From Oscillospiraceae bacterium (lineage in GTDB: Bacteria > Bacillota > Clostridia > UBA1212 > UBA1255), in assembly GCA_015069165.1 (NCBI GenBank), contig SVJD01000008.1, forward strand, positions 1 to 62,355: a stretch of 62,355 bases of DNA. The letters are read 5' to 3'. The position numbers and the translations under genes are program-made. Below, one piece after another: positions 1-62,355 of this stretch (positions within the stretch are counted from its first letter, which is position 1; every line of letters begins with the position of its first letter). The notes under the pieces are model-generated. The model was not told the origin of the DNA and did no database searches. It saw nothing but the letters and a program-made list of their open reading frames with translations.

Positions 1-136
1 ACGCCAAAACCAATGATGCCGTATATTTTTCTACTTCTATCGACGTTATGGTTTGACGTGTAACACCTACAGCTTGCGCCAATTCTTCTTGAGATATTTT
101 ATTTTCTTTTCGTAATTGAGCAATTTTAGTTTTCAT
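1..136 (-). CDS. Cro/C1-type (XRE, YgzD-like) HTH transcriptional regulator, N-terminal part, runs off the window edge
   Basis: Minus-strand translation from ATG at 136: MKTKIAQLRKENKISQEELAQAVGVTRQTITSIEVEKYTASLVLA; typical small XRE regulator. Confidence 0.85.
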   Translation of the reverse strand, partial: MKTKIAQLRKENKISQEELAQAVGVTRQTITSIEVEKYTASLVLA

Positions 137-162
137 AAATGCGCCCTTCTTTGTAAAGTTAA

Positions 163-220
163 CTTTGCATTTTTAGTATAGTGTGCTTTGCATTTTTTGT
201 CAAGCATACTTTACATTTTT
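163..220. repeat. Three direct repeats CTTTRCATTTTT with exact 23-bp period overlapping the XRE promoter (putative operators)
   Basis: Copies begin at 163, 186 and 209. Confidence 0.6.
175..203 (-). promoter_or_regulatory. SigA-type promoter of the XRE gene
   Basis: Minus strand TTGACA (203-198), 17-bp spacer, TATACT (180-175). Confidence 0.7.
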
Positions 221-316
221 ATCATTCCCTCATAAAAGTGTAACAAACACCCTGATATTCCCTGCAAAAAATGTAAAAGGCATCTGAATATTGGCTCATA
301 AAAATGTAATTTATTG

Positions 317-345
317 TTGTGTATTGCCTCGTTTTTGTATATAAT
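317..345 (+). promoter_or_regulatory. SigA-like promoter upstream of the ATPase gene
   Basis: TTGTGT (317-322), 17-bp spacer, TATAAT (340-345). Confidence 0.45.
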
Positions 346-376
346 ACATTAGAAGATTGCACTTCGGGGGATATTT

Positions 377-1708
377 ATGTATTTAAAAAGAAAAATTGAT
401 GCCTATTTGGCAAATTGGAAAAACAGCAAAGATAAAAAACCGCTCATTGTAAAAGGACCTCGCCAAATTGGCAAAACAGCGTCTATAAATGAGTTTGCTA
501 AAAACAATTACAAACATATTATAGAAATCAATTTCGTAACTTCCGAGAAGTACAAAAAAATAACGGAAGATGGTTATAGTACAGACTCTATTATAAAAAG
601 TATTTCACTGATAGACCCCTCTCATAAGTTCGTTCCCGGCGAAACTCTGATATTTTTCGATGAAATTCAAGAATTTCCCGAAATTGCAACTTCTTTAAAA
701 TTTTTCAATATTGATGGTCGATTTGATGTGATTTGTTCAGGTTCTCTTCTCGGAATAAACTACAAGAGAATCGAAAGTAACAGTGTCGGTTATAAAACCG
801 ATTATACTATGTATTCACTTGATTTCGAAGAATTTCTCTGGGCAAAAGGTTATTCCTCTGAAGTTATAGATGATATGCTTACCCACATAAAAGAATCGAA
901 ACCCTTTTCAAACCTTGAACATTCGGTTTTTTCTTCTCATTTTTTAGATTTTTGCATTTTAGGTGGAATGCCTGCCGTTGTACGTGAATTTATTAAAAAT
1001 AAAACTTTTGAAGGAACTCTGGAAATCCAGAGGCAACTCCTCTCAGATTATAAAGAAGATATCCGAAAATATGCACAAGGTTTGGATCAAACACGCATAA
1101 CAAATGTTTTTAACAGCATTCCTGTTCAACTTTCAAAAGAAAACAAAAAGTTCCAACTCTCCATCGTTGAAAAGGGGGCGCGTTTTAAGGACTATCGTGG
1201 TTGTATCGAATGGCTCGAAGATGCCGGCATGGTTCATCTTTGTTATTGTTTGAATAACGCAGAGCTGCCTCTAAAGGGAAACTACGACATTAACAAATTC
1301 AAAATATATTTCTGTGATACAGGACTGTTTGTTGCACTTCTTGATGACGAAGCACAAGAAGATTTAAGAGCTAACAAAAACTTATCAGTATACAAAGGTG
1401 CATTATATGAAAGCATTGTTGGAGAAGCGCTTGTAAAAGCAGGATATCAGCTTTATTATTTTAGGCGCGAAGACTCCACCCTTGAAGAAGACTTTTTCGT
1501 TCGCACAGCAAACAATTTAATTCCTATAGAGGTAAAAGCAAGAAACAACAAAGCAAAATCTTTAATACAGCTTATTCAAAACAGTAAATATACAGATATT
1601 TCCTATGGTATTAAATTTTGCGCAGGAAATATCGGCTTTGAAAACAACATATATACATTCCCATACTATTGTACTTTTCTGTTGAAAAGATTTCTTAAAG
1701 AAATATGA
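377..1708 (+). CDS. AAA-family ATP-binding protein with DUF4143-type C-terminus
   Basis: P-loop GPRQIGKT, FFDEIQ Walker B, GSLLG, C-terminal ALYESIVGEAL...IPIEVKARNNKAKSL. Confidence 0.85.
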   Translation: MYLKRKIDAYLANWKNSKDKKPLIVKGPRQIGKTASINEFAKNNYKHIIEINFVTSEKYKKITEDGYSTDSIIKSISLIDPSHKFVPGETLIFFDEIQEFPEIATSLKFFNIDGRFDVICSGSLLGINYKRIESNSVGYKTDYTMYSLDFEEFLWAKGYSSEVIDDMLTHIKESKPFSNLEHSVFSSHFLDFCILGGMPAVVREFIKNKTFEGTLEIQRQLLSDYKEDIRKYAQGLDQTRITNVFNSIPVQLSKENKKFQLSIVEKGARFKDYRGCIEWLEDAGMVHLCYCLNNAELPLKGNYDINKFKIYFCDTGLFVALLDDEAQEDLRANKNLSVYKGALYESIVGEALVKAGYQLYYFRREDSTLEEDFFVRTANNLIPIEVKARNNKAKSLIQLIQNSKYTDISYGIKFCAGNIGFENNIYTFPYYCTFLLKRFLKEI

Positions 1709-1735
1709 TAAAAATAAAAAGGATGCAGCTTAATT

Positions 1736-2608
1736 ATGAGAGAAATTTCTATATACAACCCTGCCGCAGGCAAAGGAAAAACAAAAAATATTACCGAAAT
1801 TGGATACTGCACAAAATATCAAGGAGATTGCAAGCGTTTCGTAAAAGAAGAATGTTTGAAAGACCCTGATGTGCATTTTATCGTTTACGGCGGCGACGGC
1901 ACACTGAACGAAGCAATAAGCGGCATAATGGAGGCAGGAACGGAAAACATTTCCACAATTACGGTAATGCCGTACGGTTCGGGAAATGATACCATAAAAA
2001 CAATAGATACTCTTGCTTCTGACAAAAATGTTCAAGAATTAAAGCTTGATGTTATAAAATACAACAATAAATATTGCATAAATATGTTAAATATAGGTTT
2101 TGACTGCAACGTAGTTTCCAGTGCTTCCAAATTCAAGAAAAAACTCAAAATTGCAGGCAAACTCTCATACCTTTTAGGCGTTGCTACTGAATTTTTCAAA
2201 CCCTTCGGCGAAAATTTTACTATTGATGCCACTTGCGAAAACGGAGAGAAATTTACATATAGGGGTTCGTGTCTGCTCTGCGCAGTTTGCAACGGTGAAT
2301 GGTGCGGCGGAAGTTTCCACAACTCTCCCCCATCCGATATGACCGATGGCCTTATGGAAATGATTCTTGTAAAAAAATTAGGTAGGCTCAGCTTTATAAA
2401 ACTCATCGGCAAATACAAAAACGGCACTTTGATAGACCCGAAAACACTTAAGGTAACTACTCCCAAATATGCCGATAAAGTTGTATATTTACGTTTAAAA
2501 GATTTAAAAATCAGCGGAATGAAACAACTTTGTGCAGACGGAGAAGTGGAAGACTGCCAAAACGCAACAATTTCTATGATGCCCGCCGCAATTCAGTACA
2601 AAATTTAA
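1736..2608 (+). CDS. Diacylglycerol/lipid kinase family protein (DAGK catalytic domain)
   Basis: YNPAAGKGK and GGDGTLNE motifs. Confidence 0.85.
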   Translation: MREISIYNPAAGKGKTKNITEIGYCTKYQGDCKRFVKEECLKDPDVHFIVYGGDGTLNEAISGIMEAGTENISTITVMPYGSGNDTIKTIDTLASDKNVQELKLDVIKYNNKYCINMLNIGFDCNVVSSASKFKKKLKIAGKLSYLLGVATEFFKPFGENFTIDATCENGEKFTYRGSCLLCAVCNGEWCGGSFHNSPPSDMTDGLMEMILVKKLGRLSFIKLIGKYKNGTLIDPKTLKVTTPKYADKVVYLRLKDLKISGMKQLCADGEVEDCQNATISMMPAAIQYKI

Positions 2609-3348
2609 AACCCCCACTTTTTAAGGCTTATCTCTCCGCTTTGGAGAATATCGATAAATCCGCTATTTAATTCAACCGCAAGCCCACCGGTCTCTGTGAT
2701 TTCTACGGCAGTTCCACTATAGTGGTTGCCGTTTTTTTCATATTCTACTTCTTTTCCCAATACGACGGAATGTTCACGGTATTTTTTCAAGTCGCAAAAA
2801 GCTCCCGTTTTAATACTCAAAATATTTTCTGCCACTTTTTGACGAAGTTCATCGATTTTGGATTTTGCGAAAGCACTCTGCACGCCTAAAGAACCTGCTA
2901 TCTCCGAAAGCTCTTGCGGGAAATTTTCGGTAGAAACATTTATGCCCACTCCTATTATTAAATACCGCTCTGAATTTACAACAACGGATTCTGTAAGTAT
3001 TCCGCAAATTTTACGATTTCCCAAATAAAGGTCATTTACCCACTTTATTCCAACTCGAACACCTGTACATTCAAATATAGCTTCAGAAACAGCCATACTT
3101 GCCCTCACTGTAAGAAGCATGGCATCTTGTTCGTTTGCAGGAAACTTGTCCACTACGCTCATGTACAGTCCTGTGTTTCCGGGCGAAAAAAACGATTTTC
3201 CCTGCCTTCCTCTACCTTCTTCTTGTTTATCCGCAACAACTACAGCCGGCACTTTAAAACCACCACCGGAAATTCCGCCATTTTGCAGTAGTCTTTTTGC
3301 TTCTGTATTTGTAGAGTCAGTGGTGTCGTATTTGTAAAGCGCAAACAT
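2605..3348 (-). CDS. birA: Biotin--[acetyl-CoA-carboxylase] ligase
   Basis: DSTNTEAKRLL, GRGRQGKSFFSP, KWVNDLYLGNRKICGILTE motifs. Confidence 0.9.
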   Translation of the reverse strand: MFALYKYDTTDSTNTEAKRLLQNGGISGGGFKVPAVVVADKQEEGRGRQGKSFFSPGNTGLYMSVVDKFPANEQDAMLLTVRASMAVSEAIFECTGVRVGIKWVNDLYLGNRKICGILTESVVVNSERYLIIGVGINVSTENFPQELSEIAGSLGVQSAFAKSKIDELRQKVAENILSIKTGAFCDLKKYREHSVVLGKEVEYEKNGNHYSGTAVEITETGGLAVELNSGFIDILQSGEISLKKWGF

Positions 3349-3546
3349 TTATTTTTCCTTATAGTAAAGCATACAATGGCAATAACCCTCAAAATCCGGG
3401 TCTTGTATTTGCTGACGGAATTGCTTGCACATACACTTTGTGTCTTCGCTTTTTTCCAAAACACAAGGGCAGTAACCGCCGCGTCGCTCCAAGCCTTCTT
3501 TTATTGTTTTAACAATTTCCTCATTCTCGTTATATCTGATTTTCAT
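3349..3546 (-). CDS. Ferredoxin-thioredoxin reductase catalytic-domain protein
   Basis: GGYCPCVLEKSEDTKCMCKQF...GYCHCMLYYKEK matches the FTR CPC/CHC cysteine pattern; ATG at 3546 preceded by AGGAG (track start 3552 is TTG). Confidence 0.8.
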   Translation of the reverse strand: MKIRYNENEEIVKTIKEGLERRGGYCPCVLEKSEDTKCMCKQFRQQIQDPDFEGYCHCMLYYKEK

Positions 3547-3625
3547 AAACAAACTCCTAAAAAATCATATCGAGAGCATAGCAAATCATACTCGCAACAT
3601 AAATCATTTACTTTAAAAATTCCTT

Positions 3626-5311
3626 TTAGTTTTCTCTTTGAGAGCCGATTGGGTTCACAATACTGTATCCGACATTTACAAGATGGTCCGCAACACGCTC
3701 AAGCCCTGCAATTGTTGATGAATAATAAGGATTAACATCCATACTGCAGTTTCCTTCTGCAAGGCGCGCGAAATGGCTTGCTGTAAGCTGTTTTTTCATT
3801 TCGTCTATTTCTTCTTCCAACACTGTAAGCTCTGACAATCTTGTTCTGTTCAAATTATCAAAAGCATCTTTTGAAATATTAAGCATAAGCATAACTTTGT
3901 CTCGCATTTTTTTGATATCCGTCTGCGCATTTTCTGAAAACTTTATATTTTTAGAAGCCATTTCCGACGCAATATCATAGAAGTTTTCAGCGTGGTCACC
4001 GATACGCTCAAGATCATTAAGTACGTGGAAGTATGAACCGATAGCAATTTCTGCACTTTCTTCCACATTTGTTGAAGAAAGTTTAATAAGAAAACTTGTC
4101 GCCGCACCATTTGTAAAATCTATAACAGCTTCATTTTCCACAATTTTTTCTTTGCTTGCAAAAGTACCTGTTTCCATTGCTTCAAAAGAAAGAACTATAT
4201 TTTCCTCAACCAAGCTAAACATATAATCCATTTCTTTCTTCGCTTGCATAAGAGCTACGTGAGGCATTGTAAGAAGTCTTTCGTCAATATACTTGAGTGT
4301 ACGCACATCTTCTGTTATCTTTTTATCTTTAATAACCGTGCAAGAGTATTTAACCAACTGTGAAACAAACGGCAAAAGTACACACGTTGTCGTTACATTA
4401 AAAATAACATGGAATAAAGATACTCTCATCTGAAGCGACATGGCATCCTTCCCGGGGAAAACTGACATAAGAATATTTATTATCGGCTCTTTGAAAAGCC
4501 AAACAATCACTGAAAAAATAACCGATCCTACAACGTTAAATGTAAAATGTATGAGTGCAACTCTTTTTGAGTTTGCATTTGCACCTACTGAAGCAAGAAG
4601 CGCAGTAACGCAAGTACCGATGTTTGCACCGAGAATAATAAACAAAGCAAGATCAAGAGGAAGCACTCCTGTGCCTACCATTGTAATTACAACACCGGTT
4701 GCCGCAGAAGAACTCTGTATTAACGCTGTAAAAATCGCTCCAACCAAAATCAAAAGAATAGGTGAGTTAATAGTACTGAAAATACTTTGGAACATATCTT
4801 CAACTAAAGGATTTCCGAAAGCCGCTTCGCTGCTCATAACATTGAGGCCTACAAAAATGAGTCCCAAGCCACTGCACAAGAGACCTATAATTTTTATTTT
4901 TTCCTTTTTAAAGAAGCCCATCATAACTCCGGCAAAAGCGAAGAGATACATCAGCATATCAAAATAGTCATTTTTAAGAGCGACCAACACACCCGTTATC
5001 GTTGTACCGATGTTTGCACCCATAATAATCGGTGTTGCTTGCATAAGTGTCATAACTCCTGCATTAACCAAACCGATTACCATAACCGATGTCGCGGACG
5101 AACTTTGTATAATCGCCGTAACAGCCGCACCGATTCCGACTCCTGAAAAACGGTTATTGCTTATTCTTCCCAGAAGTCTTTTCATGCCTTCTCCGGCACT
5201 TTTTTCAAGAGCATCGCTCATAAAATTCATACCGACAATAAAAACACCGACGCCTGCAAGTAGCCAAATAAGGCTTTGTATAAGCTGCATTATTTCTTCT
5301 GCTGTTAACAT
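3626..5311 (-). CDS. Na/Pi cotransporter family protein with C-terminal PhoU-like domain
   Basis: Repeated QSSSATS / QSSSAATGV motifs, multiple TM segments, PhoU-like helical C-terminus. Confidence 0.9.
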   Translation of the reverse strand: MLTAEEIMQLIQSLIWLLAGVGVFIVGMNFMSDALEKSAGEGMKRLLGRISNNRFSGVGIGAAVTAIIQSSSATSVMVIGLVNAGVMTLMQATPIIMGANIGTTITGVLVALKNDYFDMLMYLFAFAGVMMGFFKKEKIKIIGLLCSGLGLIFVGLNVMSSEAAFGNPLVEDMFQSIFSTINSPILLILVGAIFTALIQSSSAATGVVITMVGTGVLPLDLALFIILGANIGTCVTALLASVGANANSKRVALIHFTFNVVGSVIFSVIVWLFKEPIINILMSVFPGKDAMSLQMRVSLFHVIFNVTTTCVLLPFVSQLVKYSCTVIKDKKITEDVRTLKYIDERLLTMPHVALMQAKKEMDYMFSLVEENIVLSFEAMETGTFASKEKIVENEAVIDFTNGAATSFLIKLSSTNVEESAEIAIGSYFHVLNDLERIGDHAENFYDIASEMASKNIKFSENAQTDIKKMRDKVMLMLNISKDAFDNLNRTRLSELTVLEEEIDEMKKQLTASHFARLAEGNCSMDVNPYYSSTIAGLERVADHLVNVGYSIVNPIGSQREN

Positions 5312-5417
5312 AGCATTTCTCCTTCCAATGAAAGTACAATAGAAAACTATTCTCCCCCATTTTGAGTGATTATATCATTCACAAGCTTTTGTGGCAATAA
5401 ATAAAAATGCAGTTTTC

Positions 5418-5445
5418 TTGACACAAAAGTGTTTTTTTATATAAT
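5418..5445 (+). promoter_or_regulatory. SigA promoter for dtd
   Basis: TTGACA (5418-5423), 16-bp spacer, TATAAT (5440-5445). Confidence 0.6.
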
Positions 5446-5489
5446 GAACAAGAAATCACAAAAATAATACTTTCTTCGGAGGTTTTTAT

Positions 5490-5942
5490 ATGAAATTTGT
5501 AATACAGCGTGTAAATAACGCAAGTGTAAGTGTCGAAGGTAATACGATAGGGGCTATTGATAAAGGTTTTATGGTTCTTATAGGTATCGGCAAAGAAGAC
5601 ACAAAAAAAGAAGCAGATCGCCTTGTCGATAAAATGCTTAAAATGCGAATTTTTGATGATGCCGAAGGCAAAACAAACTTATCTCTTGCAGATGTAAACG
5701 GCTCGCTTCTCCTTATTTCACAATTCACTTTATATGCCGATTGCCGAAAAGGCAACCGACCTTCTTTTACAAATGCAGCTCCCCCGCAAGATGCTGAAGA
5801 TCTGTACGAATACATAATTTCAAAATGTAAAGAACACGTTCCCAATGTACAGACCGGTAGTTTCGGTGCTGACATGACAGTAAACTTATCAAACAGCGGA
5901 CCATTCACAATAGTTTTGGATTCTGCAATATTTGAGTCTTGA
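5490..5942 (+). CDS. dtd: D-aminoacyl-tRNA deacylase
   Basis: [51 protein letters not shown]. Confidence 0.95.
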
Positions 5943-5997
5943 TATAAAAATAGATATATTGTAGAATATCGTTAATATATACTTGGAGGAGAAATAT

Positions 5998-8900
5998 ATG
6001 AATATTTACAAAGAATATCTCGCTTCACCTATCGGCACATTAGTTATAGAAGCCGATAATGAGGCAATTACTTCAATAAAAATTCTTCCTGCCGGCAAGG
6101 TTCCCGAGGAAGGCAATAAAACAAATATATTCACAGAGCTCTGCTGTATGCAACTAAATGAATATTTCAAAGGTGACAGACGTACTTTCGATTTTCCTTA
6201 CAGATTAAACGGCACAGATTTCAAAAACACTGTTTGGGCAGAAATCGCAAAAATTCCCCACGGCGAAACTATTTCTTGCAACGATTTGGCGGAACGTCTC
6301 AACAAGCCCCAGGCAGTACGCGCAATAGCAGAAGCAGCAAACGAGTGTAACATTATGTTTGCAATTCCGTGTCACAGGATTGTAGGCGGGGAAGGTGCTC
6401 TTTCGAGCTTTTCAGGCGGCATCAAAGTCCAAGAACAGCTTCTCGAATTTGAAAAAGAGCCTCAGTATTATACAAAATTCAATTTTGCCGATGCTCAAAA
6501 AAGACGCGGTAAAGTTCCTACAAACAGAATTACGGGAAGATTTATTTACGACATTACGGACACTGTGTTCGAAACAGAGCAAGACGAAGTTCTTTCCGCT
6601 CATAAAACACATACTTTCCCTGTTGGTTTCAGTTTAGAGGGATGTTCAGGTTTCACTCTCGAAGCAGATGCTTTTATGGTAAGAGAATATGAGCCTGTCG
6701 ATGTTCTTAAACAAGAAGTTGTAATCACATTCTACAACGCAGCTGAAACTTTCGTAACAAAAGCTATCCTTTCTCCCGGAGAAAACAAGCTTCACTACGA
6801 TATAAATGATATGACATTTTCAGATGTATATAAAATATCGATTTTCTCTGCGAAGCCGCTTCGTAACGTAAAGATTTCAAAACTCAATGTTCTTGACAAC
6901 TACTTCAGATATAAAGGACAGTTGCCTTTCTATACAACAAACGGTTGTACTCTTACAGAGAAAGATTACACTTTGGTATGTGGAATAGACGGTAAAGCAC
7001 AGTTGGAAAGCTATGTTTTCCCCGATAGTAAAAACTTCACATACAACATGAAAATGCCTATCAGAAATACTATTTTTGTAGTACTTAAAAATATGTCTAC
7101 TGCTACAAAAATGAAATTGTATTACAAAACAACCGTTAATACAGAGTACTGCGAAGAAAATTCCGTAGAACTCCCCATCAGCCGCTGTCCGGAATACAAA
7201 GCATACTACTTCAACTTGTCCGCTACACCCGGGCTTGAAGGCAGACTCATGCAGTTTATGTTAGAAACTAACGGTACAGGTGAAATTATAATTCGCGAAT
7301 ACTCTTTCGAAGAAGAAAAAGTAATTGCAGAAAATGCAGGCGACATCACTTCTTGCGTAGCACAAAATGATATAATTTCTCTTACAGGTTACGTAACTCC
7401 CTCATATATCGTTGACGGTGCGATGATTTCCGTTTACGCAACTGCTATGAGAAATGACAAGAGAGGTCCCGAGGGCAAAGAATTCCTTATAGAAGTACCT
7501 TTGTCAGATGCTGTAAACGGTACACTTAAAGACGGCAGTGCGCAGTTCAGCGTAACAGGCATTCCGTTCCAAAACGGCCCTATAACAAGACTTTCTTCAC
7601 AGTTTGTAGCATTTATTACAATCGGTGAAAAAATAATTCCTATCGGCGAGCGTTTCTATATTGAAAACTACGAGGATTTCCAGACAAATCCGTATTATTT
7701 CGAACTTCCCGATTACAGCGTTCGTGTAACAGACGCTCCCTTTAATGCGAAAGGTGACGGTTGCACAGATGATACAGATGCTATACAAGCAGCTATTGAC
7801 GCGGTTTGGAAACAAGGCGGTGGTAAAATCATCATCCCCGGACCTACAGCAGAAGACGACAAAGCAACTCAGTTCTACGGCAGACGTTTCAGAATTACAA
7901 ACATCTTGCTCAGAAGCAGAACAGAGCTTCATTTTGAAGACGGAGCTATTTTGTGGCAATCTCCTATTTACAGAGATTACAAATATATACCCGATTACGG
8001 TCACGATATTGACATCGGCGGAATTACTTGGTCACACGGCTTCCTCGTTTCCAACTTACCTACTGTACAGTGCGCTGACAGTGAGTATGTTAAAATAACA
8101 GGTTTCGGTAAGATTCGTTCTTATGACACAGGTGCTGAAGAAGGCGTTGTAATGCCTTTCTATTCCACAGGTTGTGCTGACAGAATTCACCAGGTGCCTA
8201 TCGCATTCTTCCAAGTAAATCATGTAGAGCTTAAAGATTTCGAACTTGTTCGTACAAATAATTACCATGCTCCTATTTACGGTTGCCGTTATGTGTACGC
8301 AGCAAATATGAAATTACACGAAGTTCGTTGCGTAAGCGGTGATGGTTTCGGTCTTTCACGGGGGACACACCATGCTGTACTTAACAGAAACTTCTTCCAG
8401 TCAAATGATGACGGTGTTGTTCTCGGCGGTTGCTATTTTGATCCGCGCGGTCTTGTTTGGTGGAAATCACGTCTCGGTAAGCACGGCGGCACACGCCACG
8501 TTAAGATAGTTCACTCTTATATGAACTCAGGCGGCGGAAAGGCTATCGCATTTATTCCTTGGGGTACAAGCGACCCGAATATTGAAATGCAGGAAATTTC
8601 CGACATTACTGTATATGACAACCATCTGGTTTGCGTAAATCCTGTAGGTGCTTGGTATGATAACCCGTATAACGGTAAATTCCCCTTCGATAACTCTGAA
8701 ACAGACGACTACTCACCGATTAAATCCGTAAGAGTTTTCAATAACATTTACGAAGGCGATACAAATATAGGACCTGTCCAAGCTACAGACTTTATTACTG
8801 ACTGTAACATTCACTCCACAGGCGATTTCCGCAACGGAGATTTTGAGCTCAGTAAGATTCCCGGTCTTGCGAACTGGTCTTATAAGCTTAACAAAAACAA

Positions 8901-9258
8901 AAATTCAGTTAAGGTTCGCTACATTAACGGCAGATATTGTGGCACCATGCAGTACTTTAACGAAGGCGACACAGCTCTTTATCAAGGTTTGTTCTTGCGC
9001 GCCGGTGTTCATAAGTGTTCTTTTGATATGATAACAGGAGAAACAGGGGCATATATATTTGCTCAAAATATCCGCACAGGTGAAATCATCGCAGAAAAGC
9101 ACGTTGTTGCTCTTGGTGATTTCCATACTCTCGATATTAAGTTGAACCTTAGTGAAGACACTGATTTATATATCGGTTTGAGACATCCTGCTGATACTAC
9201 TTCAGCTGATGAGTTTGTTGCTCTTGATAAGGCAAAAGTTGAAAGTGTAGAAGTATAA
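5998..9258 (+). CDS. Fusion ORF: N-terminal methylated-DNA-protein cysteine methyltransferase (Ogt-like) joined to a large pectate-lyase-superfamily (right-handed beta-helix) protein
   Basis: Residues ~1-155 contain the Ogt active site IPCHRIVG; later VTDAPFNAKGDGCTDDTDAIQAAIDAVWKQGGGKIIIPG is a Pectate_lyase_3-type motif. ATG 5998 has GGAGGAG upstream, so the track start at TTG 5983 is unlikely. Confidence 0.8.
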   Translation: MNIYKEYLASPIGTLVIEADNEAITSIKILPAGKVPEEGNKTNIFTELCCMQLNEYFKGDRRTFDFPYRLNGTDFKNTVWAEIAKIPHGETISCNDLAERLNKPQAVRAIAEAANECNIMFAIPCHRIVGGEGALSSFSGGIKVQEQLLEFEKEPQYYTKFNFADAQKRRGKVPTNRITGRFIYDITDTVFETEQDEVLSAHKTHTFPVGFSLEGCSGFTLEADAFMVREYEPVDVLKQEVVITFYNAAETFVTKAILSPGENKLHYDINDMTFSDVYKISIFSAKPLRNVKISKLNVLDNYFRYKGQLPFYTTNGCTLTEKDYTLVCGIDGKAQLESYVFPDSKNFTYNMKMPIRNTIFVVLKNMSTATKMKLYYKTTVNTEYCEENSVELPISRCPEYKAYYFNLSATPGLEGRLMQFMLETNGTGEIIIREYSFEEEKVIAENAGDITSCVAQNDIISLTGYVTPSYIVDGAMISVYATAMRNDKRGPEGKEFLIEVPLSDAVNGTLKDGSAQFSVTGIPFQNGPITRLSSQFVAFITIGEKIIPIGERFYIENYEDFQTNPYYFELPDYSVRVTDAPFNAKGDGCTDDTDAIQAAIDAVWKQGGGKIIIPGPTAEDDKATQFYGRRFRITNILLRSRTELHFEDGAILWQSPIYRDYKYIPDYGHDIDIGGITWSHGFLVSNLPTVQCADSEYVKITGFGKIRSYDTGAEEGVVMPFYSTGCADRIHQVPIAFFQVNHVELKDFELVRTNNYHAPIYGCRYVYAANMKLHEVRCVSGDGFGLSRGTHHAVLNRNFFQSNDDGVVLGGCYFDPRGLVWWKSRLGKHGGTRHVKIVHSYMNSGGGKAIAFIPWGTSDPNIEMQEISDITVYDNHLVCVNPVGAWYDNPYNGKFPFDNSETDDYSPIKSVRVFNNIYEGDTNIGPVQATDFITDCNIHSTGDFRNGDFELSKIPGLANWSYKLNKNKNSVKVRYINGRYCGTMQYFNEGDTALYQGLFLRAGVHKCSFDMITGETGAYIFAQNIRTGEIIAEKHVVALGDFHTLDIKLNLSEDTDLYIGLRHPADTTSADEFVALDKAKVESVEV

Positions 9259-9267
9259 TAAAATTAA

Positions 9268-9690
9268 TTAACGAAAAGTTTTGGCTATATAGGCTGCTAT
9301 AATTCCGATAACAGCGCTTAGAAGATAAAATAGCAGCCATAAAATGGCCATAAAAGAAAATTCAACAAAAATCAAATATGTTAAAAGCAAAATAGCAGCG
9401 CCGGCGGCGAGATTCATTACAAGGTCCTTATTTAAAAGAACCGAAATGAAAGCGCCAATGAACGCTGCTATTGGTATTATTACGTACTTAGCATATATCG
9501 CTCTATCGTTTTCGTCTGAAACGGCTATAAACAAAAAAACAAAAAATATTGCTACTGTAATCGCATTAACAACAGCAGATGTAATCAGAATTCTTTTATT
9601 ATCATTCTGAACAGGTCGAACCTTTCTATTAGCTCTCTGAATGTTTTTATTGTTATTTCTGCTTCTGTTACTGCCGTATATAGAGCTCAT
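9268..9690 (-). CDS. Hypothetical membrane protein (about 3-4 TM segments)
   Basis: Hydrophobic segments after a basic N-terminus. Confidence 0.6.
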   Translation of the reverse strand: MSSIYGSNRSRNNNKNIQRANRKVRPVQNDNKRILITSAVVNAITVAIFFVFLFIAVSDENDRAIYAKYVIIPIAAFIGAFISVLLNKDLVMNLAAGAAILLLTYLIFVEFSFMAILWLLFYLLSAVIGIIAAYIAKTFR

Positions 9691-9713
9691 ATTAATTACA
9701 AATCCTTTATATA

Positions 9714-10304
9714 TTAAAACAAGAATGACTCGATACTGTCTTCTTCCTCTTCTGCTTCTGAAAAAATATCAACCTCACGAGGAGCTATTATGTAAATCAT
9801 CTCAGAAACACGCTGAATATTGCAATCAAGAGCAAAGCAACAACCGGAAACGAAATCGTATATACGACGTTTATCTGCGGCATTTCTTACAAGCTCAAGA
9901 TTAAGCACTACTGTCATGTGACCTTTAAGATGCTCGCCCACAATCTGGCAATCATCATATTCGTAAGGCTTTGAAAGAACAACTCTTAAATTTGAAGCTG
10001 CGCCCATATTAAGGATACGGCTTCTGTCAGAAACACTGCTTGAGCCTGCGTAACTTCCCGAAGAGCGACTTGTTTTTCTTGCTTTAGCGCCTGAAGCTGA
10101 ACCTGCAGAAGCATACGCAGAATAATCCGAAGAAGCAAAAATTTCATCGTCGGATTCATCATCATAATTTTCAATTTCATCAACTTGAGCTTCGTCGTAG
10201 AAAGCGTCGATGTCCTCATCAACGTACGAACTTGTGTCGCGAGCAACAGACTCTGTGCCGCCAAAACCTATAAGATCCTTGAAACGTGTCTTAAAATCAG
10301 CCAT
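9714..10304 (-). CDS. sepF: Cell division protein SepF
   Basis: MADFKTRFKDLIGF...VVLSKPYEYDDCQIVGEHLKGHMTVVLNLE...RIYDFVSGCCFALDCNIQRVSEMIYIIAP. Confidence 0.92.
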   Translation of the reverse strand: MADFKTRFKDLIGFGGTESVARDTSSYVDEDIDAFYDEAQVDEIENYDDESDDEIFASSDYSAYASAGSASGAKARKTSRSSGSYAGSSSVSDRSRILNMGAASNLRVVLSKPYEYDDCQIVGEHLKGHMTVVLNLELVRNAADKRRIYDFVSGCCFALDCNIQRVSEMIYIIAPREVDIFSEAEEEEDSIESFLF

Positions 10305-10353
10305 TATTAAGTTTCCTCCTCATCTTTTGCACTTAAAAAATCTTTTGTAAAAA

Positions 10354-11043
10354 TTAATGAAATATGCCTGTACCTACACGGACCATATTAGACCCTTCTT
10401 CTATTGCATAAGAAAAATCATTAGTCATTCCCATTGACAAGTAAGACATATTTACATTATGCCCTTTTTGCGAACCTATGTCAATATATTTTTTATGCAA
10501 TTTTGCAAAAATACTGCGTAATTCGCACTCATTTGCTTCGAAAGGAGCCATTGTCATAAGTCCTTTTAGGCATATATTGTCAAATTTGGTAAATTCTTCC
10601 ACAAATCTGTCAATTTCTTCGATTCCCACACCATGCTTGCTTTCTTCGCCGGAAACATTAACCTGCAAAAGGCAATCCATTTTAATGCCTTTTTTGGTCG
10701 CACATTTATTTATTTCTTCTGCAAGATGCATACTGTCTACCGAGTGTATAAGCGGTACTTTATCTATAATATATTTAACCTTATTTGTCTGAAGACTTCC
10801 TATGAGATGCCATTTGGCATCCTCAAAATTATACTGAGCCGTTGTTTCAAGCTTTTCAAGAAGACATTGCACTCTATTTTCTGCAAAAACGCGTTGTCCT
10901 GCATTGTACGCTTCGGCAACCTCCTCCGCTCCGACAGTTTTGGTTACTGCCACAAGAGTAATATCCTCTCTATTTCTGCCGCTCTTTTTAGCAGCCTCTT
11001 CTATCTTTTGGTTTATTTCAGCCAAATTTTCACGAATCGTCAT
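10354..11043 (-). CDS. YggS/PLPBP family pyridoxal phosphate homeostasis protein
   Basis: TLVAVTKTVGAEEVAEAYNAGQRVFAENRVQ; WHLIGSLQTNKVKYI; LSMGMTNDFSYAIEEGSNMVRVGTGIF. Confidence 0.93.
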   Translation of the reverse strand: MTIRENLAEINQKIEEAAKKSGRNREDITLVAVTKTVGAEEVAEAYNAGQRVFAENRVQCLLEKLETTAQYNFEDAKWHLIGSLQTNKVKYIIDKVPLIHSVDSMHLAEEINKCATKKGIKMDCLLQVNVSGEESKHGVGIEEIDRFVEEFTKFDNICLKGLMTMAPFEANECELRSIFAKLHKKYIDIGSQKGHNVNMSYLSMGMTNDFSYAIEEGSNMVRVGTGIFH

Positions 11044-11045
11044 TT

Positions 11046-12701
11046 CTACCCTCCGATAATTTGTCCGTCCGACACTTTTTCGTGATTTACTATATAAATA
11101 TCATTTACACGCACACTCGTGATGCCCTCTGCTTCTTTATCCGCAAAACCGTTTGAAGGACTGATAATTGCATACTCCCCGTCTGTCGCAAGAACATTTA
11201 CATATACATATGTCACATAATTTGCTCTCAATATGGCAATTCTCGCCGTGAGTCCGGCTGAATCCCATTCAGAAAGGGCTCTTTTGGGCACTTTTAAGCC
11301 TTCCATGTGGTCAATTACAAGTTCTGCATCGATAACTCTTTGGGAAACAGAACCTACAAGGCCTGTTGAAGATTCCAGTAAAACATACGTCTTATCGCCA
11401 AATTTCAATGTTTCTTCCACTTTTGCTTCTACAGAGAAATCTCGCGTCTTTGCCCTTACTGTTATTTGTTTTCCCGGTTTGAATACGGAATAGTCAAGTC
11501 CGGTCACATCTGCTGTTATGTAATAAGTTACATCAGGTGTTATTCTTGCTACGGTTTGTCCCGCACTGACACTTGCTCCCACTGTGTAAGCTAAATCGGA
11601 AGCCTCAAATTTAAGCGCAAATTCCGAAATAAAGTTTCCTGTTTCGCCTTTTTTGCTTATATATTCTGAAATTTGAGAAACCTTTTGAGTTGCCTCTCCT
11701 GCTTTATTATCTGCATAAAAAGAAACTACACCTGCGTGTGAAGTTTTAACTTCTTGCATATAATTTTGTAAATTTGACAAAATTTGCTCTCTTTCGTTCT
11801 TTAAGCTCGTAATGTATGCATCTGTAGATTCCGCATTCATCATAATTTCGTGCTTTGTTTCAAAAAGCGCATTAAGTTCTCTCAAAGCAGAAGAATATTC
11901 CGACAAACCGGAAGAATCCGACGACATTCCGGAAAGTACAACAGTAAGGTTTGCTATTTCCTCATTCAGTGTACCAAACTCTGTATGTTGATTTTCCACA
12001 TAAGACGCAGCATTTTGCGCGGCATTAATTTTATCTTCTGTGTTGCGCAGAGAAACGAGTTCTTCTTCAAATTCAGGTTTTACGACATACCCGACAATCG
12101 CGCCTGCCGCAACTCTGTCACCATCATTAACTGCAGCGATTAATTTTCCGGAAAATTCAGCATTAACGCCGTGTTCCTCTCTGATTATTTGAGCTTTTGC
12201 ATTATAAACATTTTCAATAGTACCTGTAGACAAAAAGGCTTGCTCTATGCCGTTTTTTTTATCTCCTATGCTGAATATAAACAAGCACGCAACACCTGCA
12301 ATCAGCAAAAGCACCAACGCAACTTTTACGATGTTTGAAATATTTTTAACACGCTTCGGTTTTCTTTCCCTGATGCGTCTTTCATGAGGAGGCAATTCTT
12401 TTGTCGGAATTCTTGAATATAGCTTCTTTTTATGTGAAGCTTTATTCTCAGTTTTTGAAGGCTGCTTATCCGGTGTTTTTTTATTCGGCTCCTTAGCAGT
12501 CTCTTTTTTTATTTTTTGTTTTGTTTCGTTTTCTTTCTTCGGTGTTCTGTCCGAAACTCTTGTTTCTTTTTGAGGCACAGAAGTACTGACAGCAGGACGC
12601 GAGACAGGTTTTTCTATCTTATGTCCGTAGCTGTCGTATCTTTCGCTCGATTTTTCTCCGACTTTAACAAGAGTTCTTTTTCTTTTGTTATCTTCTGCCA
12701 T
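11046..12701 (-). CDS. HlyD-family efflux adaptor-like membrane protein
   Basis: Single N-terminal TM, barrel-sandwich-like AVNDGDRVAAGAIVGYV, coiled coil; clusters with yggS and sepF. Confidence 0.75.
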   Translation of the reverse strand: MAEDNKRKRTLVKVGEKSSERYDSYGHKIEKPVSRPAVSTSVPQKETRVSDRTPKKENETKQKIKKETAKEPNKKTPDKQPSKTENKASHKKKLYSRIPTKELPPHERRIRERKPKRVKNISNIVKVALVLLLIAGVACLFIFSIGDKKNGIEQAFLSTGTIENVYNAKAQIIREEHGVNAEFSGKLIAAVNDGDRVAAGAIVGYVVKPEFEEELVSLRNTEDKINAAQNAASYVENQHTEFGTLNEEIANLTVVLSGMSSDSSGLSEYSSALRELNALFETKHEIMMNAESTDAYITSLKNEREQILSNLQNYMQEVKTSHAGVVSFYADNKAGEATQKVSQISEYISKKGETGNFISEFALKFEASDLAYTVGASVSAGQTVARITPDVTYYITADVTGLDYSVFKPGKQITVRAKTRDFSVEAKVEETLKFGDKTYVLLESSTGLVGSVSQRVIDAELVIDHMEGLKVPKRALSEWDSAGLTARIAILRANYVTYVYVNVLATDGEYAIISPSNGFADKEAEGITSVRVNDIYIVNHEKVSDGQIIGG

Positions 12702-13132
12702 TACAGACTATATACCTCTTCATCTTTTAAAACCGTTATACCGGCTTGTGTCAATACTGTTGTTGCCGCAGGGATATCCTCAACACGGAATATTACAAGA
12801 GCTTTGCTCTGTGTCTTGCCAACGAACGCATAAATATAATCGACTCCGATTTGCTTGGAATTAAGTGCATCGAGAGCAACCGACAACGAACCTGCGGTAT
12901 CTTCTATTGCAATAGCCAAAACGGGTGTTGTAGTTACCGTAAAGCCTGCTTCGCGAAGAATCTTCTCTGCCATATCGGGATTGCTTACTATAAGTCGCAA
13001 TATACCGAAATGTGTAGTATCAGCAATAGAGATTGCGTTAATATCTATATTATTTGAACCCAAAACCTTAGTCACGTCAGCAAGTCTTCCCGCCTTATTT
13101 TCGAGAAAAACAGAAATTTGTTTTACACTCAT
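12701..13132 (-). CDS. ACT domain-containing protein (two ACT repeats)
   Basis: QISVFLENKAGRLADVTKVLGSNNIDINAISIADT and a second AIEDTAGSLSVALDAL repeat. Confidence 0.88.
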   Translation of the reverse strand: MSVKQISVFLENKAGRLADVTKVLGSNNIDINAISIADTTHFGILRLIVSNPDMAEKILREAGFTVTTTPVLAIAIEDTAGSLSVALDALNSKQIGVDYIYAFVGKTQSKALVIFRVEDIPAATTVLTQAGITVLKDEEVYSL

Positions 13133-13205
13133 GGTCGTGTACCCCTTTCTAATGTTTTTGTTTTAGTATAACACGTAATTTTCTTTATATCAACGAAGTT
13201 TACGT

Positions 13206-13790
13206 TTATACATTCAAACCCTTTTGCAATGCCTTTTCGTTAATGTCATATAATTTTGCAGGTATCACGCGTTTTAAACTTTCCGTCCAAATATCTTTTG
13301 AAACTTCCGGAAGTTTTGATGCCAAAACGCCGAGAAGTACAACATTTACCGCTTTTACGCTGCCGCATTCTTCTGCCATTTTTAAAGCATCCAATGTAAC
13401 CAACTCAATGTCGGATTTTTCAAGAACTTCCAAAATATTATCGGGGTATTTCGCAGCGCCGAAAACTACGGGCATCGGATTGATTTTCTGAACATTCGTA
13501 ATTACTGTGCCGCCTTTTTTCAAGTACGGGAGCCAGCGTATTGCCTCGAGTTGCTCAAATGCCAAAATAACGTCTGCCTCTCCTTCGTCAATTATAGGTG
13601 ATGCAATTTTATCGCCAATCTTAACGCAAGTAATAACACTGCCGCCTCTTTGGGACATCCCATGTACTTCTGAAACTTTAACGTCTTTGCCGCTCAAAGC
13701 CGCTGCCGCGCCCAAGAATTTAGAAGCAAGCAACGTACCCTGTCCGCCTACACCTACTATTAAAACGTTTAAACAGTCAAGATTTTTCAT
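13206..13790 (-). CDS. iorB: Indolepyruvate ferredoxin oxidoreductase, beta subunit
   Basis: NVLIVGVGGQGTLLASKFLGAAA; EVHGMSQRGGSV. Confidence 0.9.
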   Translation of the reverse strand: MKNLDCLNVLIVGVGGQGTLLASKFLGAAAALSGKDVKVSEVHGMSQRGGSVITCVKIGDKIASPIIDEGEADVILAFEQLEAIRWLPYLKKGGTVITNVQKINPMPVVFGAAKYPDNILEVLEKSDIELVTLDALKMAEECGSVKAVNVVLLGVLASKLPEVSKDIWTESLKRVIPAKLYDINEKALQKGLNV

Positions 13791-13792
13791 GC

Positions 13793-15541
13793 TTACTCCT
13801 CCTTACCTATAGCACCGAATGCACACATTTGCTCGCAAAGTCCGCATCCCAAACAAATTGATTTATCTATTTTATATACGCCGTCTTCGCAATAAATTGC
13901 AGGACAACCGAGTTTCATACAAGCTCCGCACTTTCTGCACTTTTCAGAATTTATATCTACCGGTGCGCCGTATTTTACGCTTTTAAGAAGTGCGCAAGGC
14001 CTTTGTGCAATAATTACAGAAGGCTCATCTGCTTCAATTTCCTCTTTAACTGCCGCTCTGAATTTTTTCATATCAAAAGGATCTTCGACTCTTACTCTCT
14101 TAACGCCTACAGCTTCTGCAAGTTTAACGAGATTTACAGCAGGAGCTTCTTCTCCTTTAATTGTATGTCCCGTTGTAGGATTCTGTTGGTGTCCCGTCAT
14201 ACCTGTAATAGAGTTATCGAGAATAATAACAGTCGATGTACCTTTATTATACACAATATCAATAAGTCCCGTGATACCTGAATGCATAAATGTGGAATCG
14301 CCAATCACCGCAACTGTCGGCAACTTCTCGCCGAACTGCGCGTCTGCCATGTTCATTCCGTGTGCCATACTTACGGAAGCTCCCATGCAGATACAAGTAT
14401 CAACTGCTTCGTAAGGTTTCATAGCACCCAATGTATAACATCCGATGTCGCCGGAAACTCTTACTTTCATATTTGAAAGTACATAGAACACACCTCTGTG
14501 AGGGCATCCGGGGCATAATACAGGAGGTCTTGCAGGTGCTTCCACTGCTTCTGCTGCCTGAGCGGAATCAGGTGTTTCACCTTTGTATGCTTTTCTGATA
14601 ATTGTAGTATTAAGCTCGCCTTGATTTGTGAAGTATTTTTTACCTTCAACTTTTGTGATACCCATTTGGCGTATGTAATTTTCAATAAACGGCTCTAATT
14701 CTTCTATAACAAGAAGTTCATCAACGCTTTCTGCAAATTCACGAATCAATTTGTCGGGAAGGGGATGTACCATACCGATTTTGAGAATTGATGCGTCAGG
14801 GAAAACTTCTTTTGTGTATTGATAACTGATACCCGATGTTATAATACCGAGTTTTTTGTCTTTGTACTCTACTGCATTTACACCTGAGCTTGCATCTTCT
14901 GCGAACTCTCTTAATTTTGCCGTTCTTTCGTCTACGATGATGTGGCGTTTCTTTGCCATACCGGGCATCATTACGTATTTCATTGTATCTTTTTTATACG
15001 GCTTTTTGCCCTGTTCTTTGCGGTCTGAAAGCTCTGCCAAGCTTCTGGCGTGTGCAATACGTGTTGTAAGTCTCAAAATTACCGGAGTGTCAAACTTTTC
15101 ACTTATTTCAAATGCCTTTTTTGTAAAATCTTTACATTCTTGGGCATCGGCAGGCTCTAACATAGGAACGTGTGCTGACAATGCGTAATATCTGGAATCC
15201 TGCTCGTTTTGTGAACTGTGCATTCCGGGGTCATCTGCAACAACAATTACAAGACCTCCGTTAACGCCTGTATACGCAACCGTAAACAACGGATCTGCCG
15301 CAACATTCAGTCCTACGTGCTTCATGCAGCACATGGATCTTGCCCCTGCAACTGCCGCACCTATAGCTACTTCTGCCGCAACTTTTTCGTTAGGGGCCCA
15401 TTCGCAGAAAACCTCGTTGTATTTTGCCATAACTTCTGTAATTTCCGTACTTGGTGTTCCCGGGTACGAGGAAACCACATTTACTCCTGCTTCCCACGCT
15501 CCGCGTGCAACAGCTTCATTACCTAAAAGTAATTCTTTCAT
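13793..15541 (-). CDS. iorA: Indolepyruvate ferredoxin oxidoreductase, alpha subunit
   Basis: LLLGNEAVARGAWEAGVNVVSSYPGTPSTEI; TPP-binding GDSTFMHSGITGLIDIVYN; two 4Fe-4S motifs. Confidence 0.93.
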   Translation of the reverse strand: MKELLLGNEAVARGAWEAGVNVVSSYPGTPSTEITEVMAKYNEVFCEWAPNEKVAAEVAIGAAVAGARSMCCMKHVGLNVAADPLFTVAYTGVNGGLVIVVADDPGMHSSQNEQDSRYYALSAHVPMLEPADAQECKDFTKKAFEISEKFDTPVILRLTTRIAHARSLAELSDRKEQGKKPYKKDTMKYVMMPGMAKKRHIIVDERTAKLREFAEDASSGVNAVEYKDKKLGIITSGISYQYTKEVFPDASILKIGMVHPLPDKLIREFAESVDELLVIEELEPFIENYIRQMGITKVEGKKYFTNQGELNTTIIRKAYKGETPDSAQAAEAVEAPARPPVLCPGCPHRGVFYVLSNMKVRVSGDIGCYTLGAMKPYEAVDTCICMGASVSMAHGMNMADAQFGEKLPTVAVIGDSTFMHSGITGLIDIVYNKGTSTVIILDNSITGMTGHQQNPTTGHTIKGEEAPAVNLVKLAEAVGVKRVRVEDPFDMKKFRAAVKEEIEADEPSVIIAQRPCALLKSVKYGAPVDINSEKCRKCGACMKLGCPAIYCEDGVYKIDKSICLGCGLCEQMCAFGAIGKEE

Positions 15542-15553
15542 TGTTTACCTCCG

Positions 15554-16846
15554 TCATTGATTTCTTAAATCGTGTACTCTCTTTGCTTTGCCATTGATAT
15601 AACGCTCTAATGATTTGGGCTCTGCCAATGTAATTTTAGCGTCTATCAAAAGATTTGATCTTACTTTTTCTCTGATTTTATTTGTAAGTGCTTCAAGTTC
15701 TCCGTATTTTTCAAGCAGTGCCGAATCTGCAAGTTCAACTTTTAACTCAAGCTGATCCATATATCCTTTTTTTGTTACTATAATCTCATAATGCGGTCCG
15801 ATATGCGGCATTCCCAAAAGCAAACTTTCTATCTGGCTGGGGAAAACATTTACGCCTTTAATTATGAGCATATCGTCTGAACGGCCTTTTACTTTTGCCA
15901 TTCTTGCAGAAGTTCTGCCGCACTTACACGGTGCAAAATTGATAGAAGTTATGTCTTTTGTTCTGTATCTCAAAACAGGTACGCCTTCTTTTGTAAGGGT
16001 TGTAAGTACGAGTTCGCCTTCTTCCTCGGGATTTTTTACCTCCAGTGTGTCGCTGTCAATAATTTCATACAAGAAACTGTCTTCGTTGATGTGCATTCCG
16101 TCATGCTCCAAACATTCGCCGGAAACGCCGGGGCCTTGTACCTCTGTCAAACCGTAATTCTCCGTACACTCGATTCCCCAAAGTTTTTCGATTTGGCGGC
16201 GCATTTCTGCTGTGTGGCCTTCTCCTCCGAAAAGTCCTACTCTGACTTTGTGCTGTAAGTTTCTTTCCTGTACCAATTCGCCTAAGTGGAGTACATAAGA
16301 AGGAGTTCCTACAAGCACCGTAACACCGAAGTCTTCTATAAACATAAGTTGTCTTTCGGAATTTCCCGATGATGCCGGTACTACTGTTACTCCCATGTTT
16401 TCAAGACCTTGGTATAAACCAAAACCACCCGTAAACATTCCGAAGCCGAATACTATCTGTGCAATGTCTTCATGCGTAACGCCTGCCATTGCGGCAATTC
16501 TGGAAATATTTTCCTTCCACACATCCATATCGTTCTTTGTGTAGCCGAAAACAACCGGTTTACCTGTTGTACCGGAACTTGCGTGAAGTCTTACAATCTT
16601 GCTCATAGGCTCTGCGAAAAGCTTAAAAGGATAGTTTTCTCTCAAGTCAAGCTTTGATGTGTAGGGGATTTTTTCAATATCCTTAAGCGTCTGTATGTGC
16701 TCCGGTTTTAAACCGATTTTATCAAAACGATCTCTGTAAAATTGTACGTTTTCGTACGCTCTTTTTACGGTCCATTTTAATCTTTCCAATTTAATTTCAT
16801 CGTATTCTTTTCTTGAAAGGCATTCCTTGCCGGGATTCCAAATCAT
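15554..16846 (-). CDS. paaK: Phenylacetate--CoA ligase
   Basis: HASSGTTGKPVVFGYT; ENYGLTEVQGPGVSGEC; GRSDDMLIIKGVNVFPSQIE. Confidence 0.92.
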   Translation of the reverse strand: MIWNPGKECLSRKEYDEIKLERLKWTVKRAYENVQFYRDRFDKIGLKPEHIQTLKDIEKIPYTSKLDLRENYPFKLFAEPMSKIVRLHASSGTTGKPVVFGYTKNDMDVWKENISRIAAMAGVTHEDIAQIVFGFGMFTGGFGLYQGLENMGVTVVPASSGNSERQLMFIEDFGVTVLVGTPSYVLHLGELVQERNLQHKVRVGLFGGEGHTAEMRRQIEKLWGIECTENYGLTEVQGPGVSGECLEHDGMHINEDSFLYEIIDSDTLEVKNPEEEGELVLTTLTKEGVPVLRYRTKDITSINFAPCKCGRTSARMAKVKGRSDDMLIIKGVNVFPSQIESLLLGMPHIGPHYEIIVTKKGYMDQLELKVELADSALLEKYGELEALTNKIREKVRSNLLIDAKITLAEPKSLERYINGKAKRVHDLRNQ

Positions 16847-16882
16847 TGACTACAACTCCTTATTCGAACTTCTGAAATTTTA

Positions 16883-18361
16883 TTATATATTTTTATCTTC
16901 GTCAACCTTGCTGTAACAAGCAAAGCACTGTTCTATGTGCTGTGTATCAGGCTTTTTAGTGAACAAACTGACTACAGGAACAACCACCAATGTTAAAAGC
17001 ATCGCAACCGCACCTGCAGATGTTCCCGGCATTAAACCGACAAACATATTAACAACTATAAAGCCTATTCCTACGACAAATCCCGCCCACACAGAAGTGT
17101 TTGTGATTTTCTTTGAATAGAGTCCGTACATAAACGGTGCCAAGAATGCACCTGAAAGCGCACCCCATGAAATTGCCATTAAATTGGTAATCAATGTTCC
17201 CGGGAACAAAGCCAATACCAAAGAAACGGCTACAAATATTACGCAGAAAATTCTTGTAAAAATCATCTGCTGACTATCTTTCATATCTTTTTTAATAAAG
17301 CCTTTTACAAAATCCACCGTCATTGTGGAAGCTGATGATATTACAAGGGAAGAAAGTGTGGACATAGAAGCCGAAAGCACCAGAACCACAACGAGTCCCA
17401 TAAGAATATCAGGCAAAACGCCGTTAAGCATATTAGGCATTATTTCATCAAAAGCAATGCTCGGCTTGCCGCCCTCGCCTGCTGCTACGTAAAGTCTGCC
17501 GAAACCGCCTATGAAATATGAACCGCCTGCAACAACTAATGCAAATATTGTTGAAATAATCGCACCTTTTTTTATGGATTTTTCACTGTCTATAGTATAA
17601 AACTTATGTATCATTTGCGGAAGTCCCCAAGTACCTAAACTCGTAAGTATCATTACTCCGATAAGATTTAAAGGTTGAGGTCCGAAAAGCGATGTGTAAT
17701 CACTGCTGATTTCGGAAAGGGATTTAACTGCTTGCGTGAAACCGCCTTTTCCGTTCAAAACTGCCACTACGACCGCTACAATTCCGCCCAGCATTATAAT
17801 TCCTTGCACAAAATTATTCGCTGCAGCCGCCATATATCCGCCGAGAACTACGTACACACACGTAAGCACGGCCATTCCTATAATACAATACTTGAAATCA
17901 ATGCCGAACGCCATGGAAAATATTCCCGACAATCCTTTGTAAACAGATGCGGAATACGGTATGAGAAATACAAATATTATAAGTGCTGATGCAAACTTAA
18001 GAGCTTTACTGTTGTATCTTTTCGCAAAAAAGTCGGGCATTGTTGCAGCGCCTAAATGCTTGGTCATCGTTCTGGTTCTTTTTCCCAAAACAGTCCAAGC
18101 CGCCAAACTTCCTATAAGTGCGTTTGCTATACCTATCCAAAATGCCGAAATACCGAATTCCCAACCAAATTGGCCCGAATATCCTATAAATACAACTGCT
18201 GAAAAATAAGAAGTGCCGTACGAAAAAGCTGTTAGCCACGGTCCGATACTGCGACCGCCCAATACGAAATCATCCATACTGTGGATTTTTTTCTTGTAAA
18301 AAACACCAAGTGCTAATGTGACTGTAAAAAACAGTACTAAAAGGGTAACCTTTGCTACCAT
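16883..18361 (-). CDS. Sodium:solute symporter family (SSS) protein
   Basis: About 13 TM segments, FVLGGRSIGPWLTAFSYGTSYFSAVVFIGYSGQ; ATG 18361 follows GGAGG (track start is TTG at 18376). Confidence 0.88.
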   Translation of the reverse strand: MVAKVTLLVLFFTVTLALGVFYKKKIHSMDDFVLGGRSIGPWLTAFSYGTSYFSAVVFIGYSGQFGWEFGISAFWIGIANALIGSLAAWTVLGKRTRTMTKHLGAATMPDFFAKRYNSKALKFASALIIFVFLIPYSASVYKGLSGIFSMAFGIDFKYCIIGMAVLTCVYVVLGGYMAAAANNFVQGIIMLGGIVAVVVAVLNGKGGFTQAVKSLSEISSDYTSLFGPQPLNLIGVMILTSLGTWGLPQMIHKFYTIDSEKSIKKGAIISTIFALVVAGGSYFIGGFGRLYVAAGEGGKPSIAFDEIMPNMLNGVLPDILMGLVVVLVLSASMSTLSSLVISSASTMTVDFVKGFIKKDMKDSQQMIFTRIFCVIFVAVSLVLALFPGTLITNLMAISWGALSGAFLAPFMYGLYSKKITNTSVWAGFVVGIGFIVVNMFVGLMPGTSAGAVAMLLTLVVVPVVSLFTKKPDTQHIEQCFACYSKVDEDKNI

Positions 18362-18456
18362 ACTACCATCCTCCAAAATACTACATTACCTACTATTGTG
18401 TATCAACGCAAATACACCGGTACATTGTAATATGAAAGAGAATAAATTGCAACCTT

Positions 18457-19866
18457 TTAATATTTACCTGCTATTTCAATAACCTCAAGATACCATTTCT
18501 CGAAATTTTCTTCTACACATACTTGATTCACTGCTTCTTCATGAATCAACCCTTTGTTTTCAAGGTCTTTTACTTGCAAAAGGCCCTCTTTTGCTGCCTG
18601 TGTTAAAGAAGAAGTCAATTCTTCGCAAAAATCATCATAACCTATAAAGCCGGTGGGCGCATAAGAATTACCCAAAGTAACTTGCTTTACTGACGTATTA
18701 AGCATACAATACTTTGCATAATCCAAATCAGAAAGCTGTTTGAAATAATCCTTTGTGGATTTTTTATTATATATTGGTTGATACGATGAAATCTCGTTAT
18801 TTGCTGCACTGAATTGTATTACATTCTCACTTGAACAAAACCAATGAAGAAAGTCATAACATTCTTTATTGACAGTATCGCCGTAATCAAAAACGCACAC
18901 GCCTGCACCGCTGTGAGGCGCCGTATTTCTCGACTCGTCAATACACGGATACCCAAATGCCGTTATTCTGAGAGAATCTTCCTCCCCGTCCAAAGTCTTA
19001 TAAACAGGCGGAAAATATGAACTGTCGTGAGGACTTCCTATGTACGCAACAATATCACCGTTTTCAAGCGATTCTATAATGTTTTCTGTTTGCAATATAT
19101 AGCCGTTCACGACACCTTCATAGTAAAAATCCCATATTTTTCTTAACGTTTCTTTATTCGTATTAATTTTGACTTCTTTATTTCCTGTTTGTATCATAGC
19201 AGGCAAATGTTGAGCAGAATATGCAAAAATATAGTCCTGCACAGATTCTATCGCAATAAACGCCTTACCCTCTGTCCAATCGTAGTAACGTGAAGCAAGA
19301 TCGGAAATGCCTTTCCAAGAATTCCATTGGTTAAAATCCACTTTGTTATCTATATAAAAGCTTCGCCACAAAAAGTCGTTTACCACCGTTACTGCAGAAG
19401 TTTTTGAAATCGGGAAAATATACGTTTCTCCCGTTCCGGTAATTTTTCCTTCTTGCATAAAACCATCCAAATAACCGTCAAGCTCTTGTTTTGAAAGATA
19501 TTTTTCTGCATTTACTATTAAATTATAGTTTTTAGCTTTACATGCAAGTTCGTCGGAAACAACTGCCATTTCGGGATAATCAAAATTTTGTTCTGATGAA
19601 GAAAAAGAATCGTTAAAATATGTTTCTATAAAATCTTCTGTTTTGTATTCAGGTAAAATTTCAACATTTCTTTTTTGTCCCTCTGTTGCGTTATAAGTAG
19701 CTACAAGCATATCGAGAATACTTTGCTGTTTCCCCGAAAAAGTATGCCAAAAACGAATCTGAGTCGGTTGATTTTTGGCAACAGGAGCACAGCCCGTCTG
19801 CCCCACAAGACAGAAAGACAACACTAAGCACAAAAATAATAATGCAAAAATTTTTTTAAACCTCAA
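18457..19866 (-). CDS. Extracellular solute-binding lipoprotein
   Basis: Signal peptide with lipobox VGQTGC, then IRFWHTFSGKQQSILDMLVATYN. Confidence 0.8.
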   Translation of the reverse strand: MRFKKIFALLFLCLVLSFCLVGQTGCAPVAKNQPTQIRFWHTFSGKQQSILDMLVATYNATEGQKRNVEILPEYKTEDFIETYFNDSFSSSEQNFDYPEMAVVSDELACKAKNYNLIVNAEKYLSKQELDGYLDGFMQEGKITGTGETYIFPISKTSAVTVVNDFLWRSFYIDNKVDFNQWNSWKGISDLASRYYDWTEGKAFIAIESVQDYIFAYSAQHLPAMIQTGNKEVKINTNKETLRKIWDFYYEGVVNGYILQTENIIESLENGDIVAYIGSPHDSSYFPPVYKTLDGEEDSLRITAFGYPCIDESRNTAPHSGAGVCVFDYGDTVNKECYDFLHWFCSSENVIQFSAANNEISSYQPIYNKKSTKDYFKQLSDLDYAKYCMLNTSVKQVTLGNSYAPTGFIGYDDFCEELTSSLTQAAKEGLLQVKDLENKGLIHEEAVNQVCVEENFEKWYLEVIEIAGKY

Positions 19867-19964
19867 AACAGTCCCCTTATAATTTAAAAACTTTAATTAT
19901 TACATATTACCTGCTTTATGTTAGTAAAATTATGTGACTTTTATAAGTTTAATAAATTAACAAA

Positions 19965-20009
19965 AAAGCAGAAAATATTAATATTGCGTAAATTAATACT
20001 TTCTGCTTT
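19965..20009 (-). terminator. Hairpin terminator downstream of spoVS
   Basis: AAAGCAGAAAATATTAATAT...ATTAATACTTTCTGCTTT with T-run on the minus strand. Confidence 0.6.
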
Positions 20010-20030
20010 GTTTTGCAAAATCAAATTTTA

Positions 20031-20309
20031 TCAGATTGCATAACCTAAATCCGTGCTCTCTACCACGAAACGAAGTGCTGTGCGTTCCATTCCGTTAATG
20101 AACACATCGGAAAACGCAGGAATGCATACTATATCCTTACCTGAAATTGCCAAATAACCTCTTGCAATAGCTATTGCTTTCATTGTCTGATTCACCGCAC
20201 CTGCTCCTATAGCTTGAAGCTCGGCACCACCTTCTTCTTTTACGACAGCAGCAAGCGCAGATGCTACCGAAGCAGGGTTTGATTTTGATGAAACTTTTAA
20301 TACGTCCAT
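20031..20309 (-). CDS. spoVS: Stage V sporulation protein S
   Basis: MDVLKVSSKSNPASVASALAAVVKEEGGAELQAIGAGAVNQTMKAIAIARGYLA. Confidence 0.95.
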   Translation of the reverse strand: MDVLKVSSKSNPASVASALAAVVKEEGGAELQAIGAGAVNQTMKAIAIARGYLAISGKDIVCIPAFSDVFINGMERTALRFVVESTDLGYAI

Positions 20310-20490
20310 AGAAAAGTCCTCCTAAAAAATATATTTAACGACGATTATTGTAACTTCAAAGCAAGCAAAAATCTATTATTTCCCACACTGGAAATCATTG
20401 GAAAACCACATTTTTCCGCTACGTTAAGGGCTTTTCTTTGTATTAAATTTTTTTATACATACTTCCCAAAAGCTTTTTTATTTCCCGGGC

Positions 20491-21273
20491 TTATAAGGCA
20501 ATACTTATTCTTTTAATCGTCTGTGCTCTGCCGGTTTCGGTATCAGCTTCTATAAACACAGCATGCAATTTACCGCATCCTTCTGCCGGCTTAAATTTTT
20601 GAGGAACACATCTTACAAACTTATTAACCACAGCACCCCTATCCATTCCTATTACGCCGTTATGAGGACCTGTCATACCTACATCCGAAATATAAGCCGT
20701 TCCGCCTTGCAAAATTTGTTCGTCTGCCGTCTGAACGTGTGTATGCGTACCTACTATCGCCGTAACAAGTCCGTCAAGATAATAACCCAAAGCCGTTTTT
20801 TCTGCCGTTGCCTCCGCATGAAAATCCAGAAGTATAACAGAAGTACTGCTGCGAAGTTTAGAAACTTCTTCATAAGCAACTTCAAAAGGATTATCGCAGG
20901 GATCCATATAAACCCTTCCTTGCAAGCTGATTACTCCTATAGGACAAGGACCGCCTTCTAAAAGCAAAGAACCTCTTCCGGGAAGATCTTTTGCAAAATT
21001 AGCGGGACGAATAACTGCATAATCGTCAATATATTGATAAATGTCATTGTTATCCCATGTGTGATTTCCCATTGTTATGCAATCCGCGCCTGCCATGAAC
21101 AATTCATCGGCACATTGCATAGAAAGACCTCTGCCGTGCGATGCATTTTCACCGTTTACAATACAGTAGTCTATTTTGTATTCAGACAACAGCCCGGGAA
21201 GTATCTCCGACAAAGTCTCCCTTCCTGTGCGTCCGAATACATCTCCCACAAATAAAATATTTACTTTTCCCAT
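20491..21273 (-). CDS. ymdB: YmdB-family (TIGR00282) metallophosphoesterase
   Basis: ILFVGDVFGRTGRE; VNGENASHGRGLS; MGNHTWDN; GTHTHVQTADEQIL. Confidence 0.92.
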   Translation of the reverse strand: MGKVNILFVGDVFGRTGRETLSEILPGLLSEYKIDYCIVNGENASHGRGLSMQCADELFMAGADCITMGNHTWDNNDIYQYIDDYAVIRPANFAKDLPGRGSLLLEGGPCPIGVISLQGRVYMDPCDNPFEVAYEEVSKLRSSTSVILLDFHAEATAEKTALGYYLDGLVTAIVGTHTHVQTADEQILQGGTAYISDVGMTGPHNGVIGMDRGAVVNKFVRCVPQKFKPAEGCGKLHAVFIEADTETGRAQTIKRISIAL

Positions 21274-21316
21274 TTAATTCCTCCGAAATCTAAAAACTCT
21301 CTCCGATAAATTAAAA

Positions 21317-21344
21317 GACTCCGGGAAGAAAACTTCACGGAGTC
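21317..21344 (-). terminator. Hairpin terminator downstream of rny
   Basis: Minus strand GACTCCGTGAAG-TTTT-CTTCCCGGAGTC then TTTTAATTT. Confidence 0.65.
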
Positions 21345-21358
21345 AATTTTGTTGAAAA

Positions 21359-22948
21359 TTATTTTGCGTAATCCACCGATCTTGTTTCACGAATCATTGT
21401 TACCTTAATCTGTCCGGGATATTCCATCTCGTCTTCGATTTTTTTAACAATCTCTCGTGATTTGAGTACCATCTCATCATCAGAAATAGCATCAGGTTTA
21501 ACCATAATACGAACTTCACGACCGGCCTGAATGGCATACGTTTTCTCAACACCTTCGAAAGAATTTGCAATTTCTTCCAATTTTTCAAGTCGTTTGATGT
21601 ACGACTCAAGTGTTTCACGTCTCGCACCCGGTCTTGCAGCGGAAATAGCATCTGCTGCTTGTACGAGTACCGCAATTATCGACTCAGGCTCAACATCACC
21701 ATGGTGTGCCATAATAGAGTTAATAACCACAGGTGACTCTTTATACTTTCTGGCAAGATCCGCACCGATTTCAATGTGTGAACCTTCCATTTCAAAGTCA
21801 ACCGCTTTACCGATATCGTGTACAAGTCCCGCACGTTTAGCAAGTGCAACATCTACACCGAGCTCTGCAGCCATAATTCCGGCAAGACGAGATACTTCTA
21901 TTGAATGAATAAGAACGCTCTGTCCGTAACTCGTTCTGTATTTCAAGCGGCCGAGCAACTTAACAATCTCAGGATGCAAACCATATACACCTGTTTCATA
22001 AGTAGCATTTTCGCCCTCTTGCTTAATAACATGCTCGACTTCTTTCTTTGCTTTTTCAACCATTTCTTCGATACGTGCCGGATGAATACGTCCGTCAATT
22101 ATCAATTTTTCCAAAGCAACACGAGCAACTTCACGTCTTACCGGGTCATAACCCGACAAAATTACAGACTCCGGTGTGTCATCTATAATCAAGTCAACAC
22201 CTGTCAATGTTTCCAAAGTACGAATATTTCTGCCTTCACGGCCGATAATTCTGCCCTTCATATCATCATTGGGCAATGCAACAACAGAAATTGTAGCTTC
22301 TGATACGTAATCTGCCGCACATTTCTGAATGGCACTTGCAATAATTTCTCTTGCTTTTTCTCTGGCTTCGTCTTTTAACTTAGCCTCATAGTCTTTTATA
22401 AGGACTACTGTTTCTCTTTGAAGCTCGCTTTCAACATTTGCAAGGAGCATAGCTTTTGCTTCTTCCTTAGTCATACCGGCAACTTTTTCAAGTTCTGCCG
22501 TCTGTTTCTCATAAGCTTCTTTAACTGCTTCTTCACTCTTGACAATTTCTGTCATTCTCAACGCAATCTGCTCTTCTTTCTGTTCGAGCAATTCCTGCTT
22601 TTTATCAAGAGTATCTTCTTTTTGTATTAATCGTCTTTCTGTGCGCTGAATTTCGTTGCGCCTGTCCTTAATTTCCCTTTCCAGCTCAATTCTGGTTTTG
22701 TGTATTTCTTCTTTAGCTTGGAGCAAACACTCACGTTTTTTATTTTCGCCCTCTTTTACGGCTTCGCTAACGATACGTTTACCCTCAGCCTCTGCACTTC
22801 CAAATACTGCCTCCGCTTCTGCTTTACGAGCCTCGTATCCTTTGAGATACGATTTCTTGCCCGCCAAACGCCAGCAAAGAGCACAACCGCATGCTGCTAT
22901 CAAAATTAAGGGGATTACTACAAGTAAAAATAGTTCAATACCAATCAT
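21359..22948 (-). CDS. rny: Ribonuclease Y
   Basis: N-terminal TM, coiled coil, KH region [31 protein letters not shown] motif [14 protein letters not shown] at 22948 (track TTG at 22957). Confidence 0.95.
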
Positions 22949-23084
22949 AATGAACAATTCCCCTTTCCATAAATTTAATTTTCAAAGTACGACATTTATA
23001 TAACATTTATATATGACAAAAAATGCGTATACTTTCTACATAAGGTTTATTCTACAACACCTTTGCTTTATGTGTCAAGTGTTT

Positions 23085-25526
23085 TTATCCCTCGTTGTTC
23101 GGCATTTCGCTTATTAAAACACGTCTTGGGTTATTCCCGTCACGTGCGCTGATATAACCTTTTTCTTCCATTTGATCTATAATTCTCGAAGCTCGGTTAT
23201 ACCCAAGTCCCAACTTTCTTTGAAGGAAAGATGCCGAAATTTGTTTAACATCAATTGCAATTTGCAAAGCATCATAGAAAAGGTCATCAACATCTGAATC
23301 CCCTCCCGATGCGGCTCCGGCAGCATTGCCTTTTTTACCTTTTTCCGGAAGTTTTGCCTTTTCAACTTCTTCACTGATTTTTTGGTCGTATTCTGCTTCT
23401 CCGTAAGTTGCCTGCAAATATTTCACAACATTTTCAATTTCCTCATCGGAAACAAAACCACCTTGAGCACGAGTCGAATACAACGCCCCCACAGGATGAT
23501 AAAGCATGTCACCCTGACCTCGTAACTTTTCTGCACCTGCAAAATCCAGTATAGTTCTCGAATCTACTTGAGATGCCACTTTAAAAGCAATTCTCGACGG
23601 AATATTTGCTTTGATAAGTCCCGTTACTACGTCAACCGACGGTCTTTGTGTAGCTACGACCAAATGAAGTCCGGCCGCACGAGCTTTTGCCGCTATACGA
23701 TTTATCGAGTCCTCAACAGAATCCTTTGCCACCAACATCAAATCCGCAAGCTCATCAATAATTATGAGAATTCTCGGCATTTTATCTAATCCCTTATCGT
23801 AAGCATACACATTATAAGCAGAAATATCTCTCAAACCGAATTTCGCAAACTGTTTGTATCTGTTCTCCATTTCCTGAACAGCCCAAGCCAAAGCTGCAGC
23901 AGCTTTTTTCGGCTCCGTTACAACAGGAATAAGCAAATGCGGCGCACCGTTATACACTCCGAGCTCAACAACTTTCGGGTCAATCATAATCATTCTTACA
24001 TCATCGGGCGATGCTTTGTAAAGAATACTCATAATCATACAGTTTACGCACACACTTTTACCCGAACCTGTAGAACCGGCAATTAAAAGGTGAGGCATCT
24101 TTGCAATATCTGCGATAATCGGTTTGCCCGAAATCTGCTCGCCGAGACAAAAAGCAAGGCTGGATTTGTGATTAAGGAATGTGTCCGTTTCTATTAAATC
24201 TCTCAAATAAACTGTTTGCACCGATTCATTCGGAATTTCAATTCCTATCGCCGCTTTTCCCGGTATGGGAGCTTCGATTCTTATTCCCGGTGCCGCAAGA
24301 TTAAGTGCAATATCTTCGGCAAGGTTCTTAATACGGCTTACTTTTACGCCTGAATGGGGTTGAAGCTCATATTGAGTTATTGCCGCGCCCCTTGAAATGT
24401 GTATCACTTTTGCTTCTATTCCGAAGCTTTTCATTACTTCTTCCAATTTTCTGGCAACTCTCGCTGCTTGTCTTTTATGTTCTTCATGCATATCTTCCGT
24501 TTCTCCATTTGCATTGAGAAGAGAAAACGGCGGAGCATCATAAATTGTATCAAATTTACTTGTTGTAAATTTGATTTCACCTTTTAAAGCCTCCGGCGGA
24601 ATTGTTTCTACGGTTTCATCCATTCCCGGCAAAACTGTTTTTATTATTTCGGGATCTTCTTCTCTGTGAATATCTTCATTTTCCTCTTTAGCTTTGCGTT
24701 TATTTCTGTTGGCCGCAGTTTCAAACTCAAAGTCCATACGGTACAAGTCGTCCATTCCTTCCAGGCTTGTCTCCATTACTTCCTCCGTGTCATTGGGCTG
24801 CACAATTTCTTCTTCTATCAATTTTTCTTTTTTACGTACTTTTTCTTCTCTTTTACGCGGAGTTTTTTCCGGTTCATTAAATCTCTTTTTTACACCTTTA
24901 ATCCACCCGCTGACAGTTCTCACGCCCCCGGCAGATTTTTCGGCAATTCTCATAACAGAAATCGAGAAAAGTAAAATAGCAACAACTAACAACGCCGGAA
25001 TCAAAATAACAAGCGCACCTGCTTTTTCGAAAAATCTTTGCAAAATGCAGCTTATACCACCGCCGATTACGCCTCCGAGTTGCGTTTTCCAAAGTTGGCT
25101 TATCGTTTCTATAAAACTGAGCGATGCATAATCTTTTGCATAATTACTTCCGATGGTATGCAAAAACGCAGATAAAAACAGCACGAAACATACGAAAAGC
25201 ACCATTTTCTTTGTTTCAAGAGAAGGTCCTTTTCCCCGTCTTATAAGTTGCCATGCAATAACAAAAAGCGCAATCATAATTACAATTGCCGCAGCACGTC
25301 CGAAAAGACCGTAAAAAATCGCTGTCAAAAATCTTCCTATCGGACCTGTTTTATTAAAAATAGAAAAAAGCATAAATACACCTATGCCGCAAAGCACAAT
25401 CGCCGCAATTTCCTTACTTTTATTTTCATCTTTTACTGTAACGGAACTTTTTCTTCTATTTGTATTTTTTGTTTTATCTGCAGGTTTACTGCTGTTTCCG
25501 CTTATCTTTCGTTTGCCGTCGCTCAC
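23085..25526 (-). CDS. DNA translocase FtsK/SpoIIIE
   Basis: Four N-terminal TM segments, PHLLIAGSTGSGKSVCVN, LVVATQRPSVDVVTGLIKANIP, C-terminal gamma winged helix. Confidence 0.95.
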   Translation of the reverse strand: MSDGKRKISGNSSKPADKTKNTNRRKSSVTVKDENKSKEIAAIVLCGIGVFMLFSIFNKTGPIGRFLTAIFYGLFGRAAAIVIMIALFVIAWQLIRRGKGPSLETKKMVLFVCFVLFLSAFLHTIGSNYAKDYASLSFIETISQLWKTQLGGVIGGGISCILQRFFEKAGALVILIPALLVVAILLFSISVMRIAEKSAGGVRTVSGWIKGVKKRFNEPEKTPRKREEKVRKKEKLIEEEIVQPNDTEEVMETSLEGMDDLYRMDFEFETAANRNKRKAKEENEDIHREEDPEIIKTVLPGMDETVETIPPEALKGEIKFTTSKFDTIYDAPPFSLLNANGETEDMHEEHKRQAARVARKLEEVMKSFGIEAKVIHISRGAAITQYELQPHSGVKVSRIKNLAEDIALNLAAPGIRIEAPIPGKAAIGIEIPNESVQTVYLRDLIETDTFLNHKSSLAFCLGEQISGKPIIADIAKMPHLLIAGSTGSGKSVCVNCMIMSILYKASPDDVRMIMIDPKVVELGVYNGAPHLLIPVVTEPKKAAAALAWAVQEMENRYKQFAKFGLRDISAYNVYAYDKGLDKMPRILIIIDELADLMLVAKDSVEDSINRIAAKARAAGLHLVVATQRPSVDVVTGLIKANIPSRIAFKVASQVDSRTILDFAGAEKLRGQGDMLYHPVGALYSTRAQGGFVSDEEIENVVKYLQATYGEAEYDQKISEEVEKAKLPEKGKKGNAAGAASGGDSDVDDLFYDALQIAIDVKQISASFLQRKLGLGYNRASRIIDQMEEKGYISARDGNNPRRVLISEMPNNEG

Positions 25527-25589
25527 TTTGGTTATCCTCCTAATATTTGTCTTTTTATTATACTACACTAAATTTTCAGGCGCAACACA

Positions 25590-27611
25590 CTACAATTGCA
25601 CTCTGTCAGGATATTTTTTGTTCATAAAGTCCAAAAAACCGCCAAATTTTTCCTTATTTTCCAAAATATATCTTGCAGCATCTCCGGCCGTCTTTAATAT
25701 TTCTGTATCTTGATAAAGGTTTGCTATTTTAAAAGGAGGTAAACCATGTTGCTCCACACCAAAAAAATCTCCGGGACCGCGAAGAACAAGGTCTTGCTCG
25801 GAAAGCTCAAAACCATCTGCCGTTTCTTCCGTAATTTTCATTCTTTCGGTAACTTTTTCCGAAAAAAGCACGCAGTATGACTGAATTTTTCCTCTGCCTA
25901 CTCGTCCTCTCAATTGGTGCAGTTGCGCCAATCCAAATCTTTCCGCATTTTCCACAACCATGAGAACCGCATTCGGAACATCCACGCCTACTTCCACAAC
26001 AGTAGTAGAAAACAAAATTTGTATTTTTCCGTCTTTAAACTCTCGCATTACGCTTTCTTTTTGCGAAGAAGACATTTTACCGTGAAGCAAACCGCATTTA
26101 ATGTTGGCAAAAACACCTTTCGACAGAGTGTTATATCTTTCTGTAACGCTTTTCAGCGGTGTTTCTTCGTTTTCTTCTATAACGGGATAAACCATATACA
26201 CTTGTCTGCCCTCTCCCGCAAGCCTTATAATCCATTTACATATTCTGTCATACATGGAATATTCCAAAGCGTATGTTTTTATGGGAAGTCTGCCGTTGGG
26301 CAATGTCCGAAGTGTTGAAACGTCTAAATCCGCATATAAAATCAAAGCTAAAGTCCTCGGAATGGGCGTTGCCGTCATTACAAGCACATCCGGTGTATGC
26401 TCCTGCTGTGCAAGCATTGCTCTTTGACGCACTCCGAAGCGGTGTTGCTCATCTGTTATTGCAATTCCCAAATTCCCATATATCACATCAGGCTGAATCA
26501 AAGCGTGAGTTCCGATTATACACTTTGCATCTTCGTTTTTGATAGCTTGCAAAGCTTCTCTTTTTTCCTTTGCCGTAAGCGAGCCTGTTACAAGATACGG
26601 TTTTATGCCGAAAGGTTCAAGCATTTTGCTTACCGATTCATAATGTTGTTCTGCCAAAACTTCTGTAGGAGCCATAAAAACAGCTTGATATCCGGCAAAA
26701 ACAGCTTTTAGCATCGCAAGCACTGCCAAAACGGTTTTTCCCGAACCAACATCACCTATTACAAGGCGGTTCATAGCCTTTTTTTCATCCATATTTGCAG
26801 AAATCTCTCCCCAAACCTTCTTTTGCCCCTCTGTCAGCTCAAACGGAAGCATCGAAATAAATTGCGCTATTTTACTGTCAGCATCGGCATTTTTAAAAGA
26901 AATACCATTTGTAATTTTTGTTTTCACATCTTTTAACTTCAAAAGCATAAGCTGCAAAGTAAAAAGCTCTTCAAATTTAAATCTGTATCTGCTTTTTTCT
27001 GCCATTTCCGCATTTTGAGGAAAATGTAAATTTTTCAAAGCTGTATCTCTGCGCAAAAGACCGTATTTTTCCAAAATTTCTTTTGGCATTGTTTCATAAG
27101 ACGGCGGCGCTACTTTTAATGCCTCTGCCACCATTTTTCTTAACACATTTTGCGTAAGTCCTTTTGTAAGAGGATAAACCGGTTGAATCGAAAAAAAATT
27201 ACTGTCCCACTCTCCGTGATACTCACTTATTACGGGATTTGTCATGCTCGCCCCATATTGATTTTTAGTGACCTTGCCGTAAAAAGCGTACAGACCGCCT
27301 ATCTTAAACTGATATTCTCCGTATTTTCCAAAAAATACAGAAATTCTCATATTTGCCTGTTCATCACTGATTTTTACATTTAAAACAGATAACTGTCTGT
27401 TGACTTTTTTTACATCTGTCTGCTGAACATATCCGCACACCGTAACTGTTTCCCCGTCTTGCAATTGCGAAATTTTACGCACAATACTGCGGTCTTCGTA
27501 ACTTCTCGGAAAGAGCTCATAAAGTTCATCAATCGTACAGACACCCAACTTTGCAAGTTGCGCGGCTCTTACTGATTTTACTCCTTTTAAGAATGTAACG
27601 GGAACGGACAA
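25590..27611 (-). CDS. recG: ATP-dependent DNA helicase RecG
   Basis: RLVIGDVGSGKTVLAVLA, DEQHRFGVRQR, VMTATPIPRTLAL, QLRGRVGRG. TTG at 27611 preceded by GAAGAGGTGATAAAA; the track start 27746 would overlap rsmD and its N-terminus is not RecG-like. Confidence 0.93.
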   Translation of the reverse strand: MSVPVTFLKGVKSVRAAQLAKLGVCTIDELYELFPRSYEDRSIVRKISQLQDGETVTVCGYVQQTDVKKVNRQLSVLNVKISDEQANMRISVFFGKYGEYQFKIGGLYAFYGKVTKNQYGASMTNPVISEYHGEWDSNFFSIQPVYPLTKGLTQNVLRKMVAEALKVAPPSYETMPKEILEKYGLLRRDTALKNLHFPQNAEMAEKSRYRFKFEELFTLQLMLLKLKDVKTKITNGISFKNADADSKIAQFISMLPFELTEGQKKVWGEISANMDEKKAMNRLVIGDVGSGKTVLAVLAMLKAVFAGYQAVFMAPTEVLAEQHYESVSKMLEPFGIKPYLVTGSLTAKEKREALQAIKNEDAKCIIGTHALIQPDVIYGNLGIAITDEQHRFGVRQRAMLAQQEHTPDVLVMTATPIPRTLALILYADLDVSTLRTLPNGRLPIKTYALEYSMYDRICKWIIRLAGEGRQVYMVYPVIEENEETPLKSVTERYNTLSKGVFANIKCGLLHGKMSSSQKESVMREFKDGKIQILFSTTVVEVGVDVPNAVLMVVENAERFGLAQLHQLRGRVGRGKIQSYCVLFSEKVTERMKITEETADGFELSEQDLVLRGPGDFFGVEQHGLPPFKIANLYQDTEILKTAGDAARYILENKEKFGGFLDFMNKKYPDRVQL

Positions 27612-27701
27612 TTTTATCACCTCTTCCTTATTATAAAGGATTGCTTTGTCGTTGACAAATATTTTAAGCGGTTTTATACTGTTTCGGAAGAGGTGTGTTA
27701 T

Positions 27702-28262
27702 ATGGTAAGAGTCATCTCCGGTACTGCCGGCGGACTTAAATTGCAAACATTGGAATCAGAATCCACAAAACCTACTCTCGACAGAGTAAAAGAGGCTGCT
27801 TTCAGTATGTTAAAAGATGATATATACGGAGCAACCGTACTTGATTTGTTTTCGGGAAGCGGGGCTCTCGGTATCGAAGCTTTAAGCAGAGGTGCTGAAA
27901 AATGCTGTTTCAATGACAAAAACAAGGCGTGTTGCGACCTTATACGCAAAAACTTATCCCACACCAAATTAGAGCATTGTGCCGAGATTTTTTGTTCTGA
28001 TTATACTGAAATAATTACATTTTTCAGAAAAAAAGATTTAAAATTTGATTTAATTTTGCTCGATCCGCCGTATGCAGGTGGTTTTTACGAAGAAGCAATA
28101 GAGCTCATAAGTAAAAACCACATATATTCCGACTACGCAACAATATATTGCGAGCATAGGGCCGCAGATGAACTGCCGGAGGAAATCGGTGTATTCAGTA
28201 AAGTAAAAACAAAAAAATACGGAACGGTTGCCGTTTCAATATTCCGAAACGAGGTTGATTGA
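27702..28262 (+). CDS. rsmD: 16S rRNA (guanine(966)-N(2))-methyltransferase
   Basis: [19 protein letters not shown]...[19 protein letters not shown]...LILLDPPY. Confidence 0.93.
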
Positions 28263-28263
28263 T

Positions 28264-28755
28264 ATGTTTAATTCAAGCAAGAAAATTGCAGTATATCCCG
28301 GTAGTTTTGACCCTCTTACAAACGGGCATCTCGACATAATCCACAGAGCATCAAAGCTTTTTGACCATTTAATCGTGGGAGTACTTACAAACAGTGCAAA
28401 ATCTCCCATTTTTACCAAAGAAGAGCGTGTAGAACTCATTCGAAAATGTACCTCTGAATATGAAAATGTCGAAGTTAAAATGTTTGACGGATTACTTGTT
28501 GATTTTGTACGCGAGAACAAGGCTGTTGCTATAATAAAAGGCTTGCGAGCCGTTTCCGACTATGAATACGAGCTTCAAATGGCAGCTTTAAACAAACATA
28601 TTGACCACGAAATAGAAACTGTTTTCTTGATGGCGGACATTCAGAACTCATTCTTAAGCTCCAGCATTGTAAAAGAGCTCGCAAAAAACGGAGGAAACAT
28701 AAAAGGTCTTGTTCCCGACAAAATAATTGATGACATAATGAAGAAAATGTATTAA
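28264..28755 (+). CDS. coaD: Pantetheine-phosphate adenylyltransferase
   Basis: [43 protein letters not shown]. Confidence 0.95.
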
Positions 28756-28793
28756 AATATATATTGCATTTAACGAAGAAGGAGATTTGCACT

Positions 28794-29333
28794 ATGGAAC
28801 TTCATACTATTGAATTATTAAACGAATTGGAAGGCATGATAGAAAACGGCAAAAAGTCACTTATAGGCGGCCGCGTTTCTGTTGAGAAAAACGAGCTTCT
28901 CGCAATTATAGACGAATTAAGAGATCTTCTCCCGAGAGAAATGATGCACGCAAACGATTTTTATAACGACAGCCGCGATGTTCTCGAGTCTGCACAAGCC
29001 CAAGCTGATGATATTATCGAAAAAGCCGAGAAAGAAGCTGACCAGACAATAGCCGGTGCTCATGAAGATGCTGCCGCAATCAGAGATGAAGCTAACACAG
29101 AAGCTGATGCAATTGTAAAAGAGGCTCTTCAAAAGCAAAGCGAACTCGTTGCAGCTCACGAAATTACAAAAATTGCCAATCAGGAAGCAAAACAGATTAT
29201 TACAAGAGCCGAACAACGTTCTACAGAAATAAAAGTTGCTACAAAAAATTATCTTGAAGACAAGCTCAGCTATGTTGCTGATGTCCTTGCAAAGACTTAT
29301 TCAGAAATCAACGAAAACAAAAAAGGTCTTTAA
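28794..29333 (+). CDS. Coiled-coil protein (ATPase/DivIVA-like) downstream of coaD
   Basis: Long amphipathic Ala/Glu-rich coiled coil. Confidence 0.6.
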   Translation: MELHTIELLNELEGMIENGKKSLIGGRVSVEKNELLAIIDELRDLLPREMMHANDFYNDSRDVLESAQAQADDIIEKAEKEADQTIAGAHEDAAAIRDEANTEADAIVKEALQKQSELVAAHEITKIANQEAKQIITRAEQRSTEIKVATKNYLEDKLSYVADVLAKTYSEINENKKGL

Positions 29334-29359
29334 TTTATTTTACTTAATTTGTTTTAAGA

Positions 29360-29388
29360 GTGCGGTTTTTTATATCCGCACTTTTTTT
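29360..29388 (+). terminator. Rho-independent terminator of the rsmD-coaD operon
   Basis: GTGCGG-TTTTTTATAT-CCGCAC followed by TTTTTTT. Confidence 0.75.
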
Positions 29389-29761
29389 ATGCCAATCCAA
29401 ATGCCGTTCTTAATTTCTCAATAGCGCGTTTTTCCAATCTGGAAATATACGAACGGGAACAATTGAGAAGTTTACCGACTTCACGCTGTGTCAATTCTTT
29501 TTTCTCTTTTTCGCTTTCCCCCAAGCCGTATCTTAAACAAAGTATTTCTTTTTCTCTCTTGGTAAGCACTCCGGACATTACTGTGTGCAACTTTGCAGCT
29601 TGAAAATGCGCATCAATATCTTCAAGCATTTTAGAATCATCATCACAGAGTAAATCCATAATAACAATTTCATTACCCTCTCTATCCGTTCCTATAGGAT
29701 CATTTAACGAAACTTCTCCGCTGTACTTTTTCCCGGAGCGTATGTACATAAGTATTTCATT
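29387..29761 (-). pseudogene. sigK: 3' half of the interrupted sporulation sigma factor SigK (exon-like fragment, restored by excision)
   Basis: NEILMYIRSGKKYSGEVSLNDPIGTDREGNEI...LTKREKEILCLRYGLG...LTQREVGKLLNCSRSYISRLEKRAIEKLR; Sigma region 3/4. The upstream part of track ORF 29387..29848 is non-homologous. Confidence 0.93.
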
Positions 29762-31565
29762 TGCTATCCTCGCCCCAATGGGTTTTAGTCTCAGGACCAA
29801 AATCCGATAAGGAATCTTCGTCCATATCCTCCCCGATAAAGGGCACAAGCTCCTCGTCGTCCTCGGTTTCGGCGATGGAATCCTTCATCAGATGGGAAAT
29901 GTCGGGGTATTCAATGTCCTCGCCCTCTGCGCCGAAGAGAACGATGTGAGCATTCTCACCGTCCCAGATGATGCGGCGCACCACAGTACGAATGGCAACC
30001 CGCTTTTGCTCGTAGCTCATTTCATCAATGCCGTTTTTGAACATGGTCAGCATTTCGCGCATCACATCAAACTCAATATCGCTGAATGCGTGTTCGGATG
30101 CAATGCTGACCAACTCTTCGATACCCATGCTGAGCTTGTCGATCTCCAAATTCATTTCGCCCATGCGGTTAATGATATACCGCTTGGCAGCACCGTCTTC
30201 GGTATCAGCCAAAGTGTCTACCAAAGAGCTGACCTTTCTCTCAAGGTCGGCTTTTTCTTTGCGCATACCGGCAAGGCGGCGTTCGTACTCCTCCCGATTG
30301 CCGGAGTAGAACATCTTGCCCTTTTCTATCTGTCGGACGAAATCGCTCTTTTCGTCCCCAAGACGTTTCAACTGCTCGATGATCGCCGTGTCCAAAGTGT
30401 TACCGTTGGCGTTGCGGCGCTTGCAAAGTTCCTTCTTACTCCGTTCCTTCATCTTGCAAACGTAGGTGTAGATAGGTTCGCCGTCGGCAGTCTTCCGCTT
30501 GGACAGACGGGGGTACATCCGATTGCCGCAGGCACAGAATACAAGGCCGGTGAGCAGCGCCTCATTCTTGCGGGGACGGCGGTAGGATTTACTCTTGTTT
30601 CGCTCCAAATTGTCCTGTACCGCTACCCATACCTTGCCGGGGATGATGCCGGGGTGTTTGCCCACCGACACGATCCATTCGTTTACAGGATTGAACACAG
30701 TGGCTTTGCCCTTCTCCTGATCGGTGCGGTTGTAGGCGAGAATGCCACGCACGCCGTCAAACTCTTCCCGGGACGAAAACACCTCGGATTCCTTCAGACG
30801 AAAATACTCAAAAGCATCCTCGTCGGCGATCATATAGACGGGATTTTGCAGGATGGCCTTGATGGCAAAGCGGGTGAACTGGTTCTCGTTTTTGGTCAGC
30901 AGCCTGCGCTTTAACAGCTCCGCTTCGGTCATAGTCAGTGAGCCGGTCTGGGTGAACAGGTCGAAAATCGTCTTGACGATCTCCGCCTCTTCGGGAATCA
31001 ACTTCAGCTTGCAGGCTTTCTTGGTCTTGCCGTCCATAGTGATGCTCTTGACGCTTTCGCTCTTGTAGCCCGTGGGGGTGTTGCCGCCCAACCAACGACC
31101 CGTCTTGGCAAGCTCGTGCATGTTGTCCCGAATTCGCTCGGCGATAGTCTCCCGCTCCAGCTGGGAGAATACCGATGCGATCATCATCATAGCGCGTCCC
31201 ATAGACGTGCCCGTATCGAACTGTTCGCGAATGGATACAAAAACAACGCCTTTGCGCTCCAGTTTCTTCATCATTATCGAAAAGTCGCCCACGTTACGGC
31301 TTGCACGGTCCAGGCGGTACACAACCATCATTTTGATCTCGTTCTTTTCGATCTGATCCATCATCCGCTGGAAAGCAGGGCGGTTGATATTGCCGCCGGA
31401 AAAGCCCTCGTCCTCAAATACAATGGCTTTCTCCGCTTCTGCGTCACCGTAGTGCAGACGAATATACTCCCGGCACAGATCCACCTGATTGCCGATACTC
31501 TCGCCCTTTCCTGTAAACTTCGATTTTCGTGAATAGATTGCAATAACACCGTTTTCATTTTTCAT
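29757..31565 (-). CDS. Large serine site-specific recombinase (SpoIVCA-like), 602 aa
   Basis: IAIYSRKSKFTGKGESIGNQVDLCREYI, YRLDRASRN, SQLERETIAERIRDNM, recombinase zinc-ribbon CACGNRMYPR; ATG 31565 with GGAGGAAT upstream. Confidence 0.93.
   Translation of the reverse strand: MKNENGVIAIYSRKSKFTGKGESIGNQVDLCREYIRLHYGDAEAEKAIVFEDEGFSGGNINRPAFQRMMDQIEKNEIKMMVVYRLDRASRNVGDFSIMMKKLERKGVVFVSIREQFDTGTSMGRAMMMIASVFSQLERETIAERIRDNMHELAKTGRWLGGNTPTGYKSESVKSITMDGKTKKACKLKLIPEEAEIVKTIFDLFTQTGSLTMTEAELLKRRLLTKNENQFTRFAIKAILQNPVYMIADEDAFEYFRLKESEVFSSREEFDGVRGILAYNRTDQEKGKATVFNPVNEWIVSVGKHPGIIPGKVWVAVQDNLERNKSKSYRRPRKNEALLTGLVFCACGNRMYPRLSKRKTADGEPIYTYVCKMKERSKKELCKRRNANGNTLDTAIIEQLKRLGDEKSDFVRQIEKGKMFYSGNREEYERRLAGMRKEKADLERKVSSLVDTLADTEDGAAKRYIINRMGEMNLEIDKLSMGIEELVSIASEHAFSDIEFDVMREMLTMFKNGIDEMSYEQKRVAIRTVVRRIIWDGENAHIVLFGAEGEDIEYPDISHLMKDSIAETEDDEELVPFIGEDMDEDSLSDFGPETKTHWGEDSK
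29758..29761. other. Recombination core at the 3'-sigK junction (CATT plus / AATG minus)
   Basis: GATAGCA-AATG-AAATAC on minus; shared with 42424-42427. Confidence 0.75.
29769..29786. repeat. Subterminal inverted repeat arm (CTCGC-N4-ATGGGTTTT)
   Basis: Reverse complement of AAAACCCAT-N2-GCGAG at 42401-42416; GCGAG/CTCGC sits exactly 7 bp from the core on each side. Confidence 0.75.
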
Positions 31566-31686
31566 GACGAAAATTCCTCCTTCATTTGTGTTATGTATAT
31601 GTAGGTGTATACCATAAAGTAACACCCCATACAATAGATCAATTTTCGTCCGCAAGATTTTCTGTGAACTTTTTGTAAACAATCGC

Positions 31687-31740
31687 AAAAAAGCCCCCAA
31701 TGCCGTTTGATTCCCATCTGGAATCGTCAGCATCGGGGGC
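31687..31740 (-). terminator. Rho-independent terminator with nested stem
   Basis: Minus: GCCCCCGATGC...GATTCC-AGATG-GGAATC...GCATTGGGGGC-TTTTTT. Confidence 0.75.
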
Positions 31741-31746
31741 ATAATG

Positions 31747-32667
31747 TTATTTCTTGCCCTTATTAAGTTTGTCGGAAATCTCCACTAATTTCATGAACCC
31801 ATCTGGATTCTGCATTAATCCACTGATTAACTGCATTTGCAACGCTGTGTCAGGAGACACCTGCGGTTGAGTGGGCTGCATACTCTTGATTACCGTTCCG
31901 ATAGTCTCAGTAGAGAAGTTTTTGACTTCATTTTTCAGTTCACCCATTGTATCAAGAATTTGATACAACAAAGGCATAATTGCGGAATGTGCATTTTCGG
32001 GCAAAACATCTTCTTGGGTTTCTTCGTTTGTTGGTTCATTGTACTGGAAGGACTCAATAGTTTTCTTTAATCTGTCCTTGATTTCTTCAACACTATCCAA
32101 ATCGGTTAGGTCATATTCAAATGTGCGAATAGCAGTAATATCAAACGGCAGATTCTCGCCTTTCCTTCTTAAATGAATCATCGGTTTTTTGGTTCTTGCT
32201 CTGTACCCCATTTCATAGAACACATTAGGGTTATGTCCGGTAATATCGGCAATTACCAAATCAGCATTATCCAATGCTTCTATGATAGACTGCGTAATTG
32301 AATTGGCATCGTTTCGCTTGTCTATGCGTTCAGCTTCAAAGCCACACATTTCACATACAGGTGCGATTATGTATTTCAGTAACTTATCTGAATTGGTGCG
32401 TACCTCCGTACCTTCCTCACCGATAGGGCAAACAACAAAACACTTTCTCATATCCTCACTCCTTTTTCCTATTGCATATACCCCTCTATCCAGTTTTTTA
32501 ATAGAACCGTTTCTCAGTAACGTATTAATGGATCCGGCAAATTGACCTTCGGTATAATCATCAACACCACTTTGTGCCAAAAACGCCTTGATCTCCTGTA
32601 CGCTATGATTCTCTTTATCCGAAAGAAAACCAACGATCATTTCTTGTAATTTTGCGCTTGTAATCAT
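31747..32667 (-). CDS. Winged-helix N-terminus plus TIR/nucleoside 2-deoxyribosyltransferase-like domain protein
   Basis: RKCFVVCPIGEEGTEVRTNSDKLLKYIIAPVCEMCGFEAERID...ADLVIADITGHNPNVFYEMGYRAR. Confidence 0.7.
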   Translation of the reverse strand: MITSAKLQEMIVGFLSDKENHSVQEIKAFLAQSGVDDYTEGQFAGSINTLLRNGSIKKLDRGVYAIGKRSEDMRKCFVVCPIGEEGTEVRTNSDKLLKYIIAPVCEMCGFEAERIDKRNDANSITQSIIEALDNADLVIADITGHNPNVFYEMGYRARTKKPMIHLRRKGENLPFDITAIRTFEYDLTDLDSVEEIKDRLKKTIESFQYNEPTNEETQEDVLPENAHSAIMPLLYQILDTMGELKNEVKNFSTETIGTVIKSMQPTQPQVSPDTALQMQLISGLMQNPDGFMKLVEISDKLNKGKK

Positions 32668-32723
32668 TTTTTCGACCTCCTTTTCCTAAATATTACCACA
32701 CAAAAATCATTTTATCAATAGTA

Positions 32724-32765
32724 AAAGCACAAGAAATGCAAGATTTTCTTGCTTTCTTGTGCTTT
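32724..32765. terminator. Long near-perfect hairpin (putative terminator)
   Basis: AAAGCACAAGAAA-T-GCAAGA-TTT-TCTTGC-TTTCTTGTGCTTT. Confidence 0.6.
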
Positions 32766-32849
32766 ATAGCTATTTGTGTCGGTTCTGTTTTTAGATTTCA
32801 ATCATTGAGCACCGGTTGCGAAGTGCCAATTATTTCAGAAATTGTTCTG

Positions 32850-32954
32850 TTAGGACCACGACCGTACATACACATTATCGGCATAGCCGATCTTTACATA
32901 TTGAGGGAATGACAGGTTTGTAAGAATATATATTACGCCTTTGTTTGCGTCCAT
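32850..32954 (-). pseudogene. Truncated GIY-YIG nuclease-like remnant, 34 aa
   Basis: Minus ATG 32954 with GAGGAG RBS: MDANKGVIYILTNLSFPQYVKIGYADNVYVRSWS*, N-terminal GIY-YIG pattern that then stops. Confidence 0.6.
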
Positions 32955-32955
32955 A

Positions 32956-33593
32956 TTAAGGCTCCTCACTTTTGCTTATTCTTTCTATGTCTGTTAATGC
33001 TTCTTCAAGCATCATATCACGATCCTCCACAGGAAGGCTCGCTATGTATTTATCCCAATCCAAAATAGAGTAATTAAAAAATGTGAACTTCTCTTTGTTC
33101 TTATTATAATAGGACTCTGCCGCCAAACACAGTATCAAACAAAGTCTCCTAACACTGACACTATATTCCCGATGCTCTATGCCATTATTATCAATGGTTA
33201 AGGTTCCTGCTTCTCCGCGTATATTTTATAAGGCTTCTCAGTCTCAACAACAATTTCGAAGTGTTCAATAGGACACTCTTTTTTATTGCGCTTTTTATAT
33301 TCGCCATTATCCAGGTTAGGATTTCCTTGATGGAAAAGCGAGCTTCTGAAATTATATACTATTTCGCCACTCAAATAAGGCATGTCCGGAACCCCGTCAA
33401 TAGGTGGAGATTTTTCATATTGTCCGATATACTCGTCATACCAAAGTTTGTAGCGGCTTGTAGAGCCTTTTTCTGGATACTCTGCTTTTCCACATATATC
33501 AGGGAGAGTAAGTGCCAATGATAATGCAGCAAAATATAAGTTATTAGATAAAGCTTCGTTGATTTCTGTAATAAGCTTTTTTATCATAAGCAC
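32956..33593 (-). pseudogene. Frameshifted HEPN-like protein gene (131-aa ORF 33198..33593 plus continuation in another frame to 32956)
   Basis: First part ends KPYKIYAEKQEP*; a second frame continues GTLTIDNNGIEHREYSVSVRRLCLILCLAAESYYNKNKEKFTFFNYSILDWDKY with no intervening start/RBS; RSSLFH fits Rx4H. Confidence 0.5.
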
Positions 33594-33614
33594 ACACCTC
33601 CTTGCTATTTAGGT

Positions 33615-34442
33615 CTATTTTATAGATTCAGATAAAACTGGAATAAGAATGCTTGCTGCCGCGATGCCTTGTTCAACAAGCCATTTCATCACTTCTTTTG
33701 CTTTGCCCCAGCGTTTTCCCTCACTCTCTTTACTCTTGGCTATTTCTTCTAATTCTAACAACTTATCGAACAGTTCCTGTGTCTGTGCATCGGATAACCC
33801 TGCATCTTCAATTTGCTGTCGTGCATTATCAAACACTGCTTCTATGGTTATATTAGTCTCGTTCTTAGTTTCAATGTTTATCTGTGGCTGAAAATTAATT
33901 TCTTGCTTATTTTGAACAGAAGGAGCGTTATTCTCGGCAGATTGTTTTGGGGCACTTAGGAATGTTGCATATGCTTTAAGCTTGGTTATAATGCCATCAA
34001 TCATTTCCTCTGATACTTGATACATACTAAAATTTAATACTTCTTGAGGTGCAGTAGCAATAGCCTCGGTCATTTTATCAAAGGTGATTTTATCCGAATA
34101 TGAGTAGAAGACTTTAGAGACATACTTCTCTCGCAATTCTTCGTTGCTTTTTGCTTGCATACCTTCTTCAATTAGATTCAAGATGTCAATTACAGCAAAG
34201 GCATTTATATCCTGTGCAAGTAATGCCTCAAGGAAACTTCGAATAGATATTTTGTCAGTTTTCTCATACACTTGAGAATATGTATCTGTTGTATTCCAAG
34301 TCGTTATTTTCAACCTTGTTGTAAACTCATCTCCGTAAAATGCTGATACTTCGGAAGCAAGCTCTTGCATCTCTCTTAACCCATTTGCAGAATCAATTTT
34401 TGATAATAAACTTCTTGTTTTTTCAATTTGTTTGAATGTCAT
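33615..34442 (-). CDS. Hypothetical protein, 275 aa
   Basis: Intact ORF in the restriction operon; C-terminal KSKESEGKRWGKAKEVMKWLVEQGIAAASILIPVL with hydrophobic end. Confidence 0.6.
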   Translation of the reverse strand: MTFKQIEKTRSLLSKIDSANGLREMQELASEVSAFYGDEFTTRLKITTWNTTDTYSQVYEKTDKISIRSFLEALLAQDINAFAVIDILNLIEEGMQAKSNEELREKYVSKVFYSYSDKITFDKMTEAIATAPQEVLNFSMYQVSEEMIDGIITKLKAYATFLSAPKQSAENNAPSVQNKQEINFQPQINIETKNETNITIEAVFDNARQQIEDAGLSDAQTQELFDKLLELEEIAKSKESEGKRWGKAKEVMKWLVEQGIAAASILIPVLSESIK

Positions 34443-34457
34443 AACGGTAACCTCACT

Positions 34458-34808
34458 TTAATTGCTTGTGGCTATCAGCGTTTCAATAAACTTGATTTCT
34501 TCTTTAGGCAAACGCTGAACGTAATTTTTAACTGTTTTTGTTATTATCTTAGCGCCTTGCATTTGCAAAAAGTTCTCGGCGTTGATGTAGGATTGCTCAA
34601 CAGTTGTCGGTTGAGAAGCGTTTGCCGTGTTCCACATAATAGTTTCAACAAGATACTTATTCATCAGCTTGCGAATATGATCCTGCATTTGAGAATATTG
34701 CTGTGTAGCGTAATAATGTCGGAGGAGGATTACATCGTCGATGTAATCCATAACCTCTTTGACATCTTTGAATTTTTCGTATATTTTTAAGTAATCTGTC
34801 ATTTTCAC
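34458..34808 (-). CDS. Hypothetical protein, 116 aa, translationally coupled to the helicase-methyltransferase
   Basis: ATGA overlap with the upstream stop (34805-34808). Confidence 0.6.
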   Translation of the reverse strand: MKMTDYLKIYEKFKDVKEVMDYIDDVILLRHYYATQQYSQMQDHIRKLMNKYLVETIMWNTANASQPTTVEQSYINAENFLQMQGAKIITKTVKNYVQRLPKEEIKFIETLIATSN

Positions 34809-37800
34809 TCCATCGGCTTAATCATAGATTCGATAAATGCGATTTCTTCCTCGGTCAGTCCATACTTAGCGTACAGATCTTCGTCAGTCCATGCTCTTGA
34901 AAAGTCTTGCGTAGGAACAAAACGATATGTTTTGGATGTTCCGTGCTGGCTGATTTTTGCCATACTTAACAAGAAACGAGCAAATCGTGTGCGCAAATAG
35001 TTCGAAAGATTTGTTGCAGACGCCTCATCAAGATCCATGTCCATTCCGGCAATCAAGAAGGTTTCCGTACAGATAGACTTCGGTGCAACTACGAAGGTGT
35101 TTTGGTTATCATCGTTTAATTCCGTACCGATATTGTTTGCATAAGGCATAAATACCTTCCATTTGTCAATCCATTCGGTGTGGGAGGGGATGTTCGAGCG
35201 TTCAACGTATCCTACTGTTTTAGCTTTTCCATAGCATTTTACAGGATCGGTCATGCCTGTTACTTCTTTTTTGAAGTCTGCAGTTTTAATAAAGTTACCA
35301 TCCAAGCCGAACGGTCTACGAGGGGAAATGTGATGTTCCATCGTATCAACAGTTTCATCAACGATCACTTTATTCAAAATGCTTATTGCTTCACTATTTC
35401 TGATAAAAATGTCGAGATCTTTATATCTTAATTTTCTTGTGGAAGTTTTAACAACACCATTGCCTTCATGAGAAACAATTCGAACATCGGAATCTGTTTT
35501 TTCGTGCTTATGATCCCAAAGCAGATAACAAACACCACCGCGGTTATTTGTATCTGGGAACACCTCTTCGGGATGCAAGAAGTCATGTAGCTCCGCGATA
35601 CTTGTATCGTTGAGCATGTCATTTCTGAACTCGTCTAATCCCTTGCCGCCTGCATACCAACGGGTAGGCATAATCAAGGACATAAACGAAGGCTCAACCT
35701 TCTTTGAGATATCCACAAAGTTATGATAAATCGGACGAGCACTTGCCTGTGCACCTCCATCGCTAACTTGGTAAGGAGGATTACCTAATACTACATCAAA
35801 ATTCACTATCTCATCTCCTTCTCTAATTTCATCGTTCATTGTAATGTTGTCAAACGGTTTGTTCTGTCGTAACAATGCCGCTATCTTTGGATAGTCAATA
35901 TCTCCGTCCTCGTCCTTAACCTCCAAAAGGCTATAAGAGGTAAACTTGGAAGCGATATTATCCACATTCAATCCCAAAATCTCGTATATCATACGGGTAA
36001 ACTCATAGGTGATACCTGATGTGGGGATGGTGTAAATCGCATCCTTCAATGCTTCCTTATCATAGCCCAAAGCAATATACTTTTCAAACACGGCAAGGGC
36101 GAACTCGCCTGCCTTACCTGCAATATCAAGCACCTTGCTTCCGCTATCCATTACGGCTCTCAAATCGGCATCTTCAATCATATCGATCATATCCTTGCAG
36201 ATATGCTTCGGTGTGATAACCTCGGATTCTCCGAGCTTTCCGAATTTCTGCACGGATACGGATGCGCGTGTGATAGGCTCAACGCTGTCGTCGTGCGAAA
36301 GCTGATTGAGGTTGTGGATTTTATAATCCAAACGGCTGAGAACAAACTTATCGGCATTCTCCAACATTCCTTGAAGCACAACCTTGCTGATGCCAAGATT
36401 TCTTGCAATACGCGCGTTATTCGGTTCATCGATGCAGTCAATAATATCGCTCAAAGATATAACCGTATTTTTAGTGAGGAAAGCAAAGAACAGAATTCTC
36501 GCATAGTAAGACCTGAACTGCTTTACGGCATCCTTGGTCTTTTCTTCTGCCTGTGTTGTGTCGGCAGGCTCATCGGTCGGTGAATCCGTTCCTGTAGCCG
36601 TGTCTGTTCCACCTGTGGTATCGGTCGATTCATTATCATCGGGGGTATCCATGTCATCGCCATCACCATCTGCGCCTTTGATGGTAAGACCTGCTTTTGA
36701 GCCAAGCTCGTTTTCTCGCTCAATGGCTGCACGAATAGCGGCAATATCAAGCAAGGATATATCTACGGGGATTTCAACGGTTTCTTCCGCTACGCCACGC
36801 GATTTGGAGTACTCGCTAACAGCCTTCAGTATATCCGTTGCCGTGATCTGAACGATCTTGTCCTTGTTCATCACGATAACGGGAGAGATACGCAGTTCTT
36901 CCTCAATACGCTCACGGAGCTTGCTGTTTCCGGCTTCGTCGGTATTGACATTATAGACCTGCGCCTTTTGCTCTTGCATGACGAAAACACGGTCAGGATC
37001 AAAGTCAACGAGAATGGTTTGAGGCTTCATGTTGTATCTGATCGTTTTACCGTCATCGCCCACATACTCTCTTATGTATTGGTTCTGCAAACGGAATACT
37101 GCCTGATCGTATTCCTGCGGAGAGGAAGTATCTTTGAGGAACAGCATAGTATCCCATTCAGGAACAGTACTACCCGTCAGCATGCGGTTAACCGTCAAGG
37201 TGATGGTTTTCTTGCCCTGTGCTTCACAGGCACTGATAGCTCTCTTGATGTCGCTCGGTTTCTTGTATCTGTTGGGGTTATCCACGCCGGAGATGTTGAT
37301 AATCTCGTAGTCGTTCAAATTCTTGAATTTATCGGTGTTACCTCTGATCAACGCTTCCAGCGCATCGCAAGAAGCACAGTACGGCAGAACAACAACGATA
37401 TGACGACACATTTTGCCGTCCTTGATTTTTTCGTAATCGAGGAATCCGAGCAGTTCTTCATCTTCCTTGCTACCGTCAATAACTTCAAGCAATTCAAGGA
37501 TTTCCTGTCCGTGAACGAACAGTTTGTGACTTCCGTCATCAACTCTGCCAATAGATTTAGGCTTGAAGAGCGCGGAGAAAGCATCCGACATACCGCTTTC
37601 ACGCAAAGCGGCCATACGCTTGCGTGCGGACTCATTCGGATTGAACGCAAATCTTATCATCTGAGGGAAGCCGAAATAAGGATTCTCCCATTCGTCCTTC
37701 GGCTCGTCCTTTGAGAAGTTATCTCTATCCCATTCCTCTTGCTCACAAACGATGTCGGTGAACTGATAGAAGGCAATCAAGTCTTGCTCTCTGTCAAATT

Positions 37801-38848
37801 CATCGCTCATCAAGATACGGTAAGGCGTACCCGAAAGGTGAACGGTTACATTAACATCGAACTCCTTGGTGCTTTCCAAGACATCCTCAACGGCATACTT
37901 TTCTTCCTTGGACAGCTTTTCTCCTTGGCTTGCGCGAAGCACAGCACCGTATTTCTCGGCTCTTGCGCCGAAGTGCGTTTCGTCGACAAGAAGAAGGTCT
38001 ATTTTGCGGCCGAAAATTTGAGTGTGCTTGTCCTTAATATTCTCGCCCTGAAGATCCTGCAAAGTCAAGAATACAACGACATTTTTCGGATCGGTGGGAT
38101 GGTCAAGCGTATCCGTGATAATGCTATAATTGTTCTCCAAGTCGGCAGAAGAGAAAAATTCATAATCGTTTCTAAAGTTCTCGGCACTCTCTACCGTCTT
38201 ACGCCACTCATCGCGCACGTCGGCTTTTGCAGACACAACGACAACGAGTTTTGCTCCCATTTCCTTCGCACAACACATAGAGGTGAAGGATTTGCCGAAA
38301 CGCATAACTGCGTACATAAGCAGATGCGTTCTTCCGTTTGCTACGGCTCTCTTAAACGCATCTATGGTTGCTTGTTGATTCGGGCGAGGAAACCACATTC
38401 CAGTGGAAGCGTATTTTTCGGTAGTTGGCAATTGCGTAGTCGCATCATAGTAATGATATTTGCCTGCCTTCTCCCTATAATCTTCGTTTATGTCCTCTAT
38501 TGCTTCTCTTACGTCATCAACGGTGGCTGCTTTGAAAAACTCCTTAGAATAGTAAATTCCCGCAGGAAGCTCTTCGGATTGAAGACGTGTTCTGTCCCTA
38601 TCGGTCTCCAAGAATTGGTGCACGGCAAAATCACGAAAATACACATCGTCTGTAATTTTTGCACTGCCTTCAAACTTCTTTTCGAGGTTTGGAAAATGAT
38701 CTCGCCATTCGTTAAGCCGTTTGGATACCGGACGATAAGTATCTCCAACCTTTAAACAATTCGGAATAGTGTTTGTGGTAAAAGCATATATATGAGGTTC
38801 TACACGACCTGTTATCAAGCTGTCAAGTATACTTAAATCTTTCATCAT
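34805..38848 (-). CDS. Single-chain restriction-type protein: N-terminal GIY-YIG/T5orf172-like region, SF2 helicase, C-terminal N6-adenine methyltransferase (Eco57I-type)
   Basis: HIYAFTTNTIPNCLKVGDTYRPVSKRLNEW; MRFGKSFTSM with LLLVDETHFG helicase motifs; NPPYQVSDGG methyltransferase motif IV. Confidence 0.8.
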   Translation of the reverse strand: MMKDLSILDSLITGRVEPHIYAFTTNTIPNCLKVGDTYRPVSKRLNEWRDHFPNLEKKFEGSAKITDDVYFRDFAVHQFLETDRDRTRLQSEELPAGIYYSKEFFKAATVDDVREAIEDINEDYREKAGKYHYYDATTQLPTTEKYASTGMWFPRPNQQATIDAFKRAVANGRTHLLMYAVMRFGKSFTSMCCAKEMGAKLVVVVSAKADVRDEWRKTVESAENFRNDYEFFSSADLENNYSIITDTLDHPTDPKNVVVFLTLQDLQGENIKDKHTQIFGRKIDLLLVDETHFGARAEKYGAVLRASQGEKLSKEEKYAVEDVLESTKEFDVNVTVHLSGTPYRILMSDEFDREQDLIAFYQFTDIVCEQEEWDRDNFSKDEPKDEWENPYFGFPQMIRFAFNPNESARKRMAALRESGMSDAFSALFKPKSIGRVDDGSHKLFVHGQEILELLEVIDGSKEDEELLGFLDYEKIKDGKMCRHIVVVLPYCASCDALEALIRGNTDKFKNLNDYEIINISGVDNPNRYKKPSDIKRAISACEAQGKKTITLTVNRMLTGSTVPEWDTMLFLKDTSSPQEYDQAVFRLQNQYIREYVGDDGKTIRYNMKPQTILVDFDPDRVFVMQEQKAQVYNVNTDEAGNSKLRERIEEELRISPVIVMNKDKIVQITATDILKAVSEYSKSRGVAEETVEIPVDISLLDIAAIRAAIERENELGSKAGLTIKGADGDGDDMDTPDDNESTDTTGGTDTATGTDSPTDEPADTTQAEEKTKDAVKQFRSYYARILFFAFLTKNTVISLSDIIDCIDEPNNARIARNLGISKVVLQGMLENADKFVLSRLDYKIHNLNQLSHDDSVEPITRASVSVQKFGKLGESEVITPKHICKDMIDMIEDADLRAVMDSGSKVLDIAGKAGEFALAVFEKYIALGYDKEALKDAIYTIPTSGITYEFTRMIYEILGLNVDNIASKFTSYSLLEVKDEDGDIDYPKIAALLRQNKPFDNITMNDEIREGDEIVNFDVVLGNPPYQVSDGGAQASARPIYHNFVDISKKVEPSFMSLIMPTRWYAGGKGLDEFRNDMLNDTSIAELHDFLHPEEVFPDTNNRGGVCYLLWDHKHEKTDSDVRIVSHEGNGVVKTSTRKLRYKDLDIFIRNSEAISILNKVIVDETVDTMEHHISPRRPFGLDGNFIKTADFKKEVTGMTDPVKCYGKAKTVGYVERSNIPSHTEWIDKWKVFMPYANNIGTELNDDNQNTFVVAPKSICTETFLIAGMDMDLDEASATNLSNYLRTRFARFLLSMAKISQHGTSKTYRFVPTQDFSRAWTDEDLYAKYGLTEEEIAFIESMIKPME

Positions 38849-38858
38849 AATGCTCCAA

Positions 38859-39836
38859 TCAATCTTTTTTTAGCAAGGACACGAATGTGACCTTTTTGTT
38901 GGCCTTCCAATCCTTTATGATACAGTAAATACCGGTGTGAGCGTAGGGATCGTTCTTGGCACATCCGGGACAAGGCTGCTTTTCGGTATTCATATCAAAT
39001 AGCGTAAGCTGACCTTCTTCTACCTCTTCACAACTTTCGGGAATGACGAATTTCAATCCGTCCATCTGCCATATATTCCACGAAAGGATTTCAGCAATCT
39101 TCTTGAGAGTATCGATATCGGGTTCTTTATCAAACTTGGCTTTATAGTAATCGATAAAGGTAAAGAGCAGATTCTCGCGTGCCAAAAGCACATTGTCGCC
39201 TTGCCAATCGTAGCCATAGATATTCTGAAAGGACTTGATTGCCCATTTCAGCCATTCTTTTTCTGTTTGTGTATTCTCACTCACGACACGAAGCTTTCTA
39301 TCCAGCAATCCGATACGCTGTGAAAGCTCTATCATGTATCCACTGACGGTATCATAACGGCTGACAAGGTACGGTGCTTCGCCGCAGGTGATCTCCAAGC
39401 GAACATCGTTGATATAGTCTTGCCATGTCTTACCCGTTGAAGAGGGGAATAAAATCGGCTCAGTAGTTGCTATCCAAGTCTTATCAGTTTCTTCGTTAAA
39501 GACAAAATCCGTTCCGAACCATGCATTATCGACAAGATTATTCTGTTTGTTGCAAATCCAAGAAGGGGTAAACACCTCCGCTTTGTCGCGAATACGGTCT
39601 GTTTGTTCCTTTTTGGATTTTTCGGTTCTCGGTTTTATAATATTGCCGTGGTAACCTGTAATTGCTTCGACGGTTATGTGGTCATAGCTTTGGTATCCAA
39701 ATCCGCGCGAACTATAGTTATCGGTTGCCCAGATAATATTCTTGCCTGACGACCTGTCTCGCAAAAGGACGCTCAGGAGCTCATTATCTAAACGATAAAT
39801 ATAGTTTTCTTTTATGTCGATCTTGTTCTTTTCCAT
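38859..39836 (-). CDS. Restriction-system partner protein, 325 aa
   Basis: AEVFTPSWICNKQNNLVDNAWFG...LEITCGEAPYLVSRYDTVSG...IGLLDRKLRVVSEN, directly upstream of and co-oriented with the helicase-methyltransferase. Confidence 0.7.
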   Translation of the reverse strand: MEKNKIDIKENYIYRLDNELLSVLLRDRSSGKNIIWATDNYSSRGFGYQSYDHITVEAITGYHGNIIKPRTEKSKKEQTDRIRDKAEVFTPSWICNKQNNLVDNAWFGTDFVFNEETDKTWIATTEPILFPSSTGKTWQDYINDVRLEITCGEAPYLVSRYDTVSGYMIELSQRIGLLDRKLRVVSENTQTEKEWLKWAIKSFQNIYGYDWQGDNVLLARENLLFTFIDYYKAKFDKEPDIDTLKKIAEILSWNIWQMDGLKFVIPESCEEVEEGQLTLFDMNTEKQPCPGCAKNDPYAHTGIYCIIKDWKANKKVTFVSLLKKD

Positions 39837-39918
39837 ATTTACTCACTTCTAGTTGCTTATATTTTGCTTCACTTGTTGACCAAAAAATAGGATCCAAAAA
39901 GATGTTTTGTTTCAAAGT

Positions 39919-39958
39919 ATCAATTTGACACTTTGGAATCCCATAATTGACACTTTGG
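39919..39958. promoter_or_regulatory. Operator-like repeats upstream of the restriction operon
   Basis: TTGACACTTTGG at 39925 and 39947 (22-bp period) plus an inverted near-copy TTCAAAGTATCAA just before the first. Confidence 0.5.
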
Positions 39959-39962
39959 GATT

Positions 39963-40385
39963 TTATGCCTCGTTCCTCTGGCGGTATATTTCCTTCAAAT
40001 CCTCAATAGCCACTTCGGGGGCGAGGGAGTGGAAGATAAACCAATTGCGGTTCATGGTTTCAGCGGGGGCTTGCTTGTAGATCTCCTTGCTGTCCTCGCC
40101 GGTGGTAAAGTGCCAGAAACGGTACAGATAACCGCTCCAATAGAGAGCCTCTCTATCGAACACATTACCGGTCTTGGTCAGTTCAACCGTCTCTGCAAGC
40201 TCAGCAAGGAGGTATTCTTCTCCCGCCCACTGCATACGGTTAAACTTGGAATCCAGTCCCTTAGCGACCTCAGAGGTCATAAACGCCTTGATAAAGGTGG
40301 CGCTGTCGTAACCCTTCTTGCCGGACAGTTCAAACAGTCTGCCCTGAATATCACACAGTTTAAATTCCAGTTCATTCATACTCAT
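39963..40385 (-). CDS. Small protein paired with the XRE-DUF3990 protein (putative TA partner)
   Basis: Start overlaps the stop of the upstream ORF; co-directional. Confidence 0.55.
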   Translation of the reverse strand: MSMNELEFKLCDIQGRLFELSGKKGYDSATFIKAFMTSEVAKGLDSKFNRMQWAGEEYLLAELAETVELTKTGNVFDREALYWSGYLYRFWHFTTGEDSKEIYKQAPAETMNRNWFIFHSLAPEVAIEDLKEIYRQRNEA

Positions 40386-41245
40386 TTCGCCTCATCCAAA
40401 ATTTCATCAAAGAAGTTTCCTTCACGGCGGTAATTCTTGCAAATATCATTGGCAAGTGCGATGCCCTTTTGACGGTTAGCGTCGCTCTCGTCCTGCAGGA
40501 AGCGGCGTTCCATCATAGACAGAGGAATTTCCCGCTCGATGCGAACAGCGGCGCAGGCCTTCTCTGTGGTCGCCACATACTGCTTGCCCAGTTTCAGAGC
40601 AGACAGACTGTTCACCAGCGCCATATCCGTAATATTCCCCATAAAGAAGTTATCCAGCACGTAGAACATTCTGTCGTTGGCGATGCTGCCGATCACGAGA
40701 TCCTTGCCAGCATCGATACGGCTGTACTTCTCGTAGAAGGATGTTCCCTTGATCTTATCCATTCTGCCTCTGTGGAAAGCAACCAGCATTGCCCAATCCA
40801 GGTCGGCTTTGATCTCTACGGTGTCGAGGGCATTTGTGTCGATGGACACGATGTAAAACTTGGACTTTTCAAAATCGCAGATCAGCGTCAGCGGCTGTCC
40901 CGGCTCGGTGCCCATATAGAAGCCCTTACCGAAGTCGCACATTTCACGGCTCTTGGGCGCAATATCTCCCACGATGCCGGACTTGGAGCCGTGGTACAGC
41001 AGAATCCGTCCGTCCTCTAATTTGACAGATGCGGCTTCGTTTGCGATTTTATCCAGTACGAATTGATAGACCGGAACGCCCTGCTCCTTGCAATAGTCGT
41101 ACAGCTTCGCCTGGGCAAGCTTGGTGGGGATGGCTCTGCCATTTTCCCAGCGATTCACCGTGGCGAAGTTCACGCCAAGCTTTTCGGCAAAGTCTGCCTG
41201 GCTCAACCCCAGATAGTCTCGTATATGTTTGGTCAGCTTTTGCAT
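40382..41245 (-). CDS. XRE HTH fused to DUF3990 (ADP-ribosyltransferase-like) domain
   Basis: HIRDYLGLSQADFAEKLGVNFATVNRWENGRAIPT then LYHGSKSGIVGDIAPKSREMCDFGKGFYMGTEPGQP. Confidence 0.78.
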   Translation of the reverse strand: MQKLTKHIRDYLGLSQADFAEKLGVNFATVNRWENGRAIPTKLAQAKLYDYCKEQGVPVYQFVLDKIANEAASVKLEDGRILLYHGSKSGIVGDIAPKSREMCDFGKGFYMGTEPGQPLTLICDFEKSKFYIVSIDTNALDTVEIKADLDWAMLVAFHRGRMDKIKGTSFYEKYSRIDAGKDLVIGSIANDRMFYVLDNFFMGNITDMALVNSLSALKLGKQYVATTEKACAAVRIEREIPLSMMERRFLQDESDANRQKGIALANDICKNYRREGNFFDEILDEAK

Positions 41246-41284
41246 AATAAGCCTCCTTGTGATATAACAAGTATTATTATTTGT

Positions 41285-41313
41285 ATTATAGCCAATGTTA
41301 TATGCTCCGTCAA
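41285..41313 (-). promoter_or_regulatory. SigA promoter of the XRE-DUF3990 operon
   Basis: Minus TTGACG (41313-41308), 17-bp spacer, TATAAT (41290-41285). Confidence 0.7.
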
Positions 41314-41356
41314 TGGGTTTTGCGTAAAAGTTTCAAATTGTTCAAGAATTTCGGAG

Positions 41357-41400
41357 TTTGGGATATCCCAAAACGGGCAAAGTCGGAATATCCCGACTTT
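41357..41400. repeat. Two adjacent palindromes upstream of the XRE-DUF3990 promoter
   Basis: TTTGGGATATCCCAAA (41357-41372, perfect) and AAAGTCGG-AATATC-CCGACTTT (41379-41400). Confidence 0.65.
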
Positions 41401-41566
41401 GGTATGAAGGGACCGTTTTACAGACGAGAAGGAAGTTTTCAAAATGAACTCCAAGGATATGTAGAAAGGTTGCAGAAATGCATACTCAAAGATTGTGGCA
41501 GGCAGGATTTAGGTATAGCGGACAACCATCCCCGCATATGGTAGGTACAAAGGGGAGGTACTCGGT

Positions 41567-41788
41567 ATGAAGACATTTGCACCGATTAACATAGTTGTCC
41601 ACTATCCCAAAACGGAAGAAGGGTGGCGGGAACTGAGACGCCGTATGGCGATCATTCACGCAGATGCGGTACTTAACAGCATATCCAAACTAAACTGTCC
41701 TGCGTCACAAAAGGAAAGACTGCTGCAGGCGATCATCGACGATACGAAAGCACAGATCAAAGCCGAAAACGCAGCAAAATCAAACTAA
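41567..41788 (+). CDS. Small conserved-looking protein, 73 aa (candidate recombination directionality factor or accessory protein)
   Basis: ATG with GGGGAGG RBS; followed directly by a terminator; the only clear plus-strand gene in the element. Confidence 0.65.
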   Translation: MKTFAPINIVVHYPKTEEGWRELRRRMAIIHADAVLNSISKLNCPASQKERLLQAIIDDTKAQIKAENAAKSN

Positions 41789-41789
41789 G

Positions 41790-41818
41790 GTAAAGCCGCT
41801 CCACCCGGAGCGGCTTTA
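41790..41818. terminator. Bidirectional hairpin terminator
   Basis: AAAGCCGCTCC-ACCC-GGAGCGGCTTT. Confidence 0.75.
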
Positions 41819-41822
41819 CTGT

Positions 41823-42401
41823 TTATGTAGAGATTCTGTCTTTGAAATATTTCTCCCAAGACTTCAAACTGACCACCTTTCTGCCGCTTTCCCAATCCTG
41901 CAGGCATCGGATAGGGATGCCCATCTGTCGGGCAAAGGGCTTCTGTCCCAAGCCGTAGGCCGCCCTATATTCTTGAATCTGTCGGACTTGTCCATCACAC
42001 AGAAAGCGGTTATATCCGTCCAATAAATCATATACGGGAATTTCAAAGATCGTTGCCAGCTTGTACGCAGTGGTCTTGTTAAAAGAATTGAGATTGCCGG
42101 TTTCCAAATTGATATATGTATTGCGGGAGATCCCCACCATCCGTGCCACCTCCTTCTGCATCAGCCCAAGACGGTGACGGCAGAAGCGCAGACGGTCAGG
42201 GATATTGTCGATGTCCTCGTAGCTCCCGTACTGCTTGTTGAAAAGCTGAGCCTCCAAAAGCTTGCGCGGCGCCATCAGACGAAACGTATGTATGTAAAGG
42301 AGGGCGTGTCGAAGCTTACCGTCCTCCCGGCAGGTCATAATGTACACGCCATCACCCAAAGGGTGCAAGATATGCCACTTACACCTAACCTTTTGGTTCA
42401 A
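41823..42401 (-). CDS. HTH (XRE-like) protein at the element end; start uncertain (TTG 42401 or ATG 42338/42275)
   Basis: IPDRLRFCRHRLGLMQKEVARMVGISRNTYINLETGNLNSFNKTTAYKLATIFEIPVYDLL, plus a second HTH-like C-terminal region. Confidence 0.7.
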   Translation of the reverse strand: MNQKVRCKWHILHPLGDGVYIMTCREDGKLRHALLYIHTFRLMAPRKLLEAQLFNKQYGSYEDIDNIPDRLRFCRHRLGLMQKEVARMVGISRNTYINLETGNLNSFNKTTAYKLATIFEIPVYDLLDGYNRFLCDGQVRQIQEYRAAYGLGQKPFARQMGIPIRCLQDWESGRKVVSLKSWEKYFKDRIST

Positions 42402-42416
42402 AAACCCATCCGCGAG
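42401..42416. repeat. Subterminal inverted repeat arm AAAACCCAT-N2-GCGAG
   Basis: Partner of 29769-29786. Confidence 0.75.
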
Positions 42417-42423
42417 AGGGTTG

Positions 42424-42427
42424 CATT
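42424..42427. other. Recombination core at the 5'-sigK junction (CATT plus / AATG minus)
   Basis: ATAGAC-AATG-CAACCC on minus; in frame with 29758-29761. Confidence 0.75.
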
Positions 42428-42718
42428 GTCTATGCATCTAACTGCATAAGTTCCTATTTTATTGCCTTTTTCTGCCTTGAAAGTGGACACTGCCTTTATG
42501 AGGCCAATCGTTCCGACGGAAATCAATTCTTCCATGGGCAGTACCGGCGATACGTACTTTTTGGCAACGTGCGCAACAAGGCGCAAATTGTGTTCTATAA
42601 GTATATTTCTTGATTGTTCGCGTTCTTTTTCTGTGCCGTTAAAGTATTTATCTATGCAATTTGCTTCTTCTTCGTCACTTAAAGGTTTAGGGAAAAGATT
42701 GTTGCCCGAATAATTCAT
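42424..42718 (-). pseudogene. sigK: 5' half of interrupted sigK (exon-like fragment; unexcised frame ends at 42398)
   Basis: MNYSGNNLFPKPLSDEEEANCIDKYFNG...RNILIEHNLRLVAHVAKKYVSP...EELISVGTIGLIKAVSTFKAEKGNKIGTYAVRCID; ATG 42718 after GGGTGAG. Confidence 0.93.
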
Positions 42719-42881
42719 GTGCTCACCCACAAAACATTCTCTATAGGCAATATATGAATAACTCAGACTTGTTTGTGTCTGTCAGAATGTAAAAACAATC
42801 GCAAAAGAGTATAAAATATAGTTAAAAATTAGGTTGTATTTATCCTAATTCCGGGATATAATAATAACAGAGGTGATAAAA

Positions 42882-43133
42882 ATGATGGTTAACACTAATT
42901 ATTTAGTTCCCATGACTGAGGCCAATCAAAATTTTTCAAGAGTCGTTCGAATCGTTGATGAAAGCGGTTTGGCTGTTATTTTGAAAAATAATAAACCAAA
43001 ATATGTTGTTGTTGATTTTGATGAGTATGATAATATCGCGTCTGCCATGCAAATGCGTAAAGCAATAATTGACGGTATTGCAGACAATATCATCGATGAA
43101 AATATGGAAGCCTTTTTGGAGTTGGCTAAATAA
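42882..43133 (+). CDS. Phd/YefM-type antitoxin
   Basis: VPMTEANQNFSRVVRIVDESGLAVILKNNKPKYVVVDFDEYD. Confidence 0.85.
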   Translation: MMVNTNYLVPMTEANQNFSRVVRIVDESGLAVILKNNKPKYVVVDFDEYDNIASAMQMRKAIIDGIADNIIDENMEAFLELAK

Positions 43134-43510
43134 TGATACTTTTAACTGTAGAAGAAATAACCGCACTCCACAACAAACTGATTGACCGTACAGGTGGCAC
43201 TCATGGACTTCGCGACCAAAGTTTATTAGAGTCTGCGATTTATAGTGCTATATCCGGTTTTGATGGTAGCGAAGCATATCCAACCATTGAGGAAAAAGCA
43301 GCTCGTCTTATGTACTCACTTACTAATAATCACGCTTTTGTAGATGGAAATAAGCGCATTGGTGTATTTACAATGTTGATGACTTTACAACTCAACAACG
43401 TAAAAATTAATTACACACAAGCCGAACTAATTTCTCTTGGACTTTCGCTTGCAGAGGGAAAAACCGGATATATCGAAATTCTTGATTGGATAACAAAACA
43501 CAAAATTTAA
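43133..43510 (+). CDS. Doc/Fic-type death-on-curing toxin
   Basis: Fic motif HAFVDGNKRIG; LRDQSLLESAIYSA; overlaps the antitoxin stop. Confidence 0.9.
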   Translation: MILLTVEEITALHNKLIDRTGGTHGLRDQSLLESAIYSAISGFDGSEAYPTIEEKAARLMYSLTNNHAFVDGNKRIGVFTMLMTLQLNNVKINYTQAELISLGLSLAEGKTGYIEILDWITKHKI

Positions 43511-44418
43511 TACTCTCCCCACTCCTCTGGCGGCTCTACTTCAAACACCATTTTTTCCTTTAAAATCGGGTGTATAATTTCTATTTTATATGCATGGAGC
43601 AACTGATGCGGCGCGCTGAAATCATTTCCGTAAAGCGTGTCGCCGATTATCGGGAAGCCGGAATAACTGCTATGTAATCTGATTTGGTGTGTGCGACCTG
43701 TTTCAAGCAGATATTCAACTATCGCATATTCAGAATTCTTCTGAAAATCACAGCGCACGCCGAGAGTTTTGTAGTGAGTTACCGCCCGGGCTCCCCCAGG
43801 ATCTATTTTCCTTTTAATTATGCTGTCATAATCTCTCATAATCGGCGCATCTATAGTTCCGGAAGGCTTTGCAGGTGCCGGACTGACTGTCGCTAAATAA
43901 TATTTTTTCATTATTCCTTGCTGGCTCTGGAGTTTTAAAGCCTCTTGAACATATCCGTTTCGGGCAATTATCACAATCCCCGTAGTGTCCTTATCAAGTC
44001 TTCCCACAAGGTGCGCATCTGTAAAAATACCCTTTTTTTGCCAATAATGTAAAAGGTAATTAAGTAATGTGCCGCTTTGATGGCTGCAGGTTGGATGAAT
44101 TACCATATTCGCAGGTTTATTCAGAACTATAAAAGCATCATCCTCATACAAAATGTCAAGCTCGCCTTCCTCCGGTTTTATCTCCGGCGGAACAATATCC
44201 GGCATACTTTCAAGACAATTTAAAAGAGCAACAACCGTCTGACCCGCCGAGACTTTTGCCGTACCCCAAACAACTTCGCCGTCAAGCAATATACCTCTGT
44301 TGTATTTGAGCACTTTAATCATTCCGGCGGCAATACCAAGACGCTCTTTTAACAATTCTTGAACTTCAAGCCCTTCGTCTTTTTCCTCTGCAACGTATAT
44401 AAGCCTATCCGTACACAT
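43507..44418 (-). CDS. RluA-family pseudouridine synthase
   Basis: HLVGRLDKDTTGIVIIARN; TGRTHQIRLHSSYSGFPIIGDTLYG. Confidence 0.92.
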   Translation of the reverse strand: MCTDRLIYVAEEKDEGLEVQELLKERLGIAAGMIKVLKYNRGILLDGEVVWGTAKVSAGQTVVALLNCLESMPDIVPPEIKPEEGELDILYEDDAFIVLNKPANMVIHPTCSHQSGTLLNYLLHYWQKKGIFTDAHLVGRLDKDTTGIVIIARNGYVQEALKLQSQQGIMKKYYLATVSPAPAKPSGTIDAPIMRDYDSIIKRKIDPGGARAVTHYKTLGVRCDFQKNSEYAIVEYLLETGRTHQIRLHSSYSGFPIIGDTLYGNDFSAPHQLLHAYKIEIIHPILKEKMVFEVEPPEEWGEY

Positions 44419-46178
44419 CAATTTTCGCCCTCCGGTGCATCACTGGGACGAATGGTGATAGTTTTATAATTTACATAATTTACCATTCCCGGTCTTCCTC
44501 CGGGTTGTTTTTTAACATGTTTGACCCTCGTATAATCCACGTCTGTCTTACTCGTGTTTCTTGCACTGCTGTACCATGCGGCCAAACTGGCGGCACATTC
44601 TACACTGTGTGCCGTAATTTGTCCCGAATGTTCGCTTGTACATAAAATAACGTGGGAACCGGGTGCATTTTTAATATGAAACCACACATCGTCAGGTTTA
44701 GCTGTTTTACACGTAAGTTTTTCATTTTGAAGATTGTTTTTACCGATTAAAATCGTATATCCGTCTTTGGTACAATACTCTTGCGGTCGGCTTATCGGTG
44801 CACTTTCTTGGCGTTTTTTGGAATTTTTACCGTTTTTTTCTCGTTTTATATAACCTTCCTCCGTAAGCTCACGACGAATTTCGTCAATTTCCGCCACATC
44901 TGTATTATTCTCAAGAAGTACCGCAACACTTTGCAAGTATTCCGTTTCATTCAAACATTCTTCAAGGTATTTTTCTGCATTTTCATTTGCAGATTTGTTT
45001 TTTCTGTACTTTTTAAAGAACATTTGAGCATTTTGCGACACGGTTTTGTTTTTATCAAGCTCAATAATAACTTCCGGCATGCTTTCTTCGTAATAATTTA
45101 TCGCAGTTACTTTTTCTTCATATTCAGAATACCGATACATATTGGCTGTCAAAATTTCCCCGAATTGTTTATATTTCTCAAAATCGGCAGTTTCTTCGAT
45201 AGTTTTGCTGTGAATTTGTATTTTTTTACTGCATTTTTCCATGGCGGAATTAACATTTTTCATTACTGCCGCGCGTTTTTGTTTTAACCTGTCATCGCTG
45301 TCTTTTTCTGTATAAAAATCATCCAGCATTAAATTCACAGTACTGTATTTTTTTACTGAAGAAGCCTTTTGCTCGGCTGTTTCAAGAACGACTTGCGCAC
45401 AATGAAAGTCTTTACCGTCAATTATAACCGGTTTGTATTCTTTTTTGCTGATATTACTGCAACAAAAAGCAACTTCGCCATTCAAGGAAGAAATTTCCTC
45501 ATCTGTCAAATCGCCGTAATTTTTATTATGCAAAACACCTGCTTTTTCGCAAATCGCCTTACAAAGCATGGGACTGAATCCCGAAATTTGATTTAATATT
45601 GCTTTACTTGCCGAAATACTGCTTTGATTTTCTTTTTCTGTATCTATTTGTGTAAATTCTTCCGGTTTAATTTTATTTTGCTTGGGCGGGAACATATATA
45701 TTCTTCCCGGCATTACTTCACGCACCGAGCTCATATCTTCGTCAACGCGCTTGATTGAGTCAAAAATAGTGCCGTTTTCCGAAGTTAAAATTATGTTACT
45801 GTATTTTCCCATTATTTCGGCAATCAGTTTTTTTGTTACTATATCTCCCATTTCATTGTGAGTTTCCACCGTGAGCGTAACAATTCTGTCATAACCCTCT
45901 TGAGTAAGTGCCAAAATTTTACCGCTTTGTATGTGTTTACGCAAAACCATCGCAAAAGGCGGCGCTATCAAAGGATTTTCTTTTTTGCTTTTAGTAAGAT
46001 GTATTCGCGGATTTTCAGGATTTGCGCTGATTAAAAGTCTGTATTTTTCCCCACGCGAATGACACAGCAGCGTTATTTCGTATCGCCCTGTTTGAAAAAC
46101 TTTTTCTATTCTGCCGCCTTCGAGCAGACCGTTTATTTCCCAAACGGCCCCACTGAGTACGATTCCGTCAAATGGCAT
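44418..46178 (-). CDS. rqcH: RqcH/NFACT ribosome-associated quality control protein
   Basis: MPFDGIVLSGAVWEINGLLEGGRIEKVFQ; NLQNEKLTCKTAKPDDVWFHIKNAPGSHVIL. Confidence 0.92.
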   Translation of the reverse strand: MPFDGIVLSGAVWEINGLLEGGRIEKVFQTGRYEITLLCHSRGEKYRLLISANPENPRIHLTKSKKENPLIAPPFAMVLRKHIQSGKILALTQEGYDRIVTLTVETHNEMGDIVTKKLIAEIMGKYSNIILTSENGTIFDSIKRVDEDMSSVREVMPGRIYMFPPKQNKIKPEEFTQIDTEKENQSSISASKAILNQISGFSPMLCKAICEKAGVLHNKNYGDLTDEEISSLNGEVAFCCSNISKKEYKPVIIDGKDFHCAQVVLETAEQKASSVKKYSTVNLMLDDFYTEKDSDDRLKQKRAAVMKNVNSAMEKCSKKIQIHSKTIEETADFEKYKQFGEILTANMYRYSEYEEKVTAINYYEESMPEVIIELDKNKTVSQNAQMFFKKYRKNKSANENAEKYLEECLNETEYLQSVAVLLENNTDVAEIDEIRRELTEEGYIKREKNGKNSKKRQESAPISRPQEYCTKDGYTILIGKNNLQNEKLTCKTAKPDDVWFHIKNAPGSHVILCTSEHSGQITAHSVECAASLAAWYSSARNTSKTDVDYTRVKHVKKQPGGRPGMVNYVNYKTITIRPSDAPEGEN

Positions 46179-46265
46179 TGTCGCGCCCTCCTGAAAACCT
46201 TAATAATAAATAAAATTATAGCACAGTAATACATAAATAGACAATTCTATTTTGCGGCGAGTTAT

Positions 46266-46299
46266 CTTTTTGTCCCTTTTTCGTTTTCGAGACAAAAAG
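46266..46299. repeat. Hairpin CTTTTTGTC...GACAAAAAG resembling the repeat unit at 51518-51758
   Basis: 9-bp perfect stem. Confidence 0.5.
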
Positions 46300-46407
46300 T
46301 ATAAAGTTACTTAAATTTTAAATTTTCCAAGATTTATTTTGCACTATCTGATACAATATAGTATATACTAAAAGTAGTCTTTCCCATTTAAGAAAGTAGG
46401 TGTTTGT

Positions 46408-47139
46408 GTGCAAAATTTATTGAAATGGGACTATGCCCACAGAGGTCTTCACGACAAAAGTGCCGGCATTCCGGAGAACAGTCTTGCTGCTTTTAAAGCC
46501 GCCTGCGATTCAGGCTACGGAGCCGAACTTGATGTTCATCTTTTAAAAGATAATTCGTTGGCGGTAATTCACGATTCTTCATTGCTTCGTACAACGGGAA
46601 AAGACGGAAATGCAGAAGATTTAACACATTCCGAATTAAAAAACTATTTTCTTGAAGGTACAACGGAAACTATTCCTGCTTTTGAAGACGTACTTTCAAT
46701 TTTTGAAGGACACGCACCGCTTATTATCGAATTGAAAACCTCCGGCAAAAATACCGCACAGTTATGTAAAGCAGTATGTGAAGTGTTAGACAATTATAAA
46801 GGAGTTTTTTGCATAGAATCTTTTGACCCTCGCTGTCTAAGGTGGCTCCGCCGCCACAGGCCTCATTTTTTGCGCGGTCAATTATCACAGAATTTTATTA
46901 AAAGGCCCTCAGGTTTTGGTAAAATTGTCGATTTTTTACTGACATTGTTAGTTCCGAATATTTTTACGCGCCCGGATTTTATCGCTTATCACCACAGTGA
47001 TACAAAGGATTTCGGATTCCGTTTGGCAACAAAACTTTTCAAAAAACAAGGTGTAGTGTGGACTGTCACAAAGCGTTCCGACTACGAAAAAGCCAAAAAA
47101 GAGAAATATATGGTAATTTTTGAAGGGTTCAAACCGTAA
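46408..47139 (+). CDS. Glycerophosphodiester phosphodiesterase family protein
   Basis: YAHRGLHDKSAGIPENSLAAFKAACDSGYGAELDVHLLKD. Confidence 0.9.
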   Translation: MQNLLKWDYAHRGLHDKSAGIPENSLAAFKAACDSGYGAELDVHLLKDNSLAVIHDSSLLRTTGKDGNAEDLTHSELKNYFLEGTTETIPAFEDVLSIFEGHAPLIIELKTSGKNTAQLCKAVCEVLDNYKGVFCIESFDPRCLRWLRRHRPHFLRGQLSQNFIKRPSGFGKIVDFLLTLLVPNIFTRPDFIAYHHSDTKDFGFRLATKLFKKQGVVWTVTKRSDYEKAKKEKYMVIFEGFKP

Positions 47140-47374
47140 AGGCAAAATCTTCATCACATTTTAATGTTCTACTCACAAAAGCTTCATCTTTAGCTGCCTC
47201 TTGCATCATTGCCGTATATTTATTTTTCCTTATTTGCACAAGATAAGATTCAACGGCTTGGTAAATTGCCAAATCAATAGAAGCAACTTGTTCAGTTTGC
47301 ACAAGTTTTTTTAACTCATCAACAAAGGATGCAGGTAAAGTTAAGGCACATTGTGTCATTTCTGTAGGATTCAT
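47129..47374 (-). CDS. Small putative antitoxin-like protein
   Basis: 81 aa, good RBS GAGGAGATGAG; sequence resembles relB/RHH-type small proteins. Confidence 0.5.
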   Translation of the reverse strand: MNPTEMTQCALTLPASFVDELKKLVQTEQVASIDLAIYQAVESYLVQIRKNKYTAMMQEAAKDEAFVSRTLKCDEDFAFTV

Positions 47375-47523
47375 TATATCTCATCTCCTCTATGATGATT
47401 TTTTTGATGCATTTTTACGCATCTTTTTGTGACATCGTTGTGCAAAATTAGGTTATTTACTTTATGCCATAAATATGGTTTAATGTCAGTAGATAAACTT
47501 AAATTTAATGAGGGGGCTTCTGT

Positions 47524-47889
47524 ATGAAAAAATTTACAGTATGTGCATTGGTATTACTCTGCGTTATATCTATGACAAGTTGCAACAATATATCTGAATA
47601 CTTGACAGAAGACGAAGGTATTCAATTTCTTATTTTGCCGATTTCCAAATCTCGTGTGCGAATTGACGAACAACACAAGGAACACATAGACGATATTGAT
47701 ATAGATATGCTGATGGCAGCAGAAGAAAAAATCAATGAACAAGTTTCCCGACATCCTGAAAATTCAGCAATTTTTTTATCAATAAACGACGAAGGATATC
47801 TGTGTCTTTGTGCGGAGATAATTGTGGAAAACCCATCTTCAGCCTTAGGCCATGAGCACAAGTTTTTTCGCGAACGAATAACAAAATAA
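47524..47889 (+). CDS. Small lipoprotein, unknown function
   Basis: Signal peptide plus lipobox MTSC. Confidence 0.6.
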   Translation: MKKFTVCALVLLCVISMTSCNNISEYLTEDEGIQFLILPISKSRVRIDEQHKEHIDDIDIDMLMAAEEKINEQVSRHPENSAIFLSINDEGYLCLCAEIIVENPSSALGHEHKFFRERITK

Positions 47890-47915
47890 AGTAACAAACA
47901 CTCTCTTTCAGCGTA

Positions 47916-48725
47916 TTATCCTTGTTGGCGGCTCCAATTTTTAGGAGAAACGCCGTATTGCGCCTTGAAACTTTTAGAAAAATAAAGGGGTTCTTTATAT
48001 CCGCACAGCGTAGCGAGGTCGTTTGTGTTGGTAATGCCGCTTTCTATTAAGGAGACAGCATAGCTCAGACGTTTTATTTTAAGGTATTCAGAAAAGTTAA
48101 TTCTTACCATTTTCTTGAAAGCAGCAGAAAAATATTTGGGGTTATATGAAAATTTTTCGCTTACAGTTCTTAAATTTATATCGCTGTCCGTGAAATTCCG
48201 GTCTACATATTGTTTTGCCCGAATTATGTTATTAGTCTTGTCGGAATAATCGCTTTCTTCGTTATTACGGCACACATAGCCGAATACATTTAAAATAAGC
48301 GCTTCACAGAAAAGGTCGCAATTAGTGTCGGTCGAAATATTTAATATATGTTCCCAATTTTCTGCAAGAAATTCGAAATTATGATACACCGGCTGCGTGT
48401 ACGAAACATTCAGACGTTGTAACAACGCTTGAGTACGAAGTCCTGTAAAACTGATGTACATATACTGCAATTCCTGTAAATTCTCAATGTAATATGCCTT
48501 TGCAGAGAATGTAAAAAAAATGTCGCCTTTGTTTATAGAAAAATCGCCGGAATGAGTGTGAAGAACGCCTTTTCCGTTTGTAACCAACCCAATAGTATAG
48601 GTAGAAGTGAGGATAAATTCTTGCTTAAAATTCGCTTCCTTTTCGTATACGAAATTTATAATATTCAAGCTGTCGTTATGTTTTTGTGTTCCTATAAATT
48701 TACAGATATTCATATCAATCACCAT
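47916..48725 (-). CDS. AraC-family transcriptional regulator
   Basis: C-terminal double HTH FSYNPKYFSAAFKKMVRINFSEYLKIKRLSYAV...YFSKSFKAQYGVSPKNW. Confidence 0.9.
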   Translation of the reverse strand: MVIDMNICKFIGTQKHNDSLNIINFVYEKEANFKQEFILTSTYTIGLVTNGKGVLHTHSGDFSINKGDIFFTFSAKAYYIENLQELQYMYISFTGLRTQALLQRLNVSYTQPVYHNFEFLAENWEHILNISTDTNCDLFCEALILNVFGYVCRNNEESDYSDKTNNIIRAKQYVDRNFTDSDINLRTVSEKFSYNPKYFSAAFKKMVRINFSEYLKIKRLSYAVSLIESGITNTNDLATLCGYKEPLYFSKSFKAQYGVSPKNWSRQQG

Positions 48726-48862
48726 AGTAAATATATCAAAGATACGAGTTTAATTCAATAAAAATATGGATTTTTTTCTTATTTTAATGGATATTTTCCA
48801 TTTTCAAAGACATAAATTTAATGCATAATAAAGGTATAGAATAATTTTGAGAGGCGAAACAT

Positions 48863-50113
48863 ATGACAAAGAAAAAGATTAGAGTAGGATTATTCGGTGT
48901 CGGCAGAGGTATGTTCCTTTGGAAATACTGCAAAAATTCCGAAAATGCCGAATTGGTTGCTATTTGCGATAAAAGCGAGATAGGTATTGCAAAGGCCAAA
49001 GAGCAAATAGCAGACAGCTCTGTAACATATTACAACGACTTCGATGAATTTATAAAGCATGATATGGATGCTGTATTTCTTGCAAACTACGCTACAGAGC
49101 ACGCACCTTTTGCCATAAAGGCAATGGAAGCAGGCAAAGATGTTGCCAGCGAAGTACTTCCCGTGCAAACAATGGCTCAAGCTGTTGCTCTCATTGAATG
49201 TGCAGAAAGAACCGGCAAAAAATACTGCTATTCCGAAAACTACTGCTATATGATAGGCCCTTATGAAATGAAAAAGCGTTATAAAAACGGTGATTTGGGC
49301 GAGTTTGAATACGGCGAAGGAGAATACATGCACAACTGTGAACCTGTATGGCACGAAATAACCTACGGTGAGCCCGACCATTGGAGAAATACAATGAGTG
49401 CATTTTTCTACTGTACTCATTCTGCAGGTCCTCTTTTACATATCACCGGGCAAAGGCCTGTCAAAGTTGTTGGTGTTGAAGGTCCGTTTAACGCACGTAT
49501 GGCGCGTATGGGTGCAAAAGCCGGAAATATGGCAATTGAAATTGCCACTTTGGAAAGCGGAGCAGTAATAAAGAGTATTCACGGCGTTGGTCCTTCCAAA
49601 AATTCAGTGTGGTATTCGATTTACGGAGCAAAAGGCCGCCTTGAAAATCCCAGAGAAGATGCGAAAAACGAAGGCGTTGTATACGCTGCATTAGATAAAA
49701 CCGAAGGCATAAGCGAAGGCGAAGTTCTCTGTTATAAGCCTGAGGACGAATTTTCCGAAAAGAGAGCTGCTTTTGATCACTGCGGCAGTGATTATGTTTG
49801 CTTGTGGAATATTTTCGAGCATTTTTTGGGTAACAAAGATGCCGATATAATCGATGTTTACGAAGCTATAGATATGTGGATGATTGGCTTTTTCGGCTAC
49901 ATTTCAGCAATGAACAATTCTGCAGCACAGGAAATTCCCGATCTTCGCCAAAAAGAAATGCGCAATATTTACAGGGATGACCGCCGTTGCACCAACCCTG
50001 AAATTGCTAAAGAACAACTTCTCCCGTCTTATTCTAAAGGAGAAATTGATATTGCACCCCAAATTTATACAGGACACAGAGAAAAATGGTTAGAAAAAAT
50101 TAACAAGGAGTAA
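48863..50113 (+). CDS. Gfo/Idh/MocA-family oxidoreductase
   Basis: IRVGLFGVGRGMFLWKYC...DAVFLANYATEHAPFAIKAMEAGKDVASE. Confidence 0.9.
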   Translation: MTKKKIRVGLFGVGRGMFLWKYCKNSENAELVAICDKSEIGIAKAKEQIADSSVTYYNDFDEFIKHDMDAVFLANYATEHAPFAIKAMEAGKDVASEVLPVQTMAQAVALIECAERTGKKYCYSENYCYMIGPYEMKKRYKNGDLGEFEYGEGEYMHNCEPVWHEITYGEPDHWRNTMSAFFYCTHSAGPLLHITGQRPVKVVGVEGPFNARMARMGAKAGNMAIEIATLESGAVIKSIHGVGPSKNSVWYSIYGAKGRLENPREDAKNEGVVYAALDKTEGISEGEVLCYKPEDEFSEKRAAFDHCGSDYVCLWNIFEHFLGNKDADIIDVYEAIDMWMIGFFGYISAMNNSAAQEIPDLRQKEMRNIYRDDRRCTNPEIAKEQLLPSYSKGEIDIAPQIYTGHREKWLEKINKE

Positions 50114-50117
50114 AACT

Positions 50118-50651
50118 ATGGCACAACTTATAATGAATTGGAAAAATGATGGAACACCGGTTACGGAAATAGCTCTTCCTGAGGGAGTAGAGGTTGTAGC
50201 TTTCCCTAACCTCGAAAACGCACTTAGTGCATGGGCAGACATTATCCCGTATCTTAATCCGGATGGCAACATGGATAAACCTGAAGATTATTATCAACAT
50301 TCTATGGTGGAATATCCTAATTATAATGATAATTTTTGTTTCTTTGTATTGGTAGACAACCGCCCTGCTGCCACACTTACGGTAATTTGTGATTACAAAA
50401 AGAACAAAGGATACATTCATAATGTGGCTTGCAAACCGGATTTCAGAGGAAAAGGTCTTGGAACCCTTTTAAACAGCGTTGCAGTTAATGTTTTGAAAAA
50501 AGAAGGTATGGAGGGCGCATATCTTACTACTGACGATTGGCGCATTCCTGCAATAAAAAGCTACCTCAGAGCAGGCTTTGCCCCCGATACTGTTTCGGAG
50601 CCCGATTTCAAGGAACGCTGGGAAAAAATATATTCTATAATTGGCAAATAA
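50118..50651 (+). CDS. GNAT-family N-acetyltransferase
   Basis: IHNVACKPDFRGKGLGTLLNSVAVNVLKKEG. Confidence 0.88.
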   Translation: MAQLIMNWKNDGTPVTEIALPEGVEVVAFPNLENALSAWADIIPYLNPDGNMDKPEDYYQHSMVEYPNYNDNFCFFVLVDNRPAATLTVICDYKKNKGYIHNVACKPDFRGKGLGTLLNSVAVNVLKKEGMEGAYLTTDDWRIPAIKSYLRAGFAPDTVSEPDFKERWEKIYSIIGK

Positions 50652-50680
50652 ATCCGAAAAGTTATAACTACAAAATAACA

Positions 50681-50710
50681 AAGGCACTCACCATTTCGGC
50701 TGAGTGCCTT
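50681..50710. terminator. Bidirectional hairpin terminator
   Basis: AAGGCACTCA...TGAGTGCCTT. Confidence 0.6.
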
Positions 50711-50734
50711 AACTTTATCTGTTCGGTTATTTTT

Positions 50735-51283
50735 TTATCCAAAGTATCTCTTCAAAAGTCCTTCGAAGCCTTTGCCGTGTCGAGCTTCGTCTTTTGCCAT
50801 TTCATGTACTGTGTCATGGATAGCATCGAGATTCAATTTCTTTGCCAATGTAGCAAGGTCTTTTTTGCCCTGTGTAGCGCCGTGCTCAGCAGCAACGCGA
50901 AGTTCAAGATTTTTCTTTGTGCTGTCTGTTACGCACTCGCCGAGAAGCTCTGCAAATTTAGCAGCGTGTTCAGCCTCTTCCCAAGCAGCCAGTTTATAGA
51001 AAGCACCGATTTCCGGATAACCCTCTCTTTCAGCAACACGTGCCATTGCAAGATACATACCAACTTCTGTGCATTCACCTTCGAAATTAGCTCTCAAACC
51101 CATAATAACTTCATCATCTACACCTTTAGCAACGCCAACAACATGCTCGTCAGCCCAAACAAGAGCTTCGTCACTTGCCTGCTCTTTGAATTTCTCTGCC
51201 GGTTGCTTACAAATCGGGCAAAACTCCGGTGCACTATCTCCCTCGTGAACATATCCGCATACTGAACATACAAATTTTTTCAT
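50735..51283 (-). CDS. Reverse-type rubrerythrin (N-terminal rubredoxin-like domain)
   Basis: [32 protein letters not shown], then ferritin-like ExxH helices. Confidence 0.9.
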
Positions 51284-51517
51284 TTTAAATTACCTCCGTA
51301 AAAATTATTTTCTGATTGTGGCAGTAATAATAAATCAATAATGATAACTATTACTGTTTTTAGTATATCATAAAATTTCCCCCTGTCAATACTTTTATAA
51401 AAAAATTTTTTATAAATGAGTGAAAATTTAATTTCTACTGTGAATAGTGTCAAGTTATTCTTAGGATTTTAAAAGTCCGCCACTTCTACTTTTAGAAAAA
51501 GCACTTTGCTGCGCTGG

Positions 51518-51758
51518 TTTTGTCTCGTTTTTCATTTCAGGACAAAACCCTCAAACAGCGGCGCGGTGCTTTTTGTCTCATTTTTCATTTCGGGACAAAA
51601 CCCTCAAACAGCGGTGCGGTGCTTTTTGTCTCGTTTTTCATTTCGGGACAAAACCCTCAAGCAGCGGCGCGGTACTTTTTGTCTCGTTTTTCATTTCGGG
51701 ACAAAACCTCAAGCAGCAGTGCGGTACTTTTTGTCTCGTTTTTCATTTCGGGACAAAA
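51518..51758. repeat. Tandem array of five ~53-bp units each containing a TTTTGTCTCG...CGGGACAAAA hairpin
   Basis: Unit starts 51518, 51571, 51624, 51677, 51729 (53,53,53,52 bp). Confidence 0.9.
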
Positions 51759-51957
51759 CCGCTCTCCATCTACTGCTCTTTACAATTATTACTTTATCAC
51801 TTTTGGAATGGCTTGATGTACACCTCTGTCTCAGTAGCCTAAAAACAATCCTATGAGCGTAAAACTAAAATTTTTATATACATAAACTATGTACATTTTA
51901 TGGTTTTTTTGGTAAACTTAAAAAAATATCATTTTCGAAAGGATGCGCAGCAGCACC

Positions 51958-52458
51958 ATGGCAGAGAAAAAACAAATCAGATTTATGATAAACGGAAAAG
52001 CATATACATTACGTCATGACGAGCCGGAGGAATACATTCACAGAATCGAACACTTCCTTAATACAAAGGTAGCTGCGGCGGCGAAGGCAGACCTTCGTCT
52101 TGAGCAACAAACAGCCATAGTAATGGCAGCTATTTCAATTACAGACGAGCTTTTCAAAACTCAAAAGAATTTTAATACGCTTAAAAATGAAATAAAACGT
52201 ATGATGGACGAGTATGACCGCTTAAAAATCGAAAAGCAAGATTTGGACGAGCAGCTTTCAAGGGCGGAGCAACAAATCGACACACTTTCAAAACAGCTTT
52301 TGCTTGCAAGACACGGCGCGGTTCCCACTCCCGATGATTTCATTTCAGCAAATTACTCAAATAACGAAAGTTTAAATAATTCTTCTGAATCTTTCGGCGG
52401 CGGTATCGGCGGAGACGCTTTCTTCCCTGCAGGGGATGACATTTACGATGAACTCTAA
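51958..52458 (+). CDS. zapA: Cell division protein ZapA
   Basis: KKQIRFMINGKAYTLRHDEPEEYIHRIEHFLNTKV..., coiled-coil C-terminus; start 51943 also possible. Confidence 0.82.
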   Translation: MAEKKQIRFMINGKAYTLRHDEPEEYIHRIEHFLNTKVAAAAKADLRLEQQTAIVMAAISITDELFKTQKNFNTLKNEIKRMMDEYDRLKIEKQDLDEQLSRAEQQIDTLSKQLLLARHGAVPTPDDFISANYSNNESLNNSSESFGGGIGGDAFFPAGDDIYDEL

Positions 52459-54889
52459 TTTTAATTTTAACTCTTATACCAAGCCGGAGCTTCTTGCTCC
52501 GGCCGGTTCTTTTGATTGCTTAAAAGCGGCAGTGCAAAACGGTGCAGATGCCGTTTATCTCGGTTTAAAACAAGGCAGCGCTCGTATGGGTGCTGATAAT
52601 TTTTCCCTTTCAGAGCTAAAAGAAGCTGTTTCTTATGCCCATACACGCGAAGTGCGTGTTTATTTGGCAATTAACACACTTATGTTTGACAACGAGCAGG
52701 ATTTTGCCTACCAAATGGCAAAAGAAGCAGATGCCATAGGTGTAGATGCCCTTATTTTACAAGATTTGGGATTAGCAAAAAAAATACTCCAAAACAAATC
52801 CTCTTTCAATTGCGAAATACACGCCAGCACTCAAATGAGCGTTTATAATTCCGAAGGCGTAAAAATGCTCAAAAAGCTCGGATTCGACAGATGTATAACA
52901 GCACGCGAGCTTTCCTTAAAAGAAATAAAGGAACTTTGCAACTCAAATATAATGGAAATTGAAGTTTTCTGCCACGGCGCACTTTGCATATCACTTTCCG
53001 GTCAATGCCTTTTGAGCAGTTTTATAGGAGGCCGCAGCGGAAACCGCGGAACTTGTGCCCAACCTTGCAGAAAAAAATATTCTCTATGCACAAACGGCAA
53101 AGAATCTTCTGCCGCATACAGAATAAGTCCCGCAGATTTCGCGGCACTTCCCCATATAGAAGAACTTATCGCCGCAGGCGTACATTCCCTTAAAATAGAA
53201 GGCCGTTTAAAATCCCCGGCATACGTTGCGGCAGTTACCAAAAGTTACCGCGAAGCAATTGACAGCTTTTTCGACGGCAAAACTTTTGACATATCAAAAA
53301 ATATACGGAATATGCAGCTTCTTTTCGGCCGCGGCGATTTTACTTCCGGATATTTAAACGGGAAACTCTCTTTTAATGACATAACATTTCGCTCTGCCGG
53401 CAGAGTAGGTTTGCCAATAGGTACAACAATTGGTAAGCCTGTCAAAATGCCCGCGCCCAAAAACTTGCCGGCAAACCTTTCGAGATTTCGTATAGAAGCC
53501 AAAACCGAAAGCAAAGCCAAAATAAGCGTAGGTGACGGCATAACAGTTTACGCCATGATAAATGACGAACAAAAAATTATTTGCGGCGGTACTGTTAATC
53601 AAATAAACAAAAAAACACCTGCACAAACAGAAATAATTGCAGTGGGTAAACTTTCAAACGAAAATTACGGCAACGCGCAAGCTGTTCTTACATTAACAGA
53701 CGATGCAAAGCTTCGCGAAAATATCGAAGCTATTACAAAAGCAGAAAACAAACGGGTGCCTGTTTTTATGCGTTTTAAAGGCTTTACAGGCGATTTTCCG
53801 GAATTGGAATTATTTGACGATTTAGGTAATTCATGTTCCGCAAAAGGCTCTGAACCCCTCCAAAACGCACTAAAATCAGCGACAGCAGCAGAAGATGTCA
53901 AAAAACAACTTTCAAAGTTGGGAGATACACCTTTTTACGCTTCCGAGATTGAAATTCAATTAGGCGAAAACATCTTTGTTCCTGTTTCTGTTTTAAACTC
54001 AATGCGCAGAGAATGTACTTCCGCACTTATAAAATTGAAAGCCGCAAGAATTTGCACAGAAAAAAATGAAGTCAAATCTTTTTCAAACACCAAAATGTTC
54101 ACTTCAAAAACATTATCAGGCGGTATATCGTTGTTTTTCTATAAAATCGCAAGCTTCTTAGATTTTTCACCTGAAAATTTGCCCGATATTCTCCGTCCGT
54201 ATAAAAACGAAGAGTTGACTTGTTATATACCGATGAATGTTTTTTACAGCCATATGCAAAATTCCGAGATATTAGCTCGCACACTTGAAAAAATCAGTAA
54301 TATAAAAAATCAAAAAACGAAAATAATTGCTGTTTTCCCTTTTGTTTCTTTAGGAATGGCTCTTGAAAAATCCAAAAATAACATGGATTACATCTGTGAA
54401 AATTATTTAGGAAAATATATAGATGGTTTTATGTGTGAAAACATCGGAGATTTTGAATTATTAAAAAACACAAACACTTTTGTTTGCGCTGATTACAGTT
54501 TAAATATAGCTAACCGTGAAAGTTTGACAGTTTTGGAAGATTTTGGTGTCAGCCGTGCTACATTATCAGTAGAGCTCAATGCTTCTGATACAGGGAAATT
54601 TTTCAACACAGAAATAAATCAAGAAATAGTTGTAGGCGGTCCTATAGTTCTCATGCGCAGCCGTCATTGCTATATCGACGAAAATGACTGCAATGGAAAA
54701 TGTGCTAAATGCGCAAAAGCTTCTTATTCTTTAAAAGACTCTTTTGGTTGCGAATTCCCCATAATCACCCAAAAAGATGATTGTTGCAGTATTTTGCTCA
54801 GCCACAAAAATCTTTCTTACACCAAAGAAGAAATAAAAAAATTACGCAGCAAAAACCCCAGGTTTACGCTGCGCGTGAATATTTTATAA
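52448..54889 (+). CDS. U32-family peptidase
   Basis: PELLAPAGSFDCLKAAVQNGADAVYLGLKQGSAR; EVFCHGALCISLSGQCLLSSFIGGRSGNRGTCAQPCR. Confidence 0.93.
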   Translation: MNSNFNFNSYTKPELLAPAGSFDCLKAAVQNGADAVYLGLKQGSARMGADNFSLSELKEAVSYAHTREVRVYLAINTLMFDNEQDFAYQMAKEADAIGVDALILQDLGLAKKILQNKSSFNCEIHASTQMSVYNSEGVKMLKKLGFDRCITARELSLKEIKELCNSNIMEIEVFCHGALCISLSGQCLLSSFIGGRSGNRGTCAQPCRKKYSLCTNGKESSAAYRISPADFAALPHIEELIAAGVHSLKIEGRLKSPAYVAAVTKSYREAIDSFFDGKTFDISKNIRNMQLLFGRGDFTSGYLNGKLSFNDITFRSAGRVGLPIGTTIGKPVKMPAPKNLPANLSRFRIEAKTESKAKISVGDGITVYAMINDEQKIICGGTVNQINKKTPAQTEIIAVGKLSNENYGNAQAVLTLTDDAKLRENIEAITKAENKRVPVFMRFKGFTGDFPELELFDDLGNSCSAKGSEPLQNALKSATAAEDVKKQLSKLGDTPFYASEIEIQLGENIFVPVSVLNSMRRECTSALIKLKAARICTEKNEVKSFSNTKMFTSKTLSGGISLFFYKIASFLDFSPENLPDILRPYKNEELTCYIPMNVFYSHMQNSEILARTLEKISNIKNQKTKIIAVFPFVSLGMALEKSKNNMDYICENYLGKYIDGFMCENIGDFELLKNTNTFVCADYSLNIANRESLTVLEDFGVSRATLSVELNASDTGKFFNTEINQEIVVGGPIVLMRSRHCYIDENDCNGKCAKCAKASYSLKDSFGCEFPIITQKDDCCSILLSHKNLSYTKEEIKKLRSKNPRFTLRVNIL

Positions 54890-54891
54890 TC

Positions 54892-56175
54892 TTATAAGAA
54901 TGCTTTAAACAATTTCCTCATTTGGTAAATATCCTCTGTGCCGCCAAATTCTCTTACGGAATGCATTGCAAGCATCGGATTTCCGATATCTACCGTCATT
55001 ATGCCGCCCATGGCAGAAATCATCGGCCCGATTGTACGTCCGCCGCGCGAAGTGCTTCTGTTTACATACTCTTGGTACGGAATTCCGTTTTCCTTGCACA
55101 TCTTTTTGAAAAACGCACTACCTGCAACAGATGTAGCATACGATTGATTGGAATTTATCTTTACAACAGGCCCTTTATTAAGACTAACAATAGTATTCGG
55201 ATCGCTTTTACCCATATACGACGGATGTGTTGCGTGTGCCATATCAGCCGAAAAAACAACACTTTTTGCCATAATTCTGCTAAAATCTTCTCTGTTATAC
55301 CCAAATTTACGGCAAATTCTTTCCAGCAAATCAGGCAACATATTACTTTGCGCGCCTCGGTCACTGGCAGAACCACATTCTTCGTGGTCATAAATGAACA
55401 CCGCAAATGAGTTATCTGCCAATTCAGTCGAAGTAATGGCAGAAATTAACGTATATGCCATTTCGCAGTCATCCAAACCGGGAGAAGAAATAAACTCCTC
55501 ATTTATTCCGACATATTCCGCAGGTGCAGCATCGTACAACATCATATCAAAACTTAAAATGTCAGCCACATCCACACCGGCATCATCGGCAACATAGCGC
55601 AAAAATTCTCCGCATCCCTCTTCAGGTTGTCCCACAAACGGACGAATTTCAGTTTGTAAATCAAATTTTGCTCCGTCATTTACATCAGGAACCATGTGAA
55701 TCGCCGCACTTGGGATAACTGCAACAGGCTTTTGCAAATCAAAGTCAACAAAATCAGTGCCTATTACACTGTTATAATAAATTCTTCCTGCGCACGAAAG
55801 CGGTCTGTCCAGCCAACCGTGATGAATCAAGCCGCCATAAGGCTCCAGGGTAAGTCTTTCATATCCGCCGTCCACAGTAGAAACGGCAGGTTTTACGTGA
55901 AAACCGGGGACATCGTGATGGGCCGCCGCTATTCTGAAACCGCTTTGCAAAGGCATATTCTCTGAACTAATGCGAAAAACTGATAAAAGCGTGCCGTTTC
56001 GCACAACATAGTAAATCCGGTCAGGCTCAATGTCCCACTCTTGTTCTTCATAAAGCCTGCAAGCCCCTGCCTGCTCCAAAATTTCCGAAAAATATGTCGC
56101 ACTATGGTATGGTGTGTGGCATCTGTCTATATATTCTATAAATCCGTCGCACACTCTTTTTACGTCATGTTTCAT
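54892..56175 (-). CDS. M18-family aminopeptidase
   Basis: AAHHDVPGFHVKP; FIYDHEECGSASDRGAQS; GRTIGPMISAMGGIMTVDIGNPMLAMHSVRE; ATG 56175 after GGAGG. Confidence 0.92.
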   Translation of the reverse strand: MKHDVKRVCDGFIEYIDRCHTPYHSATYFSEILEQAGACRLYEEQEWDIEPDRIYYVVRNGTLLSVFRISSENMPLQSGFRIAAAHHDVPGFHVKPAVSTVDGGYERLTLEPYGGLIHHGWLDRPLSCAGRIYYNSVIGTDFVDFDLQKPVAVIPSAAIHMVPDVNDGAKFDLQTEIRPFVGQPEEGCGEFLRYVADDAGVDVADILSFDMMLYDAAPAEYVGINEEFISSPGLDDCEMAYTLISAITSTELADNSFAVFIYDHEECGSASDRGAQSNMLPDLLERICRKFGYNREDFSRIMAKSVVFSADMAHATHPSYMGKSDPNTIVSLNKGPVVKINSNQSYATSVAGSAFFKKMCKENGIPYQEYVNRSTSRGGRTIGPMISAMGGIMTVDIGNPMLAMHSVREFGGTEDIYQMRKLFKAFL

Positions 56176-56213
56176 TAAAGTTCGCCTCCGAATATTTTTT
56201 CTCACTTTATATT

Positions 56214-58085
56214 TTAAGTACTTTTTATCACATTTCTGCTGTCATGACAACAAAAATAAATAATTTGTCTGTCCTTTGACGCCATTCTTACTGCTTTGGA
56301 TATTTTTTCCATATTATCCTTGTCAAGGCTTATAAACGGATCATCAAGAATAACAAAAGGTTTTTCTTCACCATACATACTGTCTGCCAATGCCATTCTG
56401 AAACAAAAAGCCAACACTGCTTTTTGTCCGCAACTTAAATGCTTGTAACTTTTCTGTTGTCCCATAATTTCAAAATAAACATTAAATTCATCATCAATTA
56501 TGATTTTTTCGCCTATAACTTCTTCTGCAATTTCTGAATACTTTTCAAAACGCGCCTTTATAGGTGCCGCATATTTGTTTTTTATGTTATTTTCCGCTTC
56601 TTGCAAAGCGTTTAGTGCCGCCTCAAACACAAAAAGAGATTCTTTGTATTTTGTCAACAATTCTTCCGCTTCCTCAAGTTGATTTTGCCTGTCAGCCAAA
56701 TCTTCCATTTCTGCCTCATCTCGGTAAATTTGTCTTTCCAAATTTGCCATTTCCTGTTTAAGCCTTGCCATTTCTCGCTCCGACTGTATTGAATCCGCGT
56801 TTTTCATTCCCATTTCGCTCTTAATTTCGGAACGCCTAAGTTCAATTCGCTGATGTTCTTCTTTTTCGCGTAAATACTTCTCTGCTGCTTCTCGAATGAT
56901 TTCTACTTCTCTTTTCAAATCCGATTCATTGTAGTTCGTTTTATACGCTCTTACAAATTCTATTATCTCCTGCAAACAAAACTCATATCTCAACGTAAGT
57001 TTTCGTCTTTCTTGCTGTAAAACCTCTGCTTGTTTTAACTTCTTCGCCGACACACATAAGTAAACTGCCAAAATTCCTGCCATTCCCACAGTAACCACTG
57101 CCCCGATAATCTGTCCGACACCAAGCAAAACCGCCGCGGTTATTATCAAAAACGCCTCTACAGTAAGCAACAATTTATTCATCTTCGCTTTATTCAAAAT
57201 CTGTTGTTGCTGCTCTTTCAATTGCGAATCCTTTTCATCAAGCTCTTTAAATTCATCAAAACATTTATTAATTCTTTCAAAATCACTTTTTTGCGGAACT
57301 CCTGTAATAAACATATCCGACAATGCCGCAAATTCCCGTTCTTTGTTTGCCGGCACAACGTATTCTTCTAATTTCGACTCCAAAACAAGGCTTTTTTTAA
57401 TTTCTTCCTCTTTTTCTTTAATTTCCTCTTTAATCTGTTCTCGCCTTTCGTATAGCGTTTGCGTACGTTCCTGTATGCTTTCCAAGCGGTACGCTTCTTC
57501 TCTTAAAGTGCGAACAAGTTCTTGTTGATTTGGTATCAACCCGTTTTTTCCTCGTTGCGGCTGTAACTTTTTGATTTCTTCTTCCAACAATTTTTTTGCT
57601 GTACTGCCCTCGTCGGAATTCTGAATTTTCGCTTCTATTCCGGCAGGTGTATATATTTCAATATCCTCGGCATTAAAGAAAACTGTTTTTTCAAAAGATT
57701 CTTTGTCAATGCCAAAAACGGACTTTCCTATGTCGTCGCCCAATTCGTCAGTCAAACCGCCATTTTTATACACTTTCACTTCGTCTTTCACAGAGCTTTT
57801 CTTGTCAAAAAATCTTTCTATTTTAAACTCTGTCCCATTTAATTCAAAAACAATCGAGCCGCCGAAGCTTCCCTTGTCAAAGGGGTAAAAATGTTGTCTG
57901 TCCTCAAAGCTTTTTGTATTAGCCTTAACAGAGGGTATTCCGTAAAACATAGCCTTTATAAAAGATGCCAATGTCGTTTTTCCTGCTCCGTTTTCCCAAT
58001 TAAAAGATGCAATATCGGAATCAAAATAAAAATCTTTTTTCGTAAATTTACCGTAATTCTCTATATGACATGAAATTATTTTCAC
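56214..58085 (-). CDS. SbcC/Rad50-like AAA ATPase
   Basis: IENYGKF, GAGKTTLASFIKAMFYG, coiled coil, LSCGQKAVLAFCFRMALAD, FVILDDPFISLD. Confidence 0.85.
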   Translation of the reverse strand: MKIISCHIENYGKFTKKDFYFDSDIASFNWENGAGKTTLASFIKAMFYGIPSVKANTKSFEDRQHFYPFDKGSFGGSIVFELNGTEFKIERFFDKKSSVKDEVKVYKNGGLTDELGDDIGKSVFGIDKESFEKTVFFNAEDIEIYTPAGIEAKIQNSDEGSTAKKLLEEEIKKLQPQRGKNGLIPNQQELVRTLREEAYRLESIQERTQTLYERREQIKEEIKEKEEEIKKSLVLESKLEEYVVPANKEREFAALSDMFITGVPQKSDFERINKCFDEFKELDEKDSQLKEQQQQILNKAKMNKLLLTVEAFLIITAAVLLGVGQIIGAVVTVGMAGILAVYLCVSAKKLKQAEVLQQERRKLTLRYEFCLQEIIEFVRAYKTNYNESDLKREVEIIREAAEKYLREKEEHQRIELRRSEIKSEMGMKNADSIQSEREMARLKQEMANLERQIYRDEAEMEDLADRQNQLEEAEELLTKYKESLFVFEAALNALQEAENNIKNKYAAPIKARFEKYSEIAEEVIGEKIIIDDEFNVYFEIMGQQKSYKHLSCGQKAVLAFCFRMALADSMYGEEKPFVILDDPFISLDKDNMEKISKAVRMASKDRQIIYFCCHDSRNVIKST

Positions 58086-59119
58086 TTTGACACCCCCACT
58101 CCTTTAAAAGCTCTGATTCCTGCTGAGATAATGCGTTCCCTTTCTTCTTCACTGTATCTTTTGTCAGCAAGAACAGTTCTTACGAACTCACCCTTCAAAG
58201 AAATTTCTTCTGCAAGCTGTTTTATATCAATTTTCTCTGTCGTTTTGTTTTTTACATAAACGAAAAAGCATTTTTCTCTCATATATTCTGTAATATCTTC
58301 TGCCAAAGAACTTCCGTCAAAGGTAATTTCTCCGCATACATTTATCAAACACAGATTATCTTTTCCCAAATTTATTTCATTGCAGATAATTTTATATGCT
58401 TCGTACGAATCCGCCGCATTACTTACATCTACCGTATATTCTTCTGTAATGCGTACGGAATTTTTCATAAATTCAAAATTCATCGTGTCCGTATCAAGCA
58501 CAACAAAACCTTTAACGCCAATTTCATCAAAACCGCGACCTTCAAGGCAACCGCTGTAAATGCTTCGGCCACGTATATTGAGTTTTGCTTCCGAGAAACT
58601 GTGAATATGTCCGAGAGCCAAATAATCTATATTTTTTTCGGCAAGTTTCGGAAGTTCTTCTATACTGCCATGCAGCATTACAATATTTTTGCTGTCTATC
58701 GGCAAATGCAATGCACAACTTATTTCCGCTTTGTTGTTTTGAGAAATTTCCACTCCTGAAATCGTAACATCCTCATAAAAATACGTTTTCCATTCCCTTG
58801 AAAACTTTTTTAAATTTGCCGGTTCTTCTTGGTCATAACCCTCCAAAGAGTCATGGTTGCCGCGCAAATATATAAAATCTATACCAGGGTTGTTTTTAAC
58901 GACACTGTAAAAAAAATCTTTATCTTTTTTCAAAGGCCTTGCTGAATCAAATAAATCACCTGATATGAGAATAATTTTTATTTCATTCGCATTTGCATAA
59001 TCCACTACTTTATTAAAAGCTTGTCTGACTTCTGATTTTCTGATTTGTGCTTTATCTTTAGGTAATTTTGATTCTATTTTTGAGCCAAGATGCACATCTG
59101 CCAAATGTATTATTTTCAT
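58082..59119 (-). CDS. SbcD-like DNA repair exonuclease (metallophosphoesterase)
   Basis: MKIIHLADVHLGSK; ILISGDLFD; LRGNHDS; LALGHIHS. Confidence 0.88.
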   Translation of the reverse strand: MKIIHLADVHLGSKIESKLPKDKAQIRKSEVRQAFNKVVDYANANEIKIILISGDLFDSARPLKKDKDFFYSVVKNNPGIDFIYLRGNHDSLEGYDQEEPANLKKFSREWKTYFYEDVTISGVEISQNNKAEISCALHLPIDSKNIVMLHGSIEELPKLAEKNIDYLALGHIHSFSEAKLNIRGRSIYSGCLEGRGFDEIGVKGFVVLDTDTMNFEFMKNSVRITEEYTVDVSNAADSYEAYKIICNEINLGKDNLCLINVCGEITFDGSSLAEDITEYMREKCFFVYVKNKTTEKIDIKQLAEEISLKGEFVRTVLADKRYSEEERERIISAGIRAFKGVGVSK

Positions 59120-59161
59120 TGAAATGTTCCTCACTACTCTTTGTTTTTGACTCTTTTTAAA

Positions 59162-59191
59162 AAAGGCATTTCCTCTCGGAAATGCCTTTTA
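59162..59191. terminator. Hairpin terminator
   Basis: AAAGGCATTTCC-TCTC-GGAAATGCCTTTT. Confidence 0.65.
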
Positions 59192-59210
59192 ATTCCTATG
59201 GGATACTTTA

Positions 59211-60098
59211 TTAGTCGAGCAAATCTGAAAGATCTCCCAAACCGTCAAGTGCAGAACCTAAATCTTTAAGGTCAGCCATACCTTTTACAGTTGATACGAT
59301 TTCTTCTGCCATGAATCTGCCACTCGCTGTGCAAAGATACCAATCTCCGTCAATTTCAACGGCATACATAGTCATTTCATCTTCCTCTTCATCGTCATCG
59401 CCTTCAATTACAGTCTCAATTTCGATTTCGATAGCATCTCCAACATCCTTACGCGGAATATCGTAAGTTTCTTTCAATGTATCTTTAATTTTGTCAAGTT
59501 TAGATTCACTGAGCTCGTCAGTGTCTTTTATGTCATAAGAAACACTAACATCATCACCAACCATCGCTTCCAATAATTTCATCATTGCATCAAAAGCATC
59601 TTCTTCATAAATTTCTTCTATCTCGTCAAGTTTAAGGTCTTCTTTATCTTCAACATATTCCCAATATGCTTCCGGTGCAAGATCTTCTATCAAACTTGCT
59701 TTGCCTTTAAAAGATACTTTCATGTAATTATCAACTGCGTCCTCATATCCGCCACCCGAAAGTGCGATTGCGAGAACAAATAAAACGATAACACTCAAAA
59801 GTACGCCGGCTGTTATCAAGAGTGTATTTTTGTCTTTGTTCTTAAGCTTTGCAATGAAACCGTTAACTACGCCCGCAACACCTGATTCTTTTGCGTCTTC
59901 TGTTGCTTGAGTTTCACAATCAGCGTTGCACTCAGCACACTCACAATTTGCGCTTTCATCAGCCGGAGCTGCAGTTTCAACCTGTTCACTTGCCGGAGCT
60001 GTCTCTTGTATAACATCTTCTACTTTTGTACCGCAATCTTTACAAAAAACTGCTTCGTCAGCTAATTCTGTACCACAATTTTTACAAAATTTACTCAT
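59211..60098 (-). CDS. Zinc-ribbon membrane protein
   Basis: FCKNCGTELADEAVFCKDCGTKV, one TM segment, acidic C-terminal domain. Confidence 0.75.
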   Translation of the reverse strand: MSKFCKNCGTELADEAVFCKDCGTKVEDVIQETAPASEQVETAAPADESANCECAECNADCETQATEDAKESGVAGVVNGFIAKLKNKDKNTLLITAGVLLSVIVLFVLAIALSGGGYEDAVDNYMKVSFKGKASLIEDLAPEAYWEYVEDKEDLKLDEIEEIYEEDAFDAMMKLLEAMVGDDVSVSYDIKDTDELSESKLDKIKDTLKETYDIPRKDVGDAIEIEIETVIEGDDDEEEDEMTMYAVEIDGDWYLCTASGRFMAEEIVSTVKGMADLKDLGSALDGLGDLSDLLD

Positions 60099-60185
60099 TT
60101 CTTTCTTCCTCCTGTATATAAATACAAATTACTATATTATATTATCATATACGGGCATTTTTTACAACAAAATCATATAAAAAAG

Positions 60186-60224
60186 AGCACGAGCAAACAA
60201 TTCTGATTTGTTTACTCGTGCACC
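60186..60224. terminator. Hairpin terminator
   Basis: GCACGAGCAAACAA...TTTGTTTACTCGTGC. Confidence 0.55.
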
Positions 60225-60260
60225 ATAAACTATTTGTCAGTCCAAAATAACATCAAGTTA

Positions 60261-60404
60261 TTAGATAATAATAGGACCGCTGCCATCAGGCATAATGCTT
60301 ATATCTGTATCCTGTCCATAGAACGGATCACCACTTGTGCAAATAATGTCTTCACTCTGGAAGGCAATCAATTCAACAACGGGTAAATCAAATACTTTTT
60401 TCAT
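60261..60404 (-). CDS. 47-aa peptide, not in ORF track
   Basis: Minus ATG 60404 to TAA 60261: MKKVFDLPVVELIAFQSEDIICTSGDPFYGQDTDISIMPDGSGPIII; AGGAG upstream. Confidence 0.6.
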   Translation of the reverse strand: MKKVFDLPVVELIAFQSEDIICTSGDPFYGQDTDISIMPDGSGPIII

Positions 60405-60426
60405 AGTCAATTGCGCTCCTTCCTAA

Positions 60427-62355
60427 TTAAAGTGAATTAACATAATTTGTTGCAGCTTCACCGTACAACCACAAAGCTTTAACAAGGTCATTAATAGTGC
60501 CTACAGGCTCTACCAAACCAACGCTGTCATATTCAAAGTCACGATTCTCGTTATCGTTCATTGATACATAACCTCTGATACTGTAGTTGAGGAAGTTAGC
60601 CAACTTATTGCCTTGTTCATCATAAACACTCAAAAGGTAATCTGTTTGGAACTCTGTAGGAAGTATGTCATCAAAAACGATTTGATAAATATTGTTACCC
60701 AAATCTGTAATCTCATGTCTGATGTTAGGTGTTACACCGTCTTCATTTGTGTAGAGAACATATGAAGGAGTTGCTGTAACTTCATTTGTAGTGCTGGTAG
60801 TAAATGTTATAATAAGCTTATGTGTATCGCCAAAGTAAACATTTGCTGTTCTCCAAACATATTGAGCTTTGAAACCTCTTTCTCTTGCAACTGTAGCTGC
60901 ACCACGCCAAGGAATATAGTTAGTAGCTATATCTTTCTCAGCTTCTGTAAGACCAGCATTTGCAGGTGTGCTTACTTTGTAGTTTTTGAATACTTGAGAA
61001 GCAGTAGCATAGTTAAGAACTGCTTTTGCAAGCTTAACGAGTTCTGCAGAAGAGTTTGTATCATCGATTACATCATAGCAGTATTGTTTTACACTGTATG
61101 TCAATTCTTCAACTTTAGCACCGTCAGCATAAAGCTCAGCTGTGATATCATCACCAATAGCTTGAGGTCCGAAGTCAGCAACAGAGAATATATACATACC
61201 TGCGTACTCGCCTGTGCCAGCTACACCACTGATTTGGTTGCCTTTAACTACGATGTAGTCATCTGCATCTACGCCTTCAGCGATGAAGTTAAGAGCGATA
61301 CCGCTTGTCAAAGTTACTGATGCACCAACGAAAGCAGGATCACCTGCAGGAACTGTATATGTGTATGTCATATCAGTGTATCTGTAAGATGTGTTAGAAG
61401 TGAATGTTGCATCTGCTGTGTATGAAACTGTAACATTTTCACCTGTTGTAACAGAAGCAGCAAAAGTATTTGTGTGACCATCTCTTGCAATAAGTCTGTT
61501 TACTGTAAAGTCGATATCACCATTCAAAGTAACTGTAGCGTTAGCTCTGAATTCGATAGCACAGTTTCTTTCATCTGCAGGAGTTGAATCTGTAGCCGGG
61601 AAAGTAGCAAAAGTACCACCGTTAACTGTAACTGAAGCAGAAGGGCTTGTTACGTCGATAGCTGCTTTACCAGCGCAAAGAATACTGTTGTTTGATACAA
61701 CTGTACCGCCTGAAACGAAGAGTGCATCGCCTGAACCAAAACCACCGATTACTTTAACGCCATCCAATGTGATTTTACCACCGCTTACATCAATACCATC
61801 GCCCATATTTGTAGCATCAAACACACCTGTTTTGCCTGCACTTGAGTCCATGATAGTAACATCAGCCGTACCTGAAACAAAAAGTTGTCCTGTCCATTTG
61901 TAGCCGGCAAGGTCGATTACGTATGTGCCGGAAGAAATACTCTTTCCACCTGCGATATCTGCGCCCAATACGCTAGTACCTGCAGCAATAGCATCCACAG
62001 TTGTAACTGTTGTACCACTTACAGGGGGAGTTGTGCTGCCGCCACCTGAAACATTATCACCTACAAGTTTAATACCTGTAACCCAAGCACCGTTAGTAGC
62101 ATTCTCTTGGATTTGCAAGTGATATGTTGTTGTTGTTGCTGTAATGCTGCTTACATCGATAGAAGCTTCTGCTGTTGTGCCCCAGTTACCTGTACCTTTA
62201 AGGTCAAAAGTACCATAAGTTGTTGCATAATCAGCACTCTTAAGCATTATGTCTGAAGACTCTGAACCAGCAGCTACGCCATTTCTGTAAGTAATTACCA
62301 TTGTGTCGCAACCGCTAAGGTCGAGAGGAATATCAACAACATTTCCGTTTGTTAC
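60427..62355 (-). CDS. Large secreted/cell-surface-like protein, N-terminus off window edge
   Basis: Frame stays open to the window end (VTNGNVVDIPLDLSGCDTMVITYRNG...); GGGSTTPPVSG linker; Thr/Val-rich beta-structure. Confidence 0.75.
   Translation of the reverse strand, partial: VTNGNVVDIPLDLSGCDTMVITYRNGVAAGSESSDIMLKSADYATTYGTFDLKGTGNWGTTAEASIDVSSITATTTTYHLQIQENATNGAWVTGIKLVGDNVSGGGSTTPPVSGTTVTTVDAIAAGTSVLGADIAGGKSISSGTYVIDLAGYKWTGQLFVSGTADVTIMDSSAGKTGVFDATNMGDGIDVSGGKITLDGVKVIGGFGSGDALFVSGGTVVSNNSILCAGKAAIDVTSPSASVTVNGGTFATFPATDSTPADERNCAIEFRANATVTLNGDIDFTVNRLIARDGHTNTFAASVTTGENVTVSYTADATFTSNTSYRYTDMTYTYTVPAGDPAFVGASVTLTSGIALNFIAEGVDADDYIVVKGNQISGVAGTGEYAGMYIFSVADFGPQAIGDDITAELYADGAKVEELTYSVKQYCYDVIDDTNSSAELVKLAKAVLNYATASQVFKNYKVSTPANAGLTEAEKDIATNYIPWRGAATVARERGFKAQYVWRTANVYFGDTHKLIITFTTSTTNEVTATPSYVLYTNEDGVTPNIRHEITDLGNNIYQIVFDDILPTEFQTDYLLSVYDEQGNKLANFLNYSIRGYVSMNDNENRDFEYDSVGLVEPVGTINDLVKALWLYGEAATNYVNSL

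Follow-up and report, generated by a model that had tools for sequence, protein, structure and literature searches.

A 12.7-kb sigK intervening element of an uncultured Clostridia bacterium with a restriction-modification cassette and candidate defence genes as cargo

The usual view of skin elements is that they are prophage remnants or timing devices. In Clostridioides difficile, the element skin(Cd) has a large serine recombinase gene adjoining the sigK 3′ half; its directionality factor, CD1234 (72 aa), is controlled by sigma-E and SpoIIID (PMC5025042). Island IV of Bacillus cereus biovar anthracis, a 22-kb insertion in sigK, carries restriction-modification (R-M) cargo for which a protective role was suggested by the authors (PMC10745906). 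The gin element, which interrupts gerE in Bacillus cereus ATCC 10987, also carries R-M genes, together with GirX, a directionality factor of small size (PMC5595907). Among R-M enzymes, the type ISP enzymes LlaGI and LlaBIII combine a nuclease, an SF2 helicase-like ATPase, a methyltransferase and a recognition domain in one chain (PMC4666363).

The window, i.e. the whole stretch of 62,355 nucleotides that was analysed, originates from an uncultured Clostridia bacterium and contains a sigK intervening (skin) element of 12.67 kb at positions 29758-42427 (Table 1). The original prediction had placed a skin cargo between a recombinase and an HTH gene. All ORFs named there were found at their given place and size and the cargo is real, but the limits of the element are larger and include the recombinase, the HTH gene and a 73-aa gene. 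The locus has what marks a sigK skin element: a split sigK whose frame is restored, a large serine recombinase inside and a short core at both ends. After removal of the element in silico, the two halves of sigK join in frame with an exact junction between RCIDN and EILMYIR. The predicted rejoined sigK sequence is RCIDNEILMYIR. The stop codon of the recombinase gene falls at the AATG core on the sigK 3′ side; such a core is present at both ends in 13 of the 16 sigK elements compared, and inverted arms were found in most. In the congener G002, sigK is uninterrupted and 77% identical, with GAATGAAATG at the insertion site. An intact SigE/SigK-type gene, separate from the split sigK, is located on another contig. 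A chimeric assembly is unlikely because G003 and G004 have the same gene order around sigK, on the coaD side as well as on the rluD side. In genome G001, contigs stop exactly at the att core; contig C24, sought via the HTH gene as the other end of that element, proved to be an unrelated chromosomal region. Rfam and tRNA scans of the window gave no matches.

Table 1. Positions of the features of the sigK element and its flanks in the window.
Feature	Position	Strand	Evidence or remark
sigK, 3′ part (C-terminal half of SigK)	29387..29761	-	TIGR02846 positions 109-225, 133.3 bits
Large serine recombinase, 601 aa from likely start	29757..31562	-	Resolvase, Recombinase and Zn_ribbon_recom domains
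Element end, sigK 3′ side	29758..29786		AATG core 29758-29761, inverted arm 29762-29786
306-aa protein, winged-helix N-terminus (AbiEi-like) and borderline TIR/NDT-like domain	31747..32667	-	profiles
T5orf172/GIY-YIG gene remnant, 31 aa	32862..32954	-	84% identity over 31 aa
HEPN-like gene (HEPN identity unproven), frameshifted near 33216	32956..33593	-	phrog_18591, 85 bits
275-aa protein	33615..34442	-	found only in some cassettes
116-aa protein, translationally coupled to R-M enzyme	34458..34808	-	4-nt overlap with 1347-aa gene
1347-aa R-M enzyme: T5orf172 (GIY-YIG) nuclease, SF2 helicase, N6-adenine methyltransferase	34805..38848	-	profiles
325-aa methyltransferase-like partner of R-M enzyme	38859..39836	-	PADLOC MTase_II, 431.5 bits, full length
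140-aa DUF3990 partner	39963..40385	-	4-nt overlap; PADLOC PDC-M42B, 33.4 bits (weak)
XRE-DUF3990 protein, 287 aa	40382..41245	-	PF13151, 100.9 bits; PADLOC PDC-M13/PDC-M42A
Sigma-E-like promoter of 73-aa gene	41513..41542	+	GTATAGC-15-CATATGGT, score 9 of 15, weak by itself
73-aa protein, predicted recombination directionality factor (RDF)	41567..41788	+	family linkage to sigK elements
Two-HTH XRE-type regulator adjoining sigK 5′ half	41823..42437	-	HTH_3/HTH_19
Element end, sigK 5′ side	42401..42427		AATG core 42424-42427, inverted arm 42401-42425 (inverted pair I4)
sigK, 5′ part (N-terminal half of SigK)	42424..42730	-	TIGR02846 positions 20-114, 116.9 bits

The recombinase, whose ORF is open as far as 31742, has orthologues that adjoin the sigK halves in other Clostridia. 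The 73-aa gene had been missed by the original prediction and is intact in the window. In a profile search its family was found in 18 of 391 genomes, and 17 of its 19 places are in genomes with a sigK element, nearly all within the element. Family members occur in sigK elements of 1.6-2.1 kb holding little else, and besides the recombinase gene the 73-aa gene is the only one seen in minimal sigK elements. A search of phage records with the 73-aa protein gave no match. Based on this linkage and on the sigma-E-like promoter that often precedes the gene, the protein is predicted to be an RDF, the excision partner of the recombinase. Stronger matches to the sigma-E-like promoter were detected at a similar position in six homologues of the gene; such sites are located upstream of the 73-aa genes in seven of nine cases of a first set and in four of eight cases of a later set, the genes of which were located by profile, at a chance expectation of about 0.03-0.05 per region. 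A matching site was absent in six cases, namely four elements of one genus, G178 and G329. Excision in the mother cell only may be inferred from this promoter, which is the sole pointer to it. The two-HTH XRE-type regulator belongs to the backbone shared by many skin elements; G004, G106, G318, G251, G153 and G329 have homologues at the corresponding end.

A restriction-type operon had been predicted, and this is borne out by PADLOC matches of 1516 bits (REase_MTase_IIG, residues 4-1346) and 431 bits over the full length of the 1347-aa and 325-aa proteins, respectively. The 1347-aa enzyme has a T5orf172 match of 28.9 bits (cut-off 20), an NPPY motif at residues 1023-1026 and a predicted target recognition region at about 1028-1310. 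Between orthologues the predicted recognition region is only 21-27% identical, and the rest of the chain mostly 88-96%; therefore, the region has been replaced within an otherwise conserved chain, a swapping of specificity which is strong evidence for a working R-M enzyme. In alignments of the 325-aa partner, motif X and a motif-I-like sequence are present and methyltransferase motif IV was not found; the AlphaFold model of this protein has a pLDDT of 41, too low to serve in fold comparison. Sequence searches of the PDB gave no match to the R-M enzyme, to its partner or to the TIR-like protein. The pair occurs in the same order on plasmids of Enterococcus, Bifidobacterium and Paenisporosarcina, and the cassette is also located outside skin elements in other Clostridia. 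Directly or one gene after the R-M enzyme, the 116-aa gene follows in five of the six related loci that hold this end of the cassette.

The remaining cargo was assigned with varying firmness. The DUF3990 protein, presumably ADP-ribosyltransferase-like to judge by its family, gave a match of 101 bits, and its 140-aa partner was found as well, so that the proposed XRE-DUF3990 pair stands, but as a match to an unvalidated defence candidate. The pair is kept in L024, where the PDC-M42B match of the partner reaches 45 bits, in L028 and in the skin element of G251. The 306-aa protein, proposed as TIR/NDT-like, is matched by the PADLOC TIR effector profile (61.5 bits), but the Pfam NDT family PF05014 misses its cut-off narrowly (28.7 versus 28.8 bits), and its assignment as TIR-like is borderline; it has prophage homologues. 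What had been taken for a HEPN-like gene, a 131-aa ORF at 33198-33593, corresponds to the N-terminal portion of a 205-217-aa protein whose frame is open in the relatives L025 and L026, with the R-x4-H motif FRSSLFH. The AlphaFold model of an intact homologue is mainly helical but poor (pLDDT 44), no Pfam match was obtained, and the identity as HEPN is unproven. In L026, a T5orf172/GIY-YIG gene follows the HEPN-like gene; here a 31-aa remnant is left between the HEPN-like and TIR-like genes. Because the HEPN-like gene is frameshifted and its GIY-YIG companion is a remnant, the island is partly in decay, unless the genome bin (MAG) contains an error. In agreement with the original prediction, in which no phage structural genes were seen, PHROGs structural families gave no match to the cargo. 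The interpretation as a compact defence/toxin island is thus partly supported: R-M and candidate defence genes dominate the cargo, but several calls are weak.

In the congener G004, which has the only other element of the genus with readable cargo, the same sigK site holds a different and unmistakable defence set, composed of a type III R-M system, PARIS/AriAB (545 bits) and SIR2-HerA (192 bits and 551 bits, respectively). The G004 element also has mobilisation genes (relaxase and MobC) and replication genes. Hence, cargo has been exchanged at one site between congeners. The original prediction called for comparison of skin cargo across genomes, and as a general rule the interpretation fails: known or candidate defence genes were present in 4 of the 14 cargo-bearing sigK elements read, the others carrying prophages, transporters, an alpha-galactosidase-like enzyme or unknown genes. 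Seven further sigK elements are only 1.6-3 kb in size with little beyond the recombination core. Most sigK elements of the class are without recognisable defence genes. A role of the sigK element as a putative stable site for defence genes kept by the spore lineage is plausible.

The sigK skin element probably consists of a two-gene excision core and an exchangeable cargo, which here is a compact defence island. In vegetatively growing cells and along the spore lineage, the element would stay in sigK and the island would be expressed. The 1347-aa enzyme and its 325-aa partner would recognise a short sequence set by the swappable target recognition region; the R-M enzyme would methylate an adenine in host DNA, and on unmodified incoming DNA the helicase motor would activate the N-terminal GIY-YIG nuclease. 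A second line of toxins or effectors is probably formed by the TIR-like protein and by DUF3990 together with its 140-aa partner. During sporulation, sigma-E in the mother cell would turn on the 73-aa protein, the recombinase would recombine the two AATG cores and restore sigK, and the island would depart as a circle in a cell doomed to die.

Because mobile elements in general carry defence genes, their presence could also be incidental, with sigK being an attachment site for mobile elements whose cargo comes and goes, an explanation that comes near to an even chance without reaching it. It is in line with the class-wide range of cargo from prophage through transporters to nothing, with the intact sigK of G002, which shows that the insert is dispensable, with the broken genes within the island and with the relaxase and replication genes of the G004 element. 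However, defence genes abound in both elements of the genus for which the cargo is readable, and functional selection on the R-M enzyme is visible. The incidental explanation further supposes that, where the host retains the insert at all, it does so because of sigma-K timing.

Addiction cargo classically includes R-M and XRE-toxin pairs, and the R-M pair, the DUF3990 genes and the TIR-like gene might serve the element itself as addiction modules that stabilise it in the spore line; loss in the mother cell would cost nothing because this cell dies, and premature loss in a growing cell would be punished. This is unlikely, even though the cargo genes share one direction up to the recombinase and the cassette is also carried by further mobile DNA, given that swapping of the recognition region is what one would expect of an enzyme restricting foreign DNA of many kinds, that near-core-only elements persist in other genera without such cargo, and that the G004 element carries SIR2-HerA and PARIS, defence systems which to our knowledge are not maintenance modules. 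Loss of excision, with sigK left as a plain broken gene, is very improbable: the promoter match in the window is weak, but the recombinase frame is uninterrupted and encodes all three domains, both cores and arms as well as the 73-aa gene are intact, and the in-frame join is exact.

With an excision core and exchangeable defence cargo as the preferred reading, two species of one genus have different multi-system defence cargo at the same sigK site, and therefore the concept of a developmental intervening element as a defence island becomes testable. The predicted RDF family and the minimal elements of 1.6-2.1 kb define a two-gene excision core that is testable in E. coli, as already done for C. 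difficile. Beyond this, sigK in some spore-forming Clostridia might be a standing dock for developmentally excised, partly mobilisable elements circulating defence islands, the germ line retaining the defences which the dying mother cell sheds, and the recombinase together with a 73-aa sigma-E-controlled RDF making any cargo sporulation-compatible; this combined proposal is tentative and rather doubtful.

Compared with described systems, the R-M enzyme unites a GIY-YIG nuclease with helicase and methyltransferase, has visibly swapped its specificity and is accompanied by a partner that resembles a methyltransferase without catalytic motif. An ATPase domain is unusual in classical type IIG enzymes. 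PADLOC REase_MTase_IIG (PDLC03626) and MTase_II (PDLC03390) match both genes in full length, also as the same pair on plasmids of several phyla, under profile names that come from sequence databases and not from tested activity. As in type ISP enzymes, helicase, N6-adenine methyltransferase and recognition domain lie in one chain, but assignment to this type was rejected because the N-terminal nuclease is of the T5orf172 (GIY-YIG) and not of the Mrr family found in LlaGI and LlaBIII; moreover, a separate 325-aa partner is present here. Both genes of PDC-M42 (M42A, i.e. DUF3990, and M42B), itself an unvalidated candidate, are matched and adjacent, but the XRE domain is fused to DUF3990 here and the partner match is weak (33 bits). 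With skin(Cd) the element shares the recombinase beside the sigK 3′ half and, in the manner of an RDF of the CD1234 type, a recombinase-linked small protein whose gene lies within it, CD1234 and the 73-aa protein being likened by description only. The gin element is likewise of non-phage type, interrupts a sporulation gene and combines R-M genes with a directionality factor of small size (predicted in the present element), but its target is gerE instead of sigK and it has three recombinases (PMC5595907). Of the same kind is Island IV, a non-phage sigK insert with its own recombinase and an R-M system that is excised in sporulation (PMC10745906). Since R-M genes within a sigK insert, as well as the suggestion of a defence role for such an insert, are already in the literature (PMC10745906), the element described here is a further case of a known type. 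Island IV belongs to Bacilli and carries a type I R-M system, whereas the present element has a GIY-YIG/helicase/methyltransferase enzyme, a DUF3990 pair and a TIR-like protein, and is set apart from it by a Clostridia-type core with the 73-aa gene.

The window forms one contig of a MAG of 1.94 Mb, for which a separate intact SigE/SigK-type gene was located on contig C21. Both parts of the split sigK flank a skin element of 12.67 kb, and joining them in silico at the AATG core, which coincides with the recombinase stop codon, restored the exact reading frame. At the sequence level, boundaries, core and frame of the element are defined. A Phd/Doc toxin-antitoxin pair lies beyond the element, immediately upstream of sigK.

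Features of the skin element and its flanks
Feature	Position	Strand	Remark
sigK remainder, from EILMYIR	ends 29387	-	sigK family models score above sigE
25-nt inverted pair at element ends	29762-29786 / 42401-42425		
325-aa partner	38859-39836		
1347-aa protein, N-terminus			T5orf172 (GIY-YIG), 28.9 bits, cut-off 20
1347-aa protein			ResIII helicase and Eco57I-type methyltransferase (domain matches)
DUF3990 protein			101 bits
306-aa protein			AbiEi-like winged helix and TIR/NDT-like domain
73-aa gene	41567-41788	+	homologues in most sigK elements compared; outside the range of the original prediction
sigK 5' part, through RCIDN	42424-42730	-	sigK family models score above sigE
Phd/Doc pair	42873-43510		TIGR01552, TIGR01550

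The sigK site was compared in five genomes of the genus and in 391 genomes of the class. Among the congeners, sigK was uninterrupted in G002 (77% identity) and split by different cargo in G004, while in G003 a recombinase 96% identical in part was followed by the contig end. Two contigs of G001, C37 and C38 (L018:1-200, L019:1-200), terminate exactly at the sigK AAATG core, as if integrated and excised forms coexisted in the sample. Across the class, orthologous recombinases adjoin sigK halves, with element sizes between roughly 1.6 and 35 kb. AATG was present at both ends of 13 of the 16 elements compared, with inverted arms there in most, and a variant core occurred in G106, G153 and G178.

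The PADLOC model for type IIG enzymes covered the entire 1347-aa protein of the restriction-modification (R-M) cassette (1516 bits); nuclease and methyltransferase activity are predicted for this protein. Relative to this protein, complete orthologues from ruminant-gut Clostridia showed identities of 77-79% (residues 1-130), 93-96% (131-560), 88-90% (561-760) and 91-94% (761-1027), of 21-27% in the recognition region (1028-1310), and of 57-86% in the tail. One recognition region was common to two loci (95%), unlike the remaining loci. This mosaic along the chain marks a specificity domain subject to exchange. At one locus (L028:10001-12280, UBA7217) the enzyme ends after the helicase (759 aa), without the methyltransferase half, and the 116-aa coding region comes immediately after it.

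The 325-aa partner is probably a non-catalytic methyltransferase subunit, since motif X (EVFTP) is kept along with a stretch resembling motif I, and an NPPY-type motif IV is absent from it and every homologue examined. These include plasmid copies (in L089, L090 and L091) from Bifidobacterium, Enterococcus and Paenisporosarcina, in which the partner precedes the large enzyme. Downstream of the enzyme, the 116-aa gene recurs in the related cassettes L024-L028, separated from it by one extra gene in L024 and L025; it was not found there in L029. Presence of the 275-aa and HEPN-like genes varies between cassettes; the window's HEPN-like gene is frameshifted, and its GIY-YIG companion gene is a 31-aa remnant. 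The DUF3990 protein and its 140-aa partner match the candidate system PDC-M42, PDCs being unvalidated predictions (PMC12988326); in L024 and L028 the pair likewise precedes the R-M genes, and it recurs in the skin element of G251, from a distant family (64% and 66% identity). Relatives of the 306-aa protein occur in Staphylococcus and Streptococcus prophages.

The ends of the G004 element, read on two contigs without its middle, carry type III methyltransferase and restriction subunits, AriAB (PARIS), SIR2 and HerA, as well as relaxase, MobC, RepA_N and DnaC-like genes (L022:6647-10236). The defence genes together with relaxase, MobC and RepA_N make it a mobilisable defence element with sigK as its site. 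The G251 element additionally encodes a metallophosphatase-NACHT protein, and that of G153 a KAP NTPase matching PDC-S49. Ten further cargoes, assigned by reading translations, comprised prophages (G178, G059), transporter operons (G264, G225, G162, G382), an alpha-galactosidase-like enzyme (G265), and replication or unassigned genes (G106, G318, G329). The original prediction of skin cargo as a compact defence/toxin island (31747-41245) was supported in part: known or candidate defence cargo is present in the window and in G004, 2/2 in this genus, but across the class in 4 of 14 cargo-bearing elements; these counts are small.

Protein families, exchange of the recognition region and exchange of cargo are likewise evident from the sequences. 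The preferred interpretation is a core for excision, presumably developmentally timed, that carries exchangeable defence cargo, possibly protecting against phages. Alternatively, the cargo may serve the element itself as addiction cargo, or it may be incidental; both explanations are compatible with an excision core bearing defence genes and with each other. R-M genes have been described in a sigK insert of B. cereus biovar anthracis, where protection was suggested (PMC10745906), and in gin, an insert in gerE (PMC5595907); prophages in sigK are known from C. tetani and others (PMC5553647).

In a profile search, the 73-aa family was detected in 18 of 391 genomes. Seventeen of its 19 places are in genomes with a sigK element, nearly all within the element, and the other two are on contigs with related recombinases. 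Minimal elements of 1.6-2.1 kb consist of recombinase and 73-aa gene, and in the smallest (G083, G049, G314) the latter alone was seen besides the recombinase. Weak homologues on contigs with related serine recombinases, away from a sigK element (G265:C1:419538-419684, G214:C1:278612-278722), are possibly directionality factors of other elements. Upstream of the 73-aa genes, a promoter resembling those of sigma-E, with ATA in its -35 box, CATA in its -10 box and a spacing of 13-15, was found in 7/9 regions of a first and 4/8 of a second set, against a chance expectation of 0.03-0.05 per region for the same sequence; the consensus is that of B. subtilis sigma-E. Several promoter spacers contain an ACAA(G) motif, which appears to resemble a SpoIIID site. 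In C. difficile, the 72-aa directionality factor CD1234 is controlled by sigma-E and SpoIIID (PMC5025042). The linkage to sigK elements, the sigma-E-like promoters of many homologues and the parallel to CD1234 lead us to predict that the 73-aa protein is a recombination directionality factor.
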